A stretch of 64,000 bases of DNA, taken from assembly GCF_001971705.1 (NCBI RefSeq), contig NZ_CP019327.1:2294001-2358000 (forward strand), in the 5' to 3' direction. This stretch comes from Natronorubrum daqingense. Its GTDB lineage: Archaea > Halobacteriota > Halobacteria > Halobacteriales > Natrialbaceae. Shown here piece after piece: positions 1 to 64,000 of the stretch. The notes beneath the pieces were generated by a model, which searched no databases, was not told the origin of the DNA, and saw nothing but the letters and a program-made list of their open reading frames with translations. The translations under genes and the position numbers were made by a program. Position 1 is the stretch's first letter. Each line of letters starts with the position of its first letter.

Positions 1-873
1 GACAGAAAGGGTGTGACTGACCGGGTCGTGAACCGCGAAGGGGTAGGTCGCAAGCCTCCCGGCGTACACGAGGAGCGTCTGAGCGAACTGGCCCAGCGTT
101 GGCGGCGTGAACCACGAGAACGGGTCGGTGTTCCCCAGACGAACGTGCCAGGCGAACGTCGCAAGCCAAGGGAGCGATCCGACGACGATCAGCGTCTGCG
201 CCGTGAGCCACGCTCGAGTCGGGATTCGATCTGGCCACCCTCGAGGGAGTATCCATCGAGCGACGAGGACGTTGTGCGCGAGGATGACGAACACTCCGGT
301 GACGTGAGTGCAGACAAGTAACACGCACGAGAGTACGTATCCGGCCCACACGGTCCGCGAGCGATCCCCGGATAACAATCGTGCGAAGAAATAGAACGAG
401 AGTGTACTACAGAGAAACAACAACGCGAGGAAACGGGCTTCCCGCGAGTACTGAATGTGGAGTGGTGAGAGCGCGAGAACGAGAGCAGCGATAACGCCGA
501 CGCGTCGGTCGAACAGCACGCGTCCGGTCGCGTACAGGAGGTAGACCGAGGCAACCCCACAGAGAATCGAGAACGACCTGGCGAGGAAGGTCGTCGAACC
601 GACGAGTCCGAGCCATCCCTGTACGAGCACGATATGCAGCGGCGATTCGGGGACGTTGCCCGCGACGATGGCTTCGATCGTACTCGACGGGTTGGGTGTC
701 CATCCCTCGAGCGCTGCGATTTCGTCCAGCCAGAGGCCGTCCGTCGTCAGCCCGTGAAACCGGGTGACGCCGGCGAGGAGCAAGACGATGGCCATCGATA
801 ACTGCGGCCAATACGCGATGAGAACGTCCGAGACACGCGAACGCGCCAATACAACGGAAGAATCGACCACCAT
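1..873 (-). CDS. GT-C fold membrane glycosyltransferase (family 39-like), 3' part outside window
   Basis: The reading frame opens at ATG 873-871 and stays open for 291 codons to the window edge, so the C-terminus is missing. The start overlaps the stop of the upstream glycosyltransferase (TAATG), which indicates translational coupling. The translation begins MVVDSSVVLARSRVSD. A hydrophobic segment is followed by DGLWLDEIAALEGW around residues 45-58; an acidic Asp-Glu motif in the first outside loop is typical of GT-C enzymes that use lipid-linked sugar donors. Several more hydrophobic helices follow, with QYSREARF between two of them, a pattern common in PMT/ArnT-like proteins. It probably transfers a sugar from a polyprenyl-phosphate donor to a glycan or protein outside the membrane. 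The substrate is unknown. It is the last visible gene of the polysaccharide operon. Confidence 0.8.
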   Translation of the reverse strand, partial: MVVDSSVVLARSRVSDVLIAYWPQLSMAIVLLLAGVTRFHGLTTDGLWLDEIAALEGWTPNPSSTIEAIVAGNVPESPLHIVLVQGWLGLVGSTTFLARSFSILCGVASVYLLYATGRVLFDRRVGVIAALVLALSPLHIQYSREARFLALLFLCSTLSFYFFARLLSGDRSRTVWAGYVLSCVLLVCTHVTGVFVILAHNVLVARWILPRGWPDRIPTRAWLTAQTLIVVGSLPWLATFAWHVRLGNTDPFSWFTPPTLGQFAQTLLVYAGRLATYPFAVHDPVSHTLSV

Positions 874-2381
874 TATTCGGTTGGTGAGTCGTCGGCGTCT
901 CGTTGATCGATTCGCTGTGCATGCGTCCAGTCGAGGTCCCGGTCAGAGAGAACGTCGAACAGACACTTGAGGTTCAACGCGTCGTGAAAGTGCTTGTAGC
1001 CGATAACGAAAAGCGGCGCGTAGATGATCAACCGCCAGTCCTCGCCCTCGATGAGAATGCCGAGCGCTGCGATGAGGACGATGATGCTCGTAAAGAAGAC
1101 GAACAGCGCGAGCACCTGAACGACCTGTCCTCCCAGGAGCAACCAGGCGATGAACCCGAGTATGATCCAGGTGGCGACGGGCAAGAAGAACAACTCGACT
1201 AACCGAAATGGAACCGCAAGTCGATGAAGGAGGCCGTACGAGGAGTCGACGACCACCCGAATGTGCTTGAACAGTGTCATGTAGTTGCCCCGATACCATC
1301 GGAGTCGCTGGTTGTAAAGCGACGTCCAGGTGTCCGGAGCCTCGGTATAGACGCGGGCATCGCTGACGGAAACGCGATACCCCGAGCGGAGTATTTTCAT
1401 CGTCACGTCAAAGTCCTCGGTTAGCGTCTCCGGATCGTACGCGAAGACGCCCTCGATCGCCTCGCGGCGATACGCACCGAGACACCCTGGAACGATCAGA
1501 ACGATGCCGAAGTAATCGAGCATGCGACGGTAGATGTTGACCCCGATGGTGTACTCGAGTTGCTGACAGCGCGTGATCAACGAGTTTCGGTTCCAAATCG
1601 TCACGTTACTCGCGACGGCACCAATTTCTGGATTCGACGCGAACGGAGCGACGATCTGTTTGAGGGCGTCGGTTGCGACGATGCTGTCCGCATCGACCGT
1701 GACGATAACCTCACCTTCGGCGAACAATAGTCCGTAGTTGAGAGCGGAGTACTTGCCGCCGTTTTCTTTCGTCACGACGCGAACCCCCTCGGATTCGAAC
1801 GAACGTGCTTCCCCGGCCGTTTCGTCCGTACTTCCGTCGTCGATAACGATGATCTCCAACTGTTCTTCCGGGTAGCGCGCCTCGAGTAACGACGCGACCG
1901 TTCGACCGACGTAGCCGGCTTCGTTGTACGCCGGAACGAGAACGGTAATCGACGGAAACGGTGGTGACGGAGTGAACTTCGCGTGATCGACCTGATCGTG
2001 ATAGAGTGCGATGAGGGCAATGAACCAGTAGTACACGAAGATGAGCGCAATCGCGAGGAGGTGAACGAACTGGATGGGGGCCGGATAGACCCAGCCGATC
2101 GTGACGACGCCGACCGCATAACCGCACAGAACGACCGCCAGCGTCCCGACACCGAAGACATCTCGGTACCACGGTCTGTACATAACCACGTAGTACGACC
2201 ACCCGACGTAACAGGCCATGATCAGTCCGAATCCGGCGACGGCGTACACCGAGCCGTCGTCCATCACGCCGACGAGCAACCAGAACGGAAGCAACGCCGA
2301 GAGAAACAACGCGACCGAGAGCCACCTGACTGATCGAAGTATCGACCAGAGTCGGAAGCCGACGATTTTCGGAGATTTCAT
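873..2381 (-). CDS. Processive membrane glycosyltransferase, family GT2
   Basis: The protein has 502 residues with four hydrophobic segments before residue 130, a GT-A catalytic domain from about 144, and further membrane helices after residue 375. The family motifs are visible: nucleotide-binding DDGSTDE near 181, DAD near 230, the catalytic-base motif TED near 321, and QRLRW at 358-362. The QxxRW motif marks processive synthases such as cellulose, hyaluronan and poly-N-acetylglucosamine synthases. It should polymerise a UDP- or GDP-sugar and move the chain across the membrane. Its start overlaps the deacetylase stop by four bases (ATGA), and its own stop overlaps the next gene. The pairing with a polysaccharide deacetylase suggests an N-acetylhexosamine polymer, which is inference. 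Confidence 0.92.
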   Translation of the reverse strand: MKSPKIVGFRLWSILRSVRWLSVALFLSALLPFWLLVGVMDDGSVYAVAGFGLIMACYVGWSYYVVMYRPWYRDVFGVGTLAVVLCGYAVGVVTIGWVYPAPIQFVHLLAIALIFVYYWFIALIALYHDQVDHAKFTPSPPFPSITVLVPAYNEAGYVGRTVASLLEARYPEEQLEIIVIDDGSTDETAGEARSFESEGVRVVTKENGGKYSALNYGLLFAEGEVIVTVDADSIVATDALKQIVAPFASNPEIGAVASNVTIWNRNSLITRCQQLEYTIGVNIYRRMLDYFGIVLIVPGCLGAYRREAIEGVFAYDPETLTEDFDVTMKILRSGYRVSVSDARVYTEAPDTWTSLYNQRLRWYRGNYMTLFKHIRVVVDSSYGLLHRLAVPFRLVELFFLPVATWIILGFIAWLLLGGQVVQVLALFVFFTSIIVLIAALGILIEGEDWRLIIYAPLFVIGYKHFHDALNLKCLFDVLSDRDLDWTHAQRIDQRDADDSPTE

Positions 2382-3754
2382 CGGAACAGCACGCTCCGAA
2401 TCTCACGCCACGGGTTCGGAATGGTCGATTGCGAGGAGTCGTCGTCCGCAGTTTCGTTCACGGTTTCTTCGATCGGTTCGAGAACCCGCCATCCGTCGTC
2501 CGTTTCCTCGATATCACCCGACTCGAGGCCATCGCCGAACTGCTCGAGCGTCATGAACGTGACGTCGTCCGTCGCGTTCATGTACTCGATGAGCGATCGC
2601 AACATGTCGAGTCGGTCCTCGCTCGTGAAGTACTGGTAGTGAAGCATTTGGACGTACGGTTCGTTGTCTTCGACGGCCTCGTCGAACGACTCTGTCAGCG
2701 TCTCGAGGTCGTGGAAGGGCACCTCGTCGGAGTCGTTATCCGCGTTCGACCAGTCCTCGAACGCCTGCGTCTCCGGCACGTGCAAGATACCGTCCTCCTC
2801 GAACGGCGCTTCCTCCTCGTAGTACACCGACGTGAACCACTCGCCTCCGGAGACGATCGGATACCCCTCCTCGACGAGGACGTCCACCGTGTTGTCGTCG
2901 TACGTGTTCATCGGCGGAATGAACGTCTGAGAGGGTCTATCGACGCAGTCGTGCATGATCTCCTCGCCAGCGACGAGCCACTCGTATTGAGTCGTGATCG
3001 AGACGTTGCCGAACTCGCTTCCGTCGTAAAAATCGGTCTGTTCTTCGTGTGTATACCCGTGAATCGCCATCTCGAATTGGTCGGGATACTCGGACTCGAG
3101 TGAGCGAAGGTACGAGCAGGTTTCGTCATCGTCGGTAATCGCGTTCTCACCGGCTACCTTTGGGATGATCCCGAGCGTAACGGGAACGTCCGCGTCGATG
3201 AACACCTGGTCGACGGCTCGCATCTCTTCTTGATTGTACCACGGCTGAATGTCGTCGTTCCTGAATATGACGATCGTCTCGTGTGTTTCCCACGATCGAT
3301 CGACCGATTGGTGGTCGCTCGATTCCGAATCGAGTATCGTGCTGACCGAGACGGTGCCAGCGATTCCCGCCAGCAGGATAGCGATGACCAGCGCTGAGAC
3401 CATCAGTTGCTGTCCGCGCTCCGTGTTCGGTCGATATCGATCCGGGATCCAAGACAGTTCACCACCGGGCGTCGGCGTCGGCAGATCAGGAAACTGAATC
3501 CGTCTGTTCGTTTCCGGTGGTTCCTCCGTTTCTCCCTCGAGTTCGAACCGACGCCCACACTCGAGACACCGGCACACGGAATTAACCGCGCGCAGGTCTC
3601 CACGCGGTTCAGCGTGACCACACTTCGGACACCCTCCCTCCTCGAAAGCCGTTACCGGTCCAACGTGTCCACAGTCGTGTTCGACAATTTGTTCTGTCGT
3701 TACCCTGAGAGAGCCACACCGTCGGCATCCCTCATTCGGACCACCAGTCATCAC
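2378..3754 (-). CDS. Polysaccharide deacetylase-fold protein with N-terminal zinc ribbons and one membrane anchor
   Basis: This is the first gene of the operon, 458 residues. Residues 10-66 hold a series of Cys/His pairs (C10/C13, C28/H30, C42/C45, C61/C63/C66) that look like two zinc ribbons on the cytoplasmic side. A membrane helix runs from about 117 to 140. The rest is a NodB-like (carbohydrate esterase 4 / DUF2334-type) domain outside the cell, with FRNDD at 164-168 and HGYTH at 232-236 as candidate metal ligands. This family removes N-acetyl groups from amino-sugar polymers. Cytoplasmic zinc ribbons on such an enzyme are unusual and could serve assembly or regulation. Deacetylase activity is inferred from the fold motifs. 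Coupled by ATGA to the glycosyltransferase. Confidence 0.82.
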   Translation of the reverse strand: MMTGGPNEGCRRCGSLRVTTEQIVEHDCGHVGPVTAFEEGGCPKCGHAEPRGDLRAVNSVCRCLECGRRFELEGETEEPPETNRRIQFPDLPTPTPGGELSWIPDRYRPNTERGQQLMVSALVIAILLAGIAGTVSVSTILDSESSDHQSVDRSWETHETIVIFRNDDIQPWYNQEEMRAVDQVFIDADVPVTLGIIPKVAGENAITDDDETCSYLRSLESEYPDQFEMAIHGYTHEEQTDFYDGSEFGNVSITTQYEWLVAGEEIMHDCVDRPSQTFIPPMNTYDDNTVDVLVEEGYPIVSGGEWFTSVYYEEEAPFEEDGILHVPETQAFEDWSNADNDSDEVPFHDLETLTESFDEAVEDNEPYVQMLHYQYFTSEDRLDMLRSLIEYMNATDDVTFMTLEQFGDGLESGDIEETDDGWRVLEPIEETVNETADDDSSQSTIPNPWREIRSVLFR

Positions 3755-4145
3755 AATGTCAATACCTGGAATCGGGTTTTGTAATCATCTGCATACAAGC
3801 TGGTAATTCTGCTTTTTTCTCCCATATTTACAGATGGTGCAAAAATACAGTATACGAGCCTAGAATCGTTCGATCTGATTTCACGGCTTTTCGATATAAC
3901 CACACTCATATAATATATAAAACATTTTTCGCCATAACATTCTCGTCGATAGATCGTTTATTTACATATCTTAGATAGATCATCTAGCCATGTTTCGTTT
4001 GGACTATTACCAGACAGCCAACAGAGATGAAGGCGGATGGCTTCGGGAAGAATACACGAAACCGTCCGGGAGCCACCTCGTGTTGGAGCGGGTGAAGCGA
4101 TTCGCCGCGCTTTTGGTCTGTGAGGTCGGATACTCTCTCACGCGA
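3755..4145. other. AT-rich intergenic region with divergent promoters
   Basis: About 390 bases separate the divergently read polysaccharide operon and the methylthiotransferase. Positions 3785-3990 are markedly AT-rich compared with neighbours and contain several runs such as ATATAATATATAAAACAT. An in-frame ATG at 3990 would extend the methylthiotransferase by 52 residues, but that extension has no family similarity, and a TTTTGG box at 4111-4116 lies about 30 bases before the internal ATG at 4146. No other gene is seen here. Confidence 0.5.
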
Positions 4146-5399
4146 ATGGCCCGGTACCACATCGAAACCTACGGCTGTACGTCCAATCGCGGCGAGAGTC
4201 GCGAGATCGAGCGACGGCTCCGTGACGCGGGCCATCACCAGGTCGAGGGGCCACGCGAGGCCGACGTCGCCATCTTGAACACCTGCACGGTCGTCGAGAA
4301 GACCGAGCGCAACATGCTCCGCCGGGCCGAAGAGTTGGCCGACGAAACCGCCGATCTGTTCATCACGGGCTGTATGGCCCTCGCACAGGGCGAGGAGTTC
4401 GCGAAGGCGGAGGTTGACGGCCAGGTGCTCCACTGGGACGAGGTCCCCGAGGCCGTCACCAACGGCGAGTGTCCGACGACGACCCCCGACGCCGAACCCA
4501 TTCTGGACGGCGTCGTCGGCATCCTCCCCATCGCTCGAGGCTGCATGTCGGATTGCTCGTACTGCATTACGAAACACGCCACGGGCAAGATCGACTCTCC
4601 CTCCATCGAGGAGAACGTCGAGAACGCCCGCGCGCTGATCCACGCCGGCGCGAAGGAGATCCGAATCACGGGCCAGGACACCGGCGTCTACGGCTGGGAC
4701 GAGGGCGAGCGCAAGCTCCACCGCCTGCTCGAGCGAATCTGCGAGATCGAGGGCGACTTCCGCGTCCGCGTCGGCATGGCCAATCCGAAGGGCGTCCACG
4801 GTATCCGCGAGGAACTCGCCGCGGTCTTCGCCGAAAACGACGAACTCTACAACTTCCTGCACGCGCCCGTCCAGTCCGGGTCGGACGACGTACTCGGCGA
4901 CATGCGCCGCCAACATCAGGTGAGCGAGTACCTCGAGGTCATCGAGACGTTCGACGCGGCCCTCGAGTACTGGACGCTCTCGACGGACTTCATCGTCGGC
5001 TTTCCGACCGAAACGGACCACGATCACGCCCAGTCGATGGCCTTGCTCCGCGAAACGCGCCCGGAGAAGGTCAACGTCACCCGCTTCTCGAAGCGGCCGG
5101 GGACCGACGCCGCCCAGATGAAGGGCCTCGGCGGGACGATCAAGAAGGAGCGCTCGAAGGAAATGAGCGCCGCTAAGCGCGACATCGTGGGTTCGGCCTA
5201 CGAGGACATGGTCGGCGACACGCGCGATGATTGTCTCGTCGTCGAGGACGGCACCGCAGACTCCGTCAAGTGTCGCGACGCGGCCTATCGGCAGGTCATC
5301 GTCCAGCACGCGAGCGAATACGGCCTCGAGCCCGGCGACTTCGTCGACCTCGAGGTGACGGCCCACGAGACGATGTACGCCTTCGGCAAGCCGGTCTGA
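4146..5399 (+). CDS. tRNA (N6-threonylcarbamoyladenosine-37-C2)-methylthiotransferase, archaeal/eukaryotic e-MtaB type
   Basis: The protein has 417 residues and turns t6A into ms2t6A at position 37 of ANN-decoding tRNAs. The N-terminal UPF0004 domain carries the three cysteines for the auxiliary cluster (C11 in YGCTSN, C47 in NTCTV, C76 in GCMA). The radical SAM motif CxxxCxxC is at 133-140 (CMSDCSYC). A C-terminal TRAM domain ends in YAFGKPV. This is the full layout and length for archaeal relatives of CDKAL1. I chose ATG 4146 because the conserved RYHIETYGC start follows it directly and a TATA-like box lies about 30 bases upstream. The longer 3990 start adds residues not expected in the family. 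Confidence 0.93.
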   Translation: MARYHIETYGCTSNRGESREIERRLRDAGHHQVEGPREADVAILNTCTVVEKTERNMLRRAEELADETADLFITGCMALAQGEEFAKAEVDGQVLHWDEVPEAVTNGECPTTTPDAEPILDGVVGILPIARGCMSDCSYCITKHATGKIDSPSIEENVENARALIHAGAKEIRITGQDTGVYGWDEGERKLHRLLERICEIEGDFRVRVGMANPKGVHGIREELAAVFAENDELYNFLHAPVQSGSDDVLGDMRRQHQVSEYLEVIETFDAALEYWTLSTDFIVGFPTETDHDHAQSMALLRETRPEKVNVTRFSKRPGTDAAQMKGLGGTIKKERSKEMSAAKRDIVGSAYEDMVGDTRDDCLVVEDGTADSVKCRDAAYRQVIVQHASEYGLEPGDFVDLEVTAHETMYAFGKPV

Positions 5400-5419
5400 A
5401 TCGCGTCGCGAAACCTCTC

Positions 5420-6949
5420 TTACGACGATGACGACGTAACCCACTCCCGAATCTCGCCGTCGACGACGACTTCTTCCCCAACATCGTCGAACGTGATACC
5501 ACCGTAGGCGACGCTGCTCTCGGGTCCCGAGTAGATGCCCACGGTGCCACACTCCGCCGCTCGAGCGGTCGTCAGCGTCGCCTCGGCGTTCTCTCGGAAT
5601 CGGAACGCCTGGTGGTCCGCACCCGTCGCTGTAACCGTGCTCAGCTTCAGGTCGTCCATATCGTCGAAGATAATCGAATTCGTGAACGGACCGTCGACGA
5701 TGAGGTTCGAAATCGAGGTGCCGTCGAATCCGCTCGCGTACAGCCCCGAACCCGATGCCAATCCGCTGTCGGCGGTTCTAATCGTGACGTTCGTGATCGT
5801 CAGCGCCCGCCGTCCGCTTTCAGCGTGACCCAGCGAAATGCCTCTCGCGTTGTCGAGACAGGAGACGCGCTCGATGGTCAAACCGTCGATTAGATCGCCA
5901 GGGTCCGACCTGATGGCCGAGTGTCGACAGCCGGTGACGTGGCCGTCCGTGATCGTGATCGACTCGTTTCCGTCGCGGTGGATGTGAATCCCGTACTCGG
6001 GATCGTTCGTCGGATCGATTTCGAAGTTTTTCAGGGTACAGTTGCTCGTCGGGGTGCCGTCGTCGTTCGCACGCGCATCGCGTTTTCCGTCCCAGATCCC
6101 GTTCGCAGCCGTCCCGGAGACCTGATTGTCGAACTGTATCGGCGCGTCCGAGTCGCCCTCCCCGCCACACGTCGCCCAGTAGCCGTCCACGACCACGTTT
6201 TTCGACGAGACGACGTCGATGTGGTGGTAGTAGATGGCGTCGCCGTAAATCCGTTCGAGTCGGACGTTCTCCGCGTGTGCGGGTAGAATTCCGTTCGTGG
6301 TCGGTGAGTCGATCCGGACGTTACAGACGCCCCAATTCGACGCGCCGTCGTACCCGGTCGCGTCGTAGCCCACGTTGGAAATGAGCGCCCGTCCTTCCTC
6401 ACCGTCAGCGCGCACTCCCTCGAGAACCGTCGATCGACCGGCACCCAGGACGATCGTCTCGTCGCCGATCAGCGGCGTTCGCTCGAGGAGGTATCGACCG
6501 GGCGGGAAGTACACGATACCGCCCCCGGCCTGCTCGACCGTCTCGAGGAGAGTGTGAACCGCCTGTCCGACCTCGGTCGTTCCGTCGCCCTCGATGCCGT
6601 GAGCCTCGACGTTCCACACGGGTGTTTCCTCGGTCCGTGCGTTGACGATACTCGCCGTTTCGACGCTCGTCTCCTCGTAGTGGCTCGTTCCCGGTACCGG
6701 CTGGTCGGCGCTCCCGCGACCGCTGAAATACGTCCAGTCCTCGCTCGAGGCGTCCCAGCGCCAGGTAATTCCCTGATCGGTCGCGTGGTAGAGTTCGTCG
6801 TCGTACTCGCCGTCCGACGGACGGTCGGTGATCGGCCCGCGAACCAGCGCGTGCTCGTCGAGCGCCTCGACCGTGTCGGTGTGGTCCCACTCGTCCCCCG
6901 GGTCGTACGTCCCTAATCCGAGCCGCGGCGTTTCGTCGGCCATCCTCAC
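5420..6949 (-). CDS. Right-handed beta-helix (pectate lyase superfamily) protein, signal peptide out of frame
   Basis: The frame of about 509 residues opens at GTG 6949 or ATG 6943 (MADETPRLGLG). Around residue 115 the sequence GIEGDGTTEVGQAV matches the opening of pectate-lyase-3 type helices, followed by VYFPPGRYLL. The remainder shows repeating short strands (ITNVTI, ISNLIV, KLSTVTA) typical of a parallel beta helix, so it probably binds or cleaves polysaccharide outside the cell. As read it has no export signal. A 46-residue frame directly upstream encodes a Tat lipoprotein signal that ends four bases into this gene in another frame. The simplest reading is a single-base deletion separating signal and mature protein; a sequencing error is equally possible. 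Confidence 0.8.
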   Translation of the reverse strand: MRMADETPRLGLGTYDPGDEWDHTDTVEALDEHALVRGPITDRPSDGEYDDELYHATDQGITWRWDASSEDWTYFSGRGSADQPVPGTSHYEETSVETASIVNARTEETPVWNVEAHGIEGDGTTEVGQAVHTLLETVEQAGGGIVYFPPGRYLLERTPLIGDETIVLGAGRSTVLEGVRADGEEGRALISNVGYDATGYDGASNWGVCNVRIDSPTTNGILPAHAENVRLERIYGDAIYYHHIDVVSSKNVVVDGYWATCGGEGDSDAPIQFDNQVSGTAANGIWDGKRDARANDDGTPTSNCTLKNFEIDPTNDPEYGIHIHRDGNESITITDGHVTGCRHSAIRSDPGDLIDGLTIERVSCLDNARGISLGHAESGRRALTITNVTIRTADSGLASGSGLYASGFDGTSISNLIVDGPFTNSIIFDDMDDLKLSTVTATGADHQAFRFRENAEATLTTARAAECGTVGIYSGPESSVAYGGITFDDVGEEVVVDGEIREWVTSSSS

Positions 6950-7086
6950 TCGGCTCCGTACTCAGTTCCGTACGCCGTTCCGTATCCGGACCGAGTGGCC
7001 GAGAGTTCCGAACAGCCTGCAAGGGTAGCACACCCGCCCGAAACGGCGACGAGAAGGAGCCGTCGCCGGATGTCGGTACGTGTCAT
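6946..7086 (-). pseudogene. Detached Tat lipoprotein signal peptide of the beta-helix protein
   Basis: This 46-residue frame starts MTRTDIRRRLLLVAVSGG and reaches a lipobox LAGC at 22-25, a typical haloarchaeal Tat lipoprotein leader. It continues with a Tyr/Gly-rich linker and stops at TGA 6948-6946. The stop overlaps the GTG that opens the beta-helix frame. The two frames differ by one base, consistent with loss of one nucleotide in the repetitive stretch around 6950-6990, where TACGGA recurs three times. Translational coupling of two separate polypeptides is the alternative, but a free 46-residue lipoprotein would be unusual. Confidence 0.65.
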
Positions 7087-7229
7087 ATCATCTGACTATC
7101 TCGACGGCGCATAAAGGTACTCATCTACTCAATTGCGAACGTCCACCCCGTTCGGGACGAGGAGCGCCATATTTCGGGCCAATCACCCGTTATCCTGCGT
7201 ACTCGAGTCGAACGCGAGACGGACGAGGA

Positions 7230-7625
7230 CTACTCGTATCGATTCGAGATCACGAACAGGTAACAGATGATAGAGAGGTTGATAACGAAGCCGAGAAAAT
7301 CGAACGTGGCCAGGTCGATCACCACGCCGAGGCTGAAGACCACGAGCGCGACTGCGTAGGCCCAGAACCGAAACGCGAGGAGGCCAACGAGCACGACGAT
7401 CTCGAGTGCGGCTAAGCCGAGCACGACGATGCCGATCACTCCGTACCCGGTACTGATGAGCGTCATCGATCCGAGAAAGCTGAGGAAAGCGCCGAGGAAC
7501 CCGACCGCGACGATAATCCATAGGCCGATGGGAACACCGTCACTCGAACTCGAGTGTGAACTATCGGACGGGTCGCCCGTCGGCCACGAACCGGTGGGTG
7601 GTGGAGGCGGAGGTCGTGAACCCAT
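7230..7625 (-). CDS. Small four-helix membrane protein of unknown function
   Basis: The protein has about 131 residues. A proline-rich, then serine/aspartate-rich cytoplasmic N-terminus (residues 1-32) is followed by four hydrophobic segments that cover almost all of the rest, ending in ISNRYE. ATG 7625 is preferred over the in-frame GTG at 7631; a T-rich element lies about 26 bases upstream at 7649-7655. I recognise no family. Stand-alone gene with no operon partner. Confidence 0.75.
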   Translation of the reverse strand: MGSRPPPPPPTGSWPTGDPSDSSHSSSSDGVPIGLWIIVAVGFLGAFLSFLGSMTLISTGYGVIGIVVLGLAALEIVVLVGLLAFRFWAYAVALVVFSLGVVIDLATFDFLGFVINLSIICYLFVISNRYE

Positions 7626-7751
7626 TGACACAATCGATTCATATCAAACAAAAATGGTTATCGATTTCCAAGTAGTCGTTGCGGGTAATCTGAATCGAGC
7701 CCCTGAAACGGTACGAAGCTCCAGAGGACTGTCGTCGTTCGAGACGACCGA

Positions 7752-8234
7752 TTAGGGGAGCGATTCCACCGCATCCTCGATTTCTTCCCGCGGCAGTGGC
7801 GAGATCCAGTCGTCGGCGACGAAGGCGTAGTGCACCTCGCGGTCGGCGTCGAGGACGAACGCCGACCGCCACGGCGTCGAGACGTTCGCCATGTGCTCGC
7901 GCGACTCGAGTAACTCGAGGGAGTCGCTGACGGTCCCGTTCACGTCCGCGAAGAACTGGAAGTCGGGTCGGTCCAACCAGCGCAGGAACTCGTTTTGCGC
8001 GTACGGCCCGTCGCGACTGATCCCGAGTATCGAGACGTCGTCGAACTCGTCCCAGCCGGCGCGAACGAAGCGCTTCCACCAGTTCTGTGCGATCGCGCTG
8101 AACGCGAAGCCCGTACAGATCACCACGCCGCCGCGGGCTCCGAGGGCGTCCGAAAGCGCAGTCGATCGGAACGTTTCCCCGTCACACAGCGGTGCCTCGA
8201 AGTCCGTAATCGTCTCGCCCGCCGTCGGTGGCAT
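7752..8234 (-). CDS. Peroxiredoxin-fold (AhpC/TSA-like) protein lacking the usual peroxidatic cysteine
   Basis: The protein has 160 residues with a thioredoxin-like redoxin fold: FEAPLCDGETFRSTAL near the start, a central VVICTGFAFSA strand-loop, SILGISRDGPYAQNEFL, and a strand-turn ending AFVLDADREVHYAF. In true peroxiredoxins the loop after the first core strand has T-x-x-C. Here the corresponding stretch GFAFSAIAQNW has no cysteine. The only cysteines are in PLCDG and VVICT. It could be an inactive relative, a thiol-independent binding protein, or use the shifted Cys. It lies divergent from a glutaredoxin, which supports a redox role. Confidence 0.75.
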   Translation of the reverse strand: MPPTAGETITDFEAPLCDGETFRSTALSDALGARGGVVICTGFAFSAIAQNWWKRFVRAGWDEFDDVSILGISRDGPYAQNEFLRWLDRPDFQFFADVNGTVSDSLELLESREHMANVSTPWRSAFVLDADREVHYAFVADDWISPLPREEIEDAVESLP

Positions 8235-8293
8235 GATCGGACCTCACGGCGAGGAGACAAAAACGTCCGTTCTGCGGCAGGCGCGCACACAGG

Positions 8294-8298
8294 TTTTT
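8294..8298 (+). promoter_or_regulatory. TATA-like element of the glutaredoxin gene
   Basis: A TTTTT core at 8294-8298 sits 25-29 bases before ATG 8323, the spacing expected for a leaderless haloarchaeal transcript. This supports the short 78-residue start over the much longer open frame. Confidence 0.5.
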
Positions 8299-8322
8299 GG
8301 GGACCCGCGGCGAATTCCCGCC

Positions 8323-8559
8323 ATGGTCACGCTGTATCGACTGGAGGGCTGTCCGTACTGCGAGTTCGTCGTCGACCGCCTCGAGGAACTCGCGGTCGAC
8401 TACGAGAGCGTCTGGGTAGAGGGACTCCACTCGCGGCGAAACGAAGTCAAGCGACTTTCCGGCCAGCGACAGGTCCCCGTCGTCGTCGACGACGAACGGG
8501 GCGTGACGATGGCCGAATCAGAACACATCCTCGAGTACCTCGATTCGACGTACGCCTGA
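8323..8559 (+). CDS. Glutaredoxin-like thiol-disulfide protein
   Basis: The protein has 78 residues and begins MVTLYRLEGCPYCEFV, with the CPYC active site at residues 10-13. Further conserved points are the cis-proline in QVPVVVDD and the C-terminal GVTMAESEHILEYL, which bind the gamma-glutamyl thiol in glutaredoxins. Haloarchaea use gamma-glutamylcysteine instead of glutathione, so that is the likely partner (family knowledge). It is divergently placed to the peroxiredoxin-like gene with about 90 bases between them, so the two may share regulation. Confidence 0.9.
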   Translation: MVTLYRLEGCPYCEFVVDRLEELAVDYESVWVEGLHSRRNEVKRLSGQRQVPVVVDDERGVTMAESEHILEYLDSTYA

Positions 8560-8582
8560 GCTGTCAGGGTCAGCCGTTCACG

Positions 8583-8984
8583 CTAGTCGTCGATTTCGTG
8601 TGGGTCCAGCCCCGGATCGTCGACGGCTGGGGCACCAATTGCGAGCACGACCCCCTGTTCGTCGCCGACGTTGCGGTGGCCGTGGCCAATCTCTGGTTTG
8701 GCGATCCAGAACGTCCCCGCGTCGGCCTCGACGAACTCCTCCTCGCCCGACCGGCCGAGTTTCAGCGAGAATTCGCCCTCGAGGGCGTAGAAGATCTCCT
8801 CTTGCTCGCTGTGTGCGTGATACTGGATCTCTTCGCCGGGCTCGAAGTACCAAAGTTTGAGTTGGACGTCGTCAGTGTCGAGAACCTCGTCGAGCGCCCG
8901 AATCTGCAGGTCCGGCGGGACGTCGTCGGTCTCGGAGAGATCAGTGAGCGGAACGTCGTCGGTGTGTACGACCTCGTACTCCAT
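8583..8984 (-). CDS. Cupin-domain protein
   Basis: The protein has 133 residues starting MEYEVVHTDDVPLTD. The cupin metal motif is visible: YHAHSEQEEIFYALEGEFSL (His, His, Glu) and, further on, GHGHRNVG with the last His. It ends VDDPGLDPHEIDD. Such one-domain cupins bind a divalent metal and a small carboxylate or sugar; the substrate cannot be told from sequence. The upstream in-frame ATG at 9035 adds 17 hydrophobic residues that do not belong to the fold, so ATG 8984 was chosen. Confidence 0.85.
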   Translation of the reverse strand: MEYEVVHTDDVPLTDLSETDDVPPDLQIRALDEVLDTDDVQLKLWYFEPGEEIQYHAHSEQEEIFYALEGEFSLKLGRSGEEEFVEADAGTFWIAKPEIGHGHRNVGDEQGVVLAIGAPAVDDPGLDPHEIDD

Positions 8985-9130
8985 GCTACAAGAACGCACG
9001 ACAACGAGTGTCAAAAGTGTACAGTCGACCGGCATCGCTTGCTGGTTTTCGCGGGAACGTAATGGTTCGAGTTCGGTTGCTCGAGTCCGTTTCGGGTGCG
9101 AACGTGATCCGAGTCGGCCGCGAAAACAGC

Positions 9131-9670
9131 TTACTCGAAGACGACTGCACGCTCGTCGTCGGGAACCGTCGCACCCTCCTGGACCGCGAACGCCTCGTGG
9201 ACGCGCTCGTAGGTCTCTTCGAGTGCCTCGACGATCACCGACGTGTCGCTGAGGACGGGCATGAAGTTGGTATCGCCCTGCCAGCGCGGGACGACGTGGG
9301 TGTGGAGGTGGTCACCGATCGACCCACCCGCGCCATCACCGAGGTTCAAGCCCGCGTTGAAGCCGTCTGGCTCGAGAGCGACCTCGAGGGCGTCGAACGT
9401 TCGCTGTTTCAAGCGGGCGTGGTCGAGCAGTTGCTCGTCGGTAAGGTCGCTGTACGAGCCGGTGTGTGCGTGGGGAATCACCATCGTATGGCCCGGATTG
9501 TAGGGGTAGTTGTTCAAGAGGACGAAGGCGTGTTCGCTGCGCGCGACGAGCAAATTGTCCCGCTCGGCGGGGAGATCCGGCAGTTCACAGAAGACGCACT
9601 CGTCGATATCGGGGTTTTTCTCCTCGCGCCTGATCCACTCGATTCGCCACGGTGCAAAGACCTGATCCAT
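9131..9670 (-). CDS. HIT-family nucleotide hydrolase/phosphorylase
   Basis: The protein has 179 residues. It begins MDQVFAPWRIEWI, a signature of the Ap4A-phosphorylase/FHIT-like branch. A CVFCEL pair binds zinc, NNYPYNPGHTMVIPH is the substrate strand, and the HIT triad is GDHLHTHVVPRW. It should cleave dinucleoside polyphosphates or nucleoside phosphoramidates. A TTTTAGG element at 9694-9700 on the coding strand is about 26 bases before ATG 9670 and supports this start over GTG 9679. Confidence 0.9.
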   Translation of the reverse strand: MDQVFAPWRIEWIRREEKNPDIDECVFCELPDLPAERDNLLVARSEHAFVLLNNYPYNPGHTMVIPHAHTGSYSDLTDEQLLDHARLKQRTFDALEVALEPDGFNAGLNLGDGAGGSIGDHLHTHVVPRWQGDTNFMPVLSDTSVIVEALEETYERVHEAFAVQEGATVPDDERAVVFE

Positions 9671-9858
9671 ATCCACCACCCACTCGAGAGCCGCCTAAAA
9701 CGTTTTACTCGGGCCGGTTAGACCGAACGTCTGTACCCATCGGACACTGGTAATCGAATACCAAAATAGTACGGTTTACCGATTTCCAAGGAGTAACTGT
9801 CCGATAGCAACGATTAGTAGAATATTTGTTATACGTGAGCTCCAACAGCTCTCGAGGG

Positions 9859-9874
9859 CGAAACGGCCGTTTCG
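9859..9874. repeat. 16-bp perfect palindrome containing AAACGGCCGTTT
   Basis: CGAAACGGCCGTTTCG reads the same on both strands and lies in the 285-base gap between the divergent HIT and zinc-ribbon genes. The same 12-base core AAACGGCCGTTT recurs as a palindrome at 48775-48786 in another intergenic gap. It may be a regulator site. Confidence 0.4.
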
Positions 9875-9915
9875 GTGTCGCTCTGTCATATGATCCACGT
9901 ACCGGTCCGAATCAA

Positions 9916-9937
9916 AGGGGGGTTTTAAGTCCCCCCT
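9916..9937 (+). promoter_or_regulatory. TATA box embedded in a G6/C6 palindrome
   Basis: GGGGGGTTTTAAGTCCCCCC occupies 9917-9936, and the arms extend one more base on each side (A/T). The TTTTAA core at 9923-9928 is 28-33 bases before ATG 9956 and is the evident TATA box. A protein or single-strand structure that uses the palindrome would directly cover the promoter. Confidence 0.6.
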
Positions 9938-9955
9938 ATCAGAAGAAGTGGATTA

Positions 9956-10156
9956 ATGGCAACGACTGACGACTCTGTCAATGGGCTAACTGAACACTGT
10001 GACGACTGCGACCTCGAGACGCTCCACGAAGTGTCCGTCCAGCTCCGAACGGAAAGTGGAAAGGAAGAAAACGCCGAGTTCTCCCGCGAACCGTACCGCG
10101 TCGCCGAATGTCAACGGTGTGGGTCCCGTTCGAGTCAGCGAATGAACAACGCCTGA
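9956..10156 (+). CDS. Small haloarchaeal zinc beta-ribbon protein (DUF7835-like)
   Basis: The protein has 66 residues. It has two CxxC pairs, CDDC near 15-18 and CQRC near 53-56, with an acidic linker containing LHEVSVQLRTES and FSREPYRV. It ends QRMNNA. From memory, this pattern is conserved as a short stand-alone protein across halophilic archaea, without a known function. A zinc-binding fold is clear; DNA, RNA or protein binding is open. Its promoter carries an unusual palindrome around the TATA box. Confidence 0.85.
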   Translation: MATTDDSVNGLTEHCDDCDLETLHEVSVQLRTESGKEENAEFSREPYRVAECQRCGSRSSQRMNNA

Positions 10157-10231
10157 AGTCGCTCGAGGCGAGCATCCGTATCCAGTCAATCTATCAGTAG
10201 CAGTGAATAGCATTCACCACTGACAATCTGC

Positions 10232-11128
10232 TTATGCGGTCGTCACTTCACAGCCGTCTTCGGTGACGATAATCGTGTGTTCTTTTTGGCTGACGAGGAA
10301 GCCGTCGTCCTCTTTGAGAACCGGGTAGCCGTGGACGATGTTGTTGCGTTTGAGTCGGCGCAGCGCCATCTCGGCTCGATCCGTCTCGAGCCAGCGCGTC
10401 GCAAACGGGAGGGTGCGAAACTCCTCGGTGATCTGCTCGAGTGCGTTCCGAGCCTGCCGGTTTCGGATGGAGCCCTCGCGCTCGAGGGAGAAGATTTCCT
10501 CGCTGGCACCCTCGGTGACCTTGCCGCCACCGTCGGTCGCGAACGGCTCGATCGCGACGACGTCGCCAGCCTCGAGTTCCGTGCCCTGGGAGACGGCGCG
10601 GTTCGGGATGTTCGGACTGGTGTGTTGTTCCCAGTGACCCAGTCCGTGGCCCGTCAGGTTGACGACTGGGTTGAAGCCGTAGCCGTCGATGACGTCCTCG
10701 ATTTCGGCACCGATCTCGCCCGTCTCGACACCTGGCTCGATCACGTCGATCGCGGCCTCGAGGGCTTCTCCGGGGGCCTCGGCGAGTTCGGGATTCCCGG
10801 AGAGGTCGACGGTAATCGCCGTGTCTGCGAGCCACCCGTCGATGTGGACGCCGATGTCGAGGTTGATCATCTCCTCGCCGAAGGTCGACTCGTCGTCGAT
10901 CGACGGCGTCGCGTGGGCTGCCTCTTCGTCGATGGAGATATTGACGGGGAACGCTGGTTTGCCGCCGAGTTCGCGGATCCGATCCTCGGCGTACTCTGCG
11001 ATCTCGAGGTGGCTCGCGCCGACCTCGACGCGCTCGGCAGTCTCTTCGCGCACCTGCGAGAGGATCTCCCCTGCTTCGCGGTGCTTTTCGTACATCTCGG
11101 ACTCGAGGTCCACCTCGGATTCGGCCAT
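10232..11128 (-). CDS. map: Methionine aminopeptidase, type II
   Basis: The protein has 298 residues and removes the initiator methionine from nascent proteins. It begins MAESEVDLESEMYEKHREAGEIL. The pita-bread metallopeptidase ligands are visible in order: INLDIGVHIDGWLADTAIT (two Asp), LTGHGLGHW (His), VVAIEPFATDGG (Glu) and KEHTIIVTEDG near the end (Glu). The insert typical of type II enzymes lies between the last two. A TTTTTG element at 11152-11157 sits about 26 bases upstream, so ATG 11128 is the start. The much longer frame through 12034 overlaps the asparaginase gene and is not real. Confidence 0.95.
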   Translation of the reverse strand: MAESEVDLESEMYEKHREAGEILSQVREETAERVEVGASHLEIAEYAEDRIRELGGKPAFPVNISIDEEAAHATPSIDDESTFGEEMINLDIGVHIDGWLADTAITVDLSGNPELAEAPGEALEAAIDVIEPGVETGEIGAEIEDVIDGYGFNPVVNLTGHGLGHWEQHTSPNIPNRAVSQGTELEAGDVVAIEPFATDGGGKVTEGASEEIFSLEREGSIRNRQARNALEQITEEFRTLPFATRWLETDRAEMALRRLKRNNIVHGYPVLKEDDGFLVSQKEHTIIVTEDGCEVTTA

Positions 11129-11198
11129 GGGTCGGGGTTGTACCGGTCGACAAAAAGAGGTTCCGTCTCTCGTCGGCGTCATCGACCCCGTCGGCTGT

Positions 11199-11333
11199 TC
11201 AAATCGACGGCTGGACGCGAGCGTCGGCGTCGATCCACTCACACTCCGGACACGCAGCGACACCTTGTACGTTCGAGAGCGTCGACGAACACTGCGGACA
11301 CTGGCGTGAGGGGTAATACGGCGTTTCGAGCAT
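11199..11333 (-). CDS. 44-residue zinc-ribbon protein
   Basis: This small frame reads [19 protein letters not shown], then a second CPEC pair, and ends [12 protein letters not shown]. Two CxxC knuckles 16 residues apart with a short hydrophobic core make a rubredoxin-type zinc ribbon. It lies just upstream of the methionine aminopeptidase on the same strand, with a 70-base gap. No function can be assigned. Confidence 0.65.
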
Positions 11334-11412
11334 ACGTCCGACGACGGGAACGACAATAATAAAACTACGTCTCGTCGATCGTCGAAATTCTCGAGAGTGC
11401 CGTGTGGATTGT

Positions 11413-12312
11413 TTACGAGTGGCGTGTCGCTCGAGCGGTTTGCATCGCGTCGCTGTTGTACGCCGACCCCAAGGTGCCCCGTGCGTCGATCGCAATGACG
11501 CCTGCGGTCGACCCGGTGAGTTCCCCGAACTCCTCGATCGCTATCGTCGCGGCGTCCTGGGCGTCTCGACCGCACTCGACGTGCCGAGCGACGCGCCTCG
11601 AGAGCGTGACGCGAGCGATATCCTCGCCGGCACCGGTCGCGCTGACGGCCGCTGCGGGCGAGCAGTAAAAGCCCGAGCCGACCTGCGGAACGTCTCCCAC
11701 GCGACCCGCGAGCGCGAGCCACCGGCCGCCGGTCGAGGTCGCCGCAGCGAGTGAGTTGCCGTCGAACGCGACCGCGCCGACGGTGTCGTGATCCTTCGGA
11801 TTCCCGTCCTCGTCGCGGCCGTCCGGGTCCGACTGGCCGTAGCGCTCGCGGATCCACTTGAGGTGCTCGCGGGCGTCTCCGTCGGGGGCCTCGAGGTCGG
11901 TCCACCGTTCGCGGGTACGTTCGGACCAGAGGTCGACACCAGTCTCGATATCGAACGCCTCGGCGAGGGACACGGCGTGTTCGCCCGAGACGAAGCCGTG
12001 TGGGGACTCTTCCATAACGACTCGAGCGACGCACAGCGCGTGTTCGACGTTCGGCATCGAACAGGCCGCGCCGACCTCCCGGTCGTCGGTCATGATTCCG
12101 GCGTCCGTGCGGATCGTGCCGTCGCTCTGGACCGCGCTGCCGACGCCGGCGTTGAATCGCGGATCCGACTCGAGGATGGCGATGGCCGCCTCGAGCGCGT
12201 CGACGGGAGTCGTCTGTGCTGCTCCGGTGTCAGCGGCGCGGTCGAGGACCGTCTGCCGGGGTTTGGGGTCGTCGGGATCGCTGCCAGCGCCGCCGTGAAC
12301 GAGTACCTGCAT
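11413..12312 (-). CDS. Isoaspartyl peptidase / plant-type L-asparaginase (Ntn hydrolase)
   Basis: The protein has 299 residues and begins [12 protein letters not shown], the usual opening of this family. The autocleavage site is in [13 protein letters not shown] near residue 170; the Thr becomes the nucleophile of the beta subunit. [17 protein letters not shown] and later [10 protein letters not shown] follow the family pattern. It cleaves isoaspartyl dipeptides and asparagine, which matters for damaged-protein turnover. An upstream extension to 12492 has no family similarity, so ATG 12312 was chosen. Confidence 0.9.
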
Positions 12313-12411
12313 GCGTAGCTTCCAGTGGGTCGCTCCGACGAGAACGGTTTGTCGGTTCGTCACGCCGAAATCCCTACACTTACCACAGCGGCCTGTGTAC
12401 CGCTGACGACA

Positions 12412-12693
12412 ATGACACCAGTCGCGATACTCGCCGCGTTCTGCGGGGCGATGGCTGTGATTGCGATCGGTCGACTGGTACTCGACGAGCATCGGGATTG
12501 GGTCGATATCGGGTCCGTACTCGTCGTCATCGGGATTACCGTACTCGCCACGTTCTGGGCTGCACTCGAGGAGGGGTGGTTCTCACTAGTCGGGCAAACC
12601 GCACTGGCACTCATCGGCACCATTATCGTCGGCGCGGGTGTCGCGGTGATGGTCCGATACTGGAACACTGCTCAACTGTCCAACGCGTCCTGA
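12412..12693 (+). CDS. Small three-helix membrane protein
   Basis: The protein has 93 residues with three hydrophobic segments at about 2-19, 29-46 and 58-82. It ends QLSNAS. I recognise no family. Its last codons and stop are duplicated immediately downstream (second copy at 12697-12719), so the 3' end has undergone a recent tandem duplication that does not change the protein. Confidence 0.65.
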   Translation: MTPVAILAAFCGAMAVIAIGRLVLDEHRDWVDIGSVLVVIGITVLATFWAALEEGWFSLVGQTALALIGTIIVGAGVAVMVRYWNTAQLSNAS

Positions 12694-12719
12694 ACCCTCA
12701 ACTGTCCAACGCGTCCTGA
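12671..12719. repeat. Perfect 23-bp direct repeat spanning a stop codon
   Basis: The 23 bases at 12671-12693, ending with the TGA stop of the small membrane protein, recur exactly at 12697-12719. The repeat period is 26 bases. The second copy sits entirely outside the gene. Confidence 0.9.
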
Positions 12720-12891
12720 CGCGAATTTCGTCGCTCGCCCGCCTCTGACATCTTATATAATGAACAATACAGCCGATGGGAAGTTGCGTTTCGACAACCG
12801 AATCGGGTGAAAGGCTCGAACTTTTCGAGTTGTGTGTGGCTCTTCGGGCGTGTCGTCAACTGTTCGTCGTCCGTCGATAGAAATGGGAGAC

Positions 12892-12898
12892 CTTTTAC
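12892..12898 (+). promoter_or_regulatory. TATA-like element of isocitrate dehydrogenase
   Basis: CTTTTAC at 12892-12898 is 27-33 bases before ATG 12925. It lies downstream of the alternative start codons at 12832 and 12883, which argues against them. Confidence 0.5.
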
Positions 12899-12924
12899 CC
12901 CCATCGAAGAACCGTACACACGAG

Positions 12925-14187
12925 ATGAGCTACGACAAGATCGAAGTCCCTGCCGAAGGGGAGAAGATCACGCTGAAGGAAGGTACCGAAACCGAACTCG
13001 AGGTACCTGACAACCCGATTATCCCGATTATCTACGGTGACGGTGTGGGCAGCGACGTCGGCCCCGCCGCACAGAAGGTCCTCGAGGCAGCCGCAGAGGC
13101 GACCGGTCGCGACATCAACTGGATGCGCGTCTACGCCGGCGAATCCGCTCGAGAGAAGTACGACGAGAACCTGCCGGACGAGACCGTCGAGGCCATCAAG
13201 GAACACCGCGTCGCGATCAAGGGTCCGCTGACGACGCCCGTCGGCGCCGGCTTCCGATCGCTGAACGTCGGCCTGCGAAAACTGCTCGACCTCTACGCGA
13301 ACGTCCGACCAACCTACCACATGGAGGGCGTTCCATCCCCTGTCTCCGAGCCCGAGCAGATGGACATGGTCACCTTCCGAGAGAACACGGAAGACGTCTA
13401 CGCCGGCATCGAGTGGGAAGCCGGTTCCGACGAAGTCCAAGAAGTCAAGGAGTTCGTCGAAGGAGAGATGGGCGAAGACGACGTCATCCACGACGGTCCC
13501 GTCGGTATCGGCGTCAAGCCGATTACGGAGTTCGGCACGAAGCGACTCGTCCGCCGCGCCATCGACTACGCCCTCGAACACGATCGTGACTCCGTTACCC
13601 TCGTCCACAAGGGTAACATCATGAAGTTCACCGAAGGCCAGTTCCGAGACTGGGGCTACGAAGTCGCAGAAGAGGAGTACGGTGAGGAAGTCATCACCGA
13701 GGACACGCTCTGGGAAGAACAAGACGGCGAAGTCGACGACGACACGCTCGTCGTCAACGACCGCATCGCCGACAACATGCTCCAGCAGTTGCTCACCCGA
13801 ACGGACAACTACGACGTCATCGCGACGATGAACCTGAACGGGGACTACATGTCCGACGCCGCCGGCGCACAGATCGGTGGCCTCGGCATCGCCCCCGGTT
13901 CGAACTTCGGCGACGGTCGACTCCTCGCAGAGCCAGTTCACGGCTCCGCACCCAAGTACGAGGGTCAGGACAAGGTCAACCCGACCGCCATGATCCTCTC
14001 GGGTCGCATGATGCTCGAGTACCTCGGCTGGACCGACGCCGCGGACCTCGTGCGCGACGCCGTCGAGGAGACCATCTCCTCGGGCAAGGTCACCTACGAC
14101 CTCGAACGACAACTCGAGGACGCCGAGAAACTCGCAACCAGCGAGTACGCCGACGAAGTCGTCGCGAACATCGAGAAACTCGCATAA
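12925..14187 (+). CDS. icd: NADP-dependent isocitrate dehydrogenase
   Basis: The protein has 420 residues and converts isocitrate to 2-oxoglutarate in the citric acid cycle. It begins MSYDKIEVPAEGEKITLKEG and closely follows the known Haloferax enzyme through its length. Substrate-site residues are seen in PVGAGFRSLNVGLRK (Ser/Asn/Arg) and NIMKFTEGQFRDWGY; metal Asp residues lie in MNLNGDYMSDAAGAQIGG. The start has a TATA-like box about 30 bases upstream. The stop codon lies in the loop of a perfect 12-bp hairpin. Confidence 0.97.
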   Translation: MSYDKIEVPAEGEKITLKEGTETELEVPDNPIIPIIYGDGVGSDVGPAAQKVLEAAAEATGRDINWMRVYAGESAREKYDENLPDETVEAIKEHRVAIKGPLTTPVGAGFRSLNVGLRKLLDLYANVRPTYHMEGVPSPVSEPEQMDMVTFRENTEDVYAGIEWEAGSDEVQEVKEFVEGEMGEDDVIHDGPVGIGVKPITEFGTKRLVRRAIDYALEHDRDSVTLVHKGNIMKFTEGQFRDWGYEVAEEEYGEEVITEDTLWEEQDGEVDDDTLVVNDRIADNMLQQLLTRTDNYDVIATMNLNGDYMSDAAGAQIGGLGIAPGSNFGDGRLLAEPVHGSAPKYEGQDKVNPTAMILSGRMMLEYLGWTDAADLVRDAVEETISSGKVTYDLERQLEDAEKLATSEYADEVVANIEKLA

Positions 14188-14199
14188 GCGAGTTTCTCG
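14172..14199 (+). terminator. 12-bp perfect hairpin with the icd stop codon in its loop
   Basis: CGAGAAACTCGC (14172-14183) and GCGAGTTTCTCG (14188-14199) are exact reverse complements separated by only ATAA. The loop therefore holds the TAA stop at 14185-14187. No long T-run follows directly, so it is either a stability/processing hairpin for the mRNA end or a terminator of a non-bacterial kind. Confidence 0.6.
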
Positions 14200-14536
14200 T
14201 CCTCTGGCGAGGGAGCCCCCAGACCATCGAACAGTTGGCGTCCGCCGACTTTTCGGCAAGTTAGGCGCTTCGGTCGACCATTTTTCGCTGCCGTCTTTGG
14301 ATTGTCGTAACTCTGGACCGTGATGTTCGTCGGACCCATTCTCGAGTGTCCGCAACTCGACAGCGAGGGCTCTCGAAGGCAGTGACGGCGATGGCGGGTG
14401 ATAGCAGTTAGTCCCCGGAGAGTAACTCGAGTCGATTTGTCGGCTATTCGAGACCGTACTAGAAAACTGGCGTAGCGTTCGTGAAACCATCGAATACCGT
14501 TATTCGCTGACACGGAATTGGAGCGAATTGACACGT
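14200..14536. other. Intergenic region without a gene
   Basis: About 340 bases between isocitrate dehydrogenase and the secreted hydrolase. No frame with plausible composition was found. The last 40 bases carry an AT-richer stretch (ATACCGTTATTCG) that may hold the promoter of the hydrolase. Confidence 0.4.
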
Positions 14537-15619
14537 ATGCCAACCCGCGACATGCTACCGACACCCCGTCGAGCGTTCCTCGCTGGGGCCGTCGGAACGA
14601 CGCTCGTCGGAACCACCGGCGTAACAGCCTCGAGTCACCGTGAGGAAACTCGAGACGAACCGAACGAGAAACGAACGCGTCCGTCGTGGAAACCGCCGGC
14701 CCACGACCTGGAGATGGACGACGGTCATCGGCTACGCGTCTGGGAACGGTCGCCCGAGGACCCCGAGGAAGCCGTGCTCTTCGTCCACGGGATGACCTAC
14801 GGCGGCGTTCCGATGTTCGATCCGCCCGTCGCGAAGGACTTCGGCTGGTTACCCTACGCCGCGGCGCGCGGGCAAGCAGCGTTCGCTCCCGATATGCGCG
14901 GCTACGGCGAGTCGGAGCCACCACGCGAGTACAGCGAACCGCCGGAGGCGAACGCGCCCCCGCTCTCGTTCGAACGCGAGGCGCGCGATTTGCTCGAGGT
15001 GACGCGCTGGCTGCGCGAGGACCGCGGCTTCGAGCGCATCCACTACGTCGGGTTGTCCGGAGGCACCTGGCGCGGCCGAGCGGTCTACGAACTCGCCGAC
15101 CCCGGCTACGAGACCGTCACGCTCGCGGGCGGATCCCTCGACACGCTCGAGGTGGGCGCGGATCCGGGCGGGCCAGCGTATCTGCCACACCAACGAGAGG
15201 AGTTTCTCGCGGGTTGGACCGGCGAAATTCCGGAGGGAAGGGATCACGACGAGTGGATCGGCGGCGGAGCGTTCACGGCTTCGGAGATCCAAACCGCCGT
15301 TTGGCGGGCCATTTTCGAGAGCGAGCAGGCTCTCGAGTCGGCGTCGAAATCGAACGACACAGAGACGATCATCGCGCCGTTCGTTCGCCAAGAACGTGAG
15401 TACCACCCGAAACAAATCACCGACCCGACGCTGGTCGTCCGATCCTCGAGCGACGAGACCATCTCCCGGGAGGGGGCGTTGAATCTCTACGACGCCGTCG
15501 GTGCGGCTGACGACCGAAAACAGTATCGAGAGATCGCGGGTGGGACCCACTTTAGCTTCCTCGAGCGAACCCGACACGAGTTCTTCCACGCGGTACACGA
15601 CTTCCAGCGACAGCACTGA
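14537..15619 (+). CDS. Tat-exported alpha/beta hydrolase
   Basis: The protein has 360 residues. The N-terminus PRRAFLAGAVGTTLVG is a twin-arginine signal, so the enzyme folds before export. The hydrolase core begins near 60 with AVLFVHGMTYGG (oxyanion hole), then FAPDMRGYGESE, and the nucleophile elbow GLSGG near residue 180. The acid is probably in the VVRSSSDETIS strand, and the His in GGTHFSFLE near the C-terminus. It could be an esterase or lipase; the substrate is unknown. ATG 14537 was preferred to the upstream TTG. Confidence 0.88.
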   Translation: MPTRDMLPTPRRAFLAGAVGTTLVGTTGVTASSHREETRDEPNEKRTRPSWKPPAHDLEMDDGHRLRVWERSPEDPEEAVLFVHGMTYGGVPMFDPPVAKDFGWLPYAAARGQAAFAPDMRGYGESEPPREYSEPPEANAPPLSFEREARDLLEVTRWLREDRGFERIHYVGLSGGTWRGRAVYELADPGYETVTLAGGSLDTLEVGADPGGPAYLPHQREEFLAGWTGEIPEGRDHDEWIGGGAFTASEIQTAVWRAIFESEQALESASKSNDTETIIAPFVRQEREYHPKQITDPTLVVRSSSDETISREGALNLYDAVGAADDRKQYREIAGGTHFSFLERTRHEFFHAVHDFQRQH

Positions 15620-15693
15620 CGGAGGGTCGTATCCCCCACTGCCTCCTCTCAGTGTCGTAACGCTCTCGGTACGGCAGTTCGAACGAGAGCGTA

Positions 15694-16125
15694 ATGGTCG
15701 AGGTACGAACGGTCGAGACAGCAGGGGAACGCGAGGACGCGTTCGCGGTCCGGCAGGTCGTCTTCGTCGAGGAGCAAGGCGTCGACGAGGACCTCGAGTA
15801 CGACGAGCACGAGGACGAGTCGACGCACTTCGTCGCCTACGACGGTGGCGAGCCAGTCGGTGCCGCTCGCCTCCGGAAGGCCAACTCGGGAGTCGGAAAG
15901 GTCGAACGTGTCGCCGTATTGGCCCCCTACCGCGAGGATGGCGTCGGGCGGGCGGTGATGAACGTCGTCGAAACCGAAGCAAGAAGTGAGGGACTCGAGT
16001 CGCTCAAACTCCACTCGCAAACGCATGCTGCGGAGTTCTATCGAACGCTCGGATACGAACGCTACGGCGAAGAGTTCCAAGAGGCGGGCATTCCGCACGT
16101 GAAGATGCGAAAGCCCCTCGAGTGA
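15694..16125 (+). CDS. GNAT-family N-acetyltransferase (ElaA-like)
   Basis: The protein has 143 residues. VRQVVFVEEQGVDEDLEYDE near residues 18-38 is the ElaA-type opening, and RVAVLAPYREDGVGRAVMNVVE holds the acetyl-CoA pyrophosphate loop. HSQTHAAEFYRTLGYE is the closing helix-strand common to the fold. The acceptor substrate cannot be predicted. It is convergent with the next gene, with 33 bases between stops. Confidence 0.88.
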   Translation: MVEVRTVETAGEREDAFAVRQVVFVEEQGVDEDLEYDEHEDESTHFVAYDGGEPVGAARLRKANSGVGKVERVAVLAPYREDGVGRAVMNVVETEARSEGLESLKLHSQTHAAEFYRTLGYERYGEEFQEAGIPHVKMRKPLE

Positions 16126-16158
16126 AGTCAAAATCGAGGTCGAGGGGAAGCGTTCCTC

Positions 16159-16938
16159 CTACTCGAGTCGTTCCTCCCACTCCTGTGCGGCCATCGACTC
16201 GCCGGTGACGGCGTGGGGGTCCTGTGCGGCGAGGCGAACCGCCGCATCGTCCATCACGTCCGGCTGGAGAATCTGCTGTCGCTCTTCTTCCGGCAGGTGC
16301 GCCCAGATATCGGTGTTGACGCGGCCGCCCGGATCCAACGCGTTGACGTTGATCCCCTCCTCGTCGGTCTCGAGCGCCGTCGTTCGGGTGAGGCCCTCGA
16401 GCCCCCACTTCGAACTGACGTAGCTGCCGGCACCAGCGATGGCACGTCGACCGAGGCCGGAAGAGATGTTGATGATGTTGCCTTGGCCCTGCTCGTACAT
16501 GTGGGGCAGCGTCTCGCGGGTGAACAGGAAGACACCTTTGAGGTTGACCTCGAGAACCGTGTCCCACTCCTCCTCGGAGACGTCCACGAGGCCGTTTCTC
16601 GAGTCTTGCATGCCGAGGAGACTCACGCCTGCGTTGTTGACGAGCGTGTCGATGCGACCGAACTCGTCGATCGTTCGGTCGATGACCCTCGCGACGGCGT
16701 CGCTGTCACGAACGTCCGCGGGCACGACGAGCGATTCGGTCGGGAGGTCGGCTGCGAGTTCTTCCAGTCGATCTTCGTCGCGAGCAGTGAGCGTCACGCG
16801 AGCACCTTCCTCGGCGAAGCGCTCGACCATCGAGCGACCCAGTCCGCGACTCGCGCCCGTGACGACGATTACGTCGTCGGCGAGTTCGTTGCCGGCTTCG
16901 GACACCGTCGGTGACCCCTCGTCATCAGGTGAGGACAT
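16159..16938 (-). CDS. Short-chain dehydrogenase/reductase
   Basis: The protein has 259 residues. The NAD(P) motif TGASRGLGRS is near residue 28, NNAG near 105, and the catalytic Ser/Tyr/Lys are in NISSGLG and SYVSSK. The C-terminus PHAVTGESMAAQEWEERLE is unusually acidic. The TARDEDR after the second strand suggests NADP preference. The substrate is unknown; fabG-like and alcohol dehydrogenase members share this layout. Confidence 0.9.
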   Translation of the reverse strand: MSSPDDEGSPTVSEAGNELADDVIVVTGASRGLGRSMVERFAEEGARVTLTARDEDRLEELAADLPTESLVVPADVRDSDAVARVIDRTIDEFGRIDTLVNNAGVSLLGMQDSRNGLVDVSEEEWDTVLEVNLKGVFLFTRETLPHMYEQGQGNIINISSGLGRRAIAGAGSYVSSKWGLEGLTRTTALETDEEGINVNALDPGGRVNTDIWAHLPEEERQQILQPDVMDDAAVRLAAQDPHAVTGESMAAQEWEERLE

Positions 16939-17016
16939 GCCACGACCATTGGTGGCGCGTACCTTGAACGTTCGTCCGGCTGAATCCGACCACCGCGGCC
17001 GCGTCAGCGGTCTCCG

Positions 17017-18381
17017 TTATCGGTCTCTGACGTACCGGACGGCGAGTCCGAGCGTCGCGACCGTCATCGCGAGGGCGAAGGCGACGACGAACGCCGAGGC
17101 GGGTTCAGTGACCGTCTCGAGTTCGTCCAAGACGAACTCACCCGCGAGCACGGTTGCGACGCCGAACAGGGCGAGTCCCCCGACGTTGAGCAGCCTCGAG
17201 TTCGTCTCGGGGACGGCCTCGGGGTCGTTGAGCAAGTAGAGGATGACGGCGAGGGCGAACGGCGTGCCGACGAGTCCGAACGCGAGGACGAGCACGAGCA
17301 GGTTGAAGAATCCACCCTCGTAGAACGCGCCGAGCGAGGAGAGCAGTGCGACGGCGACGATAGCAACTCGGTAGCGACTATCCTCGACCGACTGCTCCCA
17401 GCCGAGTTTATCGGCGAGGAGGTACGGCGGGACGATCGTGTTGCCACCGAGTGTCGATACGGCCGCGCCGAGCAATCCGGCGAGGAAGATCCAGGTCGCG
17501 TGCTCGCCGGCGATCGGACCGAGGGCTTCGGCGGCCCCGATTTCGTCGAGTGTCGCCGGATCGACGCCGGCTTCCGGCAGCACGCTCGCCGCGACGAGGA
17601 AGACGGCGACGCTGAAGATACCGAACGCCACGAGCATCGAACTGACGACGTCGAAGGTTGCGATGTCTCGATCCCCCTCGGTCCAGTTGCGCGCCCGCAT
17701 CGTGTAGCTCTGCATCGTCAACAGCGTGATGTGGACACCGCCGCCGAGGACGCCGGCTGCGACGACCGCGCCGTCGACGCCACCGGGCATCTCCGGTACG
17801 AGTCCGGAGACCGCCGCCGCGGGCTCGAGCGGGACGACGAACAGCGAGGCGACGAAGGCGAGGACGACGAACGAGACGAGTACTTTCGCGCCGAGTTCGG
17901 CGAGTCGGTAGCCGCCGCCGGCGAGTCCGAGCGCGAGGATGACCGCCCAGGTAACGCCCCAGAAGCGCGGATCGGTCAGTGCGACGATTTCCACGCCGGC
18001 ATTTGCGACAATCGTCGCGCTGACGTCCGCCAGCGTTCCCATGATCGCGAGTTGGGCGAACCCGGCAGCCAACACGACATCGACGACGAGCACCCAGGCC
18101 CAGAACGACCCAAGTCGCTCCTCGACGACGGTGACGATCCCGGCCTCGGTCAGGATTCCCAGTCGCATCGCGAGATACTGCCCGAGCGTGCCCAAAATTG
18201 CCGAGAGGACGACGACCCACAGCATGGAGTAGCCGAAACTCGCCCCGGCGACTAACAGGCTAACCATCGTGGCCGGACCCGCCGCAATCGCGCCAGCGAG
18301 CCACGTCGGCCCTAATCGCTCGAGATACGATCCAACGCGTCCGACTCCCCACGAATCGGACGACCGTGATTCAGTTGCCAT
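17017..18381 (-). CDS. Nramp-superfamily transporter with altered metal motifs
   Basis: The protein has 454 residues with about eleven hydrophobic helices. The first helix reads LGPTWLAGAIAAGPATMVSL, aligning with the Nramp opening, but the metal-binding DPGN is replaced by AGPA. Helix 6 has GVLGGGVHITLLTMQSY, where canonical importers have a Met-Pro-His motif. Both metal-liganding Asp and Asn are therefore gone. It may carry a different ion or an organic substrate; Nramp relatives for magnesium or aluminium also have altered motifs. No operon partners. Confidence 0.85.
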   Translation of the reverse strand: MATESRSSDSWGVGRVGSYLERLGPTWLAGAIAAGPATMVSLLVAGASFGYSMLWVVVLSAILGTLGQYLAMRLGILTEAGIVTVVEERLGSFWAWVLVVDVVLAAGFAQLAIMGTLADVSATIVANAGVEIVALTDPRFWGVTWAVILALGLAGGGYRLAELGAKVLVSFVVLAFVASLFVVPLEPAAAVSGLVPEMPGGVDGAVVAAGVLGGGVHITLLTMQSYTMRARNWTEGDRDIATFDVVSSMLVAFGIFSVAVFLVAASVLPEAGVDPATLDEIGAAEALGPIAGEHATWIFLAGLLGAAVSTLGGNTIVPPYLLADKLGWEQSVEDSRYRVAIVAVALLSSLGAFYEGGFFNLLVLVLAFGLVGTPFALAVILYLLNDPEAVPETNSRLLNVGGLALFGVATVLAGEFVLDELETVTEPASAFVVAFALAMTVATLGLAVRYVRDR

Positions 18382-18568
18382 CGGCTACCGTTGCCAACTC
18401 GAGTATATAACTGCGTGGTATTCTCCAGTAACCTGTTATCTCACAGATATAACAGTGACGACTGAAGACTGTCCGTTCTTCAGTTGTAGTAACTGTGGAA
18501 AAATCGTGAAATGAAGCCAAGAGCCACGCTTAATACTATTTTCAATGACAGGTGGTGTGGAAGTAGAG

Positions 18569-20056
18569 ATGACAGATAGAGAGACGAACACTGAGTCAGG
18601 AGCAACGAACCGTGAGAAATATTCGAAGGAGAAACGCACTGCGTCGACGCGGCGGGCCGTTCTCGGCGGGCTGTCAGTGACCGCTGCAGGCTCGATTATG
18701 GTCGGATCGGTAGCGGGTGGGAAGCGGCGTGACGCCACAACACCGACGCTCGAGGGGCCGATCACTGACGGAGTTCCACAGACGAGCGCCGTTCACGACA
18801 TCGACGAGTACGGATATACCGAATCGGAGTACCTCATTTCTGGCGACGCACAGCCACTTGGGCCACCGAATCCGTACCCCGTCGACGAACGCGAAGCGCC
18901 ACCGGAGACGAAAGCGGAGTACAAGACGCGATTGCTCGTCTATCGGCCCAAACACCGTCGTGACTTCAACGGAACCGCGTTGGTCGAGTGGCCGAACGTG
19001 TCGACTGGCCGGGATTCACCCGTCGCCTGGATCAACACGTTCGATTACGCGATGCGAGAGGGCTACGCCGTGGTAATCGCGTCGGCACAGAAGGTCGGTG
19101 TCGACGACTCACCGACGGACCAAGACCTCCGAACGGGGAACCCAGAACGGTACGGGGACCTTCACCACCCCGGAGACGTCTACTCCTACGATATCTTCTC
19201 GCAGGCGATTCGAGCGATCAAGACGCGTCCCCGACCGAAACCGGATCCGATGGCCGGATTCAACGTCCAACACGTGATCGCGACGGGGATGTCACAGTCG
19301 GCCCAGTACCTGCGATACTACCTCAACGAAATTCAGGAAACGCACGGACTCGTCGACGGATTCCTGCCGTTCGCAACGACCCACACCCCAGAAGAGCCAG
19401 CGGACCAACGCGACGACCTCGTCCCCGTTCTGTGGGTCGTAAGCGAGGACGAAGCGGACAGGGTGCGCCGACCCGACTCCGGCCTGTTCAAACTGTGGGA
19501 AGTGACCGGAACCTCCCACATCAACTACTGGCTCATGGCCTGGGCCGGCGCGATGGACGTTCGTGACTTCGAGGGAGACGACCCCGGCTGGGATCCACTC
19601 GAGGCGGGCCAGTACGGCGAACGTGCAGACGCCGACTACGGCGACTGTCAGGGCAACTACTTCCCGATGCGCTACGCCTACAACGCTGCGCTCTCTCACG
19701 TAACCGAGTGGGTGAAACGAAACGAAAAACCGCCTGCTGCACCCCGGATCGAGCGGGACGTGGCATCCGACGGGACGGTCGAAGTCGTCACCGACGAGTA
19801 CGGAAACGCCAAGGGTGGACTCCGACTGCCACCGATCGACGTCCCTGTCGCGGTCTACGACGCGCGGTCGTGTGAGAGCTACGGCCAGACGTTCCGGCTC
19901 GAGGAGTCGGCACTCGCGGAGTTGTATCCGACTCACAAGGTGTACGTCTCGAAGATGCGGGAGGCGACCGAAGCGGCCGTCGACGACGGCTACCTGTTGC
20001 CGGCAGACGCCCAAGCGCTACTCGCTCGAGCCGAGGCGTCATCGATCGGGAAGTAA
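18569..20056 (+). CDS. Tat-exported alpha/beta hydrolase-domain protein (Abhydrolase_10-like)
   Basis: The protein has about 495 residues. STRRAVLGGLSVTAAGS near the start is a twin-arginine signal. The mature part has LLVYRPKHRRDFNGTALVEWPNVSTG, VIATGMSQSAQYLRYYL with a GMSQS nucleophile motif, and GTSHINYWLM carrying a likely catalytic His. This matches the large esterase-like family often annotated only as alpha/beta hydrolase domain. A TTAATAC box at 18530-18536 fits a transcript beginning just before ATG 18569, whereas ATG 18545 would be too close. Confidence 0.82.
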   Translation: MTDRETNTESGATNREKYSKEKRTASTRRAVLGGLSVTAAGSIMVGSVAGGKRRDATTPTLEGPITDGVPQTSAVHDIDEYGYTESEYLISGDAQPLGPPNPYPVDEREAPPETKAEYKTRLLVYRPKHRRDFNGTALVEWPNVSTGRDSPVAWINTFDYAMREGYAVVIASAQKVGVDDSPTDQDLRTGNPERYGDLHHPGDVYSYDIFSQAIRAIKTRPRPKPDPMAGFNVQHVIATGMSQSAQYLRYYLNEIQETHGLVDGFLPFATTHTPEEPADQRDDLVPVLWVVSEDEADRVRRPDSGLFKLWEVTGTSHINYWLMAWAGAMDVRDFEGDDPGWDPLEAGQYGERADADYGDCQGNYFPMRYAYNAALSHVTEWVKRNEKPPAAPRIERDVASDGTVEVVTDEYGNAKGGLRLPPIDVPVAVYDARSCESYGQTFRLEESALAELYPTHKVYVSKMREATEAAVDDGYLLPADAQALLARAEASSIGK

Positions 20057-20112
20057 CGCCGACCGAACGAGTAGATCACAGACAGTCCAAACCGGCCTGA
20101 ACTCGGACGGTC

Positions 20113-20451
20113 TCACTCCTGCCAGCTCGGATTTTCTCGAGGCGGGCTGAAGATGTCGACGCCGCGAACGGGTACGTCGCCGCGGTTTTCCGCTGCGTGG
20201 GGTTGCTCGCCCGGAATCGCGTAGGAGTCGCCGGGGCCACAGACGAACTTCTCGCCGTCGGAGACGAAGACCACTTCGCCCTCGTAGATGAAGCCGGTCT
20301 GTTCGTGGGGATGGCTGTGTTCCTCGACGACCGCACCGGGTTCGATCTCGAAGTGCTGGACGTTCATCGACTCGCTGCCGGCCATGACGGCCAGGTTGAC
20401 GCCATCGGCCGCTTCCGTGGGCTCGAGGTCGGAGAGTGAGACGCGTTCCAT
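20113..20451 (-). CDS. Cupin-domain protein
   Basis: The protein has 112 residues starting MERVSLSDLEPTEAADG. The two cupin motifs are clear: EEHSHPHEQTGFIYEGEVVF (His, His, Glu) and PGDSYAIPGEQPHAAEN (His). The domain binds a metal ion. It ends IFSPPRENPSWQE. Its substrate is not evident. Upstream ATG 20463 adds only four residues and is less likely. Confidence 0.87.
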   Translation of the reverse strand: MERVSLSDLEPTEAADGVNLAVMAGSESMNVQHFEIEPGAVVEEHSHPHEQTGFIYEGEVVFVSDGEKFVCGPGDSYAIPGEQPHAAENRGDVPVRGVDIFSPPRENPSWQE

Positions 20452-20586
20452 ACGACGCGACACGAGGCGGATCGCCTAATACGTTCACCACGTCGGCCTC
20501 GAGCCACGATGGACGACCAGCGCTCGGTCGTTCACTTTCGCCCCGCGTGCCGAAGGTTGAACTACGAGCCCCGTCCACCTCGAGAC

Positions 20587-21111
20587 ATGTACGCCGTCGT
20601 CGGCTGTAGCGAGTGTTCGAACCTCTGGATCATCGAGGGGCGTTCCGAGACGACGCAGTGTCCCCGCTGTGGGTCTCGCCGCGGCTACGAGAAGCGCAAG
20701 AAATTCGTCGAGACCGAAGACGCGAGTCACGCGCGAGACGTCCGCGCGTCGATGCTCGCGAACCGGCAGGGGGAAGGCGAGGCGTTCGCCAAACTGGATT
20801 CCTACGACGAACTCGAGGAGACCGTGTCGGAGGGCGTCGTCGACGACGAGACGTACCTCGCGGAGTCCGGCCTCGACGTGGAGGAAGTCGACGCGGCGGG
20901 CGAGCGAGACCCGCGCGGGTCGACCCAAAGTGGGAGCAAGAAGGAAATCGTCGAGCAAGCGCTCGCGGACCTCGAGCGGCCGACCGAAGCCGAGGTGATC
21001 GAGTACGCGGGTGAACGCGGCGTCTCGGCGAAGTACGTTCGGGACGCACTCGAGAAACTCGTCCGGCGCGGGACGGTCAGCGAGAGTCGAGGACGGTACC
21101 GCCGACTCTGA
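20587..21111 (+). CDS. Zinc-ribbon and winged-helix protein (DUF5817-like)
   Basis: The protein has 174 residues. MYAVVGCSECSNLWIIEG followed by QCPRCGSRRGYEKRKKF forms a zinc ribbon with CxxC pairs about 20 residues apart. After an acidic linker, residues 115-170 (KKEIVEQALADLERPTEAE to the C-terminus) look like a winged helix, with VSAKYVRDALEKLVRRG as the recognition helix. A DNA- or RNA-binding regulator is likely (inference). This combination is haloarchaeal. The longer frame from 20509 lacks similarity before MYAVV. Confidence 0.82.
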   Translation: MYAVVGCSECSNLWIIEGRSETTQCPRCGSRRGYEKRKKFVETEDASHARDVRASMLANRQGEGEAFAKLDSYDELEETVSEGVVDDETYLAESGLDVEEVDAAGERDPRGSTQSGSKKEIVEQALADLERPTEAEVIEYAGERGVSAKYVRDALEKLVRRGTVSESRGRYRRL

Positions 21112-21196
21112 GGCACGAAATACGGCAGCTTCACCCGTTTCCCGCGTCGACGGCGGAGCGCCAGTGCTTTGCACCGGGCGTCCGAACGACTGGCAA

Positions 21197-21553
21197 ATGG
21201 ACGAGTCGGAGGACGTGCAGGGGACGGTCATCGGTATCGGGACGGTGGTGGCGCTGGTGCTCTACGCCTACGGAAGCTTCGCCGACGGAACGGTCCTCGG
21301 CATCGAGGCGACGAACCTGGCGATCAGCGCCTTCGGTGCGACGTTCGCCGCGCTCGCGATCCTCCACGGCGCTTACGGTCGCCGGGATTTTGCAGTCGCC
21401 AACGGCGTCGCCGCGGTCGGTCTCTTTCTCGTCGCACCGGCAACCAGCGGCCCGCAGACGCTCGGTGGCTACCTCCTGCTCGCCGCTGGCGGAGCCTACA
21501 TCGCCATCGTGACGGTTCGCGCTCGAGACGAGACTCCCGACGTTGCGGGCTGA
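21197..21553 (+). CDS. Four-helix membrane protein of unknown function
   Basis: The protein has 118 residues with an acidic N-terminus (MDESEDVQG) and four predicted membrane helices at about 10-27, 34-54, 64-80 and 86-106. It ends RARDETPDVAG. No known family was recognised. Convergent with the HMG-CoA reductase gene downstream. Confidence 0.7.
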   Translation: MDESEDVQGTVIGIGTVVALVLYAYGSFADGTVLGIEATNLAISAFGATFAALAILHGAYGRRDFAVANGVAAVGLFLVAPATSGPQTLGGYLLLAAGGAYIAIVTVRARDETPDVAG

Positions 21554-21616
21554 AGAAGAGAAGACGGGAGTTTGCGAACAGGAGATTGAGACAGTTTACG
21601 ACGCCAGGACGGACGG

Positions 21617-22867
21617 TTACCGACCGAGGTCTTCGTGTGCGCTCGCTAGGTGCCGCGAGGCGAGCGCCGCGAGCAAGGAGAGTTCGCCGGCGAGCGTGCC
21701 GACGGCGATGATCTCCGCCAGTGCGTCGGCGTTCGATCCGGCGGGGTCGCCGCCGCCGCGGAGACCGAGCACCTCGAGGGCCTCCGACTGGGTCGGGAGC
21801 TTCGTCCCGCCGCCGACGGTTCCGACCTCGAGGGAGGCCAGCGAGACGCTGGCGTAGAGGTCGGTCGTGCCGTCCTCGCGTTCTCGCGCTTCCATCGTCG
21901 TGATGGTGTTGGCGGCCTCGACGACCTGGGCTTCGTCCTGGCCCGTCGCGAGGAACGCGGCGGCGACGACGTTGGCCGCGTGGGCGTTGAATCCGAGCGC
22001 GCCGGCTTTGGCGCTGCCGGTGAGGTTCTTGCGGGTGTTCGCCTCGGCGATGGCTTCGGGGGTCGTGTGGAGGCGATCCTCGACGAGTTCGCCCGGAACG
22101 AGTACGTCGGCCGTCACGGAGCGGCCGCGGCCCTCGACGGCGTTGATCGCGGCGGGCTTTTTGTCCGAGCAGAGGTTGCCCGAGAGGGCGACGAGCGAGG
22201 CGGGCGTTTCGGCCTCGACGAGTTCGCAGGCCTCGCCGGTCGCGATGGTCGCCATGTTCATGCCCATCGCGTCTTTCGTGTCGTAGGCGAATCGCAGGAA
22301 GACGGAGTCGGCGACGACGTACGGTTCGACGTCTAACAGTTCGCCGTGACTCGTCGTCGACTCGGCTCGCTCGCGGAGCGCGTCGAGGTTGTCTGCGACC
22401 CACTCGACCGTCCGTGCGGCTTCCGCGACGCCGTCGACTCGGAAGACGGGCGCTCGAGTCATGCCGTTTTTCGTCACGCGAGCGGTCGCCCCGTCGGCGT
22501 CTCTGATGACGCCCAGTCCGCGGTTAACCGACGCGAGCAGCGCACCTTCCGTCGTCGCCAGCGGGAGGTAGTACTCGCCGTCCGCCGCGCCGCCGTCTGT
22601 GGCTGCGGTCGCCTCGCCGTTGACGGCAACCGGGCCGACGATTCCCATCGGAATCTGGGCCGCGCCGATCATGTTCTCGATGTTGGGCTCCGCGGCCTCC
22701 GCGGGGAAGCCGTAGTCGCCGATGGAGTCGAGTTCGGTTCCCGTTTCGCCCTCCACGACCAGCCGTCGGGCCGCGACCGCGGTGTCGTAGTCGGCGTGCT
22801 CCTCGAGTTCGTGAATGCGAAGGTCGCCCTCGCGTACGCGCTCGGCGAGGTCCGCTGGCTCTGTCAT
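21617..22867 (-). CDS. hmgA: HMG-CoA reductase (class I)
   Basis: The protein has 416 residues and makes mevalonate for archaeal isoprenoid lipids; it is the statin and mevinolin target. It begins MTEPADLAERVREGDLRIHEL. Catalytic residues are visible: Glu in PNIENMIGAAQIPMGIVGP, Asp in TKDAMGMNMAT, Lys in LCSDKKPAAINAVEGRG, and the C-terminal His in LASRHLASAHE. GTVGGGTKLPTQ is the NADPH/CoA loop. The longer frame upstream overlaps the next gene and is not used. Confidence 0.97.
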   Translation of the reverse strand: MTEPADLAERVREGDLRIHELEEHADYDTAVAARRLVVEGETGTELDSIGDYGFPAEAAEPNIENMIGAAQIPMGIVGPVAVNGEATAATDGGAADGEYYLPLATTEGALLASVNRGLGVIRDADGATARVTKNGMTRAPVFRVDGVAEAARTVEWVADNLDALRERAESTTSHGELLDVEPYVVADSVFLRFAYDTKDAMGMNMATIATGEACELVEAETPASLVALSGNLCSDKKPAAINAVEGRGRSVTADVLVPGELVEDRLHTTPEAIAEANTRKNLTGSAKAGALGFNAHAANVVAAAFLATGQDEAQVVEAANTITTMEAREREDGTTDLYASVSLASLEVGTVGGGTKLPTQSEALEVLGLRGGGDPAGSNADALAEIIAVGTLAGELSLLAALASRHLASAHEDLGR

Positions 22868-22920
22868 GCGTTGGTCGAGACGGTGGGACGCCCTAACAGT
22901 TGCTGATTCCACTCGAGCGA

Positions 22921-23307
22921 TTACTGCGTCTGTTGTGGACGCTCGTCGACCGTGAGCCGGTGCCAGCGATACACTTCGTAGGCGACGAGGCCGAGCAGCG
23001 AACACGCGCCGATGGTCGAGATAATCAGGTAGTACCCGCCCTCCGCGTCGGCACCGAAGGCGATGGCCAGCACGGCCGTCGTCACCGTCGCGAACTGAAC
23101 GCGTTCTCGAGCCCACGGATCGTCGTCCACGACGGCGAGGTAGAGCTGTGGAGCAGCGATCGCGACGCCGGCGAACACCACGAACGCCAGCAGCGGCTGG
23201 TCGAACAGCGACACGCCGAACTGGCCTTCGATCAGCGTCGAGCCGCCGAGGATGACGACGAACGCCAACAGCGACCCGAAGACGACTCGTCCGTCTCGAT
23301 CGAGCAT
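22921..23307 (-). CDS. Four-helix membrane protein upstream of HMG-CoA reductase
   Basis: The protein has 128 residues, starting MLDRDGRVVFGSLLAFVV. It has four hydrophobic segments at about 8-22, 32-52, 68-84 and 86-110, and a charged tail ending DERPQQTQ. It is 53 bases upstream of hmgA on the same strand, so it is likely cotranscribed. I know no function for it. Confidence 0.7.
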   Translation of the reverse strand: MLDRDGRVVFGSLLAFVVILGGSTLIEGQFGVSLFDQPLLAFVVFAGVAIAAPQLYLAVVDDDPWARERVQFATVTTAVLAIAFGADAEGGYYLIISTIGACSLLGLVAYEVYRWHRLTVDERPQQTQ

Positions 23308-23370
23308 ACCACTACGCTCAACGGAGAGATAGGTCAACGTTGCGCCGAGACACAGCAACCGAATCGACTT

Positions 23371-23455
23371 CTCGCGCCGAATTTTCGACCCCTCTCGCCG
23401 AACTTTCGACCCCTCGCGCCGAACTCTCGCCCCATCAGACCGAACTATTTTGCCC
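23371..23455. repeat. 21-bp tandem repeat array, three full units and one degenerate
   Basis: Units at 23371-23391, 23392-23412 and 23413-23433 share the core CGCCGAA followed by TTTCGACCC or a close variant, and 23434-23455 is a decayed fourth unit. A fragment before 23371 may be another. The array ends about 20 bases before ATG 23477 of the amidohydrolase, so it overlaps its promoter region. Confidence 0.8.
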
Positions 23456-23476
23456 GTCGCCCGCTCGCTGTGAGCT

Positions 23477-25042
23477 ATGACCGAGGCTGCCGATCGTCTG
23501 CTGATCGACGCGGCGATTCACTCCCTCACGGAACCAGACACCGTCCACGACGCGATGGCCACCCGCGACGGCGATATCGTCCGGCTCGGCCGACGCGAAG
23601 AGGTCGAATTCCTCGAGGGCGTCGAGACCGACGTGATCGACTGCGGCGGGAGGGTCGTCCTCCCCGGCTTCGTCGACGCCCACACCCACATGGAACAACT
23701 GGGCCAACACCTCGTGCACGCCGACCTCTCGAGGGCCGAGAGCGCCGCCGAGTGTCTCGACCGATTGTGTGACCGACTCGAGTCCAGCGAAGACGGCGAG
23801 TGGATTCAGGGCTTCGGCTACGACGAGAGCGCCTGGGACGACGCGCGAACGCAGCCATTGACGCGCGACGACCTCGATCAGGTCGCCACGGAACGACCCG
23901 TCGTCGCGATGCGCGTCGACCTCCACACCGCTTCGTTGAACACGGCCGCCCTCGAGTACTTCGCGGGCGAGGTGCCAGAGGACGACCTTCGGTACGAACA
24001 CGGCGAACCGAATGGAATCGTCGTCGAGGACGGTGCCGAACGCGTCAGAACGGAGCTGACAGCCGACCGCGAGGAGATGAACGCCGTGCTTTCGGCGGCG
24101 ACGGGGCGCGCAGTCGAACTCGGCGTCACCGGCGTCCACGACAAAGTTCGAAACTCGAGAGCGCCGCAGGTCTACCGCGAACTGGCGGCCGAGGGCGACC
24201 TGCCCCTTCGCGTCCGGATCGACTACTGGAGCGACCACCTCGAGTCGCTCGTCGACGTCGGCCTGACGACGAACGCGGGCGACGAGCGCGTCCAGACGGG
24301 GGCGATCAAGTCCTTCTCCGACGGCAGTCTGGGGAGTCGGACGGCGAAGCTCAGCGAGCACTACCACGACGCCCAAGGGGGTGAGAGCGACGACGGCCGC
24401 GGCCAGTGGGTCGTCGACCCCGACGACCTCGAGTCGCTGCTCACGCGAGCCGACGACGAGGGATTCCAGCTCTCCGTCCACGCCATCGGCGACGAAGCGA
24501 TCGAGGAGACACTCGCGGTGCTCGAGTCGACAGACGATCCCGAGGCGGCGCGCCACCGAATCGAGCACGCGGAGCTGGCGACGGACGACCAACTCGAGCG
24601 GATGGCGGACGCCGGCATCGTGGCGTCGATGCAGCCCAACTTCCACCGATGGGCACAGGAGGGTGGGCTCTACGACCAGCGACTCGGGCTCGAGCGACGG
24701 AATCGGACGAATCGGTTCCGGGACGTGCTCGAGGCCGGCGTCCCCCTCGCGTTCGGCTCGGACGGCATGCCCCTGGATCCGCTGTTCGGCGTCCACCACG
24801 CCGTCAACGCCCCGACGGACGCCCAGGCGCTGTCGGTCACCGAGGCCCTGCGAGCCTACACGAACGGAGCGGCCTACGCCGGCTTCGACGACGAGCGACT
24901 CGGCACGCTCGAGGTCGGCAAACGAGCCGACTTCGTCGTGCTCGAGGAGTCGCCGTGGGAGCACTCGGGACGGATCGAGGAGATCGACGTGGCGATGACG
25001 GCCGTCAGCGGCGAGATCGTCCACGACGCGCTCGAGCGATAA
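23477..25042 (+). CDS. Amidohydrolase family 3 protein (YtcJ-like)
   Basis: The protein has 521 residues. It has the metal-dependent hydrolase layout: GFVDAHTHMEQLG (first two His), a GAIKSFSDGSLGSRTAKL strand, SVHAIGDEAIEETL, RIEHAELA, and FGSDGMPLDPLFGVHHAV with the last metal Asp. The C-terminal strand LGTLEVGKRADFVVLE completes the small beta domain. Related proteins hydrolyse N-acyl or formyl bonds; the true substrate is unknown. Its promoter region is occupied by a 21-bp tandem repeat. Confidence 0.9.
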   Translation: MTEAADRLLIDAAIHSLTEPDTVHDAMATRDGDIVRLGRREEVEFLEGVETDVIDCGGRVVLPGFVDAHTHMEQLGQHLVHADLSRAESAAECLDRLCDRLESSEDGEWIQGFGYDESAWDDARTQPLTRDDLDQVATERPVVAMRVDLHTASLNTAALEYFAGEVPEDDLRYEHGEPNGIVVEDGAERVRTELTADREEMNAVLSAATGRAVELGVTGVHDKVRNSRAPQVYRELAAEGDLPLRVRIDYWSDHLESLVDVGLTTNAGDERVQTGAIKSFSDGSLGSRTAKLSEHYHDAQGGESDDGRGQWVVDPDDLESLLTRADDEGFQLSVHAIGDEAIEETLAVLESTDDPEAARHRIEHAELATDDQLERMADAGIVASMQPNFHRWAQEGGLYDQRLGLERRNRTNRFRDVLEAGVPLAFGSDGMPLDPLFGVHHAVNAPTDAQALSVTEALRAYTNGAAYAGFDDERLGTLEVGKRADFVVLEESPWEHSGRIEEIDVAMTAVSGEIVHDALER

Positions 25043-25181
25043 CGGGCGACCGTTCGTCCGCGCTCGAGGACACACGACGTCGGCACTCGAGGGAAACGGT
25101 TCGTCGACGCTTCAGGGCGAACACACCTCGAAGCCCCACCCGATCGGCCGTCTTTTTGTACTGGGAATAGTTGGCACGGAC

Positions 25182-26165
25182 ATGCACGCAGGACTCATGG
25201 TTACGTCGTTCGGTGACGTCGATCAGGCGGATGTCGCCGTCCGCGCGGAGGAATTGGGGTACGACGCCGTCTGGGCCGGCGAACTCTGGGGCGAGAGCAG
25301 CGTCGTCCAGCTCACCGAGATGGCCTGTCGAACCGACGAGATCGACCTCGGCACGGCGATCGTCAACGTCTACTCGCGGACGCCGGCCGTCCTCGCGATG
25401 ACGGCCGCGTCGCTCCAACGGGCGTCCGACGGGCGGTTCACGCTCGGCGTCGGCACCAGCACGCCGAAGGCCGTCGAGGACCTTCACGGATTGTCCTTCG
25501 ACCGGCCCGTCCGCCGCGCCCACGAGACGATCGAACTCGTTCGCGAGTTCACCGCTCCCGGTGGCGAACCGGTCGCGTACGAGGGCGAACTGCTCGAGGC
25601 CGCGGATTTCCCCGCGCTGGACGTTCCGCTGCCGATCTACCACGCGGGCCTCGGTCCCGCGAACCGCCGCGTCGTCGGTCGCCTCTGTGACGGCTGGATT
25701 CCACACAATATTCCCTTCTCGCAACTCGAGGACGCCTTCGAGGAAGTCGCGGACGCGGCTCGAGAGCGCGAGCGAGATCCGAGCGAGATCACGATCGCGC
25801 CGTACGTTCCGTCGGCCGTCAGCGAGGACCGGTCCGAGGCTCGAGAGACGCTGCGTCGACACATCGCGTACTACGTCGGCAGCGGCGAGGGGTACCGGCG
25901 AGCGGCCGCGATGGCCTACCCCGACGCGGCCGAGCGCGTGGCCGAGGCGTGGCGAAACGGCGACAACCGCGAGGCCGCGGCGGCCGTCACGGACGAGATG
26001 CTCACGGATCTCGGCGTCGCCGGGACTCCCGAGGACGCGCGCGAACAACTCGAGACGCTCGTGGCCGAGACGGAGATCGATCACCCGATCGTCGTGGTTC
26101 CGGAACCGGCCTCGAGCGAGATCACCGAGGCGACGATCGACGCGCTGGCTCCGACGCGCTTCTAG
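25182..26165 (+). CDS. Luciferase-like (F420-dependent) oxidoreductase
   Basis: The protein has 327 residues and the TIM-barrel pattern of the luciferase-like family: DVAVRAEELGYDAVWAGELWG, IVNVYSRTPAVLAMTAASL, RFTLGVGTSTPKAVEDLHG, and later LCDGWIPHNIP. Haloarchaeal members usually use coenzyme F420 rather than FMN; the mer-like branch reduces methylene carriers. The substrate is not clear. It runs toward the dehydrogenase downstream with 11 bases between stops. Confidence 0.87.
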   Translation: MHAGLMVTSFGDVDQADVAVRAEELGYDAVWAGELWGESSVVQLTEMACRTDEIDLGTAIVNVYSRTPAVLAMTAASLQRASDGRFTLGVGTSTPKAVEDLHGLSFDRPVRRAHETIELVREFTAPGGEPVAYEGELLEAADFPALDVPLPIYHAGLGPANRRVVGRLCDGWIPHNIPFSQLEDAFEEVADAARERERDPSEITIAPYVPSAVSEDRSEARETLRRHIAYYVGSGEGYRRAAAMAYPDAAERVAEAWRNGDNREAAAAVTDEMLTDLGVAGTPEDAREQLETLVAETEIDHPIVVVPEPASSEITEATIDALAPTRF

Positions 26166-26176
26166 CAGGTGTTCGA

Positions 26177-27253
26177 TCAATCGATGTCGACGCGACGGCC
26201 CGTGTCGGCCGATTCGTAGGCTGCCTCGATCGCACGGATGTCCGCGAGGCCGTCCTCGCCGTCGGGTTCGGGATCCGTTCCGGTGAGCACGCAGTAACCG
26301 AAGTAGTCGAACTCCTCGCGGACTTCGTCGACCGGCACCCCCGTGTACTCCATGCGAAGGTCGCCGCTCTCGACGACCATATCCTGGGGCACGACGCCGC
26401 CGAAGGGCGAGGCGATCGAGATCATCCCCTCCGTGCCGACGATCTCGAGTCGGCTGCTCGCGTGAGCGTCGAAACTCGCCGTACAGGAGGCCGTCGCGCC
26501 CGTGTCGAACTCGAGTTGGAACGCGACGTGCTCGTCGACCCGCTCGAAGGGCTCCCCGCTCGAGTGGGTCGTCGCGTAGATTCCCGTCGGATCCGTCTCG
26601 AGGATAAATCTGGTCGTGTTGAGGGGATAGATACCGAGATCGACCAGCGCGCCGCCGCCCGCGAGGTCCGGATCGAGTCGCCAGGAGTCGGGGCTGGCTG
26701 TGTCCAACAGCGGGTGTGAGAACGCGCCGTGGACCTGCACGATGTCGCCGAGGACGCCGTTGCGGACGAGTTCGCGCGTCCGTCGAACCGTCGGCTCGGT
26801 CTGCAATCGGTAGGCGGTCATCAGTGTCACACCGGCGTCGCGGCAAGCGTCGACGATCCCCTGTGCGTCCTCGAGGGACGTCTCGAGGGGTTTCTCACAG
26901 ATGACGTGCAGTCCGCGGGAGGCGGCGGCGCTCGCGTAGGTGCCGTGGGTCGCGTTCGGCGTCGCGATGTAGACGGCGTCGTAGGAGTCCGCGTGGTCGC
27001 CGGCCAGAAATCCGTCGTAGTCGACGACGTACGGGATGTCGAACCGTTCGGCGACGGCTCGCGTCCGATCCGGCGAGCCGGTGACCAGCGTCGTCGTCTC
27101 GCAGTACGTGCTCTCGGCGATGCCGGGAAGCGCGCGCTCTCGGGCGAAGCCGCCGATTCCGACGACGGCCATGCGAACCGTCCCGTCGGGCGACTCGGTC
27201 TCCCAATCTCGTCGCGTGAAATCGACGAACGTGTCCTCGAGTTCCATACTCAT
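26177..27253 (-). CDS. Gfo/Idh/MocA oxidoreductase, D-xylose 1-dehydrogenase (Gfo6)-like
   Basis: The protein has 358 residues. The Rossmann motif VVGIGGFARERALPGI is preceded by FTRRDWETES, a feature of the haloarchaeal Gfo6 sugar dehydrogenases. CEKPLE is the catalytic-lysine motif and GGGALVDLGIYPLNTTRF the typical mid-region. By similarity it could oxidise D-xylose or another aldose to the lactone with NADP. It has no neighbouring xylose genes in this window, so the sugar is uncertain. ATG 27253 or the near ATG 27247 may be used. Confidence 0.85.
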   Translation of the reverse strand: MSMELEDTFVDFTRRDWETESPDGTVRMAVVGIGGFARERALPGIAESTYCETTTLVTGSPDRTRAVAERFDIPYVVDYDGFLAGDHADSYDAVYIATPNATHGTYASAAASRGLHVICEKPLETSLEDAQGIVDACRDAGVTLMTAYRLQTEPTVRRTRELVRNGVLGDIVQVHGAFSHPLLDTASPDSWRLDPDLAGGGALVDLGIYPLNTTRFILETDPTGIYATTHSSGEPFERVDEHVAFQLEFDTGATASCTASFDAHASSRLEIVGTEGMISIASPFGGVVPQDMVVESGDLRMEYTGVPVDEVREEFDYFGYCVLTGTDPEPDGEDGLADIRAIEAAYESADTGRRVDID

Positions 27254-27451
27254 CCTACGAGCGACAGTGAAAAATCGTTAGTTCACAGCGTTCAGAGCGT
27301 CACGGCCGTCTACGTGTTCCGAACGTCGATAACTGACTATCTCGTATTCGAAGGTCGTACCCATCGATGGTATCCGACCGAAATGGTTGTTCGAAGGAAA
27401 AAGTTATTCAATAGAGCCATGTGATGTGAGACTACCAAAAAGTGACCTACG

Positions 27452-28585
27452 ATGGTGAAAATGGAAACCACAGCGCTGGACACCGATCTCAGTCTGTTCA
27501 AATACGACTCCCTCGAGCAATTGCCGCCCCGCTATCGGGATCTCGAGGAAGATGAACGGACGAGACGTATCGAGACGACACTCGAGGAACTCGGCGACGA
27601 CGTCGTGATCCTCGGGCACAACTACCAGCGACGCGAAATCGTCGAGCACGCCGATTTCGTCGGCGACTCCTACCAGCTTTCGAAAGAGGCGGCGAATGCG
27701 GACGCCGAGTACGTGATCTTCGGTGGCGTGACGTTCATGGCGGAAAGCGCGGACATCATTACGGACGACGAGCAGACCGTCATCCTCCCGAGCATGGAGG
27801 CGTCGTGTCCGATGGCCGGGATGGCCGAAGCCCTGCAGGTCGACGCGGCGTGGGCCGAAATTACCGCCGCCGCGCCCGAGGAGAACATCATCCCGATCAC
27901 CTACATGAACTCGTACGCTGACCTGAAGGCGTTCTGTGCGAGTCAGGGTGGCTTGGTTTGTACCTCCTCGAACGCGCACAAGGCGTTCGAGTACGCCTTC
28001 GAGAGGGGTGATAAAGTCCTCTTCCTGCCCGATAAGCACCTCGGCGAGAACACCGCCTACCGGCTGGGCATGGAAGCCGACATCGCCGAGTGGGACCCGT
28101 GGGATCCCGAGGGGAAAGACGCCGCGGACGTCGCCGAGAGCGACATCATCCTCTGGGACGGCTACTGCCAGGTTCACGAGCGATTCCGCGTCGATCACGT
28201 CGAGCAAATTCGGGCCGAACACGAGGATGCAAAGGTCATCGTTCATCCCGAGTGTCGCCGCGAAGTCGTCGAAGCTGCGGACAAAGCCGGCTCAACGGCG
28301 ACGATCTGTGAGACCGTCGAAACGGCCGACCCTGGCGACACTTGGGCGATCGGCACCGAGATCCACCTCACCGAGCACCTCCAACGCTGGCACCCCGAAG
28401 TAAACGTCCTCCCACTCTGTGGGGACGCCTGCATGGACTGCAACGCGATGCGCCAGATCGACCCCAACTACCTGACCTGGGTGCTCGAGGAACTCGTGGC
28501 CGGCCGCGAGCGCAACGTGATCGAGGTCGCCCCCGAAGAGAAAGAACTCGCGACCGTCGCCCTCGAGCGCATGCTCGAGATCTAG
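27452..28585 (+). CDS. nadA: Quinolinate synthase
   Basis: The protein has 377 residues and condenses iminoaspartate with dihydroxyacetone phosphate. GHNYQRREIVEHADFVGDSY, EASCPMAGMAEAL, YMNSYADLKA, FLPDKHLGENTAYR and IVHPECRREVVEAAD are family signatures. The three 4Fe-4S cysteines lie in EASCP, DGYCQ or a near site, and GDACMDCNAM. It is the first gene of nadABC, and nadB begins two bases after its stop. Start is ATG 27452 or 27461; an AT-rich AAAAAGTTATTCAATAG stretch upstream probably holds the promoter. Confidence 0.96.
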   Translation: MVKMETTALDTDLSLFKYDSLEQLPPRYRDLEEDERTRRIETTLEELGDDVVILGHNYQRREIVEHADFVGDSYQLSKEAANADAEYVIFGGVTFMAESADIITDDEQTVILPSMEASCPMAGMAEALQVDAAWAEITAAAPEENIIPITYMNSYADLKAFCASQGGLVCTSSNAHKAFEYAFERGDKVLFLPDKHLGENTAYRLGMEADIAEWDPWDPEGKDAADVAESDIILWDGYCQVHERFRVDHVEQIRAEHEDAKVIVHPECRREVVEAADKAGSTATICETVETADPGDTWAIGTEIHLTEHLQRWHPEVNVLPLCGDACMDCNAMRQIDPNYLTWVLEELVAGRERNVIEVAPEEKELATVALERMLEI

Positions 28586-28587
28586 CC

Positions 28588-30129
28588 ATGACTGACTCAC
28601 AGACTCCAGACGACCACGACACTGCGGAGGTCCTCGTCGTCGGCAGCGGCATCGCCGGCTGTGCGGCCGCGTTGCAGGCTGCCCGGGACGGTGCCGACGT
28701 CTGTCTGGTCACGAAGGCCGAACGCCCGGACGACACCAGCACCGACTGGGCCCAGGGCGGTATCTCGACGACGCGGGACGACCCCGAGAGCCTCAAAACC
28801 GACATCCTCGCAGCCAGCGACGGGACCGCCGATCCCGACGCCATAGACGTGCTCGTCGAAAACGCCGACGACGCAGTCGAGGACGTGCTCCTCGAGACGC
28901 TCGAGATCCCCTTCGACGAAACCGCGGACGGCGAGTTCGACTACACGCGCGAGGCAGCCCACTCCGAAAACAGAATTCTCCACGTCGACGCCGAGACAGG
29001 AACGCACGTCTTGCGGCCGTTTTTGAACCACATCGACGAGCACGAGCGAATCGAGGTGCGCCAGGATACGGCCGCCCTCGAGTTGCTCACCCACGAGGGG
29101 CGCGTCCACGGCGTCCTGACCGACGAGATGGCGACGGGCCACCCCGTCTTTGCGGGGACGACAATCCTCGCGACCGGCGGCATCGGCGCGCTCTACTCGC
29201 GTTCGACCAATCCCGACGACGCGACCGGCGACGGCATCGCCATGGCCGCCCTCGCCGGGGCCGACGTCGCGGACCTCGAGTACGTGCAGTTTCACCCCAC
29301 TGCGTACGATGGTGACGACCCGTTCTTGCTCTCGGAAGCCCTGCGCGGCGAGGGGGCCGTCCTGCGAAACGGTGACGGCGAGCGGTTCATGGCCGACTCC
29401 CACCCCGACGCCGAACTCGCACCCCGCGACGTCGTCGCCCGCGCCGTCGAGACCGAACTCGAGGCGACCGGCGAGGTCGTCCTCGACGTGAGCACTCTCG
29501 AGGGCGAGTTCGACGCCGAGTACCCCGCCCTCGCTCAGAAGTGCCGGGACCGAGGCATCTACGGCACCGAGATTCCGGTCGCGCCCTGTGAGCACTTTCT
29601 GTGTGGCGGAATCGACGTCGACGAGCGCGGGCGAACCTCGCTGGACCGACTCTACGCCGTCGGCGAGTGCGCTCGAACGGGCGTCCACGGCGCGAACCGA
29701 CTCGCGAGTACGAGCCTGCTCGAGGGCCTCGTCTGGGGGCTGCGAGCGGGCGAGGATGCCGCGACTACGGACGCCGACCCCGAGGTCGTCGAGACTCCCG
29801 ACCTCCGCAACAGCGACCCCGAACTTCCAGAACGCTTCGCCGCCGAGAAGGCGGTCCGACTCAGACAGACGATGGACGAGTATCTGGGCCTCGAGCGAGA
29901 CCCCGACGACATCGCCCGAGCGGGTGCCGTCCTCCGACGGCTCAAAGGCGAGGTCGACGCCTACGTCCGAACGCGGACCGCTCGAGACCTCTACGAACTC
30001 CGCAACGCCAGCGTCGTCGCGCTGTTGATCGCGCGCGCTGCGAGCGAGAACGGGGAGTCGGCGGGGTGTCACTACGTCGTCGAGGACTCGAGTGACGAAC
30101 AAATGGCCGAACACCCAACCAGCGACTGA
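28588..30129 (+). CDS. nadB: L-aspartate oxidase
   Basis: The protein has 513 residues and makes iminoaspartate for NadA. The FAD motif VVGSGIAGCAAALQAARDG is at the N-terminus. TDWAQGGI, HTEE-like EAAHSENRILH, YVQFHPTAYDG, and GGIDVDERGRTSLDRLYAVGECARTGVHGANRLASTSLLEGLVWG are characteristic. The C-terminal helical domain (RLRQTMDEYLGLER) is present. Separated from nadA by only two bases and from nadC by five, so the three are one operon. Confidence 0.96.
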   Translation: MTDSQTPDDHDTAEVLVVGSGIAGCAAALQAARDGADVCLVTKAERPDDTSTDWAQGGISTTRDDPESLKTDILAASDGTADPDAIDVLVENADDAVEDVLLETLEIPFDETADGEFDYTREAAHSENRILHVDAETGTHVLRPFLNHIDEHERIEVRQDTAALELLTHEGRVHGVLTDEMATGHPVFAGTTILATGGIGALYSRSTNPDDATGDGIAMAALAGADVADLEYVQFHPTAYDGDDPFLLSEALRGEGAVLRNGDGERFMADSHPDAELAPRDVVARAVETELEATGEVVLDVSTLEGEFDAEYPALAQKCRDRGIYGTEIPVAPCEHFLCGGIDVDERGRTSLDRLYAVGECARTGVHGANRLASTSLLEGLVWGLRAGEDAATTDADPEVVETPDLRNSDPELPERFAAEKAVRLRQTMDEYLGLERDPDDIARAGAVLRRLKGEVDAYVRTRTARDLYELRNASVVALLIARAASENGESAGCHYVVEDSSDEQMAEHPTSD

Positions 30130-30134
30130 TCCAG

Positions 30135-30950
30135 ATGATCACCGACGCACAGGTCGAACGCTGGCTCCGGGAAGACGTCGGCCACCACGACGTGACGAAT
30201 CAGGTGCCCGGCGAGACGACGGGTCGACTCGTCGCGAAAGAATCCGGCGTCGTTGCGGGACTCGAGGCCGCGACGGCCGTCTTCGAGTCTCTCGGCGTCG
30301 ACGTTCGCGACGCGCTCGAGGACGGCACCCCCGTCGAACCCGGGGCCGAACTCCTTCGCGTCGAGGGACCCGCACGCGACGTCCTCAGAGGCGAGCGCGT
30401 CGCCGTCAATCTCGCCGGTCACGCATCGGGAATCGCGACGCGCACTCAGCGGGTCGTCGACGAGGCTCGGAGCGAATCCGACGACGTGCGAATCGCCGCG
30501 ACCCGAAAGACGACGCCCGGCCTGCGCGGCCTCGAGAAACGGGCCGTCGTCGCGGGCGGCGGCGACACGCATCGACTCGACCTCTCGCACATGGTGATGG
30601 TCAAGGACAACCACGTCGCCGAGATGGGCCTCGAGGGTGCCATCGAGCACTTCCGGGAACGAACCTCCTTCGCGACGAACCTCGACGTGGAAGTCGAGAC
30701 GATTTCGGACGCTCCGCGGGCCGCCGAGGCCGGCGCAGACGTCGTCTTGCTCGACAACCTGTCCCCCGACGAGACGGCCGAAGCCGTGTCGTTACTCGCT
30801 GACTACGACGACGTGTTGACGGAGGCGAGCGGTGGCATTACGCTCGAGACGGTCGCCGACTACGCCGCGACGGGCGTCGACGTGATCTCGATGGGATCGC
30901 TCACTCACTCCGCGCCGTCGCTGGACCTGTCGTTTCGGACAGGCGAGTGA
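30135..30950 (+). CDS. nadC: Nicotinate-nucleotide pyrophosphorylase (carboxylating)
   Basis: The protein has 271 residues, the usual length, and converts quinolinate and PRPP to nicotinate mononucleotide. RVAVNLAGHASGIATRTQRVV, ATRKTTPGLRGLEKRAV with the Arg/Lys phosphate contacts, GGGDTHRLDLSHMVMVKDNHV and VLTEASGGITLETV are in order. It completes a nadA-nadB-nadC pathway from aspartate to nicotinate mononucleotide. Confidence 0.96.
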   Translation: MITDAQVERWLREDVGHHDVTNQVPGETTGRLVAKESGVVAGLEAATAVFESLGVDVRDALEDGTPVEPGAELLRVEGPARDVLRGERVAVNLAGHASGIATRTQRVVDEARSESDDVRIAATRKTTPGLRGLEKRAVVAGGGDTHRLDLSHMVMVKDNHVAEMGLEGAIEHFRERTSFATNLDVEVETISDAPRAAEAGADVVLLDNLSPDETAEAVSLLADYDDVLTEASGGITLETVADYAATGVDVISMGSLTHSAPSLDLSFRTGE

Positions 30951-31056
30951 GCGTCGACACCCACTCGAGGGCTGCTCGCTGCTGAGAGCAGGGTAGTTCC
31001 GTCTCGTTGCGCCTGCGCGTGTGTCCCTTTTCCACGCTCGTCGGGAAAGAGTGAGC

Positions 31057-32550
31057 ATGACGGACCTACCGTTAGCACCGGAGACGGGGTGGAACGCACT
31101 GTACCTCGCGGGCGAGTGGACGGAACCCGACGACCGCGAGACGATCACCGTCGAGAACCCCTTCACGCGCGAGGAGATCGCGACCGTTCCGGCCGGAACC
31201 GAGGACGACGTCGATCAGGCCTACGAACGCGCGGCCGCGGCTCAACGGGAGTGGGCCGACCAGCCACCACAGGCTCGAGCGGGCGTGATCACCGCCGCAC
31301 TCGAGTTCGTACAGGACCATCGCGAGGAGATCACGGAGTTGCTCGCCCTCGAGTCGGGCAGCACGCAGGTCAAGTGTGGGGCAGAACTCCAGACCGCGAC
31401 GGGAATGATGCAACAGGCCGCGAGCTACCCCTTCAGGATGGACGGGTCGCACAAGGGATCGACGATTCCCGGCAAGGAGAACGTCGTCGAACGCCAGCCC
31501 GCCGGCGTCGTCGGCGTTATCTCGCCGTGGAACTTCCCGCTGCACCTCTCGATGCGAGCAGTTGCACCGGCGCTCGCGACCGGAAACGCCGTCGTGCTCA
31601 AACCAGCCTCGAACACGCCCATTTCGGGCGGATTACTCCTTGCGCGCATCTTCGAGGAAGCCGGCGTTCCGGAGGGCGTCCTGAGCGTCGTCACCGGCCG
31701 CGGTTCGGCGGTTGGCGACGCGGTTTCGGACCACGATGTTCCGCGCGTGCTCGCCTTTACCGGGTCGACCGAAATCGGCCAGCACGTCGCCGCCAACGCG
31801 GCCGGGAACTGCGCGCTCCCCGCCCTCGAACTCGGTGGCAACAACGTCCACGTCGTCACCGAGAACGCGGATCTCGAGCGCGCCGTCGACGGCGGCGTCT
31901 TCGGCTCGTTTCTCCACCAGGGTCAGGCCTGCATCTCGATCAACCGTCACCTCGTCCACGAGGACGTCTACGACGAGTACGTGGACGCGCTCGCCGACCG
32001 CGCGGCGAGTCTGCCGAGTGGCGATCCGACCGACGAGGAGACGGTGATCGGCCCGATCATCGACGAGAGCCAACGTGACCAGATCCTCGAGTACGTCGAG
32101 GAAACCGTCGACGAAGGTGCGACACTCGAAACCGGCGGCGGGGCGGCCAACATCGACGAGGTCGCTGACTCGCTGGTCGTCGAGCCGACGGTTCTCTCCG
32201 AGGCCGACAACGACATGGCCGCCGCGTGCAACGAACACTTCGGCCCCGTCGCACCAGCGATCCCCTACTCGAGCGACGAGGAGGCGATCGAACTGGCCAA
32301 CGAGACGATCCACGGCCTCTCCGGATCGGTCCACAGCGAGGATCTCGCGCAAGCTCGACGGATCGCCGACGGGATCGAAACCGGAATGATCCACATCAAC
32401 GACCAGCCGATCAACGACGAGCCACACGTTCCCTTCGGCGGGATGAAACAGTCGGGACTGGGGCGGTACAACGCCGACTCGATCCTCGAGGAACTCACGA
32501 CGACCAAGTGGATCTCGATCCAGCGCGAGTCACGCGAGTACCCGTTCTAA
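31057..32550 (+). CDS. Aldehyde dehydrogenase family protein
   Basis: The protein has 497 residues. VVGVISPWNFPLHLSMRAVAPAL, FTGSTEIGQHVA, the catalytic Glu in LELGGNN and the catalytic Cys in QGQACISINR are seen. The closing PFGGMKQSGLGRYN is a family signature. The substrate is likely an aromatic or aliphatic aldehyde. A TATA-like element is not obvious. The ATG 31057 start gives the standard length; the longer frame adds 12 residues. Confidence 0.93.
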   Translation: MTDLPLAPETGWNALYLAGEWTEPDDRETITVENPFTREEIATVPAGTEDDVDQAYERAAAAQREWADQPPQARAGVITAALEFVQDHREEITELLALESGSTQVKCGAELQTATGMMQQAASYPFRMDGSHKGSTIPGKENVVERQPAGVVGVISPWNFPLHLSMRAVAPALATGNAVVLKPASNTPISGGLLLARIFEEAGVPEGVLSVVTGRGSAVGDAVSDHDVPRVLAFTGSTEIGQHVAANAAGNCALPALELGGNNVHVVTENADLERAVDGGVFGSFLHQGQACISINRHLVHEDVYDEYVDALADRAASLPSGDPTDEETVIGPIIDESQRDQILEYVEETVDEGATLETGGGAANIDEVADSLVVEPTVLSEADNDMAAACNEHFGPVAPAIPYSSDEEAIELANETIHGLSGSVHSEDLAQARRIADGIETGMIHINDQPINDEPHVPFGGMKQSGLGRYNADSILEELTTTKWISIQRESREYPF

Positions 32551-32572
32551 GAAGCGACGGCGACGGGAACTC

Positions 32573-32815
32573 TTAGCTGAACCACGAAAACAGGCGACTC
32601 CAACTCCAGACCACGAGCACGAAGAGGACGACCGCAACCAACACGTACAGCGGTAACGCGTCGGCTGCGGGGCCGTGTTCCGGCACGAGAAGGTCGATCC
32701 AGCCCGATCGAACGAGCACGACGACGAGCGCGGCGACGATCAACGAGCCGACGACCACGGTGATCGCTAATCGGTTGTTCTCGACTCGTGATTGTCCCTG
32801 GTCTGGATCCGACAT
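32573..32815 (-). CDS. Small two-helix membrane protein
   Basis: The protein has 80 residues. A polar N-terminus (MSDPDQGQSRVENNR) is followed by helices at about 18-37 and 53-74, and it ends SRLFSWFS. No family recognised. Convergent with the aldehyde dehydrogenase (22 bases). Confidence 0.6.
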   Translation of the reverse strand: MSDPDQGQSRVENNRLAITVVVGSLIVAALVVVLVRSGWIDLLVPEHGPAADALPLYVLVAVVLFVLVVWSWSRLFSWFS

Positions 32816-33003
32816 CGGTCGCTCGAGTGTGCTATTAGTTCCGGACGTGAAACGGTTGCACCTGCACGCTCCACCGACGATCAAGTTCCAAGCCTGCGTT
32901 CGCCGTTGAAACCCGAGCGTCCTAACACAGCGAGACTCGAGGAGTACGCCGACTCGAGTGGGTATGTGAGGAGCGAAGAGTGATGAGAATTGGCGAGAGT
33001 TGG
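32816..33003. other. Spacer between small membrane gene and repeat array
   Basis: No gene was seen. The right end has a short direct repeat, TTGGCGAGAG followed by TTGGCGAGGG (32990-33009), which leads into the first partial tRNA copy. Confidence 0.4.
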
Positions 33004-33250
33004 CGAGGGTTGGGATTTGAACTACGCCGAGACGGTCGCCCTCGCTTCGCTCGGGCGCTGCGACTCGTTTACTTCAAATCCAAATCCGATTGCTGTTGCT
33101 CGCGAATTGCTCACAACAGCAATTCGAGGGTTGGGATTTGAACAACGTGAAGACGGTCCAGAACGCTCGTTTCACCCGCGTTCGGGCTGCGACTTCTCTC
33201 GTTCAAATCCCGCTTGGCGCAGTTGCCACTCACGGGTGTTCGTGGCAACA
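33004..33250. repeat. Two partial copies of the tRNA-Leu 3' end, each inside a palindrome
   Basis: CGAGGGTTGGGATTTGAAC occurs at 33004-33022, 33125-33143 and, as the tRNA itself, 33253-33271. In each of the two extra copies, the T-loop sequence pairs with a distal inverted copy: GGATTTGAA at 33013-33021 with TTCAAATCC at 33073-33081, and GGGATTTGAAC at 33133-33143 with GTTCAAATCCC at 33201-33211. Both interiors share GACGGTC and CTGCGACT. Between the units are separate hairpins, ATTGCTGTTG/CAACAGCAAT (33089-33098 and 33114-33123) and GTTGCCAC/GTGGCAAC (33222-33229 and 33242-33249). The exact repeat covers the acceptor 3' strand, T stem and T loop of the tRNA. Confidence 0.85.
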
Positions 33251-33334
33251 TGCGAGGGTTGGGATTTGAACCCAAGGACCCCTACGGGAGCGGGTCTTAA
33301 GCCCACCGCCGTTGGCCTGCTTGGCTACCCTCGC
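33251..33334 (-). tRNA. tRNA-Leu (anticodon TAA)
   Basis: The minus strand folds as a class II tRNA. Acceptor stem GCGAGGG pairs with CCCTCGC, followed by discriminator A at 33251. D stem GCC/GGC, anticodon stem GTGGG/CCCGC with loop CTTAAGA giving anticodon TAA, a variable arm TCCC-GTA-GGGG, and T arm TTGGG-TTCAAAT-CCCAA. It decodes UUA, a rare codon in GC-rich haloarchaea. CCA is not encoded. Its 3' end is copied twice next to it. Confidence 0.95.
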
Positions 33335-33542
33335 GCAGAATGCACTCGTTCGTTGGCCATACGGTGGGATGTGCGTTTCGATATCGGTGTTCGCATTGTC
33401 CTTCCGCGAGCGACCTTCGCGAGCGGGCCGACAATCCCCCAAGTGGGGGTGAGGAGGCTTTTGGCGGAGGTTTTGCCAGTGACGTGAACGGAGTGAACGG
33501 ACCGCAACAAAAGGTCCTCCTCGAGTATCGACTCGAGAAACG

Positions 33543-33884
33543 CTACCAGTCGACGCTGAGCGTGCCGTCGCCGTGGGGATCCGGCGCGATCTCCTCGTCT
33601 GTCCGTCGGTCGACGACGTGGATACAGCCCTCGTCTTTCTTCGCGGGACAGATCTCCGCCGCACGAACGTTGTGCTCGAGGTCGTCCTCGTCGAAGAAGT
33701 AGGTGTTCGGCTTGGCGATTCCGGAGGCGATGGACATCTCCCAGTTATCGCTGACCTCGGCGCACTTGCCGGCCCCGAAGCACTTGTTGGCCTCGAAGAT
33801 GAGTTTGTAGGGCTTTTCCTCGATCGGCGGGGCGTCGCTCGAGCCGACGTCGCTTGCACGCTGGATACCGTCGTCGTCGCTCAT
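33543..33884 (-). CDS. Ferredoxin with a single iron-sulfur cluster
   Basis: The protein has 113 residues. Cysteines appear as NKCFGAGKCAEV near 34-40 and later ICPAKKDEGCIHVVD. This spacing fits a monocluster 3Fe-4S or 4Fe-4S ferredoxin, not the plant-type 2Fe-2S ferredoxin common in haloarchaea. It should carry electrons for a cytochrome P450 or similar enzyme, which is family knowledge. A tiny frame ends eight bases before its start. Confidence 0.85.
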   Translation of the reverse strand: MSDDDGIQRASDVGSSDAPPIEEKPYKLIFEANKCFGAGKCAEVSDNWEMSIASGIAKPNTYFFDEDDLEHNVRAAEICPAKKDEGCIHVVDRRTDEEIAPDPHGDGTLSVDW

Positions 33885-33891
33885 TGCTAGC

Positions 33892-33972
33892 CTATTCGAC
33901 TGGGTCGTCTTTCAGGTTACGGTCGCCGCGAACGATGCCCCAGAGAATCACACTGATACTGGAGTAGGTCAC
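33892..33972 (-). CDS. Possible 26-residue protein upstream of ferredoxin
   Basis: A frame from GTG 33972 to TAG 33892 reads MTYSSISVILWGIVRGDRNL and ends KDDPVE. The hydrophobic-then-charged pattern looks like a single membrane-surface helix or the C-terminus of a larger protein whose front was replaced by the tandem repeat upstream. It sits close to the ferredoxin start. Composition suggests coding; no other support is available. Confidence 0.35.
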   Translation of the reverse strand: MTYSSISVILWGIVRGDRNLKDDPVE

Positions 33973-34020
33973 ACTGAGACTACGTGAGTCACACCGAGAC
34001 TGCGTGAGTTACGTCGAAAC
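33968..34020. repeat. 20-bp tandem repeat at the end of the SDR gene
   Basis: Two near-identical 20-base units at 33968-33987 and 33988-34007 (three... base differences only at a few sites, core GTCACAC-GAGACT-CGTGA) are followed by a partial third, GTTACGTCGAAAC, which includes the SDR stop codon at 34009-34011. Confidence 0.75.
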
Positions 34021-34956
34021 GGCGGGTTCCGGAAGGTCGTAGGTGATACCCGTCAACTCGCTCGAGACGGCCCAGAGTCGGCGAGCCGTTTCCCGATCGT
34101 AGGACCGATCCGAGGACGCCTGGCGCTCCGGCGACCCGCGCATGGTCGCCAGTCCGCCGGGGCCGTAGTACGCCCCGCCTTCGGCGTCGAGTGCCGTCGC
34201 CGCGTAGAGCGTCGGGAGGGCTCCCGCCTCGGCCGACTGCGCGAAGACGGCGTTCGCGAAGCGACGAAGCGCCGTTCGAATCCACGTGCCGCGGCCCTCG
34301 ATCCCCCGAAACTGCAGTTTCGTATCCGCGTATCCGGGGTGGACGGCGACGCTCATCGCGTTCGCGTCGCCCGCTCGAAACCGTCGCTCGAGTTCGTAGG
34401 CGAACAACACGTTCGCGAGTTTCGACTGGGCGTAGGCGTCCCAGCCGTCGTAGCTCCCCTCGCCGTGGAGGTCATCGAAGTCGATCGTTCCGCGTTCGTG
34501 AAGTCCGCTCGAGACCGTCACCACGCGTGCAGGGTTCGATTCGTCGTCGGTCCGAAGTCGCTCGAGGAGGAGCCCCGTGAGCGCGAAGTGGCCGAGGTGG
34601 TTGACGCCGAATTGCGTCTCGAACCCGTCTTCGGTCTCCCGACGCGGGATCGCCATCGTTCCAGCGTTGTTGATCAGAACGTCGACCGACTCGCCCTCGA
34701 GACGGGTGGCGAACTCGCGAATCGACTCGAGACTCGCTAGATCGCACGATTCGACGCGGAGGTCCGCGTCGGGAACGTCGCCTCGAACGTTCCGGGTAGC
34801 CCTTTCGGCGCTCGAGGCGTCTCGACACGCCATGATAACCGTCGCGCCGTTGCGAGCGAGTTCGCGGGTCGTCTCGAGACCGATTCCGCTGTTCGCACCG
34901 GTGACGACGGCCGTGGTGCCGTGGAGGTCGGGAACGTCCGTTACTGTCCAGCCCAT
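34009..34956 (-). CDS. Short-chain dehydrogenase (retinol dehydrogenase-like)
   Basis: The protein has 315 residues, longer than classical SDRs. TGANSGIGLETTRELARNG is the cofactor motif, NNAGTMAIPR follows, and VTVSSGLHERG plus YAQSKLAN hold the catalytic Ser, Tyr and Lys. CRDASSAER suggests NADP. The long C-terminal part (from VHPGYADTKL) is like retinol dehydrogenase or WWOX-like members. It begins at ATG 34956 (MGWTVTDVPDL). The substrate is unknown. Confidence 0.88.
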   Translation of the reverse strand: MGWTVTDVPDLHGTTAVVTGANSGIGLETTRELARNGATVIMACRDASSAERATRNVRGDVPDADLRVESCDLASLESIREFATRLEGESVDVLINNAGTMAIPRRETEDGFETQFGVNHLGHFALTGLLLERLRTDDESNPARVVTVSSGLHERGTIDFDDLHGEGSYDGWDAYAQSKLANVLFAYELERRFRAGDANAMSVAVHPGYADTKLQFRGIEGRGTWIRTALRRFANAVFAQSAEAGALPTLYAATALDAEGGAYYGPGGLATMRGSPERQASSDRSYDRETARRLWAVSSELTGITYDLPEPAVST

Positions 34957-35392
34957 AGCTGCCCACTGGTCGCGACGGCACCTAAGCGTCGGCCGTGCAT
35001 CCACAGCGAACGCGATGACGGACGCGAACGAAGCATCAAATTATGACGAGAAGCGGGCACGTAACTCGAGCGCATCCGAACACAACCTATCAATTTCGAA
35101 GCTATCATTTGTATCCATCATTTTCTCGACAGCGTGTCGAAATTCCCGCTCGAGTCGCAACTCACCTCCAGTTAATAGCCGTCTGTAACGCCCCAGATAT
35201 CCGTCAAACTACCCGACGAAGAGGTTTCGACCAAAGACTCTCCAAAAACGCTCGTCGACACGGAAGTATACATCACCTAATTGTAAATAACGTTTTGAAC
35301 ACTACAGGTCGAGTTCATCAGATGTTTGAGTTTGAAAGATGTTCGAGTAGAAATCGACTCCCGTCCTCGAAACCGACGACGTTCGCGGCGAG
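34957..35392. other. Intergenic region without a convincing gene
   Basis: About 435 bases. A 135-codon plus-strand frame exists here but runs into the downstream gene on the other strand and has an Arg/Ser/Thr-rich composition unlike the neighbouring proteins. An imperfect 17-base direct repeat (GATGTTTGAGTTTGAAA at 35321-35337 and a variant at 35338-35353) is present. No clear promoter was assigned. Confidence 0.4.
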
Positions 35393-36277
35393 TTACTCGT
35401 CGTCCCAGTCGCCGCTCATCCCGACGCGTTCGCCGTCCGCCCAGACGTAGTATCCCTCGCCAGTCTTCTTACCGAGGTTGCCCGCGCGAACCTTCCGTCG
35501 CAGGGACTGTGGCGGCTTGAATCGCTCGCCGAGTTCCTCGCGGAGGTGTTCGGCGATGTGGAGGCGAACGTCGAGGCCGACGTGGTCGGTCAACTCGAGT
35601 GGCCCCATCGGGTGGCCGTAGCCGATAGACATGCTCTCGTCGATATCTGCGGGACTGGCGACGCCCTGCTCGACCATCCGAATCGCCTCGAGGCCGAGCG
35701 CGATGCCGAGACGCGAGGAGGCGAACCCGGCGGTGTCGCGGACGACGACGTCTTCTTTCTCGAGGTCGCGGACGTAGTCGACGGCGACCGATTCGGTGCG
35801 CTCGTCGGTCTGTTCGGCGATGATGATCTCGACTAAGTCCATGAGGTGCGGTGGATTGAAGAAGTGCAATCCGACGACGCGCTCGGGGTGCTTGAGCACG
35901 CTCCCCATCTCCGTCACCGACATCGAGGAGGTGTTCGAGGCGATGATCGTCTCCTCGCCCGTCGCGGCCTCGATGTCCGTGAAGACGTCCTTCTTGAGAT
36001 CCATGTCCTCCGGGACGGCCTCAATGACGAGGTCCGCGTCCGCGACGGCCGCCTCGAGGTCCGTCGTGCCCGAAATCCGATCGAGGGCCGTCTGCATCTC
36101 GTCTTCCGTGACCTTGTCACGGTCGACGCCACCCTGGAGGTTGGTTCGAATACCCTCAATGCCGTCTTCGACGAACTCCTCCTCGATGTCCCGCAAGATC
36201 ACGTCGTGACCCGCCATTGCGGACACCTGTGCGATACCGTGGCCCATGCTTCCGGCTCCCAGCACTGCGATTTGCAT
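35393..36277 (-). CDS. 3-hydroxyacyl-CoA dehydrogenase (short form)
   Basis: The protein has 294 residues, the usual length of 3-hydroxybutyryl-CoA dehydrogenases. It begins MQIAVLGAGSMGHGIAQVSAM (NAD fold). EAVPEDMDLKKDVF, SNTSSMSVTEM and GLHFFNPPHLMDLVE with the catalytic His are followed by the helical domain IGYGHPMGPLELTDHVGLDV. It oxidises the beta-hydroxyl in fatty acid oxidation or works in reverse in butyryl chemistry. The frame's longer start at 36469 lacks similarity. Confidence 0.93.
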   Translation of the reverse strand: MQIAVLGAGSMGHGIAQVSAMAGHDVILRDIEEEFVEDGIEGIRTNLQGGVDRDKVTEDEMQTALDRISGTTDLEAAVADADLVIEAVPEDMDLKKDVFTDIEAATGEETIIASNTSSMSVTEMGSVLKHPERVVGLHFFNPPHLMDLVEIIIAEQTDERTESVAVDYVRDLEKEDVVVRDTAGFASSRLGIALGLEAIRMVEQGVASPADIDESMSIGYGHPMGPLELTDHVGLDVRLHIAEHLREELGERFKPPQSLRRKVRAGNLGKKTGEGYYVWADGERVGMSGDWDDE

Positions 36278-36468
36278 GTGCGTGTCGACTCGAGTCGCAA
36301 GCAAAAACGTTCCTCTCTCGAGACGAGTGGCAACGTTCGCCCGAACGATTGAAACGAAATCGACGCGTGGGAACGCGAGGTGACGAGCGATGACGGGAAG
36401 CGGTGACGCAGTGGCTGAAGGGAACCGACATCGAAACACGAACGTTCTGAGTCCCTCTGGGCCCAGCA

Positions 36469-36474
36469 TTATAC
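36469..36474 (+). promoter_or_regulatory. TATA box of the metallophosphoesterase gene
   Basis: TTATAC at 36469-36474 lies 25-30 bases before ATG 36499, typical of a leaderless haloarchaeal transcript. Confidence 0.6.
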
Positions 36475-36498
36475 GTATTCGAGGTGGATAGCTGACCG

Positions 36499-37857
36499 AT
36501 GGACGAACACGACGGGTCGGGGGTAGATCACGACGACAGCCCGGTCTACTACGTGATCAGCGATCTCCACATCGGCGGCGACGAACAGTTAGGGCAGATC
36601 GATTTTTTAGCGGAGTTGCTCGCGTTTCTCGAGCGCCTGGAGACGACCGACGAAAATGCCGAATTGGTGATCAACGGCGACGCCTTCGGCCTGTGGGAGT
36701 TCACCGAGGTCCGCGGGTTGGCGAAATTCGACGTCCTCCTCGAGCGCTACCCCGAACTGTTCGAGCAGTTGCGCGCGACCGGCGACTCGATCCCGATCAC
36801 GCTCTTGCCGGGCAATCACGACAGCGAACTCGCGGCCTACGACGAGTACGTCGAGCGATTGGCCGAGTACAACGTCGACCTCGTGCAAGCCGAGTCGATC
36901 ACTCGCCCGGTTGGTGATCGAACGATCTGGTTCGAACACGGTCACCAGCAAGATTCCAACAATCGATTCGAGGACTTCGGCAATCCCTACGAGAGACCCC
37001 TCGGCTACTACTACAACACCCTCGTGACGAGTCGCGCGGGCCAACTCTCGGATCGGGGCCGGTTCAACTGGCTGAAAGACGTGCAGGCGATTACGCCCAC
37101 CGAACGGGTGCCTCGTTGGCTCCTCTCGAAGTACTTCTACCGAGAGATGAATCCCCTCTTGCGATACGCCGCGATCCCGTTTTTGCTGTTGTTCAACGTG
37201 AGCGTTGTACTGGCGGTGCTTGCAGGGCTGGACGTCGCCGGCGTCTGGCGGATGCCGGTCGAGCGAACGGACGCCGTGCTCACCCAGCTCGGATTCGTGG
37301 GGGAAGCCGTTCACTTCCTCCTCGTCGTCAATGCGGCGATTGCCGGTGTCCTCCTTCTCGCAGCCGTTCCGATTTACTTCATCCTCCGCGACTTCGGGAA
37401 GACCGTCGATCGATTCGGCGTCCTCGAGACCGATCTCACCGTCGACCCCGACGAGCCCTACGAGCGGGCCGCCCGCGAGGTCTTCGCCGACAGGCCCGAG
37501 ACGGCGGTGTTCTGCTACGGACACACGCACCGCCCGCTGGTGCGCGAGGTCGACGAGCGGGTGCTCGTCAACACCGGAACGTGGCTCAAACGGCTTCATC
37601 GACGGGACGTGGTCACCGGGGTGCTCCCACCGGTGTTCTACCCGTCGTATCAACTCTGCGCCGTCCGGATTTCGGCCGTTCCGGAGGGCGTCGCCGTGGA
37701 GTACGAAGAGATCGAGAAAGCGAGTCCGAGTTCGGATGAAGTCACCCGCACCGAACGCCTGCTGACGCTGGGCCAGGCTCCGCCGCCAGCGCTTCCCGAT
37801 CGGACGCTCGTTACGGCCGACGGTCCGAAATCATCAACCGAGATCCCGAACGACTGA
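36499..37857 (+). CDS. Membrane-associated metallophosphoesterase (UDP-2,3-diacylglucosamine hydrolase-like fold)
   Basis: The protein has 452 residues. Metal-binding motifs are SDLHIGG near 21, NGDAFGLWE near 60, LPGNHDS near 102, EHGHQQD near 148 and YGHTHRP near 344. Two hydrophobic segments lie at about 212-236 and 262-290 in the middle of the fold, an unusual insertion that would anchor the enzyme to the membrane. It may cleave a phosphodiester or pyrophosphate bond in a lipid-linked compound. Its stop codon is inside a tandem repeat. Confidence 0.85.
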   Translation: MDEHDGSGVDHDDSPVYYVISDLHIGGDEQLGQIDFLAELLAFLERLETTDENAELVINGDAFGLWEFTEVRGLAKFDVLLERYPELFEQLRATGDSIPITLLPGNHDSELAAYDEYVERLAEYNVDLVQAESITRPVGDRTIWFEHGHQQDSNNRFEDFGNPYERPLGYYYNTLVTSRAGQLSDRGRFNWLKDVQAITPTERVPRWLLSKYFYREMNPLLRYAAIPFLLLFNVSVVLAVLAGLDVAGVWRMPVERTDAVLTQLGFVGEAVHFLLVVNAAIAGVLLLAAVPIYFILRDFGKTVDRFGVLETDLTVDPDEPYERAAREVFADRPETAVFCYGHTHRPLVREVDERVLVNTGTWLKRLHRRDVVTGVLPPVFYPSYQLCAVRISAVPEGVAVEYEEIEKASPSSDEVTRTERLLTLGQAPPPALPDRTLVTADGPKSSTEIPND

Positions 37858-37910
37858 TTCGTCGAGATCCGAACGATTGACTCGTCGAAACGATGCGCGA
37901 CTGACTCGTC
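37840..37910. repeat. 23/24-bp imperfect tandem repeat spanning the metallophosphoesterase stop codon
   Basis: Three units at 37840-37863, 37864-37886 and 37887-37910 share GA-ATCCGAACGA-TGA-TCGTC with few changes. The first contains the TGA stop (37855-37857). The copies continue into the promoter-side gap of the thiolase gene. Confidence 0.75.
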
Positions 37911-37941
37911 TGAGAGCCCCACTCGGCGTCGACAAACGGAG

Positions 37942-37950
37942 TTACTTTAC
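37942..37950 (+). promoter_or_regulatory. TATA-like element of the thiolase gene
   Basis: TTACTTTAC at 37942-37950 is 28-36 bases before ATG 37978. Confidence 0.45.
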
Positions 37951-37977
37951 CGACCGAGTGCGAGTCAATCAGTATCA

Positions 37978-39120
37978 ATGAGCGATCAGCAACCAGTCAT
38001 CGTGCAGGCGTGTCGAACCCCACAGGGCAAACACGGCGGTGTCTTCGCCGACACCGGCAGCGAGGAACTCTCCGTTCCGCTCGTCAATACGATGCTCGAG
38101 CGAAGCGGACTCACGGGCGACGACGTCGACGACGTTCGCTGGGGCTGTGCGAAGCAAGTCGACGAGCAGAGTAACAACATCGCCCGCGTCATCGCCCTTC
38201 TCTCGGAACTCGGCGAGAACGTGCCGGGGACCACCATCGACCGACTCTGTGCCTCCTCTGCCGAAGCGATCATGAGTGCGAGTGACGCCATCCGCGCCGG
38301 CCAACGCGAGGTGATCGTCGCCGGCGGCGTCGAGAACATGTCCCGGACCGAGCGCCGAAAGGGAATCGACGCCTACGACGGGATCGCAGAACAGTACGAC
38401 GCGGCCGGCCTCGCGATGGGCCAGACCGCAGAGAAGGTCGCCCGCGAGTACGACATCTCTCGAGAGCGCCAGGACGCCTACGGCGCGCGCAGTCAGCAAC
38501 GTGCAGTCGAAGCCACCGAGGCGGGCAAGTTCGACGACGAAATCGTTCCCATCGACACGGGGGAGCAGGTCGTCGAGGAAGACGAGGGGCTGCGTCCGGG
38601 CACCACGAAAGAGAAGATCAGCGGCCTTCCACCAGCCTTCGAGGAAGACGGCACCGTCACCGCGGCCAACGCCTCGCAGGTCTCCGACGGTGCAGCGGCC
38701 GTCCTCGTCACGAGTCGCGAATTCGCCGAGGAACGCGGCCTCGAGATCCGCGCCGAAATCGAAGACCACAACGTCGCCGGCGTCGATCCGACGGTGATGG
38801 GAATCGGCCCCGCCCCCGCCGTTTACGGCCTCTGGGAGCGAAACGGCCGCTCAGCCGAGGCGTACGACCTCGTCGAACTCAACGAAGCCTTCGCCAGCCA
38901 GACGCTGTACTGTCAGGACGAACTCGGCTTCGACGACGACATCTTCAACGTCAACGGCGGCGCGATCGCCATCGGTCACCCGCTCGGCGCCTCCGGCGCG
39001 CGCCTCCCCGTCTCGCTCATCCACGAACTCGAGCGCCAGGGCGGCGGACTCGGCCTGGCGACGATGTGCGTCGGGTACGGACAAGGAGCGGCCGTGGAGT
39101 TCCGCGTTCCCGAGCAGTAA
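37978..39120 (+). CDS. Acetyl-CoA C-acyltransferase (thiolase)
   Basis: The protein has 380 residues. The nucleophilic Cys is in TIDRLCASSAEAIMSAS at about 91. GGVENMSR, then NEAFASQ, GGAIAIGHPLGASGAR with the catalytic His, and CVGYGQGAAVEFR with the second Cys near the C-terminus complete the active site. It cleaves 3-oxoacyl-CoA or condenses acetyl-CoA units. It stands beside 3-hydroxyacyl-CoA dehydrogenase and acyl-CoA dehydrogenase genes, so a beta-oxidation role is likely. Confidence 0.95.
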   Translation: MSDQQPVIVQACRTPQGKHGGVFADTGSEELSVPLVNTMLERSGLTGDDVDDVRWGCAKQVDEQSNNIARVIALLSELGENVPGTTIDRLCASSAEAIMSASDAIRAGQREVIVAGGVENMSRTERRKGIDAYDGIAEQYDAAGLAMGQTAEKVAREYDISRERQDAYGARSQQRAVEATEAGKFDDEIVPIDTGEQVVEEDEGLRPGTTKEKISGLPPAFEEDGTVTAANASQVSDGAAAVLVTSREFAEERGLEIRAEIEDHNVAGVDPTVMGIGPAPAVYGLWERNGRSAEAYDLVELNEAFASQTLYCQDELGFDDDIFNVNGGAIAIGHPLGASGARLPVSLIHELERQGGGLGLATMCVGYGQGAAVEFRVPEQ

Positions 39121-39228
39121 TCCAGGGTCGGTCAGCGTTTGCGATTCGTGTGACTCGCGGCCTCCGACACTCCATCCGGAAAAAACAGGAGTCGAAAACG
39201 ACAGAAGAGAGGGGGATCGAGATCCGCT

Positions 39229-40368
39229 CTAGAGGATCTGGTCGGCGATGATGTTCTTTTGAATCTCGCTCGTTCCCTCGTAGATCTTCGTGATGCGGGC
39301 GTCGCGGTAGTAGCGCTCGGCCGGGTAGTCCGTGACGTAGCCCGAGCCGCCGTGGACCTGGATACCTTCGTCGGCGACCTCGACAGAGATTTCGGAGGCG
39401 AATAGCTTCGCCATGCTCGAGTACTGCGCGGCGACGTCCTGGTTGTTCTTCTCGACCTGGCTGGCGGCACGGTAAGTCAGCGAGCGAGCGGCCTCGACTT
39501 TCGTCGCCATCTCGGCGAGTTTGTGTTCGATCGCCTGGAACTCCTTGATCTTCTGGTCGAACTGCTCGCGTTCGTTCGCGTACTCGATTGCGGCGTCGAG
39601 TGCACCCTGTGCGGCACCGACGGCCTGTGCGGCGACGCTGGTTCGGCCAGCGGCGAAGAACTCCATCAGCTGGTAGAAGCCCTTGTCGACTTCGCCGATA
39701 ACGTTCTCCTCTGGGATGTGAACGTCGTCGATGACGACCTCGGCGAGGTCGGAGGCGCGGATGCCGAGTTTGTTGGAGATCTTGTCGGTCGAAATGCCAT
39801 CACGGTCCATCTCGACGAGGAATGCGGTGATGCCGCGGTGACCCTCGTCGGGGCTCGTTTTAGCCATCAGGACGCCGACGTCTGCGACGGTACCGTTCGT
39901 GATCCACATCTTGTTGCCGTTCAAGACGTACTCGTCACCGTCCTTCTCGGCGACCGTCTCGATGCCGGCGACGTTCGAGCCGTGTGCTGGCTCGGAGATC
40001 ATGGAACAGGAAGCCGTTTCGCCGTTGGCGATTTTGGGGAGCCACTCCTCTTTCATCCACTCGTCGCCGAACTCGATGATCATGTTCGTCCCGAAGCCGG
40101 CGGAACCGACGGCCGAACCGATACCCGGATCGGCGCGCCAGAGCTCTTCGGTGACGATCGTACTCGAGATTTTGTCCATGCCAGCGCCGCCGTAGTCGAT
40201 CGGAATACCGGGGGCGACGAAGTCGTACTCCGCGGCCGTTTTGCGGATCTCTTCTGGATACTTGTGCTCGCGGTCGTGTTCCTCGGCGACCGGTTTCATC
40301 TCGTTTTCGCCGAAGTCACGGACGGCGTCGCGAATCGCTTCGTGTTCGGCCGACAGCGTGAATGCCAT
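39229..40368 (-). CDS. Acyl-CoA dehydrogenase
   Basis: The protein has 379 residues. CSMISEPAHGSNVAGIET and MWITNGTVADV are the FAD/substrate strands, and the catalytic Glu is in KIYEGTSEIQKNIIADQIL at the C-terminus. It is a standard short/medium-chain enzyme that donates electrons to an electron-transferring flavoprotein. The gene has a free-standing start at ATG 40368. Confidence 0.95.
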   Translation of the reverse strand: MAFTLSAEHEAIRDAVRDFGENEMKPVAEEHDREHKYPEEIRKTAAEYDFVAPGIPIDYGGAGMDKISSTIVTEELWRADPGIGSAVGSAGFGTNMIIEFGDEWMKEEWLPKIANGETASCSMISEPAHGSNVAGIETVAEKDGDEYVLNGNKMWITNGTVADVGVLMAKTSPDEGHRGITAFLVEMDRDGISTDKISNKLGIRASDLAEVVIDDVHIPEENVIGEVDKGFYQLMEFFAAGRTSVAAQAVGAAQGALDAAIEYANEREQFDQKIKEFQAIEHKLAEMATKVEAARSLTYRAASQVEKNNQDVAAQYSSMAKLFASEISVEVADEGIQVHGGSGYVTDYPAERYYRDARITKIYEGTSEIQKNIIADQIL

Positions 40369-40679
40369 ACGTGACGATTGTGGTCAGGTACCAAAATAGC
40401 TTCGATCCATTCAACAGTTGCAACCGATCTCGTATCGATACCGAACGTTGTAAAGATATTCGACACGAACGACGCGTATTACATCTGAGTGCTTTTCGAC
40501 GAATTTCGTCGCATATACCCAATGCTTCGGCCCTTCAACCGACTAGTGGGGTGCGCTGGTTTCCAGATCGAACGGTCGACGGACGAGCACTCTCCGCCCG
40601 ATACTTTACAACGGTAATCTCCATAGACGCTATATTCGAGCGTCGTGCTGGCGGCGCAAATCGTTTCGAACGGGGGATC
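40369..40679. other. Intergenic region without a gene
   Basis: About 310 bases between the acyl-CoA dehydrogenase start and the acyl-CoA ligase stop. A moderately AT-rich stretch at 40377-40450 likely contains the promoter of the dehydrogenase. No other feature was seen. Confidence 0.4.
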
Positions 40680-42251
40680 TCACTCCTGCTCTCGGATCTT
40701 GAACTTCTGGACCTTCCCCGTCGTTGTTCGCGGGAGTTCCTCGACGAACTCGACCTCGCGAGGGTGTTTGTACGCAGCCATGTGCTCGAGACAGTAGTCT
40801 TTGATGTCTTCGGACGTGGCATCCGCGTCCGGAGTCGGGACGACGAGCGCCTGGACGGTCTCGCCGCGCCGGTCGTCCGGAACGCCGACGACGGCCGCGT
40901 CCGCGATATCTTCGTGTTCGAAGAGAAGTTCTTCGACTTCCCGCGGGTAGACGTTGTAGCCGCCGGTGACGATCATGTGCTTCTCACGGTCGACGACGAA
41001 GAAGAAGTCGTCCTCGTCCCAGTAGCCGATGTCGCCGGTGTGGAACCAGGTCGTCCCGTCTTCTTCGGTGAACACCTCGTCGTTCGCCTCGGGCAGTTCG
41101 TAGTAGCCCTGCATGACGTTCGGACCCGAGATGACGAGTTCGCCCGTGATCTCGTGGAGGTCGGCTTCTTCTTCGTCGATCGGCCCCTCCTCGACGCGCG
41201 GAACCGTCTCGAAGTCGTCAGTGACAACCTTCGCCTCGACGCTGGTGTCGCCGGGACCCTCGAGGGGTGTTCCGATACTGCCCTTTCGGCGCGCACCCTT
41301 TCGGTTCGCGTGCGTGACCGGACTGGTTTCCGTCAGGCCGTAGCCCTCGTAGAGTTCGACGCCGTAGAGATCCTCGAAGCGCTCGAGGACCTCGAGGGGC
41401 AGACTGGAGCCGCCGGAGTTGACGAACCGGAGCGCCTCGAGTTCGTACTCCGCGGCGTCGGGCTGGTTGATCATATCGTTGAACATCGCCGGCACGCCGA
41501 ACATGATGGAGAGGTCTTCTTCCTCGATCAGGTCCATCACGGTCGGTGCGTCCCACTCGGGGATCGGATAGTAGGCACCGCCGCTGTACATCGCTCCGTT
41601 CATCACGACGGACATGCCGTAGATGTGGAACAGCGGGAGGGTACCGACGAGACGATCGGACGCCTGGAAGCCGCCGTGTGGCACGTCGGCGTTGGCTTCG
41701 GTCGTCCAGCGGATGTTGTTGTGAGTGAGGAGGACGCCCTTCGGGGTCCCAGTCGTCCCCGACGTGTAGGGCTGGACTGCCACGTCGTCGTCCGCGCGGT
41801 CGACGACACCCACAGTGTCGTCCGCGAGGAACTCGTCGAAGGCGGTTGCACCCTCGACAGCGCCACCAACGCTGATGACCTGCTCGACGTCTGTGTCCTC
41901 GAGTACCTCGACGACGTTCGGGACGTTGTCAGCCAGGGAGACGACCGCCTTCGCCCCGCTGTCGTCCAGCAGGTGACCGATCTCGCGGGCCTTGTACTGG
42001 GGGTTCATCGGGACGACGATGGCGCCGGCACGCAGCGTACCGTAGAACGCGGTCACGAACTGCGGGAGATTTGGGAGGTAGATGCCGACGCGGTCGTTCT
42101 CGCCGATGCCACGAGAGTGCAGCGCCTGCGCGAACTGGCCGGCACGAGTCCAGAACTGCTCGTAGGTGAGTTCCGTCCCCTCGTAGACGATTGCGGGAGA
42201 ATCGGGGTTCGATTCGACGGTCTCGGCGACAGTCGTAACGAGATTGGTCAT
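40680..42251 (-). CDS. AMP-forming acyl-CoA synthetase/ligase
   Basis: The protein has 523 residues. The ATP loop YTSGTTGTPKGVLLTH, YEGYGLTETSPVTH, HTGDIGYWDEDDFFFVVDREKHMIVTGGYNVYPREVEELL and the catalytic Lys motif RTTTGKVQKFKIREQE are in order. It activates a carboxylic acid as the CoA thioester. The class includes medium/long-chain fatty acid and aromatic acid ligases. ATG 42251 (MTNLVTTVAET) was chosen. Confidence 0.93.
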   Translation of the reverse strand: MTNLVTTVAETVESNPDSPAIVYEGTELTYEQFWTRAGQFAQALHSRGIGENDRVGIYLPNLPQFVTAFYGTLRAGAIVVPMNPQYKAREIGHLLDDSGAKAVVSLADNVPNVVEVLEDTDVEQVISVGGAVEGATAFDEFLADDTVGVVDRADDDVAVQPYTSGTTGTPKGVLLTHNNIRWTTEANADVPHGGFQASDRLVGTLPLFHIYGMSVVMNGAMYSGGAYYPIPEWDAPTVMDLIEEEDLSIMFGVPAMFNDMINQPDAAEYELEALRFVNSGGSSLPLEVLERFEDLYGVELYEGYGLTETSPVTHANRKGARRKGSIGTPLEGPGDTSVEAKVVTDDFETVPRVEEGPIDEEEADLHEITGELVISGPNVMQGYYELPEANDEVFTEEDGTTWFHTGDIGYWDEDDFFFVVDREKHMIVTGGYNVYPREVEELLFEHEDIADAAVVGVPDDRRGETVQALVVPTPDADATSEDIKDYCLEHMAAYKHPREVEFVEELPRTTTGKVQKFKIREQE

Positions 42252-42343
42252 TCGCTTGTTCGTGGATTGGCTGAGCACTACTAAAGGATTCCTGTCCGGG
42301 TCGGTCCCTCAGCGTCGATGACGAAGACGGTGAACTCGAGACG

Positions 42344-44506
42344 TTAGTCCGACGTCGGGCTCGCCTCGGTGTGGGAATCGTCGTAGCCGATGACAGTCTT
42401 AGCGTAGCCGAGCGCAGCCACGATTGCCGCCGCCGCGACGACCTGAAGGACGACGCTGACGAGCGATCCGAACATCGCGACGAACGCTGCGACGACGTAG
42501 AAGCCACGAACCGGATACGAGAGGTTTCGTGCGCCGTCGAAGCCGATGGTCGCCACGATGAGTGCGACCGTTCCGGCGAGGACGACGGGGAACGCGAGCA
42601 GCGTCTCCTGGGACCAGTAGATGAGGCTGTCGTTCACGACGAATGCAAACGGAATCACGAAGCCGGGTGCCCCGATCCGGAGCGCCTGGAGACAGGCTTT
42701 GACGAAGCTCGTGCCGGCGATTCGGGCACCGATCGCGACCGAAATTGCAACCGGCGGCGTGATCGCAGAGAGCATCGCGAAGTAGAAGACGAACATGTGC
42801 GAGGCGATCTCGGGGACGCCCATCTCGGTGACGCCGGGGACGACGAGCACGACGACGAGCACGTACGCCGCCGGCGTCGGCATTCCGAGACCGAACAGGA
42901 TGCTCGCGATCATCGCGAGGAACAGGACAACGAAGAGCATGCCGCCGCCGATCCCGAGGATGGACGTACTGACTCGCGGCGCGAGCCCCGTGAACGTCAG
43001 CATCTCGATGATAACGCCCATCGCGGCCAGCACGCCCACGAGCGGCGCCATCTCGAGGCCACCGCGACGAAGGGCGAGTGCGATCTGCTCGAAAACGCGA
43101 TAACACTCTTTGAATGCCCACGCGACACCGGATTTTACCGAGGTCGGACCGGAGTCGGCGCGTGAGGCCTCGAGTGCGTCGACGACGACGAGTTTCAGAC
43201 TACCGACGACGAAGATCGTGATGATCGTGTACAGTCCGGCGGTGAGCGGCGTATACCGAAGCCAGATGAGCGTGACGAGGAGCACACCGAGTGGCACGGC
43301 GAAGTGGATGCCGTTCAACAGGAGTCGCCAGTCGAACGAACCGACGTTCGGCGAGGTCCAGCCGAACTTCAAGACGGCGAAGTGAATGCCGATACCGACG
43401 CTCAGGTAGAACAACACGGCCGGAATAATGCCTGCCTGCACGATCTCGAGGTAGCTGACGCCGATGAAGTCGGCCATGAGGAACGCGGCGACGCCCATCA
43501 CCGGCGGGAGCATCTGGCCGCCGGCGGAGGCGACCGACTCGATCGCGGCGGAGAAGTCGTCGCGGATTCCCTGATCCTGCATCATCGGGATCGTGAAGCT
43601 ACCAGTCGTGGCGGTGTTCGCCGCGGCGCTACCGGTGATCGATCCCATCACCATACTGGCGATGACGGCGATCTGCACGACTCCCGTCTTGAGCGTCTTC
43701 CCCAGTTCCCGACCGACCTCGAGGACGAAGTCCATCAGGCCGTAGGCTTTGGCGATGCCGGCGAACATGATGAAGATCGCGACCCACGTCGAGCCGATCC
43801 CCATCAGCGTGTCGTGGTAGACGCCCGTGAGCTCGATGGCGCCTTCCCTGGTGATCCGCGTCCAGTCGTAGCCGATGTGCTGGAGCACGCCGGGCAGGTA
43901 CATCGCGAACGCCGTGTGTGCGTAGGCGATCGAAGCCACCGTAACGGCGGCGATGATGTTCCCGAACGCGCGGCGAGTCGCGTCGATTGCCAGCGCGATC
44001 AACACGACGCCGACGACGAGGTCCATCTGGGTGTGACCCGCGAGGTGGACGTCCTGATGCAGCCGCTGGAAGTTGAGTTCGACGTAGGCCGTCGCGGCGA
44101 GTGCCAACACCGCCGAGGCGAGTGCGATGTACGGGTCGATACGGTCGTAGCCCTCCCGAATCCGGGCGAACAGGCCGCGATTCGACACGCTGGTGGGCCC
44201 AGAGGCGTTCATCGCCGCCGGATCGGGAGTCGCTTGTTCGGCCGACTCCGCCTCCTCGTAGCGCGTTCGGACCACGTCGAGGTAGTACAACGCGAGGCCT
44301 AATCCGAGGAAGACGTTCGAGAACCGCAGACGCATCCACATCAGCGAGTACGCGTAGTAGATCGTCCAGACGGTGAACGTGATCGCGAGCAGCGTGACCA
44401 GTGCGTTGAGGACGACCAGCGGCGTGAGTCGTCTCGGAACCCGCTCGGCGACGAACGTGGGCATTCGGGCAGCGAATCGATCGGCGTAAGGTATTGTTCG
44501 TTCCAT
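42344..44506 (-). CDS. TRAP transporter fused permease (DctQM type)
   Basis: The protein has 720 residues with around 18 hydrophobic segments. The small DctQ-like part is followed by the DctM-like channel: GIGSTWVAIFIMFAGIAKAYGLMDF, ASMVMGSITGSAAANTATTGSFTIPMM and SAGGQMLPPVMGVAAFLMADF, and a second half beginning LFGLGMPTPAAYVLVVVLV with ITPPVAISVAIGARIAG. Fused permeases of this kind work with TAXI-family binding proteins and use an ion gradient. The TAXI gene directly upstream is disrupted. Confidence 0.94.
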   Translation of the reverse strand: MERTIPYADRFAARMPTFVAERVPRRLTPLVVLNALVTLLAITFTVWTIYYAYSLMWMRLRFSNVFLGLGLALYYLDVVRTRYEEAESAEQATPDPAAMNASGPTSVSNRGLFARIREGYDRIDPYIALASAVLALAATAYVELNFQRLHQDVHLAGHTQMDLVVGVVLIALAIDATRRAFGNIIAAVTVASIAYAHTAFAMYLPGVLQHIGYDWTRITREGAIELTGVYHDTLMGIGSTWVAIFIMFAGIAKAYGLMDFVLEVGRELGKTLKTGVVQIAVIASMVMGSITGSAAANTATTGSFTIPMMQDQGIRDDFSAAIESVASAGGQMLPPVMGVAAFLMADFIGVSYLEIVQAGIIPAVLFYLSVGIGIHFAVLKFGWTSPNVGSFDWRLLLNGIHFAVPLGVLLVTLIWLRYTPLTAGLYTIITIFVVGSLKLVVVDALEASRADSGPTSVKSGVAWAFKECYRVFEQIALALRRGGLEMAPLVGVLAAMGVIIEMLTFTGLAPRVSTSILGIGGGMLFVVLFLAMIASILFGLGMPTPAAYVLVVVLVVPGVTEMGVPEIASHMFVFYFAMLSAITPPVAISVAIGARIAGTSFVKACLQALRIGAPGFVIPFAFVVNDSLIYWSQETLLAFPVVLAGTVALIVATIGFDGARNLSYPVRGFYVVAAFVAMFGSLVSVVLQVVAAAAIVAALGYAKTVIGYDDSHTEASPTSD

Positions 44507-44521
44507 TAGTGCTCAACTCGG

Positions 44522-45564
44522 TTACGGCTCCTCGGCGCGCTCGAGGTCGTCCGACCAGACACCCAGTTCCTCGAAGAAGTCGGCGGCCGCCGCGTGAAAC
44601 GGCATGTCGTCGTACGCGTTTTCGACCCAAAATTCCTCGTCCTCGAGCGGCCCGAGGACGCCGTGGTACTCGTCGAGTGACTCGCGGTGTTCGTGGAGTT
44701 CCTCCAGAAAGTCGTAGACCAGATCGTACTCCAGATCCGCTCGCGAGACGAAGTTGTGAGCGAACGTTTGAGACTGGATTTCGTCGGGGACCGATTCGGG
44801 CTGGACTCGCCCTCCTCGAGTTCGCTGCCGTCGAAGGATTCGATGAAGAGCCGTTCGTCGTTCTCCCACTCCTCGACGGTCTCGTCGGCGACGTCGAGGA
44901 TGCGAAGGTCGACCGTGCTCATCATCTCCTGGAGCCACCCGGGTTCGGTGTCGAAGTTCATGTACGTCCCGACGCCGATGTCGAGACGGCCTTCCTCCAT
45001 GGCGTTGGCCTGCTCGTCGTACGTGAGACTCACGCGGTCGTAGTCGCCGATCGCGTTCTCGAGCATGTACTCGAGTGCAGGAGCGGTTCCCGACCCTTCC
45101 GGTGTCGGCGAGATCGTCGTCTCGCTCGTCGCGTCCTCGAGCGTCTCGATGTCGTCGTCCGCCGTACAGAAGAACCACGGCAGGTCGTAGAAGTGAAACA
45201 CTTGCGCCATCTGGAACTCGAGGTCGCCGTACTCGTCGATTCCCTCGGTAACCTCGTAGGCAGCCCAGTCCTGGAGGTACACCATCTCGGCTTCCTCCCG
45301 CATGAGCGCGCCGACGTTGGCCTCCGTCCCGGGACTCGTCTGTGCCTCAGGGAAGAGTTCGTCGCTGTGTTCGTTGATGACCGCCGCGATACCCTGATTT
45401 GCGGCGTAGGCAGTCGTCCCTTCGGTCGACGTCCGCATGCGTATTGGTTCCCCTTGGTTGCCACCGAGACAACCTGCGAGTACTGCTGACGTCCCGACGC
45501 CGGCAGCGTACAGAAACGACCGCCGGGTCGATACGGTAGACTGGCCACTCGGTTGGTGTGCCAT
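44522..45564 (-). pseudogene. TAXI-family TRAP solute-binding lipoprotein, frameshifted
   Basis: The first frame, from ATG 45564, has a Tat lipoprotein signal (STRRSFLYAAGVG then LAGC) and MRTSTEGTTAYAANQGIAAV, the TAXI opening. It runs in frame to about 44809. Beyond that point this frame becomes Ser/Arg-rich noise, while the frame one base earlier continues with well-formed protein (VQPESVPDEIQSQTFAHNF to WSDDLERAEEP, stop at 44522). Joining them gives about 346 residues, the usual family length. A one-base deletion near 44806-44820 in the CTCGAGGAGGGCGAG stretch, or a sequencing error there, explains this. The corrected stop lies 15 bases before the permease start. Confidence 0.88.
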
Positions 45565-45760
45565 ACCATGGCCGTCTGTGAGCAACGCCTATAGAAGTAC
45601 CGAAACGCGAAACAGAGCGCGGAGAATGTTTCTCTCTTTCTAAGACCAATGGTATCAATCCACGCACGGCGGCAATTTACCCTGAAGCACGTTCCGTCCG
45701 AACGGGAGTGTGTAACCGGGAACCACAATACCTATGGACCACATCGCTGATGTGGTATCC

Positions 45761-46924
45761 ATGTTGGATTTCTTCACGCTCGAGGAGGACCTCGCAGAGG
45801 AAGAACGAATGATCCGGGATACGGCCCGAGAGTTCGTCGACGAACGCGTCAAACCGGAGATCGGCGAGCACTTCGAAAACGGCACGTTCCCCACCGAACT
45901 CATCGGCGAAATGGGTGAGCTGGGCTTTTACGCCCCGAACCTCGAGGGGTATGGCTCGCCGAACGTCTCCGAAACGGCGTACGGACTACTGATGCAAGAA
46001 CTCGAGGCCGGCGACTCGGGGCTGCGCTCGATGGCTTCGGTGCAAGGCGCGCTCGTCATGTACCCCATCCACGCCTACGGCAGCGACGAACAGAAAGAGG
46101 AGTGGCTCCCGGCGATGGGGCGGGGCGAGGCCATCGGCTGCTTTGGGCTGACAGAGCCCGAACACGGCTCGAATCCCTCGGCGATGGAAACCTACGCCGA
46201 ACAGGATGGTGATGGCTACGTCCTCAATGGCTCGAAGACGTGGATCACCAACTCCCCAATTTCTGACGTCGCCATCGTCTGGGCGCGCGATCGCTCGAGC
46301 GAGGACGACCCCGTTCGGGGCTTCCTCGTTGAGACCGATCGCGACGGCGTCTCGACCAACAAGATCACGGAGAAGCTCTCGCTGCGCGCGTCGATCACGG
46401 GCGAGATCGGCCTCAACGACGTCTACGTCCCCGCGGAGAACGTCCTGCCGGGTGTTTCGGGCATGAAGGGGCCGCTGTCGTGTCTCACCCAGGCCCGGTA
46501 CGGTATCGCCTGGGGTGCCGTCGGTGCCGCACGCGATTGTTTCGAGGAGGCGCGCCAGTACGCCCAGGATCGTGACCAGTTCGGCGGCCCGATCGGACGC
46601 TTCCAGCTCCAACAGCGCAAACTCGCCGAGATGGGCACCCAGATCACGCTCGCCCAGCTATTGGCCCACCGGCTGGCCGAACTCAAAGAGCGCGGCGAGA
46701 TGCGCCCACAACACGTCTCGATGGCTAAACGCAACAACGTGCGAACGGCGCGCGACCAATCCCGGATCGCCCGCGAGATGCTCGGTGGCAACGGCATTAC
46801 CACCGATTACTCGCCGATGCGTCACATGGCCAACCTCGAGACGGTCTACACCTACGAGGGGACCCACGACATCCACACGCTCGTGCTGGGCGAGGAGTTC
46901 ACCGGGCTCAAAGCCTACCAGTAG
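45761..46924 (+). CDS. Acyl-CoA dehydrogenase, glutaryl-CoA dehydrogenase-like
   Basis: The protein has 387 residues from ATG 45761 (MLDFFTLEEDLAEEE). GCFGLTEPEHGSNPSAM, NGSKTWITNSPISDV, SCLTQARYGIAWGAVGAA and the C-terminal TYEGTHDIHTLVLGEE with the catalytic Glu match the glutaryl-CoA dehydrogenase branch, which both oxidises and decarboxylates. An in-frame ATG at 45734 would add nine residues. An IclR regulator follows, so the gene may belong to a dicarboxylate or aromatic degradation route. Confidence 0.88.
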   Translation: MLDFFTLEEDLAEEERMIRDTAREFVDERVKPEIGEHFENGTFPTELIGEMGELGFYAPNLEGYGSPNVSETAYGLLMQELEAGDSGLRSMASVQGALVMYPIHAYGSDEQKEEWLPAMGRGEAIGCFGLTEPEHGSNPSAMETYAEQDGDGYVLNGSKTWITNSPISDVAIVWARDRSSEDDPVRGFLVETDRDGVSTNKITEKLSLRASITGEIGLNDVYVPAENVLPGVSGMKGPLSCLTQARYGIAWGAVGAARDCFEEARQYAQDRDQFGGPIGRFQLQQRKLAEMGTQITLAQLLAHRLAELKERGEMRPQHVSMAKRNNVRTARDQSRIAREMLGGNGITTDYSPMRHMANLETVYTYEGTHDIHTLVLGEEFTGLKAYQ

Positions 46925-47154
46925 CGAACCGTCGACGGTCGCGACCGAAAACCGTTTTTCGTCGTTGTGGACGAGCGGTGACGGCCCTGAACCGGTACAG
47001 GGCAGTCCGTTTCCACTGAATCGAGTTGAGACAGCGTCGACAGCAGTGACGCCCTGAGTGAACCAGTCGACCGACGAGTCTGTTCCGCATAGTAACCCAG
47101 CTGTTTTGCTTTCCGGAACATTGATTGCTGGCCTCGGAAAGTCTCGAGTAGAGC

Positions 47155-47913
47155 ATGCCCGGAGAGGACGGAACCAACGCCGGCGTCTCGACCACGCGGA
47201 AGACGTTCGCGATACTCGAGGCGCTGAAAGCCGAGGAAGGAGTGACGATTACGGAGTTGACTCGGCAGACGGACCTGAGCAAGAGCACCGTCTATCGCCA
47301 CCTGACGACGCTGACCGAGATGGGATACGTCGTCGAGCGCGACGGGGCCTACTACATCGGCTTTGGGTTACTCGAGATCAGCGAGCAGGCGCGAACACGG
47401 AAACGGGGCTATACGGCCGCCAAGCGGAAGGTGTTCGAACTGGGCCAGGAAACCGACGAGCGGGCAGTGTTTATCGTCGAAGAGGAAGGTGACGCCGTCT
47501 ACGTCCATCGCTACGGCAGTCTCTCGGATACGATGATCGGGAAGCGACGTCCGCTTCACTCGCTCGCCTCGGGAAAAGTAATTCTGGCAGAGTGGGACGA
47601 CGAGGACGTCGCGGCGTTCATCGAAGAGCACGGACTCGAGGAAATCACGGAGCACACCGTGACAGACCCCGAAGCGCTCTCCGACGAACTGGATCGAATC
47701 CGGGACGACGGCTATGCGGTAAACGAGCAAGAACACATGGACGGCCTCTGTGGCGTCGCGGTTCCCGTCTACACGCCGGCGGACGAACTCCTCGGTTCGC
47801 TCGGCGTCTTCGGACCGACGAGTCGGTTCAAAGACGAGTACATCCACGACGACCTCCTGAACCGTCTTCGGGACAAAGCCGGTGAGATTCGGGTCACACT
47901 CGCCTACGGGTAG
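47155..47913 (+). CDS. IclR-family transcriptional regulator
   Basis: The protein has 252 residues. The winged helix covers about 13-75: TTRKTFAILEALKAEEGVTI, then TDLSKSTVYRHLTTLTEMGYV. The effector domain has KRRPLHSLASGKVIL and DPEALSDELDRIRDDGYAVNEQEHMDGLCGVAVPVYTP, characteristic of IclR. It probably controls the adjoining acyl-CoA dehydrogenase or transporter genes in response to a small acid. Confidence 0.93.
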   Translation: MPGEDGTNAGVSTTRKTFAILEALKAEEGVTITELTRQTDLSKSTVYRHLTTLTEMGYVVERDGAYYIGFGLLEISEQARTRKRGYTAAKRKVFELGQETDERAVFIVEEEGDAVYVHRYGSLSDTMIGKRRPLHSLASGKVILAEWDDEDVAAFIEEHGLEEITEHTVTDPEALSDELDRIRDDGYAVNEQEHMDGLCGVAVPVYTPADELLGSLGVFGPTSRFKDEYIHDDLLNRLRDKAGEIRVTLAYG

Positions 47914-48020
47914 ACGACGGTGTGACGCGCGATCAGATCATAAAACGAACGGCGACCGGATAGTGAAACGGTCTCGTTTCACCGAAACGTCTTTCCCCAA
48001 TTCGCGAAAACCCACCGCTC

Positions 48021-48638
48021 ATGGACGAACGGCCTCCTACACCGGGCCCACAACCGAAAGTTCCCAGACTCCTCGAGAAGTACGATCTCGAGGGCGTCGG
48101 AGACGAACTCGAGGCCCACTGGACCCATCCCGACGAGCGAAAGAGTCTTCGAGCGCTCGCAGACTCGTTCAACGAACGCCTGCTGCGGGCCGCACTCGAG
48201 GATGCAGGCGTCGAGACAATTACCGAAGACATCGATCGCCTCTACGAGTTGCTCCGCGAGAAATCCGGCAGTCGCGGCGAACAATCGCAGGCCAGACGCC
48301 GCCTCAAGCGTGCCGGCGTCGACGTCGAAACGGTAACTGAGGAGTTCGTTTCGTATGGTGCGATTCGATCGTACCTCACGGAGTATCGCGACGCATCGTT
48401 GCCGGAGGCGACCGACGAGGACGTCCGACGCACGGAACGACAAGCGATCGACGGACTCCGAGAGCGAACGGTGACGGTAACCGAAAGCAAGTTAGCCCGA
48501 TTACGACGAACGGATCGACTCGAGGTAGGTTCACACCGTGTCCTCGCCACCGTCCAAGTCGTCTGTGAGGACTGCCACGAGCAGTACGACGCCGCCGAAC
48601 TGATCGAACGAGGCGGCTGTGCGTGTTCCGAATCGTGA
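48021..48638 (+). CDS. RdfA-family protein (rod-determining factor-like)
   Basis: The protein has 205 residues. PKVPRLLEKYDLEGVGDELEAHWTHPDERKSLRALADSFNERLLRAALEDAG, YELLREKSGSRGEQSQARRRLKRAGVDVETVTEEFVSYGAIRSYL and a C-terminal CEDCHEQYDAAELIERGGCAC zinc motif follow the haloarchaeal RdfA protein, which in Haloferax is needed for rod shape. Many haloarchaea carry several paralogues, so the role here may differ. A long palindrome begins 33 bases after the stop. Confidence 0.85.
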   Translation: MDERPPTPGPQPKVPRLLEKYDLEGVGDELEAHWTHPDERKSLRALADSFNERLLRAALEDAGVETITEDIDRLYELLREKSGSRGEQSQARRRLKRAGVDVETVTEEFVSYGAIRSYLTEYRDASLPEATDEDVRRTERQAIDGLRERTVTVTESKLARLRRTDRLEVGSHRVLATVQVVCEDCHEQYDAAELIERGGCACSES

Positions 48639-48670
48639 ACTCGAATGTAATGTGATACGAACGGTCGCCC

Positions 48671-48702
48671 ATCCCATAACAGAAGTACTGTTGTTATGGG
48701 AT
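48671..48702. repeat. 32-base near-perfect palindrome downstream of rdfA-like gene
   Basis: The arms ATCCCATAACA and TGTTATGGGAT are exact reverse complements over 11 bases, and the centre contains AGTACT. Only two base pairs within the whole 32-base span fail to match. It may be a transcript end hairpin or a binding site. Confidence 0.7.
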
Positions 48703-48791
48703 ATGGGAGAAGAACGATTTCAATGGCCGAAAAATGTACCGAGCGGGCAGATATCAATTGAGCCCCCGCTTGCAAAACGGCCGTTTCACTC

Positions 48792-48811
48792 TACGGAATA
48801 ATTATTCCGTA
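48792..48811. repeat. 20-base perfect palindrome
   Basis: TACGGAATAATTATTCCGTA is self-complementary. An AAACGGCCGTTT palindrome lies six bases before it. Such symmetry is typical of dimeric repressor sites or plasmid/element ends. Confidence 0.7.
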
Positions 48812-49040
48812 TAGGATAGTGAGATTATACAAACGACAGAACATAAACTTTCTGGTATGTAATTTAATGTGGTATTATATCGTCTAAGCCACCCATCGAA
48901 ATGTGAACCAGTCCATCATTATAGTATATAGAGTCGTATAGGTCCCTGTGCACGAGATACTCCTACTATAATCGTTTTGATTATTTGTTCTACAAACCAA
49001 AAATATGTCATATATGTCGCCTGTGTTTATACCGTCCAAT

Positions 49041-49050
49041 ATTTTATAAA
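49041..49050 (+). promoter_or_regulatory. TATA box of the DUF3006 protein gene
   Basis: ATTTTATAAA at 49041-49050 lies 23-32 bases before ATG 49073, a consensus archaeal TATA position for a leaderless transcript. It excludes the upstream start at 48977. Confidence 0.7.
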
Positions 49051-49072
49051 GGGTAACGCGGCCAACCAAGGT

Positions 49073-49486
49073 ATGTCGAACCACCAACGAGTGACTCGAC
49101 GGACGGCAGTACAACTGATCGGTAGCGCGAGCGCACTTCTGCTAGCCATCCCCGCAACAACCGCCGCAGAATCCGACGATGACGATACGGCTGTCGAATC
49201 GGCGTCGGAATCGACGGACGGCGCAACCCGATACATCGGTGTCGTCGACAGAATTGTCGACGGCGAGCACGTCGTCTTATTGCTCGAGAAAGACGGCGAA
49301 CTCGTCGACGAACACGTCGCGCCACGGTCTGCGTTCGACGAGGTCAACGAGAGTGATATCATGGTCGTCGTTCTCAAAGACGACGAGTTACTCACTGCAC
49401 AACAACTGCCAAAGCAACCGGGTGAAAGCATGCCGGAGAGTCAAAACCGACCGACGGCGTCTGATCTCGGTGAAGAGTTGTCGTAA
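49073..49486 (+). CDS. Tat-exported DUF3006-like protein
   Basis: The protein has 137 residues. VTRRTAVQLIGSASALLLAIPAT is a twin-arginine signal. The mature part, YIGVVDRIVDGEHVVLLLEKDGELVDEHVAPRSAFDEVNESDIMVVVLKDDEL, matches the DUF3006 pattern of a short beta barrel of unknown function. It has no neighbours in operon arrangement. It lies between an AT-rich palindromic gap and a stretch of transposon relics. Confidence 0.8.
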   Translation: MSNHQRVTRRTAVQLIGSASALLLAIPATTAAESDDDDTAVESASESTDGATRYIGVVDRIVDGEHVVLLLEKDGELVDEHVAPRSAFDEVNESDIMVVVLKDDELLTAQQLPKQPGESMPESQNRPTASDLGEELS

Positions 49487-49974
49487 CTCACCGGCGCGAA
49501 TAGCCGGGTTATTTGGAACGGAGATGTGGGTCTCGAGTAACCCCCTCGTGTGTGCGACTCGTCGTGGGATACACAGTGACACAGATAGATCGATCTGAAT
49601 TCGAGGCTCGTAGCGTTCTCGTAGCGTTCTCGTAGCGTTGTTGATGAAAGAAATGGACTAACTCGGAACGTCAGGGCCGGCTCACTCGAAGCAGCATCCG
49701 CCGCTACACCTCCGACGTCCTGCATCCTGCTTCCTCGATGAAGAGTGCTTAGCCTGTACGGAGAGCACGGAGTGGTCGTATCAAGAGGTGTTCGAGTTGG
49801 TCATCACTCAGGGTAGATGTTAGAAGGAATTACTCACTTTTGGTATGGTGGGTTGATCGGGAACTGTATTAATCGCTGGTGACGGTCGCCGAGTAACGTA
49901 GAGGAGTCGTTGCTGAGTGGCGCTTGTCGGTGTCACCAGCGCTCTTCACCTAGATTCAGCTCAGGTGAGTACGC
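49487..49974. other. Non-coding decayed region, possible coding remnant
   Basis: No intact gene. GTAGCGTTCTC repeats two to three times at 49609-49639. A plus-strand stretch near 49700-49830 reads CFLDEECLACTESTEWSYQE, then VFELVITQG, before a stop; it has the look of real protein, perhaps the front of another transposase. Confidence 0.45.
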
Positions 49975-50321
49975 CAGCAACGTCACGAAGGCAAGGTCGT
50001 TACGGGCCGCCAGGTCCGCGAGGACCGACACCCGAAAATTCGTCGCCCGTTCGGCACGATCGTTGAGTTTTTCTCAGTTTTGAACATACCTGAGAACGTT
50101 CGTTTTCTTCTAGATCGATACCCACCAGTAACGGCTTGAACCAGCTACAAACCGTCTGTCGCTGTACATCGTATCAGCCGGCTAGTCCAGTCGGCGTGTC
50201 GCCGTTCTTGTACACTACTACCACTGAGAGCCGTTGTGTCGGCTTTTCCCTCAACATTGTCGATGACATCTTGTAACTCCGCGAGAGAGATTTCGGCGAA
50301 ATCATCCACTGAAGCTACCAC
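49975..50321 (-). pseudogene. Degenerate IS630-type transposase N-terminus
   Basis: From GTG 50321 the frame reads VVASVDDFAEISLAELQDVI then DNVEGKADTTALS, the opening of haloarchaeal IS630 transposases. After a frame change, KNGDTPTGLAGWYDVQRQTV continues into CSWF, matching the helix-turn-helix linker of the same family. Further on PRGPGGP is a decayed remnant of the Arg/Pro-rich hinge. Several stops and frame changes follow and the catalytic DDE part is absent. It is a dead fragment. Confidence 0.65.
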
Positions 50322-50350
50322 AATATACGGGTAAAAAGTTCTAGTGACTG

Positions 50351-50530
50351 CTATCGTTTACCACCCTGTCTGCTGGCGTGTCCGTCGAACGGTCGATGCG
50401 GTCTTTGATGGTTGTACTACGGCACAAACCGGTCAAACCACTTGGGTTCGCTCGCCTGACTGTCCTCTCACGAGTGATAGAAACGGTCAACCCGCATTTT
50501 GCGGATGCAAAACCCTTTTCGATGAGGCTA
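50351..50530 (-). pseudogene. Degenerate integrase-core transposase C-terminus
   Basis: On the minus strand one frame gives KMRVDRFYHS, EDSQASEPKWFDRFVP and YNHQRPHRPFDGHASRQGG separated by single stops. This is the end of an rve-type (IS3/IS481) transposase, where YNxxRPHxxL is a signature. The interrupting stops can be explained by C-to-T changes from Arg or Gln codons. Stop at 50351. No inverted repeats were found. Confidence 0.55.
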
Positions 50531-50822
50531 CGGGAAGTGGAGTCAACCCGACCGCTCAGGCCTAATCGAGCGAGAGTAGTCCGATCGAAATTAATTGACG
50601 AGAAACAGCGTCTCGGTGAACTCGTGTTTCTCACAGCGCTCACAGAGGAATGTAACTGCCAAATTGCTGTCGTGGCGTCCAAACAATTGGACAGCAAGGA
50701 TCACTAAGTCGATTGGAATGCGTACTGAATCACGTCAGTACCACTCATACGGCTATCCATTCGAACAGCGTGCAGTCCAGTTCACGTTTGTGAAGCGATA
50801 GGTGTGCAAACCGAACGATACA

Positions 50823-50828
50823 CTTTTC
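50823..50828 (+). promoter_or_regulatory. TATA-like element of the 398-residue hydroxyacyl-CoA dehydrogenase
   Basis: CTTTTC at 50823-50828 is 25-30 bases before ATG 50853, consistent with a leaderless message and with the chosen start. Confidence 0.45.
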
Positions 50829-50852
50829 ATCCGCGTTCGGTTTCAGTCACGT

Positions 50853-52049
50853 ATGGTAGTATCTATCAACACGATCGAAACGATTACCGTAATCGGTGGC
50901 GGGCAGATGGGGCGAGGAATCGCCGCGGTCGCCGCACTGACTGGGTACGAAACGTACGTGAACGACGTCGATCAATCTCAACTCGAAAATGCTGAGGAAC
51001 GAATCGAGTGGTCGTACGAGAAGTCGGTCGAGAACGGATCCACAACGGAGGCCGAAATCGAGGAGGCACTGGACCGACTTACGTTCACGACCGACCTCGA
51101 GGAAGCGGCTTCCGACACGGACTTCGTGACTGAAGCGGCTGTCGAACAGCAGGCGATCAAGGAGGACATTTTCCGAGACCTCGACGAGGTCACACCGGAG
51201 GAGGCGATCCTCTCGACGAACACGTCGGGTCTCAATATTACCCGTCTCGCCGAAGTGACTGACCGACCCTCGCAAGTCGTCGGAACACACTGGTTCAATC
51301 CGCCCATGCTGATGGATCTGGTCGAAGTTATTATGACCGAACACACGCCCGAGAGCGTCGGCGATACCGCCGAGGCGCTTATCGAGTCGTTCGACAAGAC
51401 GCCGATTCGGTGCAAGGTCGACATTCCCTCGTTTATCGTCAACCGGCTGATGCGGCCCTACGGCGAAGGCGCCGCGTGGATGGTGTATCGCGGCGAGCAC
51501 ACGATCGAGGAGATCGACTCTGCGATGAAGTTCAAAGAGCGGTTCCCGATGGGCCCGTTCGAACTCGCCGACTTCACCGGCGGGATACAACTTCGCGTCG
51601 AGGGGGAACAGGACCATCTCGAGGACGATCGACCGATGTCTTACGACACCGAAGTCTGTCCCATCCTCCATCAGTTGTACGATAAGGGCCGATACGGACG
51701 CAAGGCGAACGCCGGGTACTACGAGTACGATGAACGCGATGAGCCACAGATTTCGGTCGACGCCGGACAGGGGTTCGATACGCAACTCGTCTGGGCACCG
51801 ATCGTCAACGAGGCGGCCAAAATGGTCCAGAACGACGTTGCAACCGTCGACGACATCGACACCGGTGCCCGACTCGGTGGCAATTGGCCGGTCGGGCCCC
51901 TCGAGAAAGCCGACGAGGTTGGCCTCGACGTGATCGTCGAGAAATTGACCGAGGTCGCCAGCCGTCACGAAGACACGAACAAGCTCGCGGAAACGTTGCC
52001 GTGTGACTTACTCGTCGAGAAGGCCAAAGCGGGCGAAACCTTCTACTAA
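50853..52049 (+). CDS. 3-hydroxyacyl-CoA dehydrogenase with two C-terminal domains
   Basis: The protein has 398 residues. The NAD fold has ITVIGGGQMGRGIAAVAAL, EAAVEQQAIKEDIF and the catalytic GTHWFNPPMLMDLVE. The first helical domain (VNRLMRPYGEGAAWMVYRGEHT to FPMGPFELADFTGG) is followed by a second at the C-terminus (FDTQLVWAPIVNEAAKMVQNDVATVDDIDTGARLGGNWPVGPLEKADEVGLDV). This double-domain form is typical of longer-chain or phenylacetate-type enzymes. It opens the second catabolic island. Confidence 0.93.
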   Translation: MVVSINTIETITVIGGGQMGRGIAAVAALTGYETYVNDVDQSQLENAEERIEWSYEKSVENGSTTEAEIEEALDRLTFTTDLEEAASDTDFVTEAAVEQQAIKEDIFRDLDEVTPEEAILSTNTSGLNITRLAEVTDRPSQVVGTHWFNPPMLMDLVEVIMTEHTPESVGDTAEALIESFDKTPIRCKVDIPSFIVNRLMRPYGEGAAWMVYRGEHTIEEIDSAMKFKERFPMGPFELADFTGGIQLRVEGEQDHLEDDRPMSYDTEVCPILHQLYDKGRYGRKANAGYYEYDERDEPQISVDAGQGFDTQLVWAPIVNEAAKMVQNDVATVDDIDTGARLGGNWPVGPLEKADEVGLDVIVEKLTEVASRHEDTNKLAETLPCDLLVEKAKAGETFY

Positions 52050-52104
52050 CGGTCTCGTTACACGTGAAATCGGAGCGTTGAGGACTGGGAACAAGCGCTT
52101 AGAG

Positions 52105-53244
52105 TTAGTTCAGTAACGACGGGACCCCGTCGCGCTTGAGCCAGCGAGCGATCGTATTCTGTTGAATTTCGTCGGTGCCGCCGGCGAACCGCCAACCGCG
52201 CTGGAGTCGGTAGAGGTACTCGAGTGGGTGGCCCCGTTGGTAGCCGTTCGCGCCACAGATCTGGAGCGATTCGCTGATCACGGTCTCTGCAGTCTGTCCG
52301 GAAAAGAGATTCGCCGAGCCGGTTCGTAAGGGATCGGGGACGCGGCCGTGCGCGACAGCGTCCTCTGCGACGCGAAACGTGAGCGAGCGAGACGCCTCGA
52401 GTTGTGTAACCAGTCGGGAAAGTTTCCACTCGAGACCCTGGAATTCGGCGATTGGCTGTCCGAACTGCTCGCGATCCTGTGCGTACTCGAGAGCGTACTC
52501 GAGTGCCGCCAATGCCCACGTATTCGAGATTGACGCCACAGCAAGGCGCTCCCAGTTGAGGGCCTTGAGTTGCTGCTTGAACGCGTCCTTGCCACGCGTG
52601 AGGACGTTCTCCGGTGGGATCACGACGTCTTCCATGTAGTAGTGGGTTTGCTCGTGGCCGGCCATGTTGGTGTAGTGGTTGCTCACTTCGACTCCTGGGT
52701 CGTCGAAGTCGACAACGACGGTACCGAGTCCCTCCGGGAATCTAACCCACGTAACGCCGGCTGATGCGGCGTCGAATCGTGACACCCACGTCTTCTCGCC
52801 GTTGAGTACTAGTTCTCCGTCCCGCTCTTCGACCGTTGTGTTCATCGAATGGACATCGGACCCGGCTTCAGGTTCGGAGATGCAGATAGCGATGAAGTCC
52901 TCGCCATCCGTCAACGGCGGTAGGTACTTCTCTTTGGCCGCGGGCGTACCGAACATGTCGATAGCCCGGGGCGCCACCATGTGCAGCGAATTCAAGAACG
53001 AAGCCGTATCCGGACAAACCCGACCAACCGCCTCGTTGAGCAACATCGCTTCGAGTTCGGAGAATCCCGCACCGCCGTATTCCTCGTCGAAGTTGATCCC
53101 CAGAAAGCCGTGGTCGGCGAGAAGTTCGATGTTTTCCCACGGAATCTCCCCCTCCCACCCATACGCCGCTTCTGAAAATTCGTTTTCTGCGAGGTCGGAC
53201 GCCGTTTCGAGAAGCATCTCCTGCTCGTCGGTAAGCGAACTCAT
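52105..53244 (-). CDS. Acyl-CoA dehydrogenase lacking the usual C-terminal catalytic Glu
   Basis: The protein has 379 residues. AICISEPEAGSDVHSM and NGEKTWVSRFDAAS are FAD strands. Where most family members have YEGTSEIQ, this protein has FAGGTDEIQQNTIARW, so the Glu at that place is absent. It could use a Glu elsewhere, as isovaleryl-CoA dehydrogenase does, or form a mixed oligomer with a catalytic partner as in actinobacterial FadE pairs. The edge gene at 63454 is a possible partner. Divergent to the thiolase-like gene. Confidence 0.88.
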   Translation of the reverse strand: MSSLTDEQEMLLETASDLAENEFSEAAYGWEGEIPWENIELLADHGFLGINFDEEYGGAGFSELEAMLLNEAVGRVCPDTASFLNSLHMVAPRAIDMFGTPAAKEKYLPPLTDGEDFIAICISEPEAGSDVHSMNTTVEERDGELVLNGEKTWVSRFDAASAGVTWVRFPEGLGTVVVDFDDPGVEVSNHYTNMAGHEQTHYYMEDVVIPPENVLTRGKDAFKQQLKALNWERLAVASISNTWALAALEYALEYAQDREQFGQPIAEFQGLEWKLSRLVTQLEASRSLTFRVAEDAVAHGRVPDPLRTGSANLFSGQTAETVISESLQICGANGYQRGHPLEYLYRLQRGWRFAGGTDEIQQNTIARWLKRDGVPSLLN

Positions 53245-53304
53245 ACCATAGCCTGTTCACCACCGCTATTTAGACGTTCTGTAAATCGCATCCGATGGGA
53301 TCAC

Positions 53305-53326
53305 TCCCAGCCGAAAGCGGCTGGGA
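53305..53326. repeat. Intergenic hairpin, 9-bp stem with AAAG loop
   Basis: TCCCAGCCG (53305-53313) and CGGCTGGGA (53318-53326) pair perfectly around AAAG. It lies 61 bases ahead of the divergent acyl-CoA dehydrogenase start and 195 bases before the thiolase-like gene. It may act in an RNA leader or as a protein site. Confidence 0.5.
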
Positions 53327-53520
53327 CCAATGGTTCGTAGCTATCGAGAGATTGGGTCGGTATCGAAGTCTGTCGCCGTCGGCTGGCAGTCATCGGTCGT
53401 CCGTGAATCGCCTTGAATCGAACGTTGGGGCACTCGGCCTGGCGAGGAAAGAGCGAGGGAGGAAGGAGATGCGCGAGATGGACGTAAAGACTTAGGTGGA
53501 AGTGTGCTAATCGCCAACTG

Positions 53521-54696
53521 ATGGCAACACAGTCACCAGTGTATATCGCTGGCGCGTACGAACATCCGACACGGGAAGCGCCAGAAAAATCGACGATGCA
53601 ACTGCACGCAGAGGTTGCACGTGGTGCACTCGAGGACGCCAATCTCGAAAAGGACTCGATCGACGCGTACTTTACGGCGGGAATGCCGGAGTACGAAAGC
53701 GGACTGACGCCGCTCATCATGGCCGATTATCTCGGCCTCGACGTTTCCTACGCCGATACCACGGACTTCGGCGGTTCTTCATATATCAGCCACGTTGGAC
53801 ACGCGGTTGCTGCGATTCGAAACGGCACCTGTGACGTCGCACTCATCACGCTCGCAGGGAGACCGCGCTCACGAGGGCAGGCAACCGGGTCCGGTGCTCG
53901 AGAGATTCGGACGACGCAGGACAGCTTCGAACGGATTTACGGCGCGACGAACATCGGCATGTACGGCATGGCCGCACAGCGACACATGCACGAATACGGG
54001 ACGACGCCCGAACAACTCGCCGAAATCCGCGTCGCCGCATCTCACCACGCGCAATTCAACGAGCACGCCATGTATCAGGATCCGGTGACGGTCGACGATG
54101 TCGTTTCCTCTCGCGTCGTCGCCGACCCGTTACACCTCCTCGATTGCTGTGTCATTTCCGACGGTGGGGGTGCACTGCTCGTCGTCTCCGAGGACGTCCG
54201 ATCCCGTCTCGAGCACGAGTGCGTCGAAGTACTCGGACACGGCGAGTCAATCGGCCACCACCAGGCCGGTCGAATCGACCTTACACGCACCGCCGCCCGG
54301 GAATCGGGTAGTCGGGCGTTCGACGAAGCGGGGCTGGACCCGACGGACGTCGACTACGCCTCGATTTACGATTCGTTTACGATCACTGTCCTCGAGGCGA
54401 TCGAGGATCTCGGGTTCTGTGCAAAAGGCGACGGCGGTTCGTTCGTCGAAGGTGGGGCGCTCAAGGCCCCGAACGGCGAGTTGCCGTTCAATACAGACGG
54501 TGGGGGCCTGTGTTCGAACCATCCGGCCAATCGCGGCGGGATGACGAAAGTTATCGAAGCGGTACGACAGCTTCGCGGCGACGCCAACGACGAGGTGCAA
54601 GTCGACGCCGATATCGCACTCGCTCACGGCACCGGCGGCAGTATCGGGACTCGCCACGGCGCCGCAACGGTCGTACTCGGAGGCGAAGACCGATGA
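53521..54696 (+). CDS. Thiolase-fold (SCPx/Ltp2-like) protein without the nucleophilic cysteine
   Basis: The protein has 391 residues. The thiolase fold is evident: SVDDV-type VDDVVSSRVVADPLHLLDCCVISDGGGALLVV, IYDSFTITVLEAIEDLGFCAKGDGGSFVEGG and NTDGGGLCSNHPANRGGMTKVIEAVRQLRG. At the place of the nucleophilic Cys it has TDFGGSSYISHVGHAV, with no Cys, and the C-terminal Cys motif is replaced by AHGTGGSIGTRHG. This pattern resembles Ltp2-type retro-aldolases, which release propionyl-CoA from steroid side chains. It overlaps the OB-fold gene by four bases, as Ltp2 associates with the ChsH2 DUF35 domain. Substrate unknown. Confidence 0.85.
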   Translation: MATQSPVYIAGAYEHPTREAPEKSTMQLHAEVARGALEDANLEKDSIDAYFTAGMPEYESGLTPLIMADYLGLDVSYADTTDFGGSSYISHVGHAVAAIRNGTCDVALITLAGRPRSRGQATGSGAREIRTTQDSFERIYGATNIGMYGMAAQRHMHEYGTTPEQLAEIRVAASHHAQFNEHAMYQDPVTVDDVVSSRVVADPLHLLDCCVISDGGGALLVVSEDVRSRLEHECVEVLGHGESIGHHQAGRIDLTRTAARESGSRAFDEAGLDPTDVDYASIYDSFTITVLEAIEDLGFCAKGDGGSFVEGGALKAPNGELPFNTDGGGLCSNHPANRGGMTKVIEAVRQLRGDANDEVQVDADIALAHGTGGSIGTRHGAATVVLGGEDR

Positions 54697-55103
54697 GTTG
54701 GGAGCCACGTCCGACTCCTGAGATCACTCCCGAAACGAAACGCTACTGGTCAGCGGCCGCCGACGAGACCTTGCTCGTTCGAGAGTGTGGTGACTGTGGA
54801 CTCGTCCACCACTATCCTCGAGCGTACTGTCCAGACTGCTTCAGCGACGATGTCAACTGGCGAGAGGCGACCGGTACCGGGACAGTCTACTCCTATTCGG
54901 TGACGCGAACGATGAGCGGATGGCCCGACGACGACCTGCCGCTGATCGTCGCCTACGTCGAACTCGATGACGGCCCGCGAATGCTGACGAACCTCGATTG
55001 CGACCCGGAAGCGCTCGACATCGGAACCCGCGTCGAGGTTCGCTTCGTCTCTCTCGAGTCGGCGGACGCTGCCATTCCGGTGTTCGTCCCGCTCGAGGAA
55101 TAA
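54693..55103 (+). CDS. OB-fold zinc-ribbon protein (DUF35/ChsH2-like)
   Basis: The protein has 136 residues. A rubredoxin-like zinc ribbon has CGDCGLVHHYPRAYCPDC near 32-49, followed by an OB fold (TGTVYSYSVTRTMSGWPDD to VEVRFVSLE). DUF35 proteins bind CoA substrates and pair with thiolase-fold enzymes. ATG 54693 overlaps the thiolase-like stop as ATGA, so the two are made together and should form a complex. Confidence 0.92.
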   Translation: MSWEPRPTPEITPETKRYWSAAADETLLVRECGDCGLVHHYPRAYCPDCFSDDVNWREATGTGTVYSYSVTRTMSGWPDDDLPLIVAYVELDDGPRMLTNLDCDPEALDIGTRVEVRFVSLESADAAIPVFVPLEE

Positions 55104-55356
55104 CCAGCCGACCGTATGTTGACGTTGGTGTGTGGTTACTGGCGACACTTTTCGACAACCGAAGGAGGCCAGCTCGAGGGTGCAAGGAGCTAGAAAACTG
55201 GGAGAGTCGAACTGTGTTGCGTCTGTCATACGTCAGTGAAACCGAGGCGATTCTCGAGGACAGAACACCGAAACAGGAAGAACTGTGCTATTCGTCCGGG
55301 AAAAGCGAGCAGCGGGGGAGTGACCATCGAAACACACAGCGTCAGCAGCTGTTCGC

Positions 55357-56160
55357 TTACCGACCTTCGAACTCCGGCTTTCGGTCCTCTAACCGCGCAC
55401 TGAATCCTTCCGTGTAATCGTGAGTATCGTCCAGTTGGGTACCCAGTGCTCGCTCGTACGCAAGCCCTTCCTCGAGGGGCATCTCCAGAGCAGCGTTGAG
55501 CGCTTTGCGAGCATGTTCCATTCCCAACGGAGCGTTCTCGGCGAGTTCGTCCGCGAGTTCGCGGGTGCGGGAGTCGACGGCCTCCGGCTCGCAGACGTCG
55601 TTTACGAGGCCGACCTGCGCTGCCGTTTCCGGATCGATAAAATCGCCGCTCAAGACGAGTTCCTTTGCCTTCGCCAACCCGATCAGTCTCGGGAGGCGCT
55701 GCGTGGCACCGCCGTGTGGGAACGTACCGAGTTGTACCTCGATGACACCGTACTTCGCGTCGGTGGAAATGACGCGAAAGTCGGCAGGAAGTGAGAGTTC
55801 GAATGCCCCGGCCGGTGCTGCACGCTTGATCCCGACAACGGTCGGAACACGCGCGGTATCGATCGTTTTGATTACCTCTCCCAACAGGTTTCCAGTACTA
55901 CTCTGTGTCTCTTGCTCACCTCCTTGCTCGCCTCGCTCTAACATCATCTCGAGGTCCATTCCCGCACAGAAGACCGGGCCCTTACCGAGTAGCGCGATGG
56001 CGCGTACGGAATCGTCGGCGAGAACCTCCTCGAACGCTCGCTCGAGATCTCGAAGCACGTCTTCGTTCATCGCATTGCGTTTCTCCGGGCGATTCAAAAC
56101 GACGTCACCACGGTGTCCATCGACGTCTACGAGCACGTTTCCTGTGCCAATCTCACGCAT
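55357..56160 (-). CDS. Enoyl-CoA hydratase/isomerase family protein
   Basis: The protein has 267 residues. GKGPVFCAGMDLEMMLERGE and AAPAGAFELSLPADFRVISTDAKYGVIEVQLGTFPHGGATQRLPRLIG are crotonase features, including the oxyanion-hole glycines. The second catalytic acidic position near QLGTFPHGG is replaced compared with canonical hydratases, so isomerase or another crotonase activity is possible. It faces the OB-fold gene (convergent). Confidence 0.9.
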   Translation of the reverse strand: MREIGTGNVLVDVDGHRGDVVLNRPEKRNAMNEDVLRDLERAFEEVLADDSVRAIALLGKGPVFCAGMDLEMMLERGEQGGEQETQSSTGNLLGEVIKTIDTARVPTVVGIKRAAPAGAFELSLPADFRVISTDAKYGVIEVQLGTFPHGGATQRLPRLIGLAKAKELVLSGDFIDPETAAQVGLVNDVCEPEAVDSRTRELADELAENAPLGMEHARKALNAALEMPLEEGLAYERALGTQLDDTHDYTEGFSARLEDRKPEFEGR

Positions 56161-56726
56161 ATGGCGTAGTCAACAATCGCAATAATAATTATACCGGTAT
56201 ATTTCTACGTTTCTTTCAGCGATACATAGGTGGAGATCGATTACGCGCGTCCGTTCAGAGCGTGCCGAGTCTGGTCGCTCCGGGACGTCGAAGTCGCTCC
56301 AGTTTCACTACACGAGAGTGTGAAACACACTTTGTAAGTTGTCCACACCCAACACAGGACGCCATAAATAACACCCTTAGTGTGTTATCGGGTGAGGATA
56401 ATACGAGTATCGAAGCAAGAACGTAAACGAACGTTACCAACGTCAAAACCGACACGCCACTACACTGTAATTCCAAACGACTCGAGAGGGGAGCGCTACG
56501 AACGATCAACACTGCGCCACGCTGACTGCTGTGATTCCTCGACACTCGGCGAATAGCAAAACAGCGGCGCTGAGGGAAGATTCACCGTCAACTGATCACC
56601 ACGTACGACTACCGTCGATGGCGACTCGTCGTCGGAACGGAAACGAAAGCGTCCAACACTTCGACCGTTGTGACAGGTGGCCCTGCGGTAATCGGCATCT
56701 ACGTTCGCTCGAGCGCGAGGTCGGTT
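56161..56726. other. Intergenic region with inverted repeats
   Basis: About 565 bases without a convincing gene. A 96-codon minus-strand frame at 56255-56545 is Ser/Leu/Val-rich and lacks the acidic composition of neighbours. Two overlapping inverted repeats lie at 56302-56331, near the promoter side of the enoyl-CoA hydratase. Confidence 0.45.
56302..56331. promoter_or_regulatory. Overlapping inverted repeats, possible operator
   Basis: GTTTCAC (56302-56308) pairs with GTGAAAC (56320-56326), and AGTGTG (56317-56322) pairs with CACACT (56326-56331). The shared GTGTGAAAC half-site is used in both. It is about 140 bases upstream of the enoyl-CoA hydratase start. A regulator site is inference. 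Confidence 0.35.
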
Positions 56727-58271
56727 CTACTCGAGTTCGACCTTTCGTACCTTACCGCTCGTCGTTCGGGGTAGTTCCTCCAGGAATTCGATCTGCCGAG
56801 GGTGTTTGTACGCGGCGAGGTTGTCGAGTGAGAACTCCTTGACGTCCTCGGCCGTAACGTCCTCGCCGGCGGAGGTACCTGGTGTCGGGACAACGAAGGC
56901 TTTCGGGACTTCGTTCCGTCGTTCGTCGGGAATACCGACGACGGCAACGTCGGCAATGGCGTCGTGTTCTCTCAGCAGATCTTCAACTTCGCTCGGATAC
57001 ACGTTGTAGCCTGCGGTGATAATGACGTCCTTCGCTCGGTCGATAATCTCGTAGTAGTTGTCCTCGTCACAGCGAGCGATGTCTCCTGTCCGGAAGTACT
57101 CGTGCTCGTCGAACGCCGCCTCCGTTTCCTCGGGCAGGTTGTGGTACCCTTTCATCACGTGTGGCCCTCGAACCAACAGTTCGCCTTCTTCTCCCTGTGA
57201 GACTTCGTTTCCGTCGTCGTCGACGATCTTGGAATCGGTCATCCGGAACGGTTGCCCGATCGAACCGAGTCGCGGACCGTACGTAGAATCGTGGCCCGCA
57301 TGAGTCGCACCGCTCGTCTCCGTGAGCCCGTATCCCTCGTACATCTCCACTCCCGCAACCGACTCGAACTCTTCTTGGACCGTAACCGACATTTTTGCGC
57401 CGCCTTCACCGACCGACTCGAGACTCGAAAGATCGTAGTCGCCGAACGACTCGTCGTTAACCATATCGACGAACATCGCGGTAACGCCGTTGAACGAACT
57501 GATCTCGTGTTCTTCGATCGCCGCCATCGCATCGGCTGGATCCCACTGGGCGGGATCACGAAGGTAGACGCAACCGCCCTTGAGTAGCGGTTGCCACGTG
57601 CAGTGATAGACCCCGGTTGTGTGATACAACGGCAAACTCACCAACACCCGTTCGTCGTCAGGGTCGTCAACACCGGAATCGACCCCCGAAAAACCCTGCG
57701 TTCGAAGATTTTTGTGAGTCGAGAGAACGCCCTTCGGCTTGCCAGTCGTCCCGCTCGTGTACAGTTGTGTCGCCACGTCGTCGTCGGAACGGTCGACGCT
57801 GATTGGATCTCCATCGACCGCTTCGAACGGGACGTCCTCCGGTCGAGCATCGCCAACAGTAATCACCAGCGGATCAGCTTCTGTGGCGGTTAGCGTCTCT
57901 GCGACGACGTCCCGAAGTCGTTCGTGAGTGACGATTACCTGGGCATCGGAGTCAGTGAGTTGGTGTTCAAGCTCCCGCGATTGGTACTGGGGATTCGCCG
58001 GCGACACCGGCGTTCCCGCTTTGAGACCGCCAAAGAACGCGATCAGAAACTCCGGACAGTTTGGAACGTAGAGCAACATCCTGTCGTCGGGTTCGATCCC
58101 TCGATCTGTCAATCCACCAGCGAAAGCCGCGGATCGATCGCGAAGTTCGGCGTGGGTTAGCGTCCGATCATCCATTTTGATCGCTGGCTTGCTACCCCGT
58201 TCTGCGGCGGTAATATCGTGTAGCTTACTAGCATTTCCAGTCGCCGCGTCCCGAAAGTCGGTACGTTCCAT
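56727..58271 (-). CDS. AMP-forming acyl-CoA synthetase/ligase
   Basis: The protein has 514 residues from ATG 58271 (MERTDFRDAATGNA). YTSGTTGKPKGVLSTHKN, YEGYGLTETSGATHAG, RTGDIARCDEDNYYEIIDRAKDVIITAGYNVYPSEVEDLL and RTTSGKVRKVELE are the class motifs. It begins 71 bases after the ABC permease stop on the same strand, so imported substrate is probably activated by this ligase. It is about as similar in layout to the ligase at 40680 as members of one family. Confidence 0.92.
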   Translation of the reverse strand: MERTDFRDAATGNASKLHDITAAERGSKPAIKMDDRTLTHAELRDRSAAFAGGLTDRGIEPDDRMLLYVPNCPEFLIAFFGGLKAGTPVSPANPQYQSRELEHQLTDSDAQVIVTHERLRDVVAETLTATEADPLVITVGDARPEDVPFEAVDGDPISVDRSDDDVATQLYTSGTTGKPKGVLSTHKNLRTQGFSGVDSGVDDPDDERVLVSLPLYHTTGVYHCTWQPLLKGGCVYLRDPAQWDPADAMAAIEEHEISSFNGVTAMFVDMVNDESFGDYDLSSLESVGEGGAKMSVTVQEEFESVAGVEMYEGYGLTETSGATHAGHDSTYGPRLGSIGQPFRMTDSKIVDDDGNEVSQGEEGELLVRGPHVMKGYHNLPEETEAAFDEHEYFRTGDIARCDEDNYYEIIDRAKDVIITAGYNVYPSEVEDLLREHDAIADVAVVGIPDERRNEVPKAFVVPTPGTSAGEDVTAEDVKEFSLDNLAAYKHPRQIEFLEELPRTTSGKVRKVELE

Positions 58272-58342
58272 GTGTACAATAAACACTCTCCACGAGGCAA
58301 TGTGAAACTACCGTTTGGCCGGAATCAACGAATCGACGGAAC

Positions 58343-59116
58343 TTATCCGCCGATTCGGTCGCCGAGCACGCTGACGATGATCATAATCGCAACCAGTGTC
58401 GTCGCGAGCGCGCTGATCTCGGGACTGAGACCCGTCTGGATCTGATTGAAGATGATAATTGGAACGGTCGTCGTTCCGGGCGTAACGAGGAACTGCGTCG
58501 CGGTGAACTCGCCGAAAGAGATGACGAACGCGATCAGCATTCCGGCGATCATCGCAGGTGCGATGACCGGAATCGTTACGTTAAGCGTCGTCTCTAATCG
58601 GTTCGCACCCATAATCATCGACGCGTCCTCGAGGCGGTCGTCGAAGGTCAATAGTCGAGACCGGACGATAAGGAACACGAACGGGAGTGCCAGAATCGAA
58701 TGCGCGAGGATGATCTGGGGGTAGCCTCGAGGTATCGAGAGAAGCCCTCCGAACCGGAGGAAGGCGACGCCAGTAATCACCGGCGAGATCATCAGGGGCA
58801 ACAACATAATCGTAGCGAGCGTCTCCTTTCCGCCGGTCTCGCTTCTCACGAATCCAAACGCAGTGATCGTACCGATGACACCGGCGACGACTGCTGTCGC
58901 ACACGCGACGATCGTACTCACGATCATCGCATCGATGAGTCGCTGATTTTGAAAGAGCGTCGCATACCATTCTAACGTGACACCGTCGGTTGGGAGCGTT
59001 GGCGACGATTGGACGGTTAGCGAGGTTGCGATGACGACCACCACCGGGATGAGCAGAATCGCGTAAACGAGCAGAATAATGGGGTAGAAAGCCAATCGAG
59101 TGGTAAGATTCGTCAT
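58343..59116 (-). CDS. ABC transporter permease (PotC-like)
   Basis: The protein has 257 residues with six membrane helices. The permease EAA-like loop is at LEDASMIMGANRLETTLNVTIPVIAPAMIAGM, which docks the ATPase. It is the inner-membrane component similar to PotC of spermidine/putrescine importers. Start overlaps the upstream permease stop by four bases (ATGA). Confidence 0.92.
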   Translation of the reverse strand: MTNLTTRLAFYPIILLVYAILLIPVVVVIATSLTVQSSPTLPTDGVTLEWYATLFQNQRLIDAMIVSTIVACATAVVAGVIGTITAFGFVRSETGGKETLATIMLLPLMISPVITGVAFLRFGGLLSIPRGYPQIILAHSILALPFVFLIVRSRLLTFDDRLEDASMIMGANRLETTLNVTIPVIAPAMIAGMLIAFVISFGEFTATQFLVTPGTTTVPIIIFNQIQTGLSPEISALATTLVAIMIIVSVLGDRIGG

Positions 59117-59964
59117 AGGTCGCTAAGCACCTCCGAGATGTTCGCGTAGCGGTTGAATATCCCGATTAGGATCAACAGCGCGACCGTAAAGACGACAGAG
59201 AGCGCTGCTGCGAGCGGGATGCTGTACGAGAACGATTGTTCGATAACGTTTGCCATCATGAAGTCTCCTGGGCCGCCCAGAATCGCCGGCGCGAGGAACG
59301 ATCCGGCGGCGAGGATGTAGACGAATAGGGCGCTGGCAACGACGCCGGACAGACTCAGTGGGAAAATAACCGTCCAAAGTGTACGTATAGGCGTCGCTCC
59401 GAGAATTTTCGAGGCGTTAACCAGTTCCTCATCGATCGACTGAAGGGAATTGTAAATCGGAAGAATTGCAAACGGCAACAACGCACTCGTCAGTCCGATT
59501 ATGACCCCAGACGTCGAGAAGAGGACGCCGAAATCGGTCCCGAACACCTGCTGGACCGGTCCGGTTGGGAGGAAAAACAACGAGACGCCGAAGAACCGGA
59601 TGATGATCGCGATCCACAGCGGGAGGAGGACGAACCCCAGCATCAACATTTGCCGCTTGGCCTTGAAGGCGATGTAGTAGGCGATCCAGTAGCCAAGTAT
59701 CAGGCACACGACAGTCGTAATGAAGGCGTAGGCCATCGTCCGGCCAAGCGTCCACAGGTACGTACCGCTCAGTGCCGTGCTGTAGTTCTCGAGCAGCGAT
59801 CCCTCGCCGAAGTTGAGGCTCTCGAACAACAAGACGACGACTGGGATAATAAAGAAAATCGTCAGCCAACCCAGTCCGACTGCCATTAGTAACTTCGGTG
59901 TCGATCGATCCTCGAGCATCGAGATTGTCGGGAGTTCTGGAAGTTGGACGTTCCCGAATTTCAT
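59113..59964 (-). CDS. ABC transporter permease (PotB-like)
   Basis: The protein has 283 residues starting MKFGNVQLPELPTISMLEDR. Six helices and the EAA-like loop LVNASKILGATPIRTLWTVIFPLSLSGVVASAL are evident. Pairs with the PotC-like permease. ATG 59964 overlaps the ATPase stop by four bases; the TTG six bases upstream is less likely. Confidence 0.92.
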   Translation of the reverse strand: MKFGNVQLPELPTISMLEDRSTPKLLMAVGLGWLTIFFIIPVVVLLFESLNFGEGSLLENYSTALSGTYLWTLGRTMAYAFITTVVCLILGYWIAYYIAFKAKRQMLMLGFVLLPLWIAIIIRFFGVSLFFLPTGPVQQVFGTDFGVLFSTSGVIIGLTSALLPFAILPIYNSLQSIDEELVNASKILGATPIRTLWTVIFPLSLSGVVASALFVYILAAGSFLAPAILGGPGDFMMANVIEQSFSYSIPLAAALSVVFTVALLILIGIFNRYANISEVLSDL

Positions 59965-61013
59965 ACGCAAATCACCTTCTCGGGATCGAACTGCACCGCA
60001 ATTTCGTCGCCAACGTTCAATTCATCTGACGTCCGGCTAAACGCCGTCATCATCGTGCCGTCGTCGAGTTCGACTTCCAGTTCCGCGCGGTGGCCGAGGT
60101 ATTCGATCGTTGCGATCGTCCCGACGAACGTGTTCACTTCGCCGTTGACCTGCGACGGGCGACGAACGTTGATTTCCTCGGGGCGGATGTACGTCGAGAT
60201 GGTATCATCTTCTATCGATTCGACGTGCCCGTTCGATTGGACGTGGATTTCTCTCGACCCCGATTGGACGACTGGAGAGCCAGCATCGACGACCTCACCT
60301 TCGAACTTCGTCGACTGGCCGAGGAACTCCGCGACGAACTCCGTTTCTGGACGCTCGTAGAGGTTAGACGGATGGCCCTCTTGTTCTTTCTGTCCTTCGT
60401 TCATCACGATCACTTTGTCCGACATCGACAGGGCTTCGGACTGGTCGTGGGTTACATGAAGCGTAGTCACGTCGACTTCCCGTTGGATCGACCGAATTTC
60501 GTTTCGCATATCTTCACGGAGCACGCGGTCGAGTCCCGTGAGTGGTTCGTCCAAGAGGAGGATGTCCGGTTCGTAGACCAGCGCTCGTGCGAACGAAATT
60601 CGACGCTGCTGACCACCACTAAGTTCGTCGGGTTTGTGGTCAGCGTGATCCAGCATTTGGACCATTCCGAGGTACTTCTCGATTTGTGCGTCGTAGTCGC
60701 CCTCGAAACTCTGCATTTTCAGACCGTACTTGAGGTTCTCTTCGACGGTCATATGTGGAAATAGTGCCGAGTGCTGGAACACCAGTCCGATGTTACGTTC
60801 GTACGGTGGAACGGTCGAAACGTCGTCACCTCGGAGGCGGACCGAACCGGAGGTGGCTTCGATAAGCCCTGCAATCAAGTGCAACGTCGTACTCTTTCCA
60901 CAGCCACTCGGTCCGAGCAGCGTGGCAAACTGTCCCTCTTCGACACGAAACGACACGTCGTCTACAGCGAGCAAGTCCCCGTAGTATTTTGTAAGATTTT
61001 TAATTTCTAACAT
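59961..61013 (-). CDS. ABC transporter ATP-binding protein (PotA-like)
   Basis: The protein has 350 residues. Walker A GPSGCGKST near 34, the Q loop QHSALF, signature LSGGQQRRISFARAL, Walker B DILLLDEPLTGLD, and HVTHDQSEALSMSDKV are in order. The C-terminal TOBE domain (YIRPEEINV to the end) is present as in PotA and related importers. It energises the two permeases. First gene of the minus-strand transport-ligase operon. Confidence 0.95.
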   Translation of the reverse strand: MLEIKNLTKYYGDLLAVDDVSFRVEEGQFATLLGPSGCGKSTTLHLIAGLIEATSGSVRLRGDDVSTVPPYERNIGLVFQHSALFPHMTVEENLKYGLKMQSFEGDYDAQIEKYLGMVQMLDHADHKPDELSGGQQRRISFARALVYEPDILLLDEPLTGLDRVLREDMRNEIRSIQREVDVTTLHVTHDQSEALSMSDKVIVMNEGQKEQEGHPSNLYERPETEFVAEFLGQSTKFEGEVVDAGSPVVQSGSREIHVQSNGHVESIEDDTISTYIRPEEINVRRPSQVNGEVNTFVGTIATIEYLGHRAELEVELDDGTMMTAFSRTSDELNVGDEIAVQFDPEKVICV

Positions 61014-61439
61014 GCGTATCTTCTCTCTCAGTAATTATCTACTCGATCGGTTATTTCGTTGTGTACCTTGGAGCCCGATCTCAATGTTGACTGTCGCCGA
61101 GCGATACGGTCACCCCATGTGCACTGATCAACGTCAGTAGGCCCGGTTCATCGAATTGTGGTCCAAAAAACGACCGACGCAACGATAGATGGGCCACGAT
61201 ACCAGTGCACATATTTCAGTGAAATCCCGCCCCCAGTATTAAACATTATGTTTCTCTCATTTCATCTCATCTAAGAAATATTCTGTGTCCTGGAGTCCAA
61301 TTCGTGTGATACACAGGACGCCTGTGCAATTCTGGCCAGAAGAAAATCCTGCTAACTCGAGTCGGGTCGTCCCAGCAGACCGAATACGATGGCGGCAATT
61401 GGGCAAAGTGTTTTATCTGTTGATGTGGCACCAAGGAAC
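61014..61439. other. Divergent promoter region of the ABC importer
   Basis: About 426 bases between the divergent ATPase and binding-protein genes, with no gene. AT-rich patches near 61014-61050 and 61235-61285 may hold the promoter and control sites for the ATPase side. The plus-strand TATA box is listed separately. Confidence 0.45.
61411..61418 (+). promoter_or_regulatory. TATA box of the ABC binding-protein gene
   Basis: TTTTATCT at 61411-61418 is 22-29 bases before ATG 61440, which is the leaderless-transcript position and rejects the ATG at 61389. Confidence 0.65.
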
Positions 61440-62522
61440 ATGGATAGTGACAACGCGGGTCAGTCTCGATCCAGACGGCGTGTACTACAAACGGGCGCTG
61501 CTGTCGCTGGACTCTCCATAGCGGGCTGTCTCGGTGGGAGCGATGACACGATCACGTTTCTCTCACGCGGCGGATCGACCCAAGAAGCTGAACGAGAGAT
61601 TATGGAAGAGTGGACGGCGGAAAGCGATATCACCGTCGAACACCAGGAAGCACCGAGCGACCAAGAGATGATTCAGATGATCGCAGAGAATCCGGGGTCG
61701 ATCGACTTCACCAATTTCGCCGCCTCGGGGCTCGGTCTCGCTCGTGGCCAACACGACGGTGAACTCCTCGCCGATATCGACTACGGTGAGATTCCAAACT
61801 ACGAGGAACACGTCCAAGACGAGTGGCAATCGGCACCACCCATCGACGGGCACGACGATGGAATCGCATACCATATCTCTACGCACGGACTCGCGTACAG
61901 TACCGAGATGGTCGAAGAAGAGCCAACCTCGTGGGATGTCGCGCTCGAGTCAGAGTACGACGACCAAGTCGTCTTTTCTGACATCGCCTACGCTCGATTC
62001 GGCGTCGGCGCAGCGCACGCCGGATTAGACGTCAACGAGGCGCTCGCCGACGAAGACCTTCGCGAGGAAGTGTACGACCAGTTACGCGACCACCACGAGT
62101 TAGTGACGACGTACTGGGCCAGCGGTGACGAGTTCATGCGGTACCTCCAGGAAGAACAGGCGGCACTTACTACGGCGTGGGGTGGTCGAATCGAGCAGCT
62201 TCAAGAAGACGGGTACCCAGTCGACTATACGATCCCGGAAGAAGGAGCCCCATCGTTTTCGAGTTTCATGGCGGTCGCCGAGGAGAGTGACAACAAAGAA
62301 CACGTCTACGACTTCCTGAATTGGTACTACGAGCCGGAACATGCGGTTCAGCACTCGCTCAATTACAAGTATCCAACACCGCTCGAGGACCCACCAGAAG
62401 AGCTCACGGAACTCCTCGAGTACGTCGAGGACCCCGACGAATTACTCTGGATGGATTTCCAACTCGTCTTCGAACATCTGGACGAAATTGAGCAGAGCTG
62501 GGACGAGATTAAAACCGAGTGA
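61440..62522 (+). CDS. ABC transporter substrate-binding lipoprotein (PotD-like)
   Basis: The protein has 360 residues. SRSRRRVLQTGAAVAGLSIAGC is a Tat lipoprotein signal with lipobox IAGC. The mature part resembles PotD/PotF: ITFLSRGGSTQEAEREIMEEW, DFTNFAASG, GIAYHISTHGLAYSTEMVEEEPTSWDVAL, and TYWASGDEFMRYLQEEQAALTTAWGG. The ligand need not be a polyamine; this family also binds other small molecules. Divergent to its transporter genes. Confidence 0.92.
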   Translation: MDSDNAGQSRSRRRVLQTGAAVAGLSIAGCLGGSDDTITFLSRGGSTQEAEREIMEEWTAESDITVEHQEAPSDQEMIQMIAENPGSIDFTNFAASGLGLARGQHDGELLADIDYGEIPNYEEHVQDEWQSAPPIDGHDDGIAYHISTHGLAYSTEMVEEEPTSWDVALESEYDDQVVFSDIAYARFGVGAAHAGLDVNEALADEDLREEVYDQLRDHHELVTTYWASGDEFMRYLQEEQAALTTAWGGRIEQLQEDGYPVDYTIPEEGAPSFSSFMAVAEESDNKEHVYDFLNWYYEPEHAVQHSLNYKYPTPLEDPPEELTELLEYVEDPDELLWMDFQLVFEHLDEIEQSWDEIKTE

Positions 62523-62600
62523 TCTCGTCTCTCGAGTCTCAGCCAGTGAAGCGTCGAGACGCGACGAAAATAGACGGCTATGTGAGAAACCAGTAGCCGA

Positions 62601-63392
62601 TTAATAGCCCACGAAGTCGGGGTCTCGTTTCTCCTTGAACGCGTTCACACCTTCTGCGTAATCTTCGGTCCTCGTCGCCTCCGAGATTTCCGTCGCTTCA
62701 CTGGCAAGTTGTTCGGACAGCTGTCGAGCGTACGCTTCCTCGAGCTGTCGAGAGATCGAACCCAGTGCCTTGGTCGGACCCGTCGCGAGCGAGGTCGCGA
62801 GTTCCTCGAGGCGGTCGTCGAACGAATCACTGTCCGCGACCTCCGTAACGAGACCGATTTCTTCAGCTTCGTCGGGTGAAATTTGCTCGTTGAGCAACGC
62901 GATTCGTTTCGCCTCTTGGAGCCCGACGAGATGTGGAAGATAGTACGTCGCCGAACCGTCACCGGTCAATCCGATACCAGGGTAACCGAACTGGAGATAC
63001 GCCTCCTCGTGCATAAGCGAGATGTCGCCTAACAGTGCGAGGGCGAACCCAGCGCCGACAGCCGGTCCATCGATACCGGTGATAATCGGCGTTTCGCCGC
63101 GTTTTAGCTGGTAGACGACGTTGTTGAGGTAAGACGCGCCACGCCGGATTTGGGCCGCCGCGCTCGAGTTTTCCTCGAACGAGGAGATATTTCCGCCGGC
63201 ACAGAATACACCGTCGGATCCGCGCAGAACGATACAGCGGACGTCATCGTCCTCGTTGAGTTCTGTTCCGAGCCACAGTAGCTCTTCGGTCATGCCGTCG
63301 TTCAGCGAGTTCATCGCCGACTCGCTCTCGATCGAGAGGTACGCGATACCGGTCTCCGTCTGCTCGACGGTGAAGTTGTTACATTCGTTCAT
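62601..63392 (-). CDS. Enoyl-CoA hydratase/isomerase family protein
   Basis: The protein has 263 residues. GSDGVFCAGGNISSFEE and GPAVGAGFALALLGDISLMHEEAYLQFGYPGIGLTGDGSATYYLPHLVG are crotonase motifs; YPGIGLTGDGS is like the PaaG (2-(1,2-epoxyphenyl)acetyl-CoA isomerase) group. The aspartate in TGDGS may be catalytic. The second crotonase of the island, so the pathway likely has two hydratase or isomerase steps. Confidence 0.9.
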   Translation of the reverse strand: MNECNNFTVEQTETGIAYLSIESESAMNSLNDGMTEELLWLGTELNEDDDVRCIVLRGSDGVFCAGGNISSFEENSSAAAQIRRGASYLNNVVYQLKRGETPIITGIDGPAVGAGFALALLGDISLMHEEAYLQFGYPGIGLTGDGSATYYLPHLVGLQEAKRIALLNEQISPDEAEEIGLVTEVADSDSFDDRLEELATSLATGPTKALGSISRQLEEAYARQLSEQLASEATEISEATRTEDYAEGVNAFKEKRDPDFVGY

Positions 63393-63453
63393 AGCTGTGA
63401 ATAGGGTTCGTTGGTAGTGTATCGTGTTTCTGGTTCAGATCAGATGGCCGCTC

Positions 63454-64000
63454 TCACTCGTCGAGAGCGTCCACGCGCCGCTTCTCATCGAATCGAAGGA
63501 CGTTCTCGATCTCCGTTTCGTCGACGTCGTCGAACGCCCAGCGGGCGATCGACCGTCGGTGAACCTCGTCGGCACCGTCGACGATCCGGAACGGGCGGAC
63601 GTTCTCGTAGAAGTGAGCTAACGGCAGATCCTTTCCGATCCCATTCGCACCACAACACTGGATCGCGAGGTCGATGATCTCGTTCGTCACGTTCGCAGTG
63701 AAGTTCTTGGCCATCGCGACTTCGATGCGAGCATCGCTGCGATCGAGTTCGCGGGCGGCGTGGCGTGATGTTGCCCGTGCAGCGTGTAAGCGCGTCTCCG
63801 CGTCGGCGATCCGGTGGCGAAGCGCCTGCTTTTCCGAAAGCGTCGATCCGAAGCCCTCGCGTTCGCTGATGTATGCTTTTGCGATCTCGAGCGAGCGCTC
63901 GGCCATCCCGGAGTAGCGCATGCAGTGGGTGAGTCGGCCGCCACCCAAGCGCATCTGCGCGACTCTGAAGCCCGCGCCCTCTTCGCCGACCGTGTTCTCG
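63454..64000 (-). CDS. Acyl-CoA dehydrogenase, C-terminal part (N-terminus outside window)
   Basis: The frame continues to the right edge, reading ENTVGEEGAGFRVAQMRLGG there and giving about 182 residues in the window. MRYSGMAERSLEIAKAYISEREGFGSTLSEKQALRHRIADAE and QCCGANGIGKDLPLAHFYENVRPFRIVDGADEVHRRSIARW match the ACAD10/11-type branch. The usual C-terminal Glu site reads RIVDGADEVH. It ends DEKRRVDALDE. Possible partner of the dehydrogenase at 52105. Confidence 0.88.
   Translation of the reverse strand, partial: ENTVGEEGAGFRVAQMRLGGGRLTHCMRYSGMAERSLEIAKAYISEREGFGSTLSEKQALRHRIADAETRLHAARATSRHAARELDRSDARIEVAMAKNFTANVTNEIIDLAIQCCGANGIGKDLPLAHFYENVRPFRIVDGADEVHRRSIARWAFDDVDETEIENVLRFDEKRRVDALDE

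Follow-up and report, generated by a model that had tools for sequence, protein, structure and literature searches.

Hairpin units matched to the resident tRNA behind tRNA genes of haloarchaea: possible mobile palindromic modules

The window, a stretch of 64,000 nucleotides from the genome of Natronorubrum daqingense, contains a tRNA-Leu(TAA) gene on the minus strand followed by two tandem units, each built around a long hairpin. Read in the tRNA sense, the order is the tRNA, a hairpin denoted HP1, a left arm, an interior hairpin and a right-arm copy of the tRNA 3' end, after which all four parts occur again (33123–33004). The features are listed below with their window positions.

33251–33334, minus strand: tRNA-Leu(TAA) gene that hosts the array and whose segment G53–N73 is the one copied (ARAGORN; Rfam RF00005, 50.1 bits).
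33222–33249, minus strand: HP1 of unit 1, directly 3' of the tRNA, GTTGCCAC-GA-AC-ACCC-GT-GA-GTGGCAAC (from folds; similar to hairpins at the same place in other tRNA tails).
33201–33211, minus strand: left arm of unit 1, the tRNA T-loop and T-stem copied inverted (GGGATTTGAAC; from the sequence and the arm analysis).
33144–33200, minus strand: interior hairpin of unit 1, core GAAGTCGCAG...GACCGTCTTC (from the alignment and pair counts; model match of 77.8 bits at genome positions 2327133–2327211).
33125–33143, minus strand: right arm of unit 1, a copy of the tRNA-Leu 3' end (exact 19-nt repeat; family copy profile).
33089–33123, minus strand: HP1 of unit 2, ATTGCTGTTG...CAACAGCAAT (from folds).
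33073–33087, minus strand: left arm of unit 2, an inverted copy reaching into the acceptor strand (GGATTTGGATTTGAA; inverted repeats I3–I5).
33023–33072, minus strand: interior hairpin of unit 2, core GAGTCGCAG...GACCGTCTC (model match of 91.6 bits at genome positions 2327012–2327082).
33004–33022, minus strand: right arm of unit 2, a copy of the tRNA-Leu 3' end that closes the array (exact 19-nt repeat).

Much of this arrangement had been described in an earlier note on the same DNA. The three exact copies of CGAGGGTTGGGATTTGAAC that it placed at 33004, 33125 and 33253, with spacings of 121 and 128, are present, and the mirrored T-loop sequence that it reported at both extra copies was located in the arms at 33073–33087 and 33201–33211. 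The shared stem interiors, GACGGTC and CTGCGACT, were also found on the plus strand. Each unit was said to be followed by a separate hairpin; both hairpins exist (33089–33123 and 33222–33249), but in the tRNA sense, which is that of the minus strand, each precedes its unit. The extra copies had been called truncated, and they are real copies of the tRNA 3' end, but they cover G53–N73 and are not random truncations. No integrase gene was apparent among the nearby ORFs, as the note had stated. The array folds were more stable than almost all dinucleotide shuffles, with z-scores of −3.4 to −5.5 as RNA and −3.1 to −4.2 as DNA of the tRNA strand. A module nearly identical to the interior of unit 2 forms unit 1 at the tRNA-Leu(TAA) gene of a congener. 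Upstream of the window's tRNA-Leu(TAA) lies a further palindrome-rich intergenic stretch (33395–33540) containing GGCGGAGGTTTTGCC and GTGAACGGAGTGAACGGACC, for which blastn gave no other match within its own genome.

The array belongs to a large family. When the 253-base array region was used as a blastn query, 51 of 61 genomes gave matches, up to 19 per genome; those examined were located 3' of various tRNA genes, each with the 3' end of the tRNA concerned. A covariance model applied to 393 genomes of the phylum matched 77, all Halobacteriales, and no match was obtained in the roughly 310 genomes of the phylum outside the Halobacteriales. The search of haloarchaeal genomes that the earlier note proposed found units behind many tRNA genes, in 77 of at least 81 Halobacteriales genomes sampled, 4 being listed without a covariance-model match. 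Among the 30 new loci obtained with the model, 29 adjoin a tRNA and carry its own 3' end. In the window's genome, where tRNA genes were located with RF00005 and their flanks were then read, 28 tRNA genes are followed, within about 0.9 kb, by a copy with 4 or fewer mismatches, mostly as 1–3 units, and the tail of Gly-GCC, one of these 28, is only a remnant. By our own estimate, such a 19-nt copy, with up to 4 mismatches allowed, would lie within 1 kb by chance with a probability of about 1e-3 per tRNA.

A stricter rule (3 or fewer mismatches in 19, within 600 bp of the tRNA) gave units at 27/42 tRNA genes of the window's genome, 20/42 and 12/38 of two Natronorubrum congeners, 13/30 of Haloarcula rara and 14/29 of Haloferax larsenii, where the denominators are the tRNA genes read and not every tRNA of each genome. 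Three non-halophilic Halobacteriota together gave 1/29 by this rule, and the single case resembles a tandem tRNA duplication. Copies upstream of tRNA genes amounted to 0–1 per set. In the surveyed haloarchaea, including a Haloferax species, between about one third and two thirds of the tRNA genes are followed by units. The collection comprises 232 distinct units from 36 tRNA kinds. A plasmid search matched two Natrialbaceae megaplasmids, with one match adjoining a tRNA-Gly. On an 828-kb megaplasmid of Natronorubrum bangense (NZ_CP031306.1, 821604–824787), a tRNA-Gly(TCC) gene is accompanied by a tail unit under which no feature is annotated. We regard it as practically certain that the family exists, that it is bound to tRNA genes and matched to them, and that within the phylum it is confined to haloarchaea.

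A unit is about 100–130 bp long and consists, from the tRNA outward, of the locus-specific HP1, a long hairpin whose outer stem is matched to the tRNA, and a G53–N73 copy of the same tRNA. The outer stem is the T-loop and T-stem of the resident tRNA in inverted form, and it encloses a conserved core, AGTCGCAG...GACCGTCT and variants. Further interior types occupy the same frame, namely CCGAGGTTC..GGTTCTCGG, TCAGGGA..GACCGTGG and GCGCGCAGCG..GAGCACGTC. For 230 copies, seeded on the T-loop and T-stem only, the mismatch to the resident tRNA was 0.04 at G53, did not exceed 0.05 up to the end of the T-stem, ranged from 0.05 to 0.15 in the acceptor strand as far as N73, and rose to 0.47 one base beyond. 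This profile indicates sharp copy borders at the T-loop edge (G53) and the mature 3' end (N73). In 124 of 135 units the left arm fitted the resident tRNA more closely than it fitted other tRNAs on average; among 199 aligned left arms, 97 had no mismatch within the matched stretch, and 48 were shorter than the copy. In most units the acceptor-copy segment has no pairing partner. A reading of the left arm as a tRNA-primer site was rejected, because the arm spans the T-loop and T-stem and not the CCA end.

The pairing of the hairpin is supported by compensatory changes. In an alignment of 34 type-A hairpins, 24 pairs were supported, 15 of which showed two-sided changes. Such changes filled 96 cells against a shuffled mean of 32.6, a count reached in none of 500 shuffles, and the signal collapsed in slid controls. 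Judged by eye, the internal loops fit neither the kink-turn nor the bulge-helix-bulge consensus, and both readings were rejected.

Comparison of related genomes shows that units are present in some and absent from others, and that the order and combination of their parts differ. Clean filled and empty sites with homologous flanks were found at orthologous tRNA genes for Arg(TCG) (102 bp; flank identity 0.66) and Glu(TTC) (111 bp; flank identity 0.74), where random places gave a median identity of 0.48–0.49. Such sites can also come from deletion between direct repeats. In one genome (G003) the order of the two Leu(TAA) interiors is the reverse of that in the window, with the first HP1 still in place, and at Val(GAC) HP1 is retained while the interior differs between the genomes compared. 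One inverted interior was seen at Ser-TGA (L021). In three genomes, 23 of 61 interiors had their best match at another tRNA, whereas this was true of none of the 41 HP1 hairpins having a match of at least 85%. In the window's genome, the interiors at tRNA-Ile and tRNA-Phe are 98% identical. Val-GAC and His share 95% identical cores despite different T-loops, which speaks against plain site-specific exchange and in favor of templating of the arms at the new site. Such sharing of cores between tRNA genes is stronger evidence of movement than presence and absence. Divergence was evaluated in 29 similar same-tRNA unit pairs, a few of them neighbors within one array: it was 0.017 for the T-loop/T-stem copy, 0.151 for the acceptor copy, 0.269 for the downstream flank and 0.088 for the body, the last being biased low because the pairs were chosen for similar bodies. 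The hairpin is thus maintained while the acceptor copy decays.

We tentatively explain the units as non-autonomous mobile palindromic DNA modules that establish themselves at tRNA T-arms, with arms derived from the resident tRNA; this account seems to us the best, though the odds fall slightly short of even. With a little more reserve, we suggest that the module takes its ends from the host tRNA, with the T-arm copied both direct and inverted round a mobile core, so that one core type could colonize dozens of tRNA genes and leave each intact. Among the three origins that the earlier note had offered, its very small tRNA-targeting mobile element is the best supported, given the clean presence and absence and the occurrence of core modules at different tRNA genes, although no recombinase or transposase was linked to the units, an integrase having been looked for among the ORFs near those of the window. 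The gain of a unit would involve a DNA event at the T-arm in which the tRNA 3' end (G53–N73) is duplicated, and by this duplication the tRNA would remain functional. The arms would be re-made from the resident tRNA during the gain. A tyrosine recombinase that cuts at the T-loop, acting on the folded T-arm hairpin, is a candidate activity, and template switching at the T-arm repeats is an alternative one. After the gain, the hairpin would be kept and the acceptor copy would decay, and the faster divergence of the latter is what is expected of a by-product of the gain. The units could still bring the host a secondary benefit. Several points count against a mobile module: no recombinase or transposase was linked to the units, filled and empty sites may reflect deletion between the repeats, cores are common to tRNAs with different T-loops, HP1 stays with its locus, and an excess of GU in the core points to RNA.

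That excess belongs to the main rival, which we consider possible but less probable. Transcribed together with the tRNA, the units would function as RNA: their HP1 and long hairpin would insulate, terminate or guide pre-tRNA 3' processing, or would be released as small RNAs; the left arm would pair with the T-arm copy of its own unit and so prevent invasion of the tRNA. The strong covariation in the hairpin pairs favors such a trailer, as does the position of the units, which are always 3' of the tRNA and in one orientation. Wobble counts, taken from anchored stems, model-aligned pairs and ortholog pairs, gave a mixed answer. The GU:AC ratio was 19:3 in the unit cores (aligned to a model, with cells that are not independent) and 24:11 in helices of ortholog pairs, an excess of GU that agrees with RNA, but it was 8:6 in HP1, which shows no bias, against 25:1 in the tRNA acceptor stems of the same loci. 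Stable tandem-GA caps lie on the tRNA-sense strand, a point in favor of the trailer that nevertheless suits RNA and single-stranded DNA equally. The patchy presence among congeners and the unpaired acceptor copy of most units are further points against it. Rfam 15 gave nothing credible over the window stretch except the tRNA. The proposal in the earlier note that the units are structured RNAs mimicking the tRNA 3' half holds as far as pairing is concerned, since this was confirmed by covariation, but the fold is unlike a tRNA 3' half because the T-loop copy is held within a long stem.

Scars left by an integrase and decoy sites are both less likely than an RNA trailer. In the former, a tyrosine integrase acting at the T-loop would have left attachment-site scars or mini integrative elements, with the tRNA 3'-end copies as attL and attR, and the copied block from the T-loop to the mature 3' end is indeed the expected residue of a crossover in the T-loop (PMC8371274). 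We consider this improbable. The regular anatomy and conserved core recur at 36 tRNA kinds and were seen on no integrase element, and known att scars lack inverted arm copies. A search of phage records gave no match to the units and a viral-contig scan gave one match, so that these searches point away from a provirus with the core in its attP region. The one locus of the 30 that does not adjoin a tRNA is explained by an element of about 8 kb between a tRNA-Met and its tail unit (L202/L371, G413:C1:703000-722900), which encodes a putative integrase of 345 residues (L371 positions 2919–3956, minus strand), XerC/D-like as read from its sequence. This element used tRNA-Met itself, and the tail unit was displaced and left behind as an independent feature. 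The repeated integration by an archaeal integrase that the earlier note had envisaged is therefore not supported, as the units have their own conserved anatomy, match no phage record and are independent of this element.

The same locus bears on the very unlikely idea that the host retains spare tRNA 3' ends as decoys drawing integrases off the real tRNA genes. The copies do span the segment that usually serves as the archaeal attB (PMC8371274), but the single integrative element examined used the tRNA even though a unit copy lay behind it; the acceptor part, which a decoy requires, decays faster than the hairpin, and a decoy needs neither the inverted arm nor the core hairpin. A local accidental duplication at one tRNA, favored only by the short repeat length, is refuted by the same architecture at 36 tRNA kinds in 232 distinct units with covariation: the units are not, as the earlier note had allowed they might be, confined to this place and devoid of conserved pairing, for the family is widespread and its pairing is conserved.

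The units were compared with several known systems. Archaeal tyrosine integrases mobilize tRNA-targeting elements flanked by attL/attR repeats (PMC8371274). As at att sites, each unit has a direct repeat of the tRNA 3' end from near the T-loop, here the G53–N73 copy, and the tRNA is intact; however, the units are tandem, about 100 bp long and have neither integrase nor cargo between the repeats, and they possess an inverted T-arm copy and a hairpin core common to dozens of tRNA genes. In Haloquadratum walsbyi, small mobile repeats (SMR), MITEs and PATEs were reported together with repeat-mediated deletions (PMC3119063). These too are short, non-coding repeats of haloarchaea that contain inverted repeats or palindromes and no internal transposase, but by description they are dispersed and have ends of their own, whereas the tRNA-bound units use the ends of the resident tRNA and lie only behind tRNA genes. 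The identical terminal inverted repeats that a MITE carries at every insertion were not found, since the arms vary with the resident tRNA; the clean presence and absence in related genomes that also marks a MITE was found at Arg(TCG) and Glu(TTC), whether by gain or by loss. Integron attC sites and their cassettes are imperfect hairpins in tandem order that undergo module shuffling, and the analogy concerns only how they work. Unlike them, the archaeal units have arms that follow the tRNA and no cassette gene was seen; an IntI-type integrase was absent among the ORFs around the window units. Bacterial REP/RAYT palindromes (e.g. PMC3733652) are, like the units, intergenic and multi-copy. The units differ in being tied to tRNA genes and are not dispersed in the window's genome. 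We know of no RAYT gene linked to them.

No description of tRNA-tail units was found in the open-access full text searched, and an account in a subscription journal is possible. They seem to be a new kind of feature, judging from this limited search and from their failure to fit the systems above. They raise the questions of a module that re-makes its ends from its target, of tRNA 3' ends as common landing sites, and of structured trailers on archaeal pre-tRNAs. There is also a practical risk, as the unit copies are easily mistaken for att sites of proviruses or genomic islands.

The core module is not confined to tRNA tails, as free-standing cores occur elsewhere. Halorubrum contains a dispersed intergenic repeat composed of several hairpins, with the core AGTCGCAG...GACCGTCT and an HP1-like hairpin before it, which gave 70 and 52 matches in two genomes, away from tRNA genes. 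It differs from the units in having neither T-arm arms nor a tRNA copy. Examples lie at the centers of loci L335, L338, L339, L346 and L349. Cores without T-arms were also found at single loci of Natrinema, Halorussus and Halomarina. Over eight loci with free-standing cores, Rfam gave no match except a tRNA. A second kind of tail was observed at a tRNA-Arg gene of Haloferax larsenii (L432), at the tRNA-Ala(CGC) gene of the window's genome (L051) and at another tRNA-Arg locus (L035). In this kind, a hairpin, GCAAACGC-TTC-GCGTTTGC, precedes a copy of the T-stem 3' strand and acceptor strand of the tRNA, and there is no T-arm hairpin.
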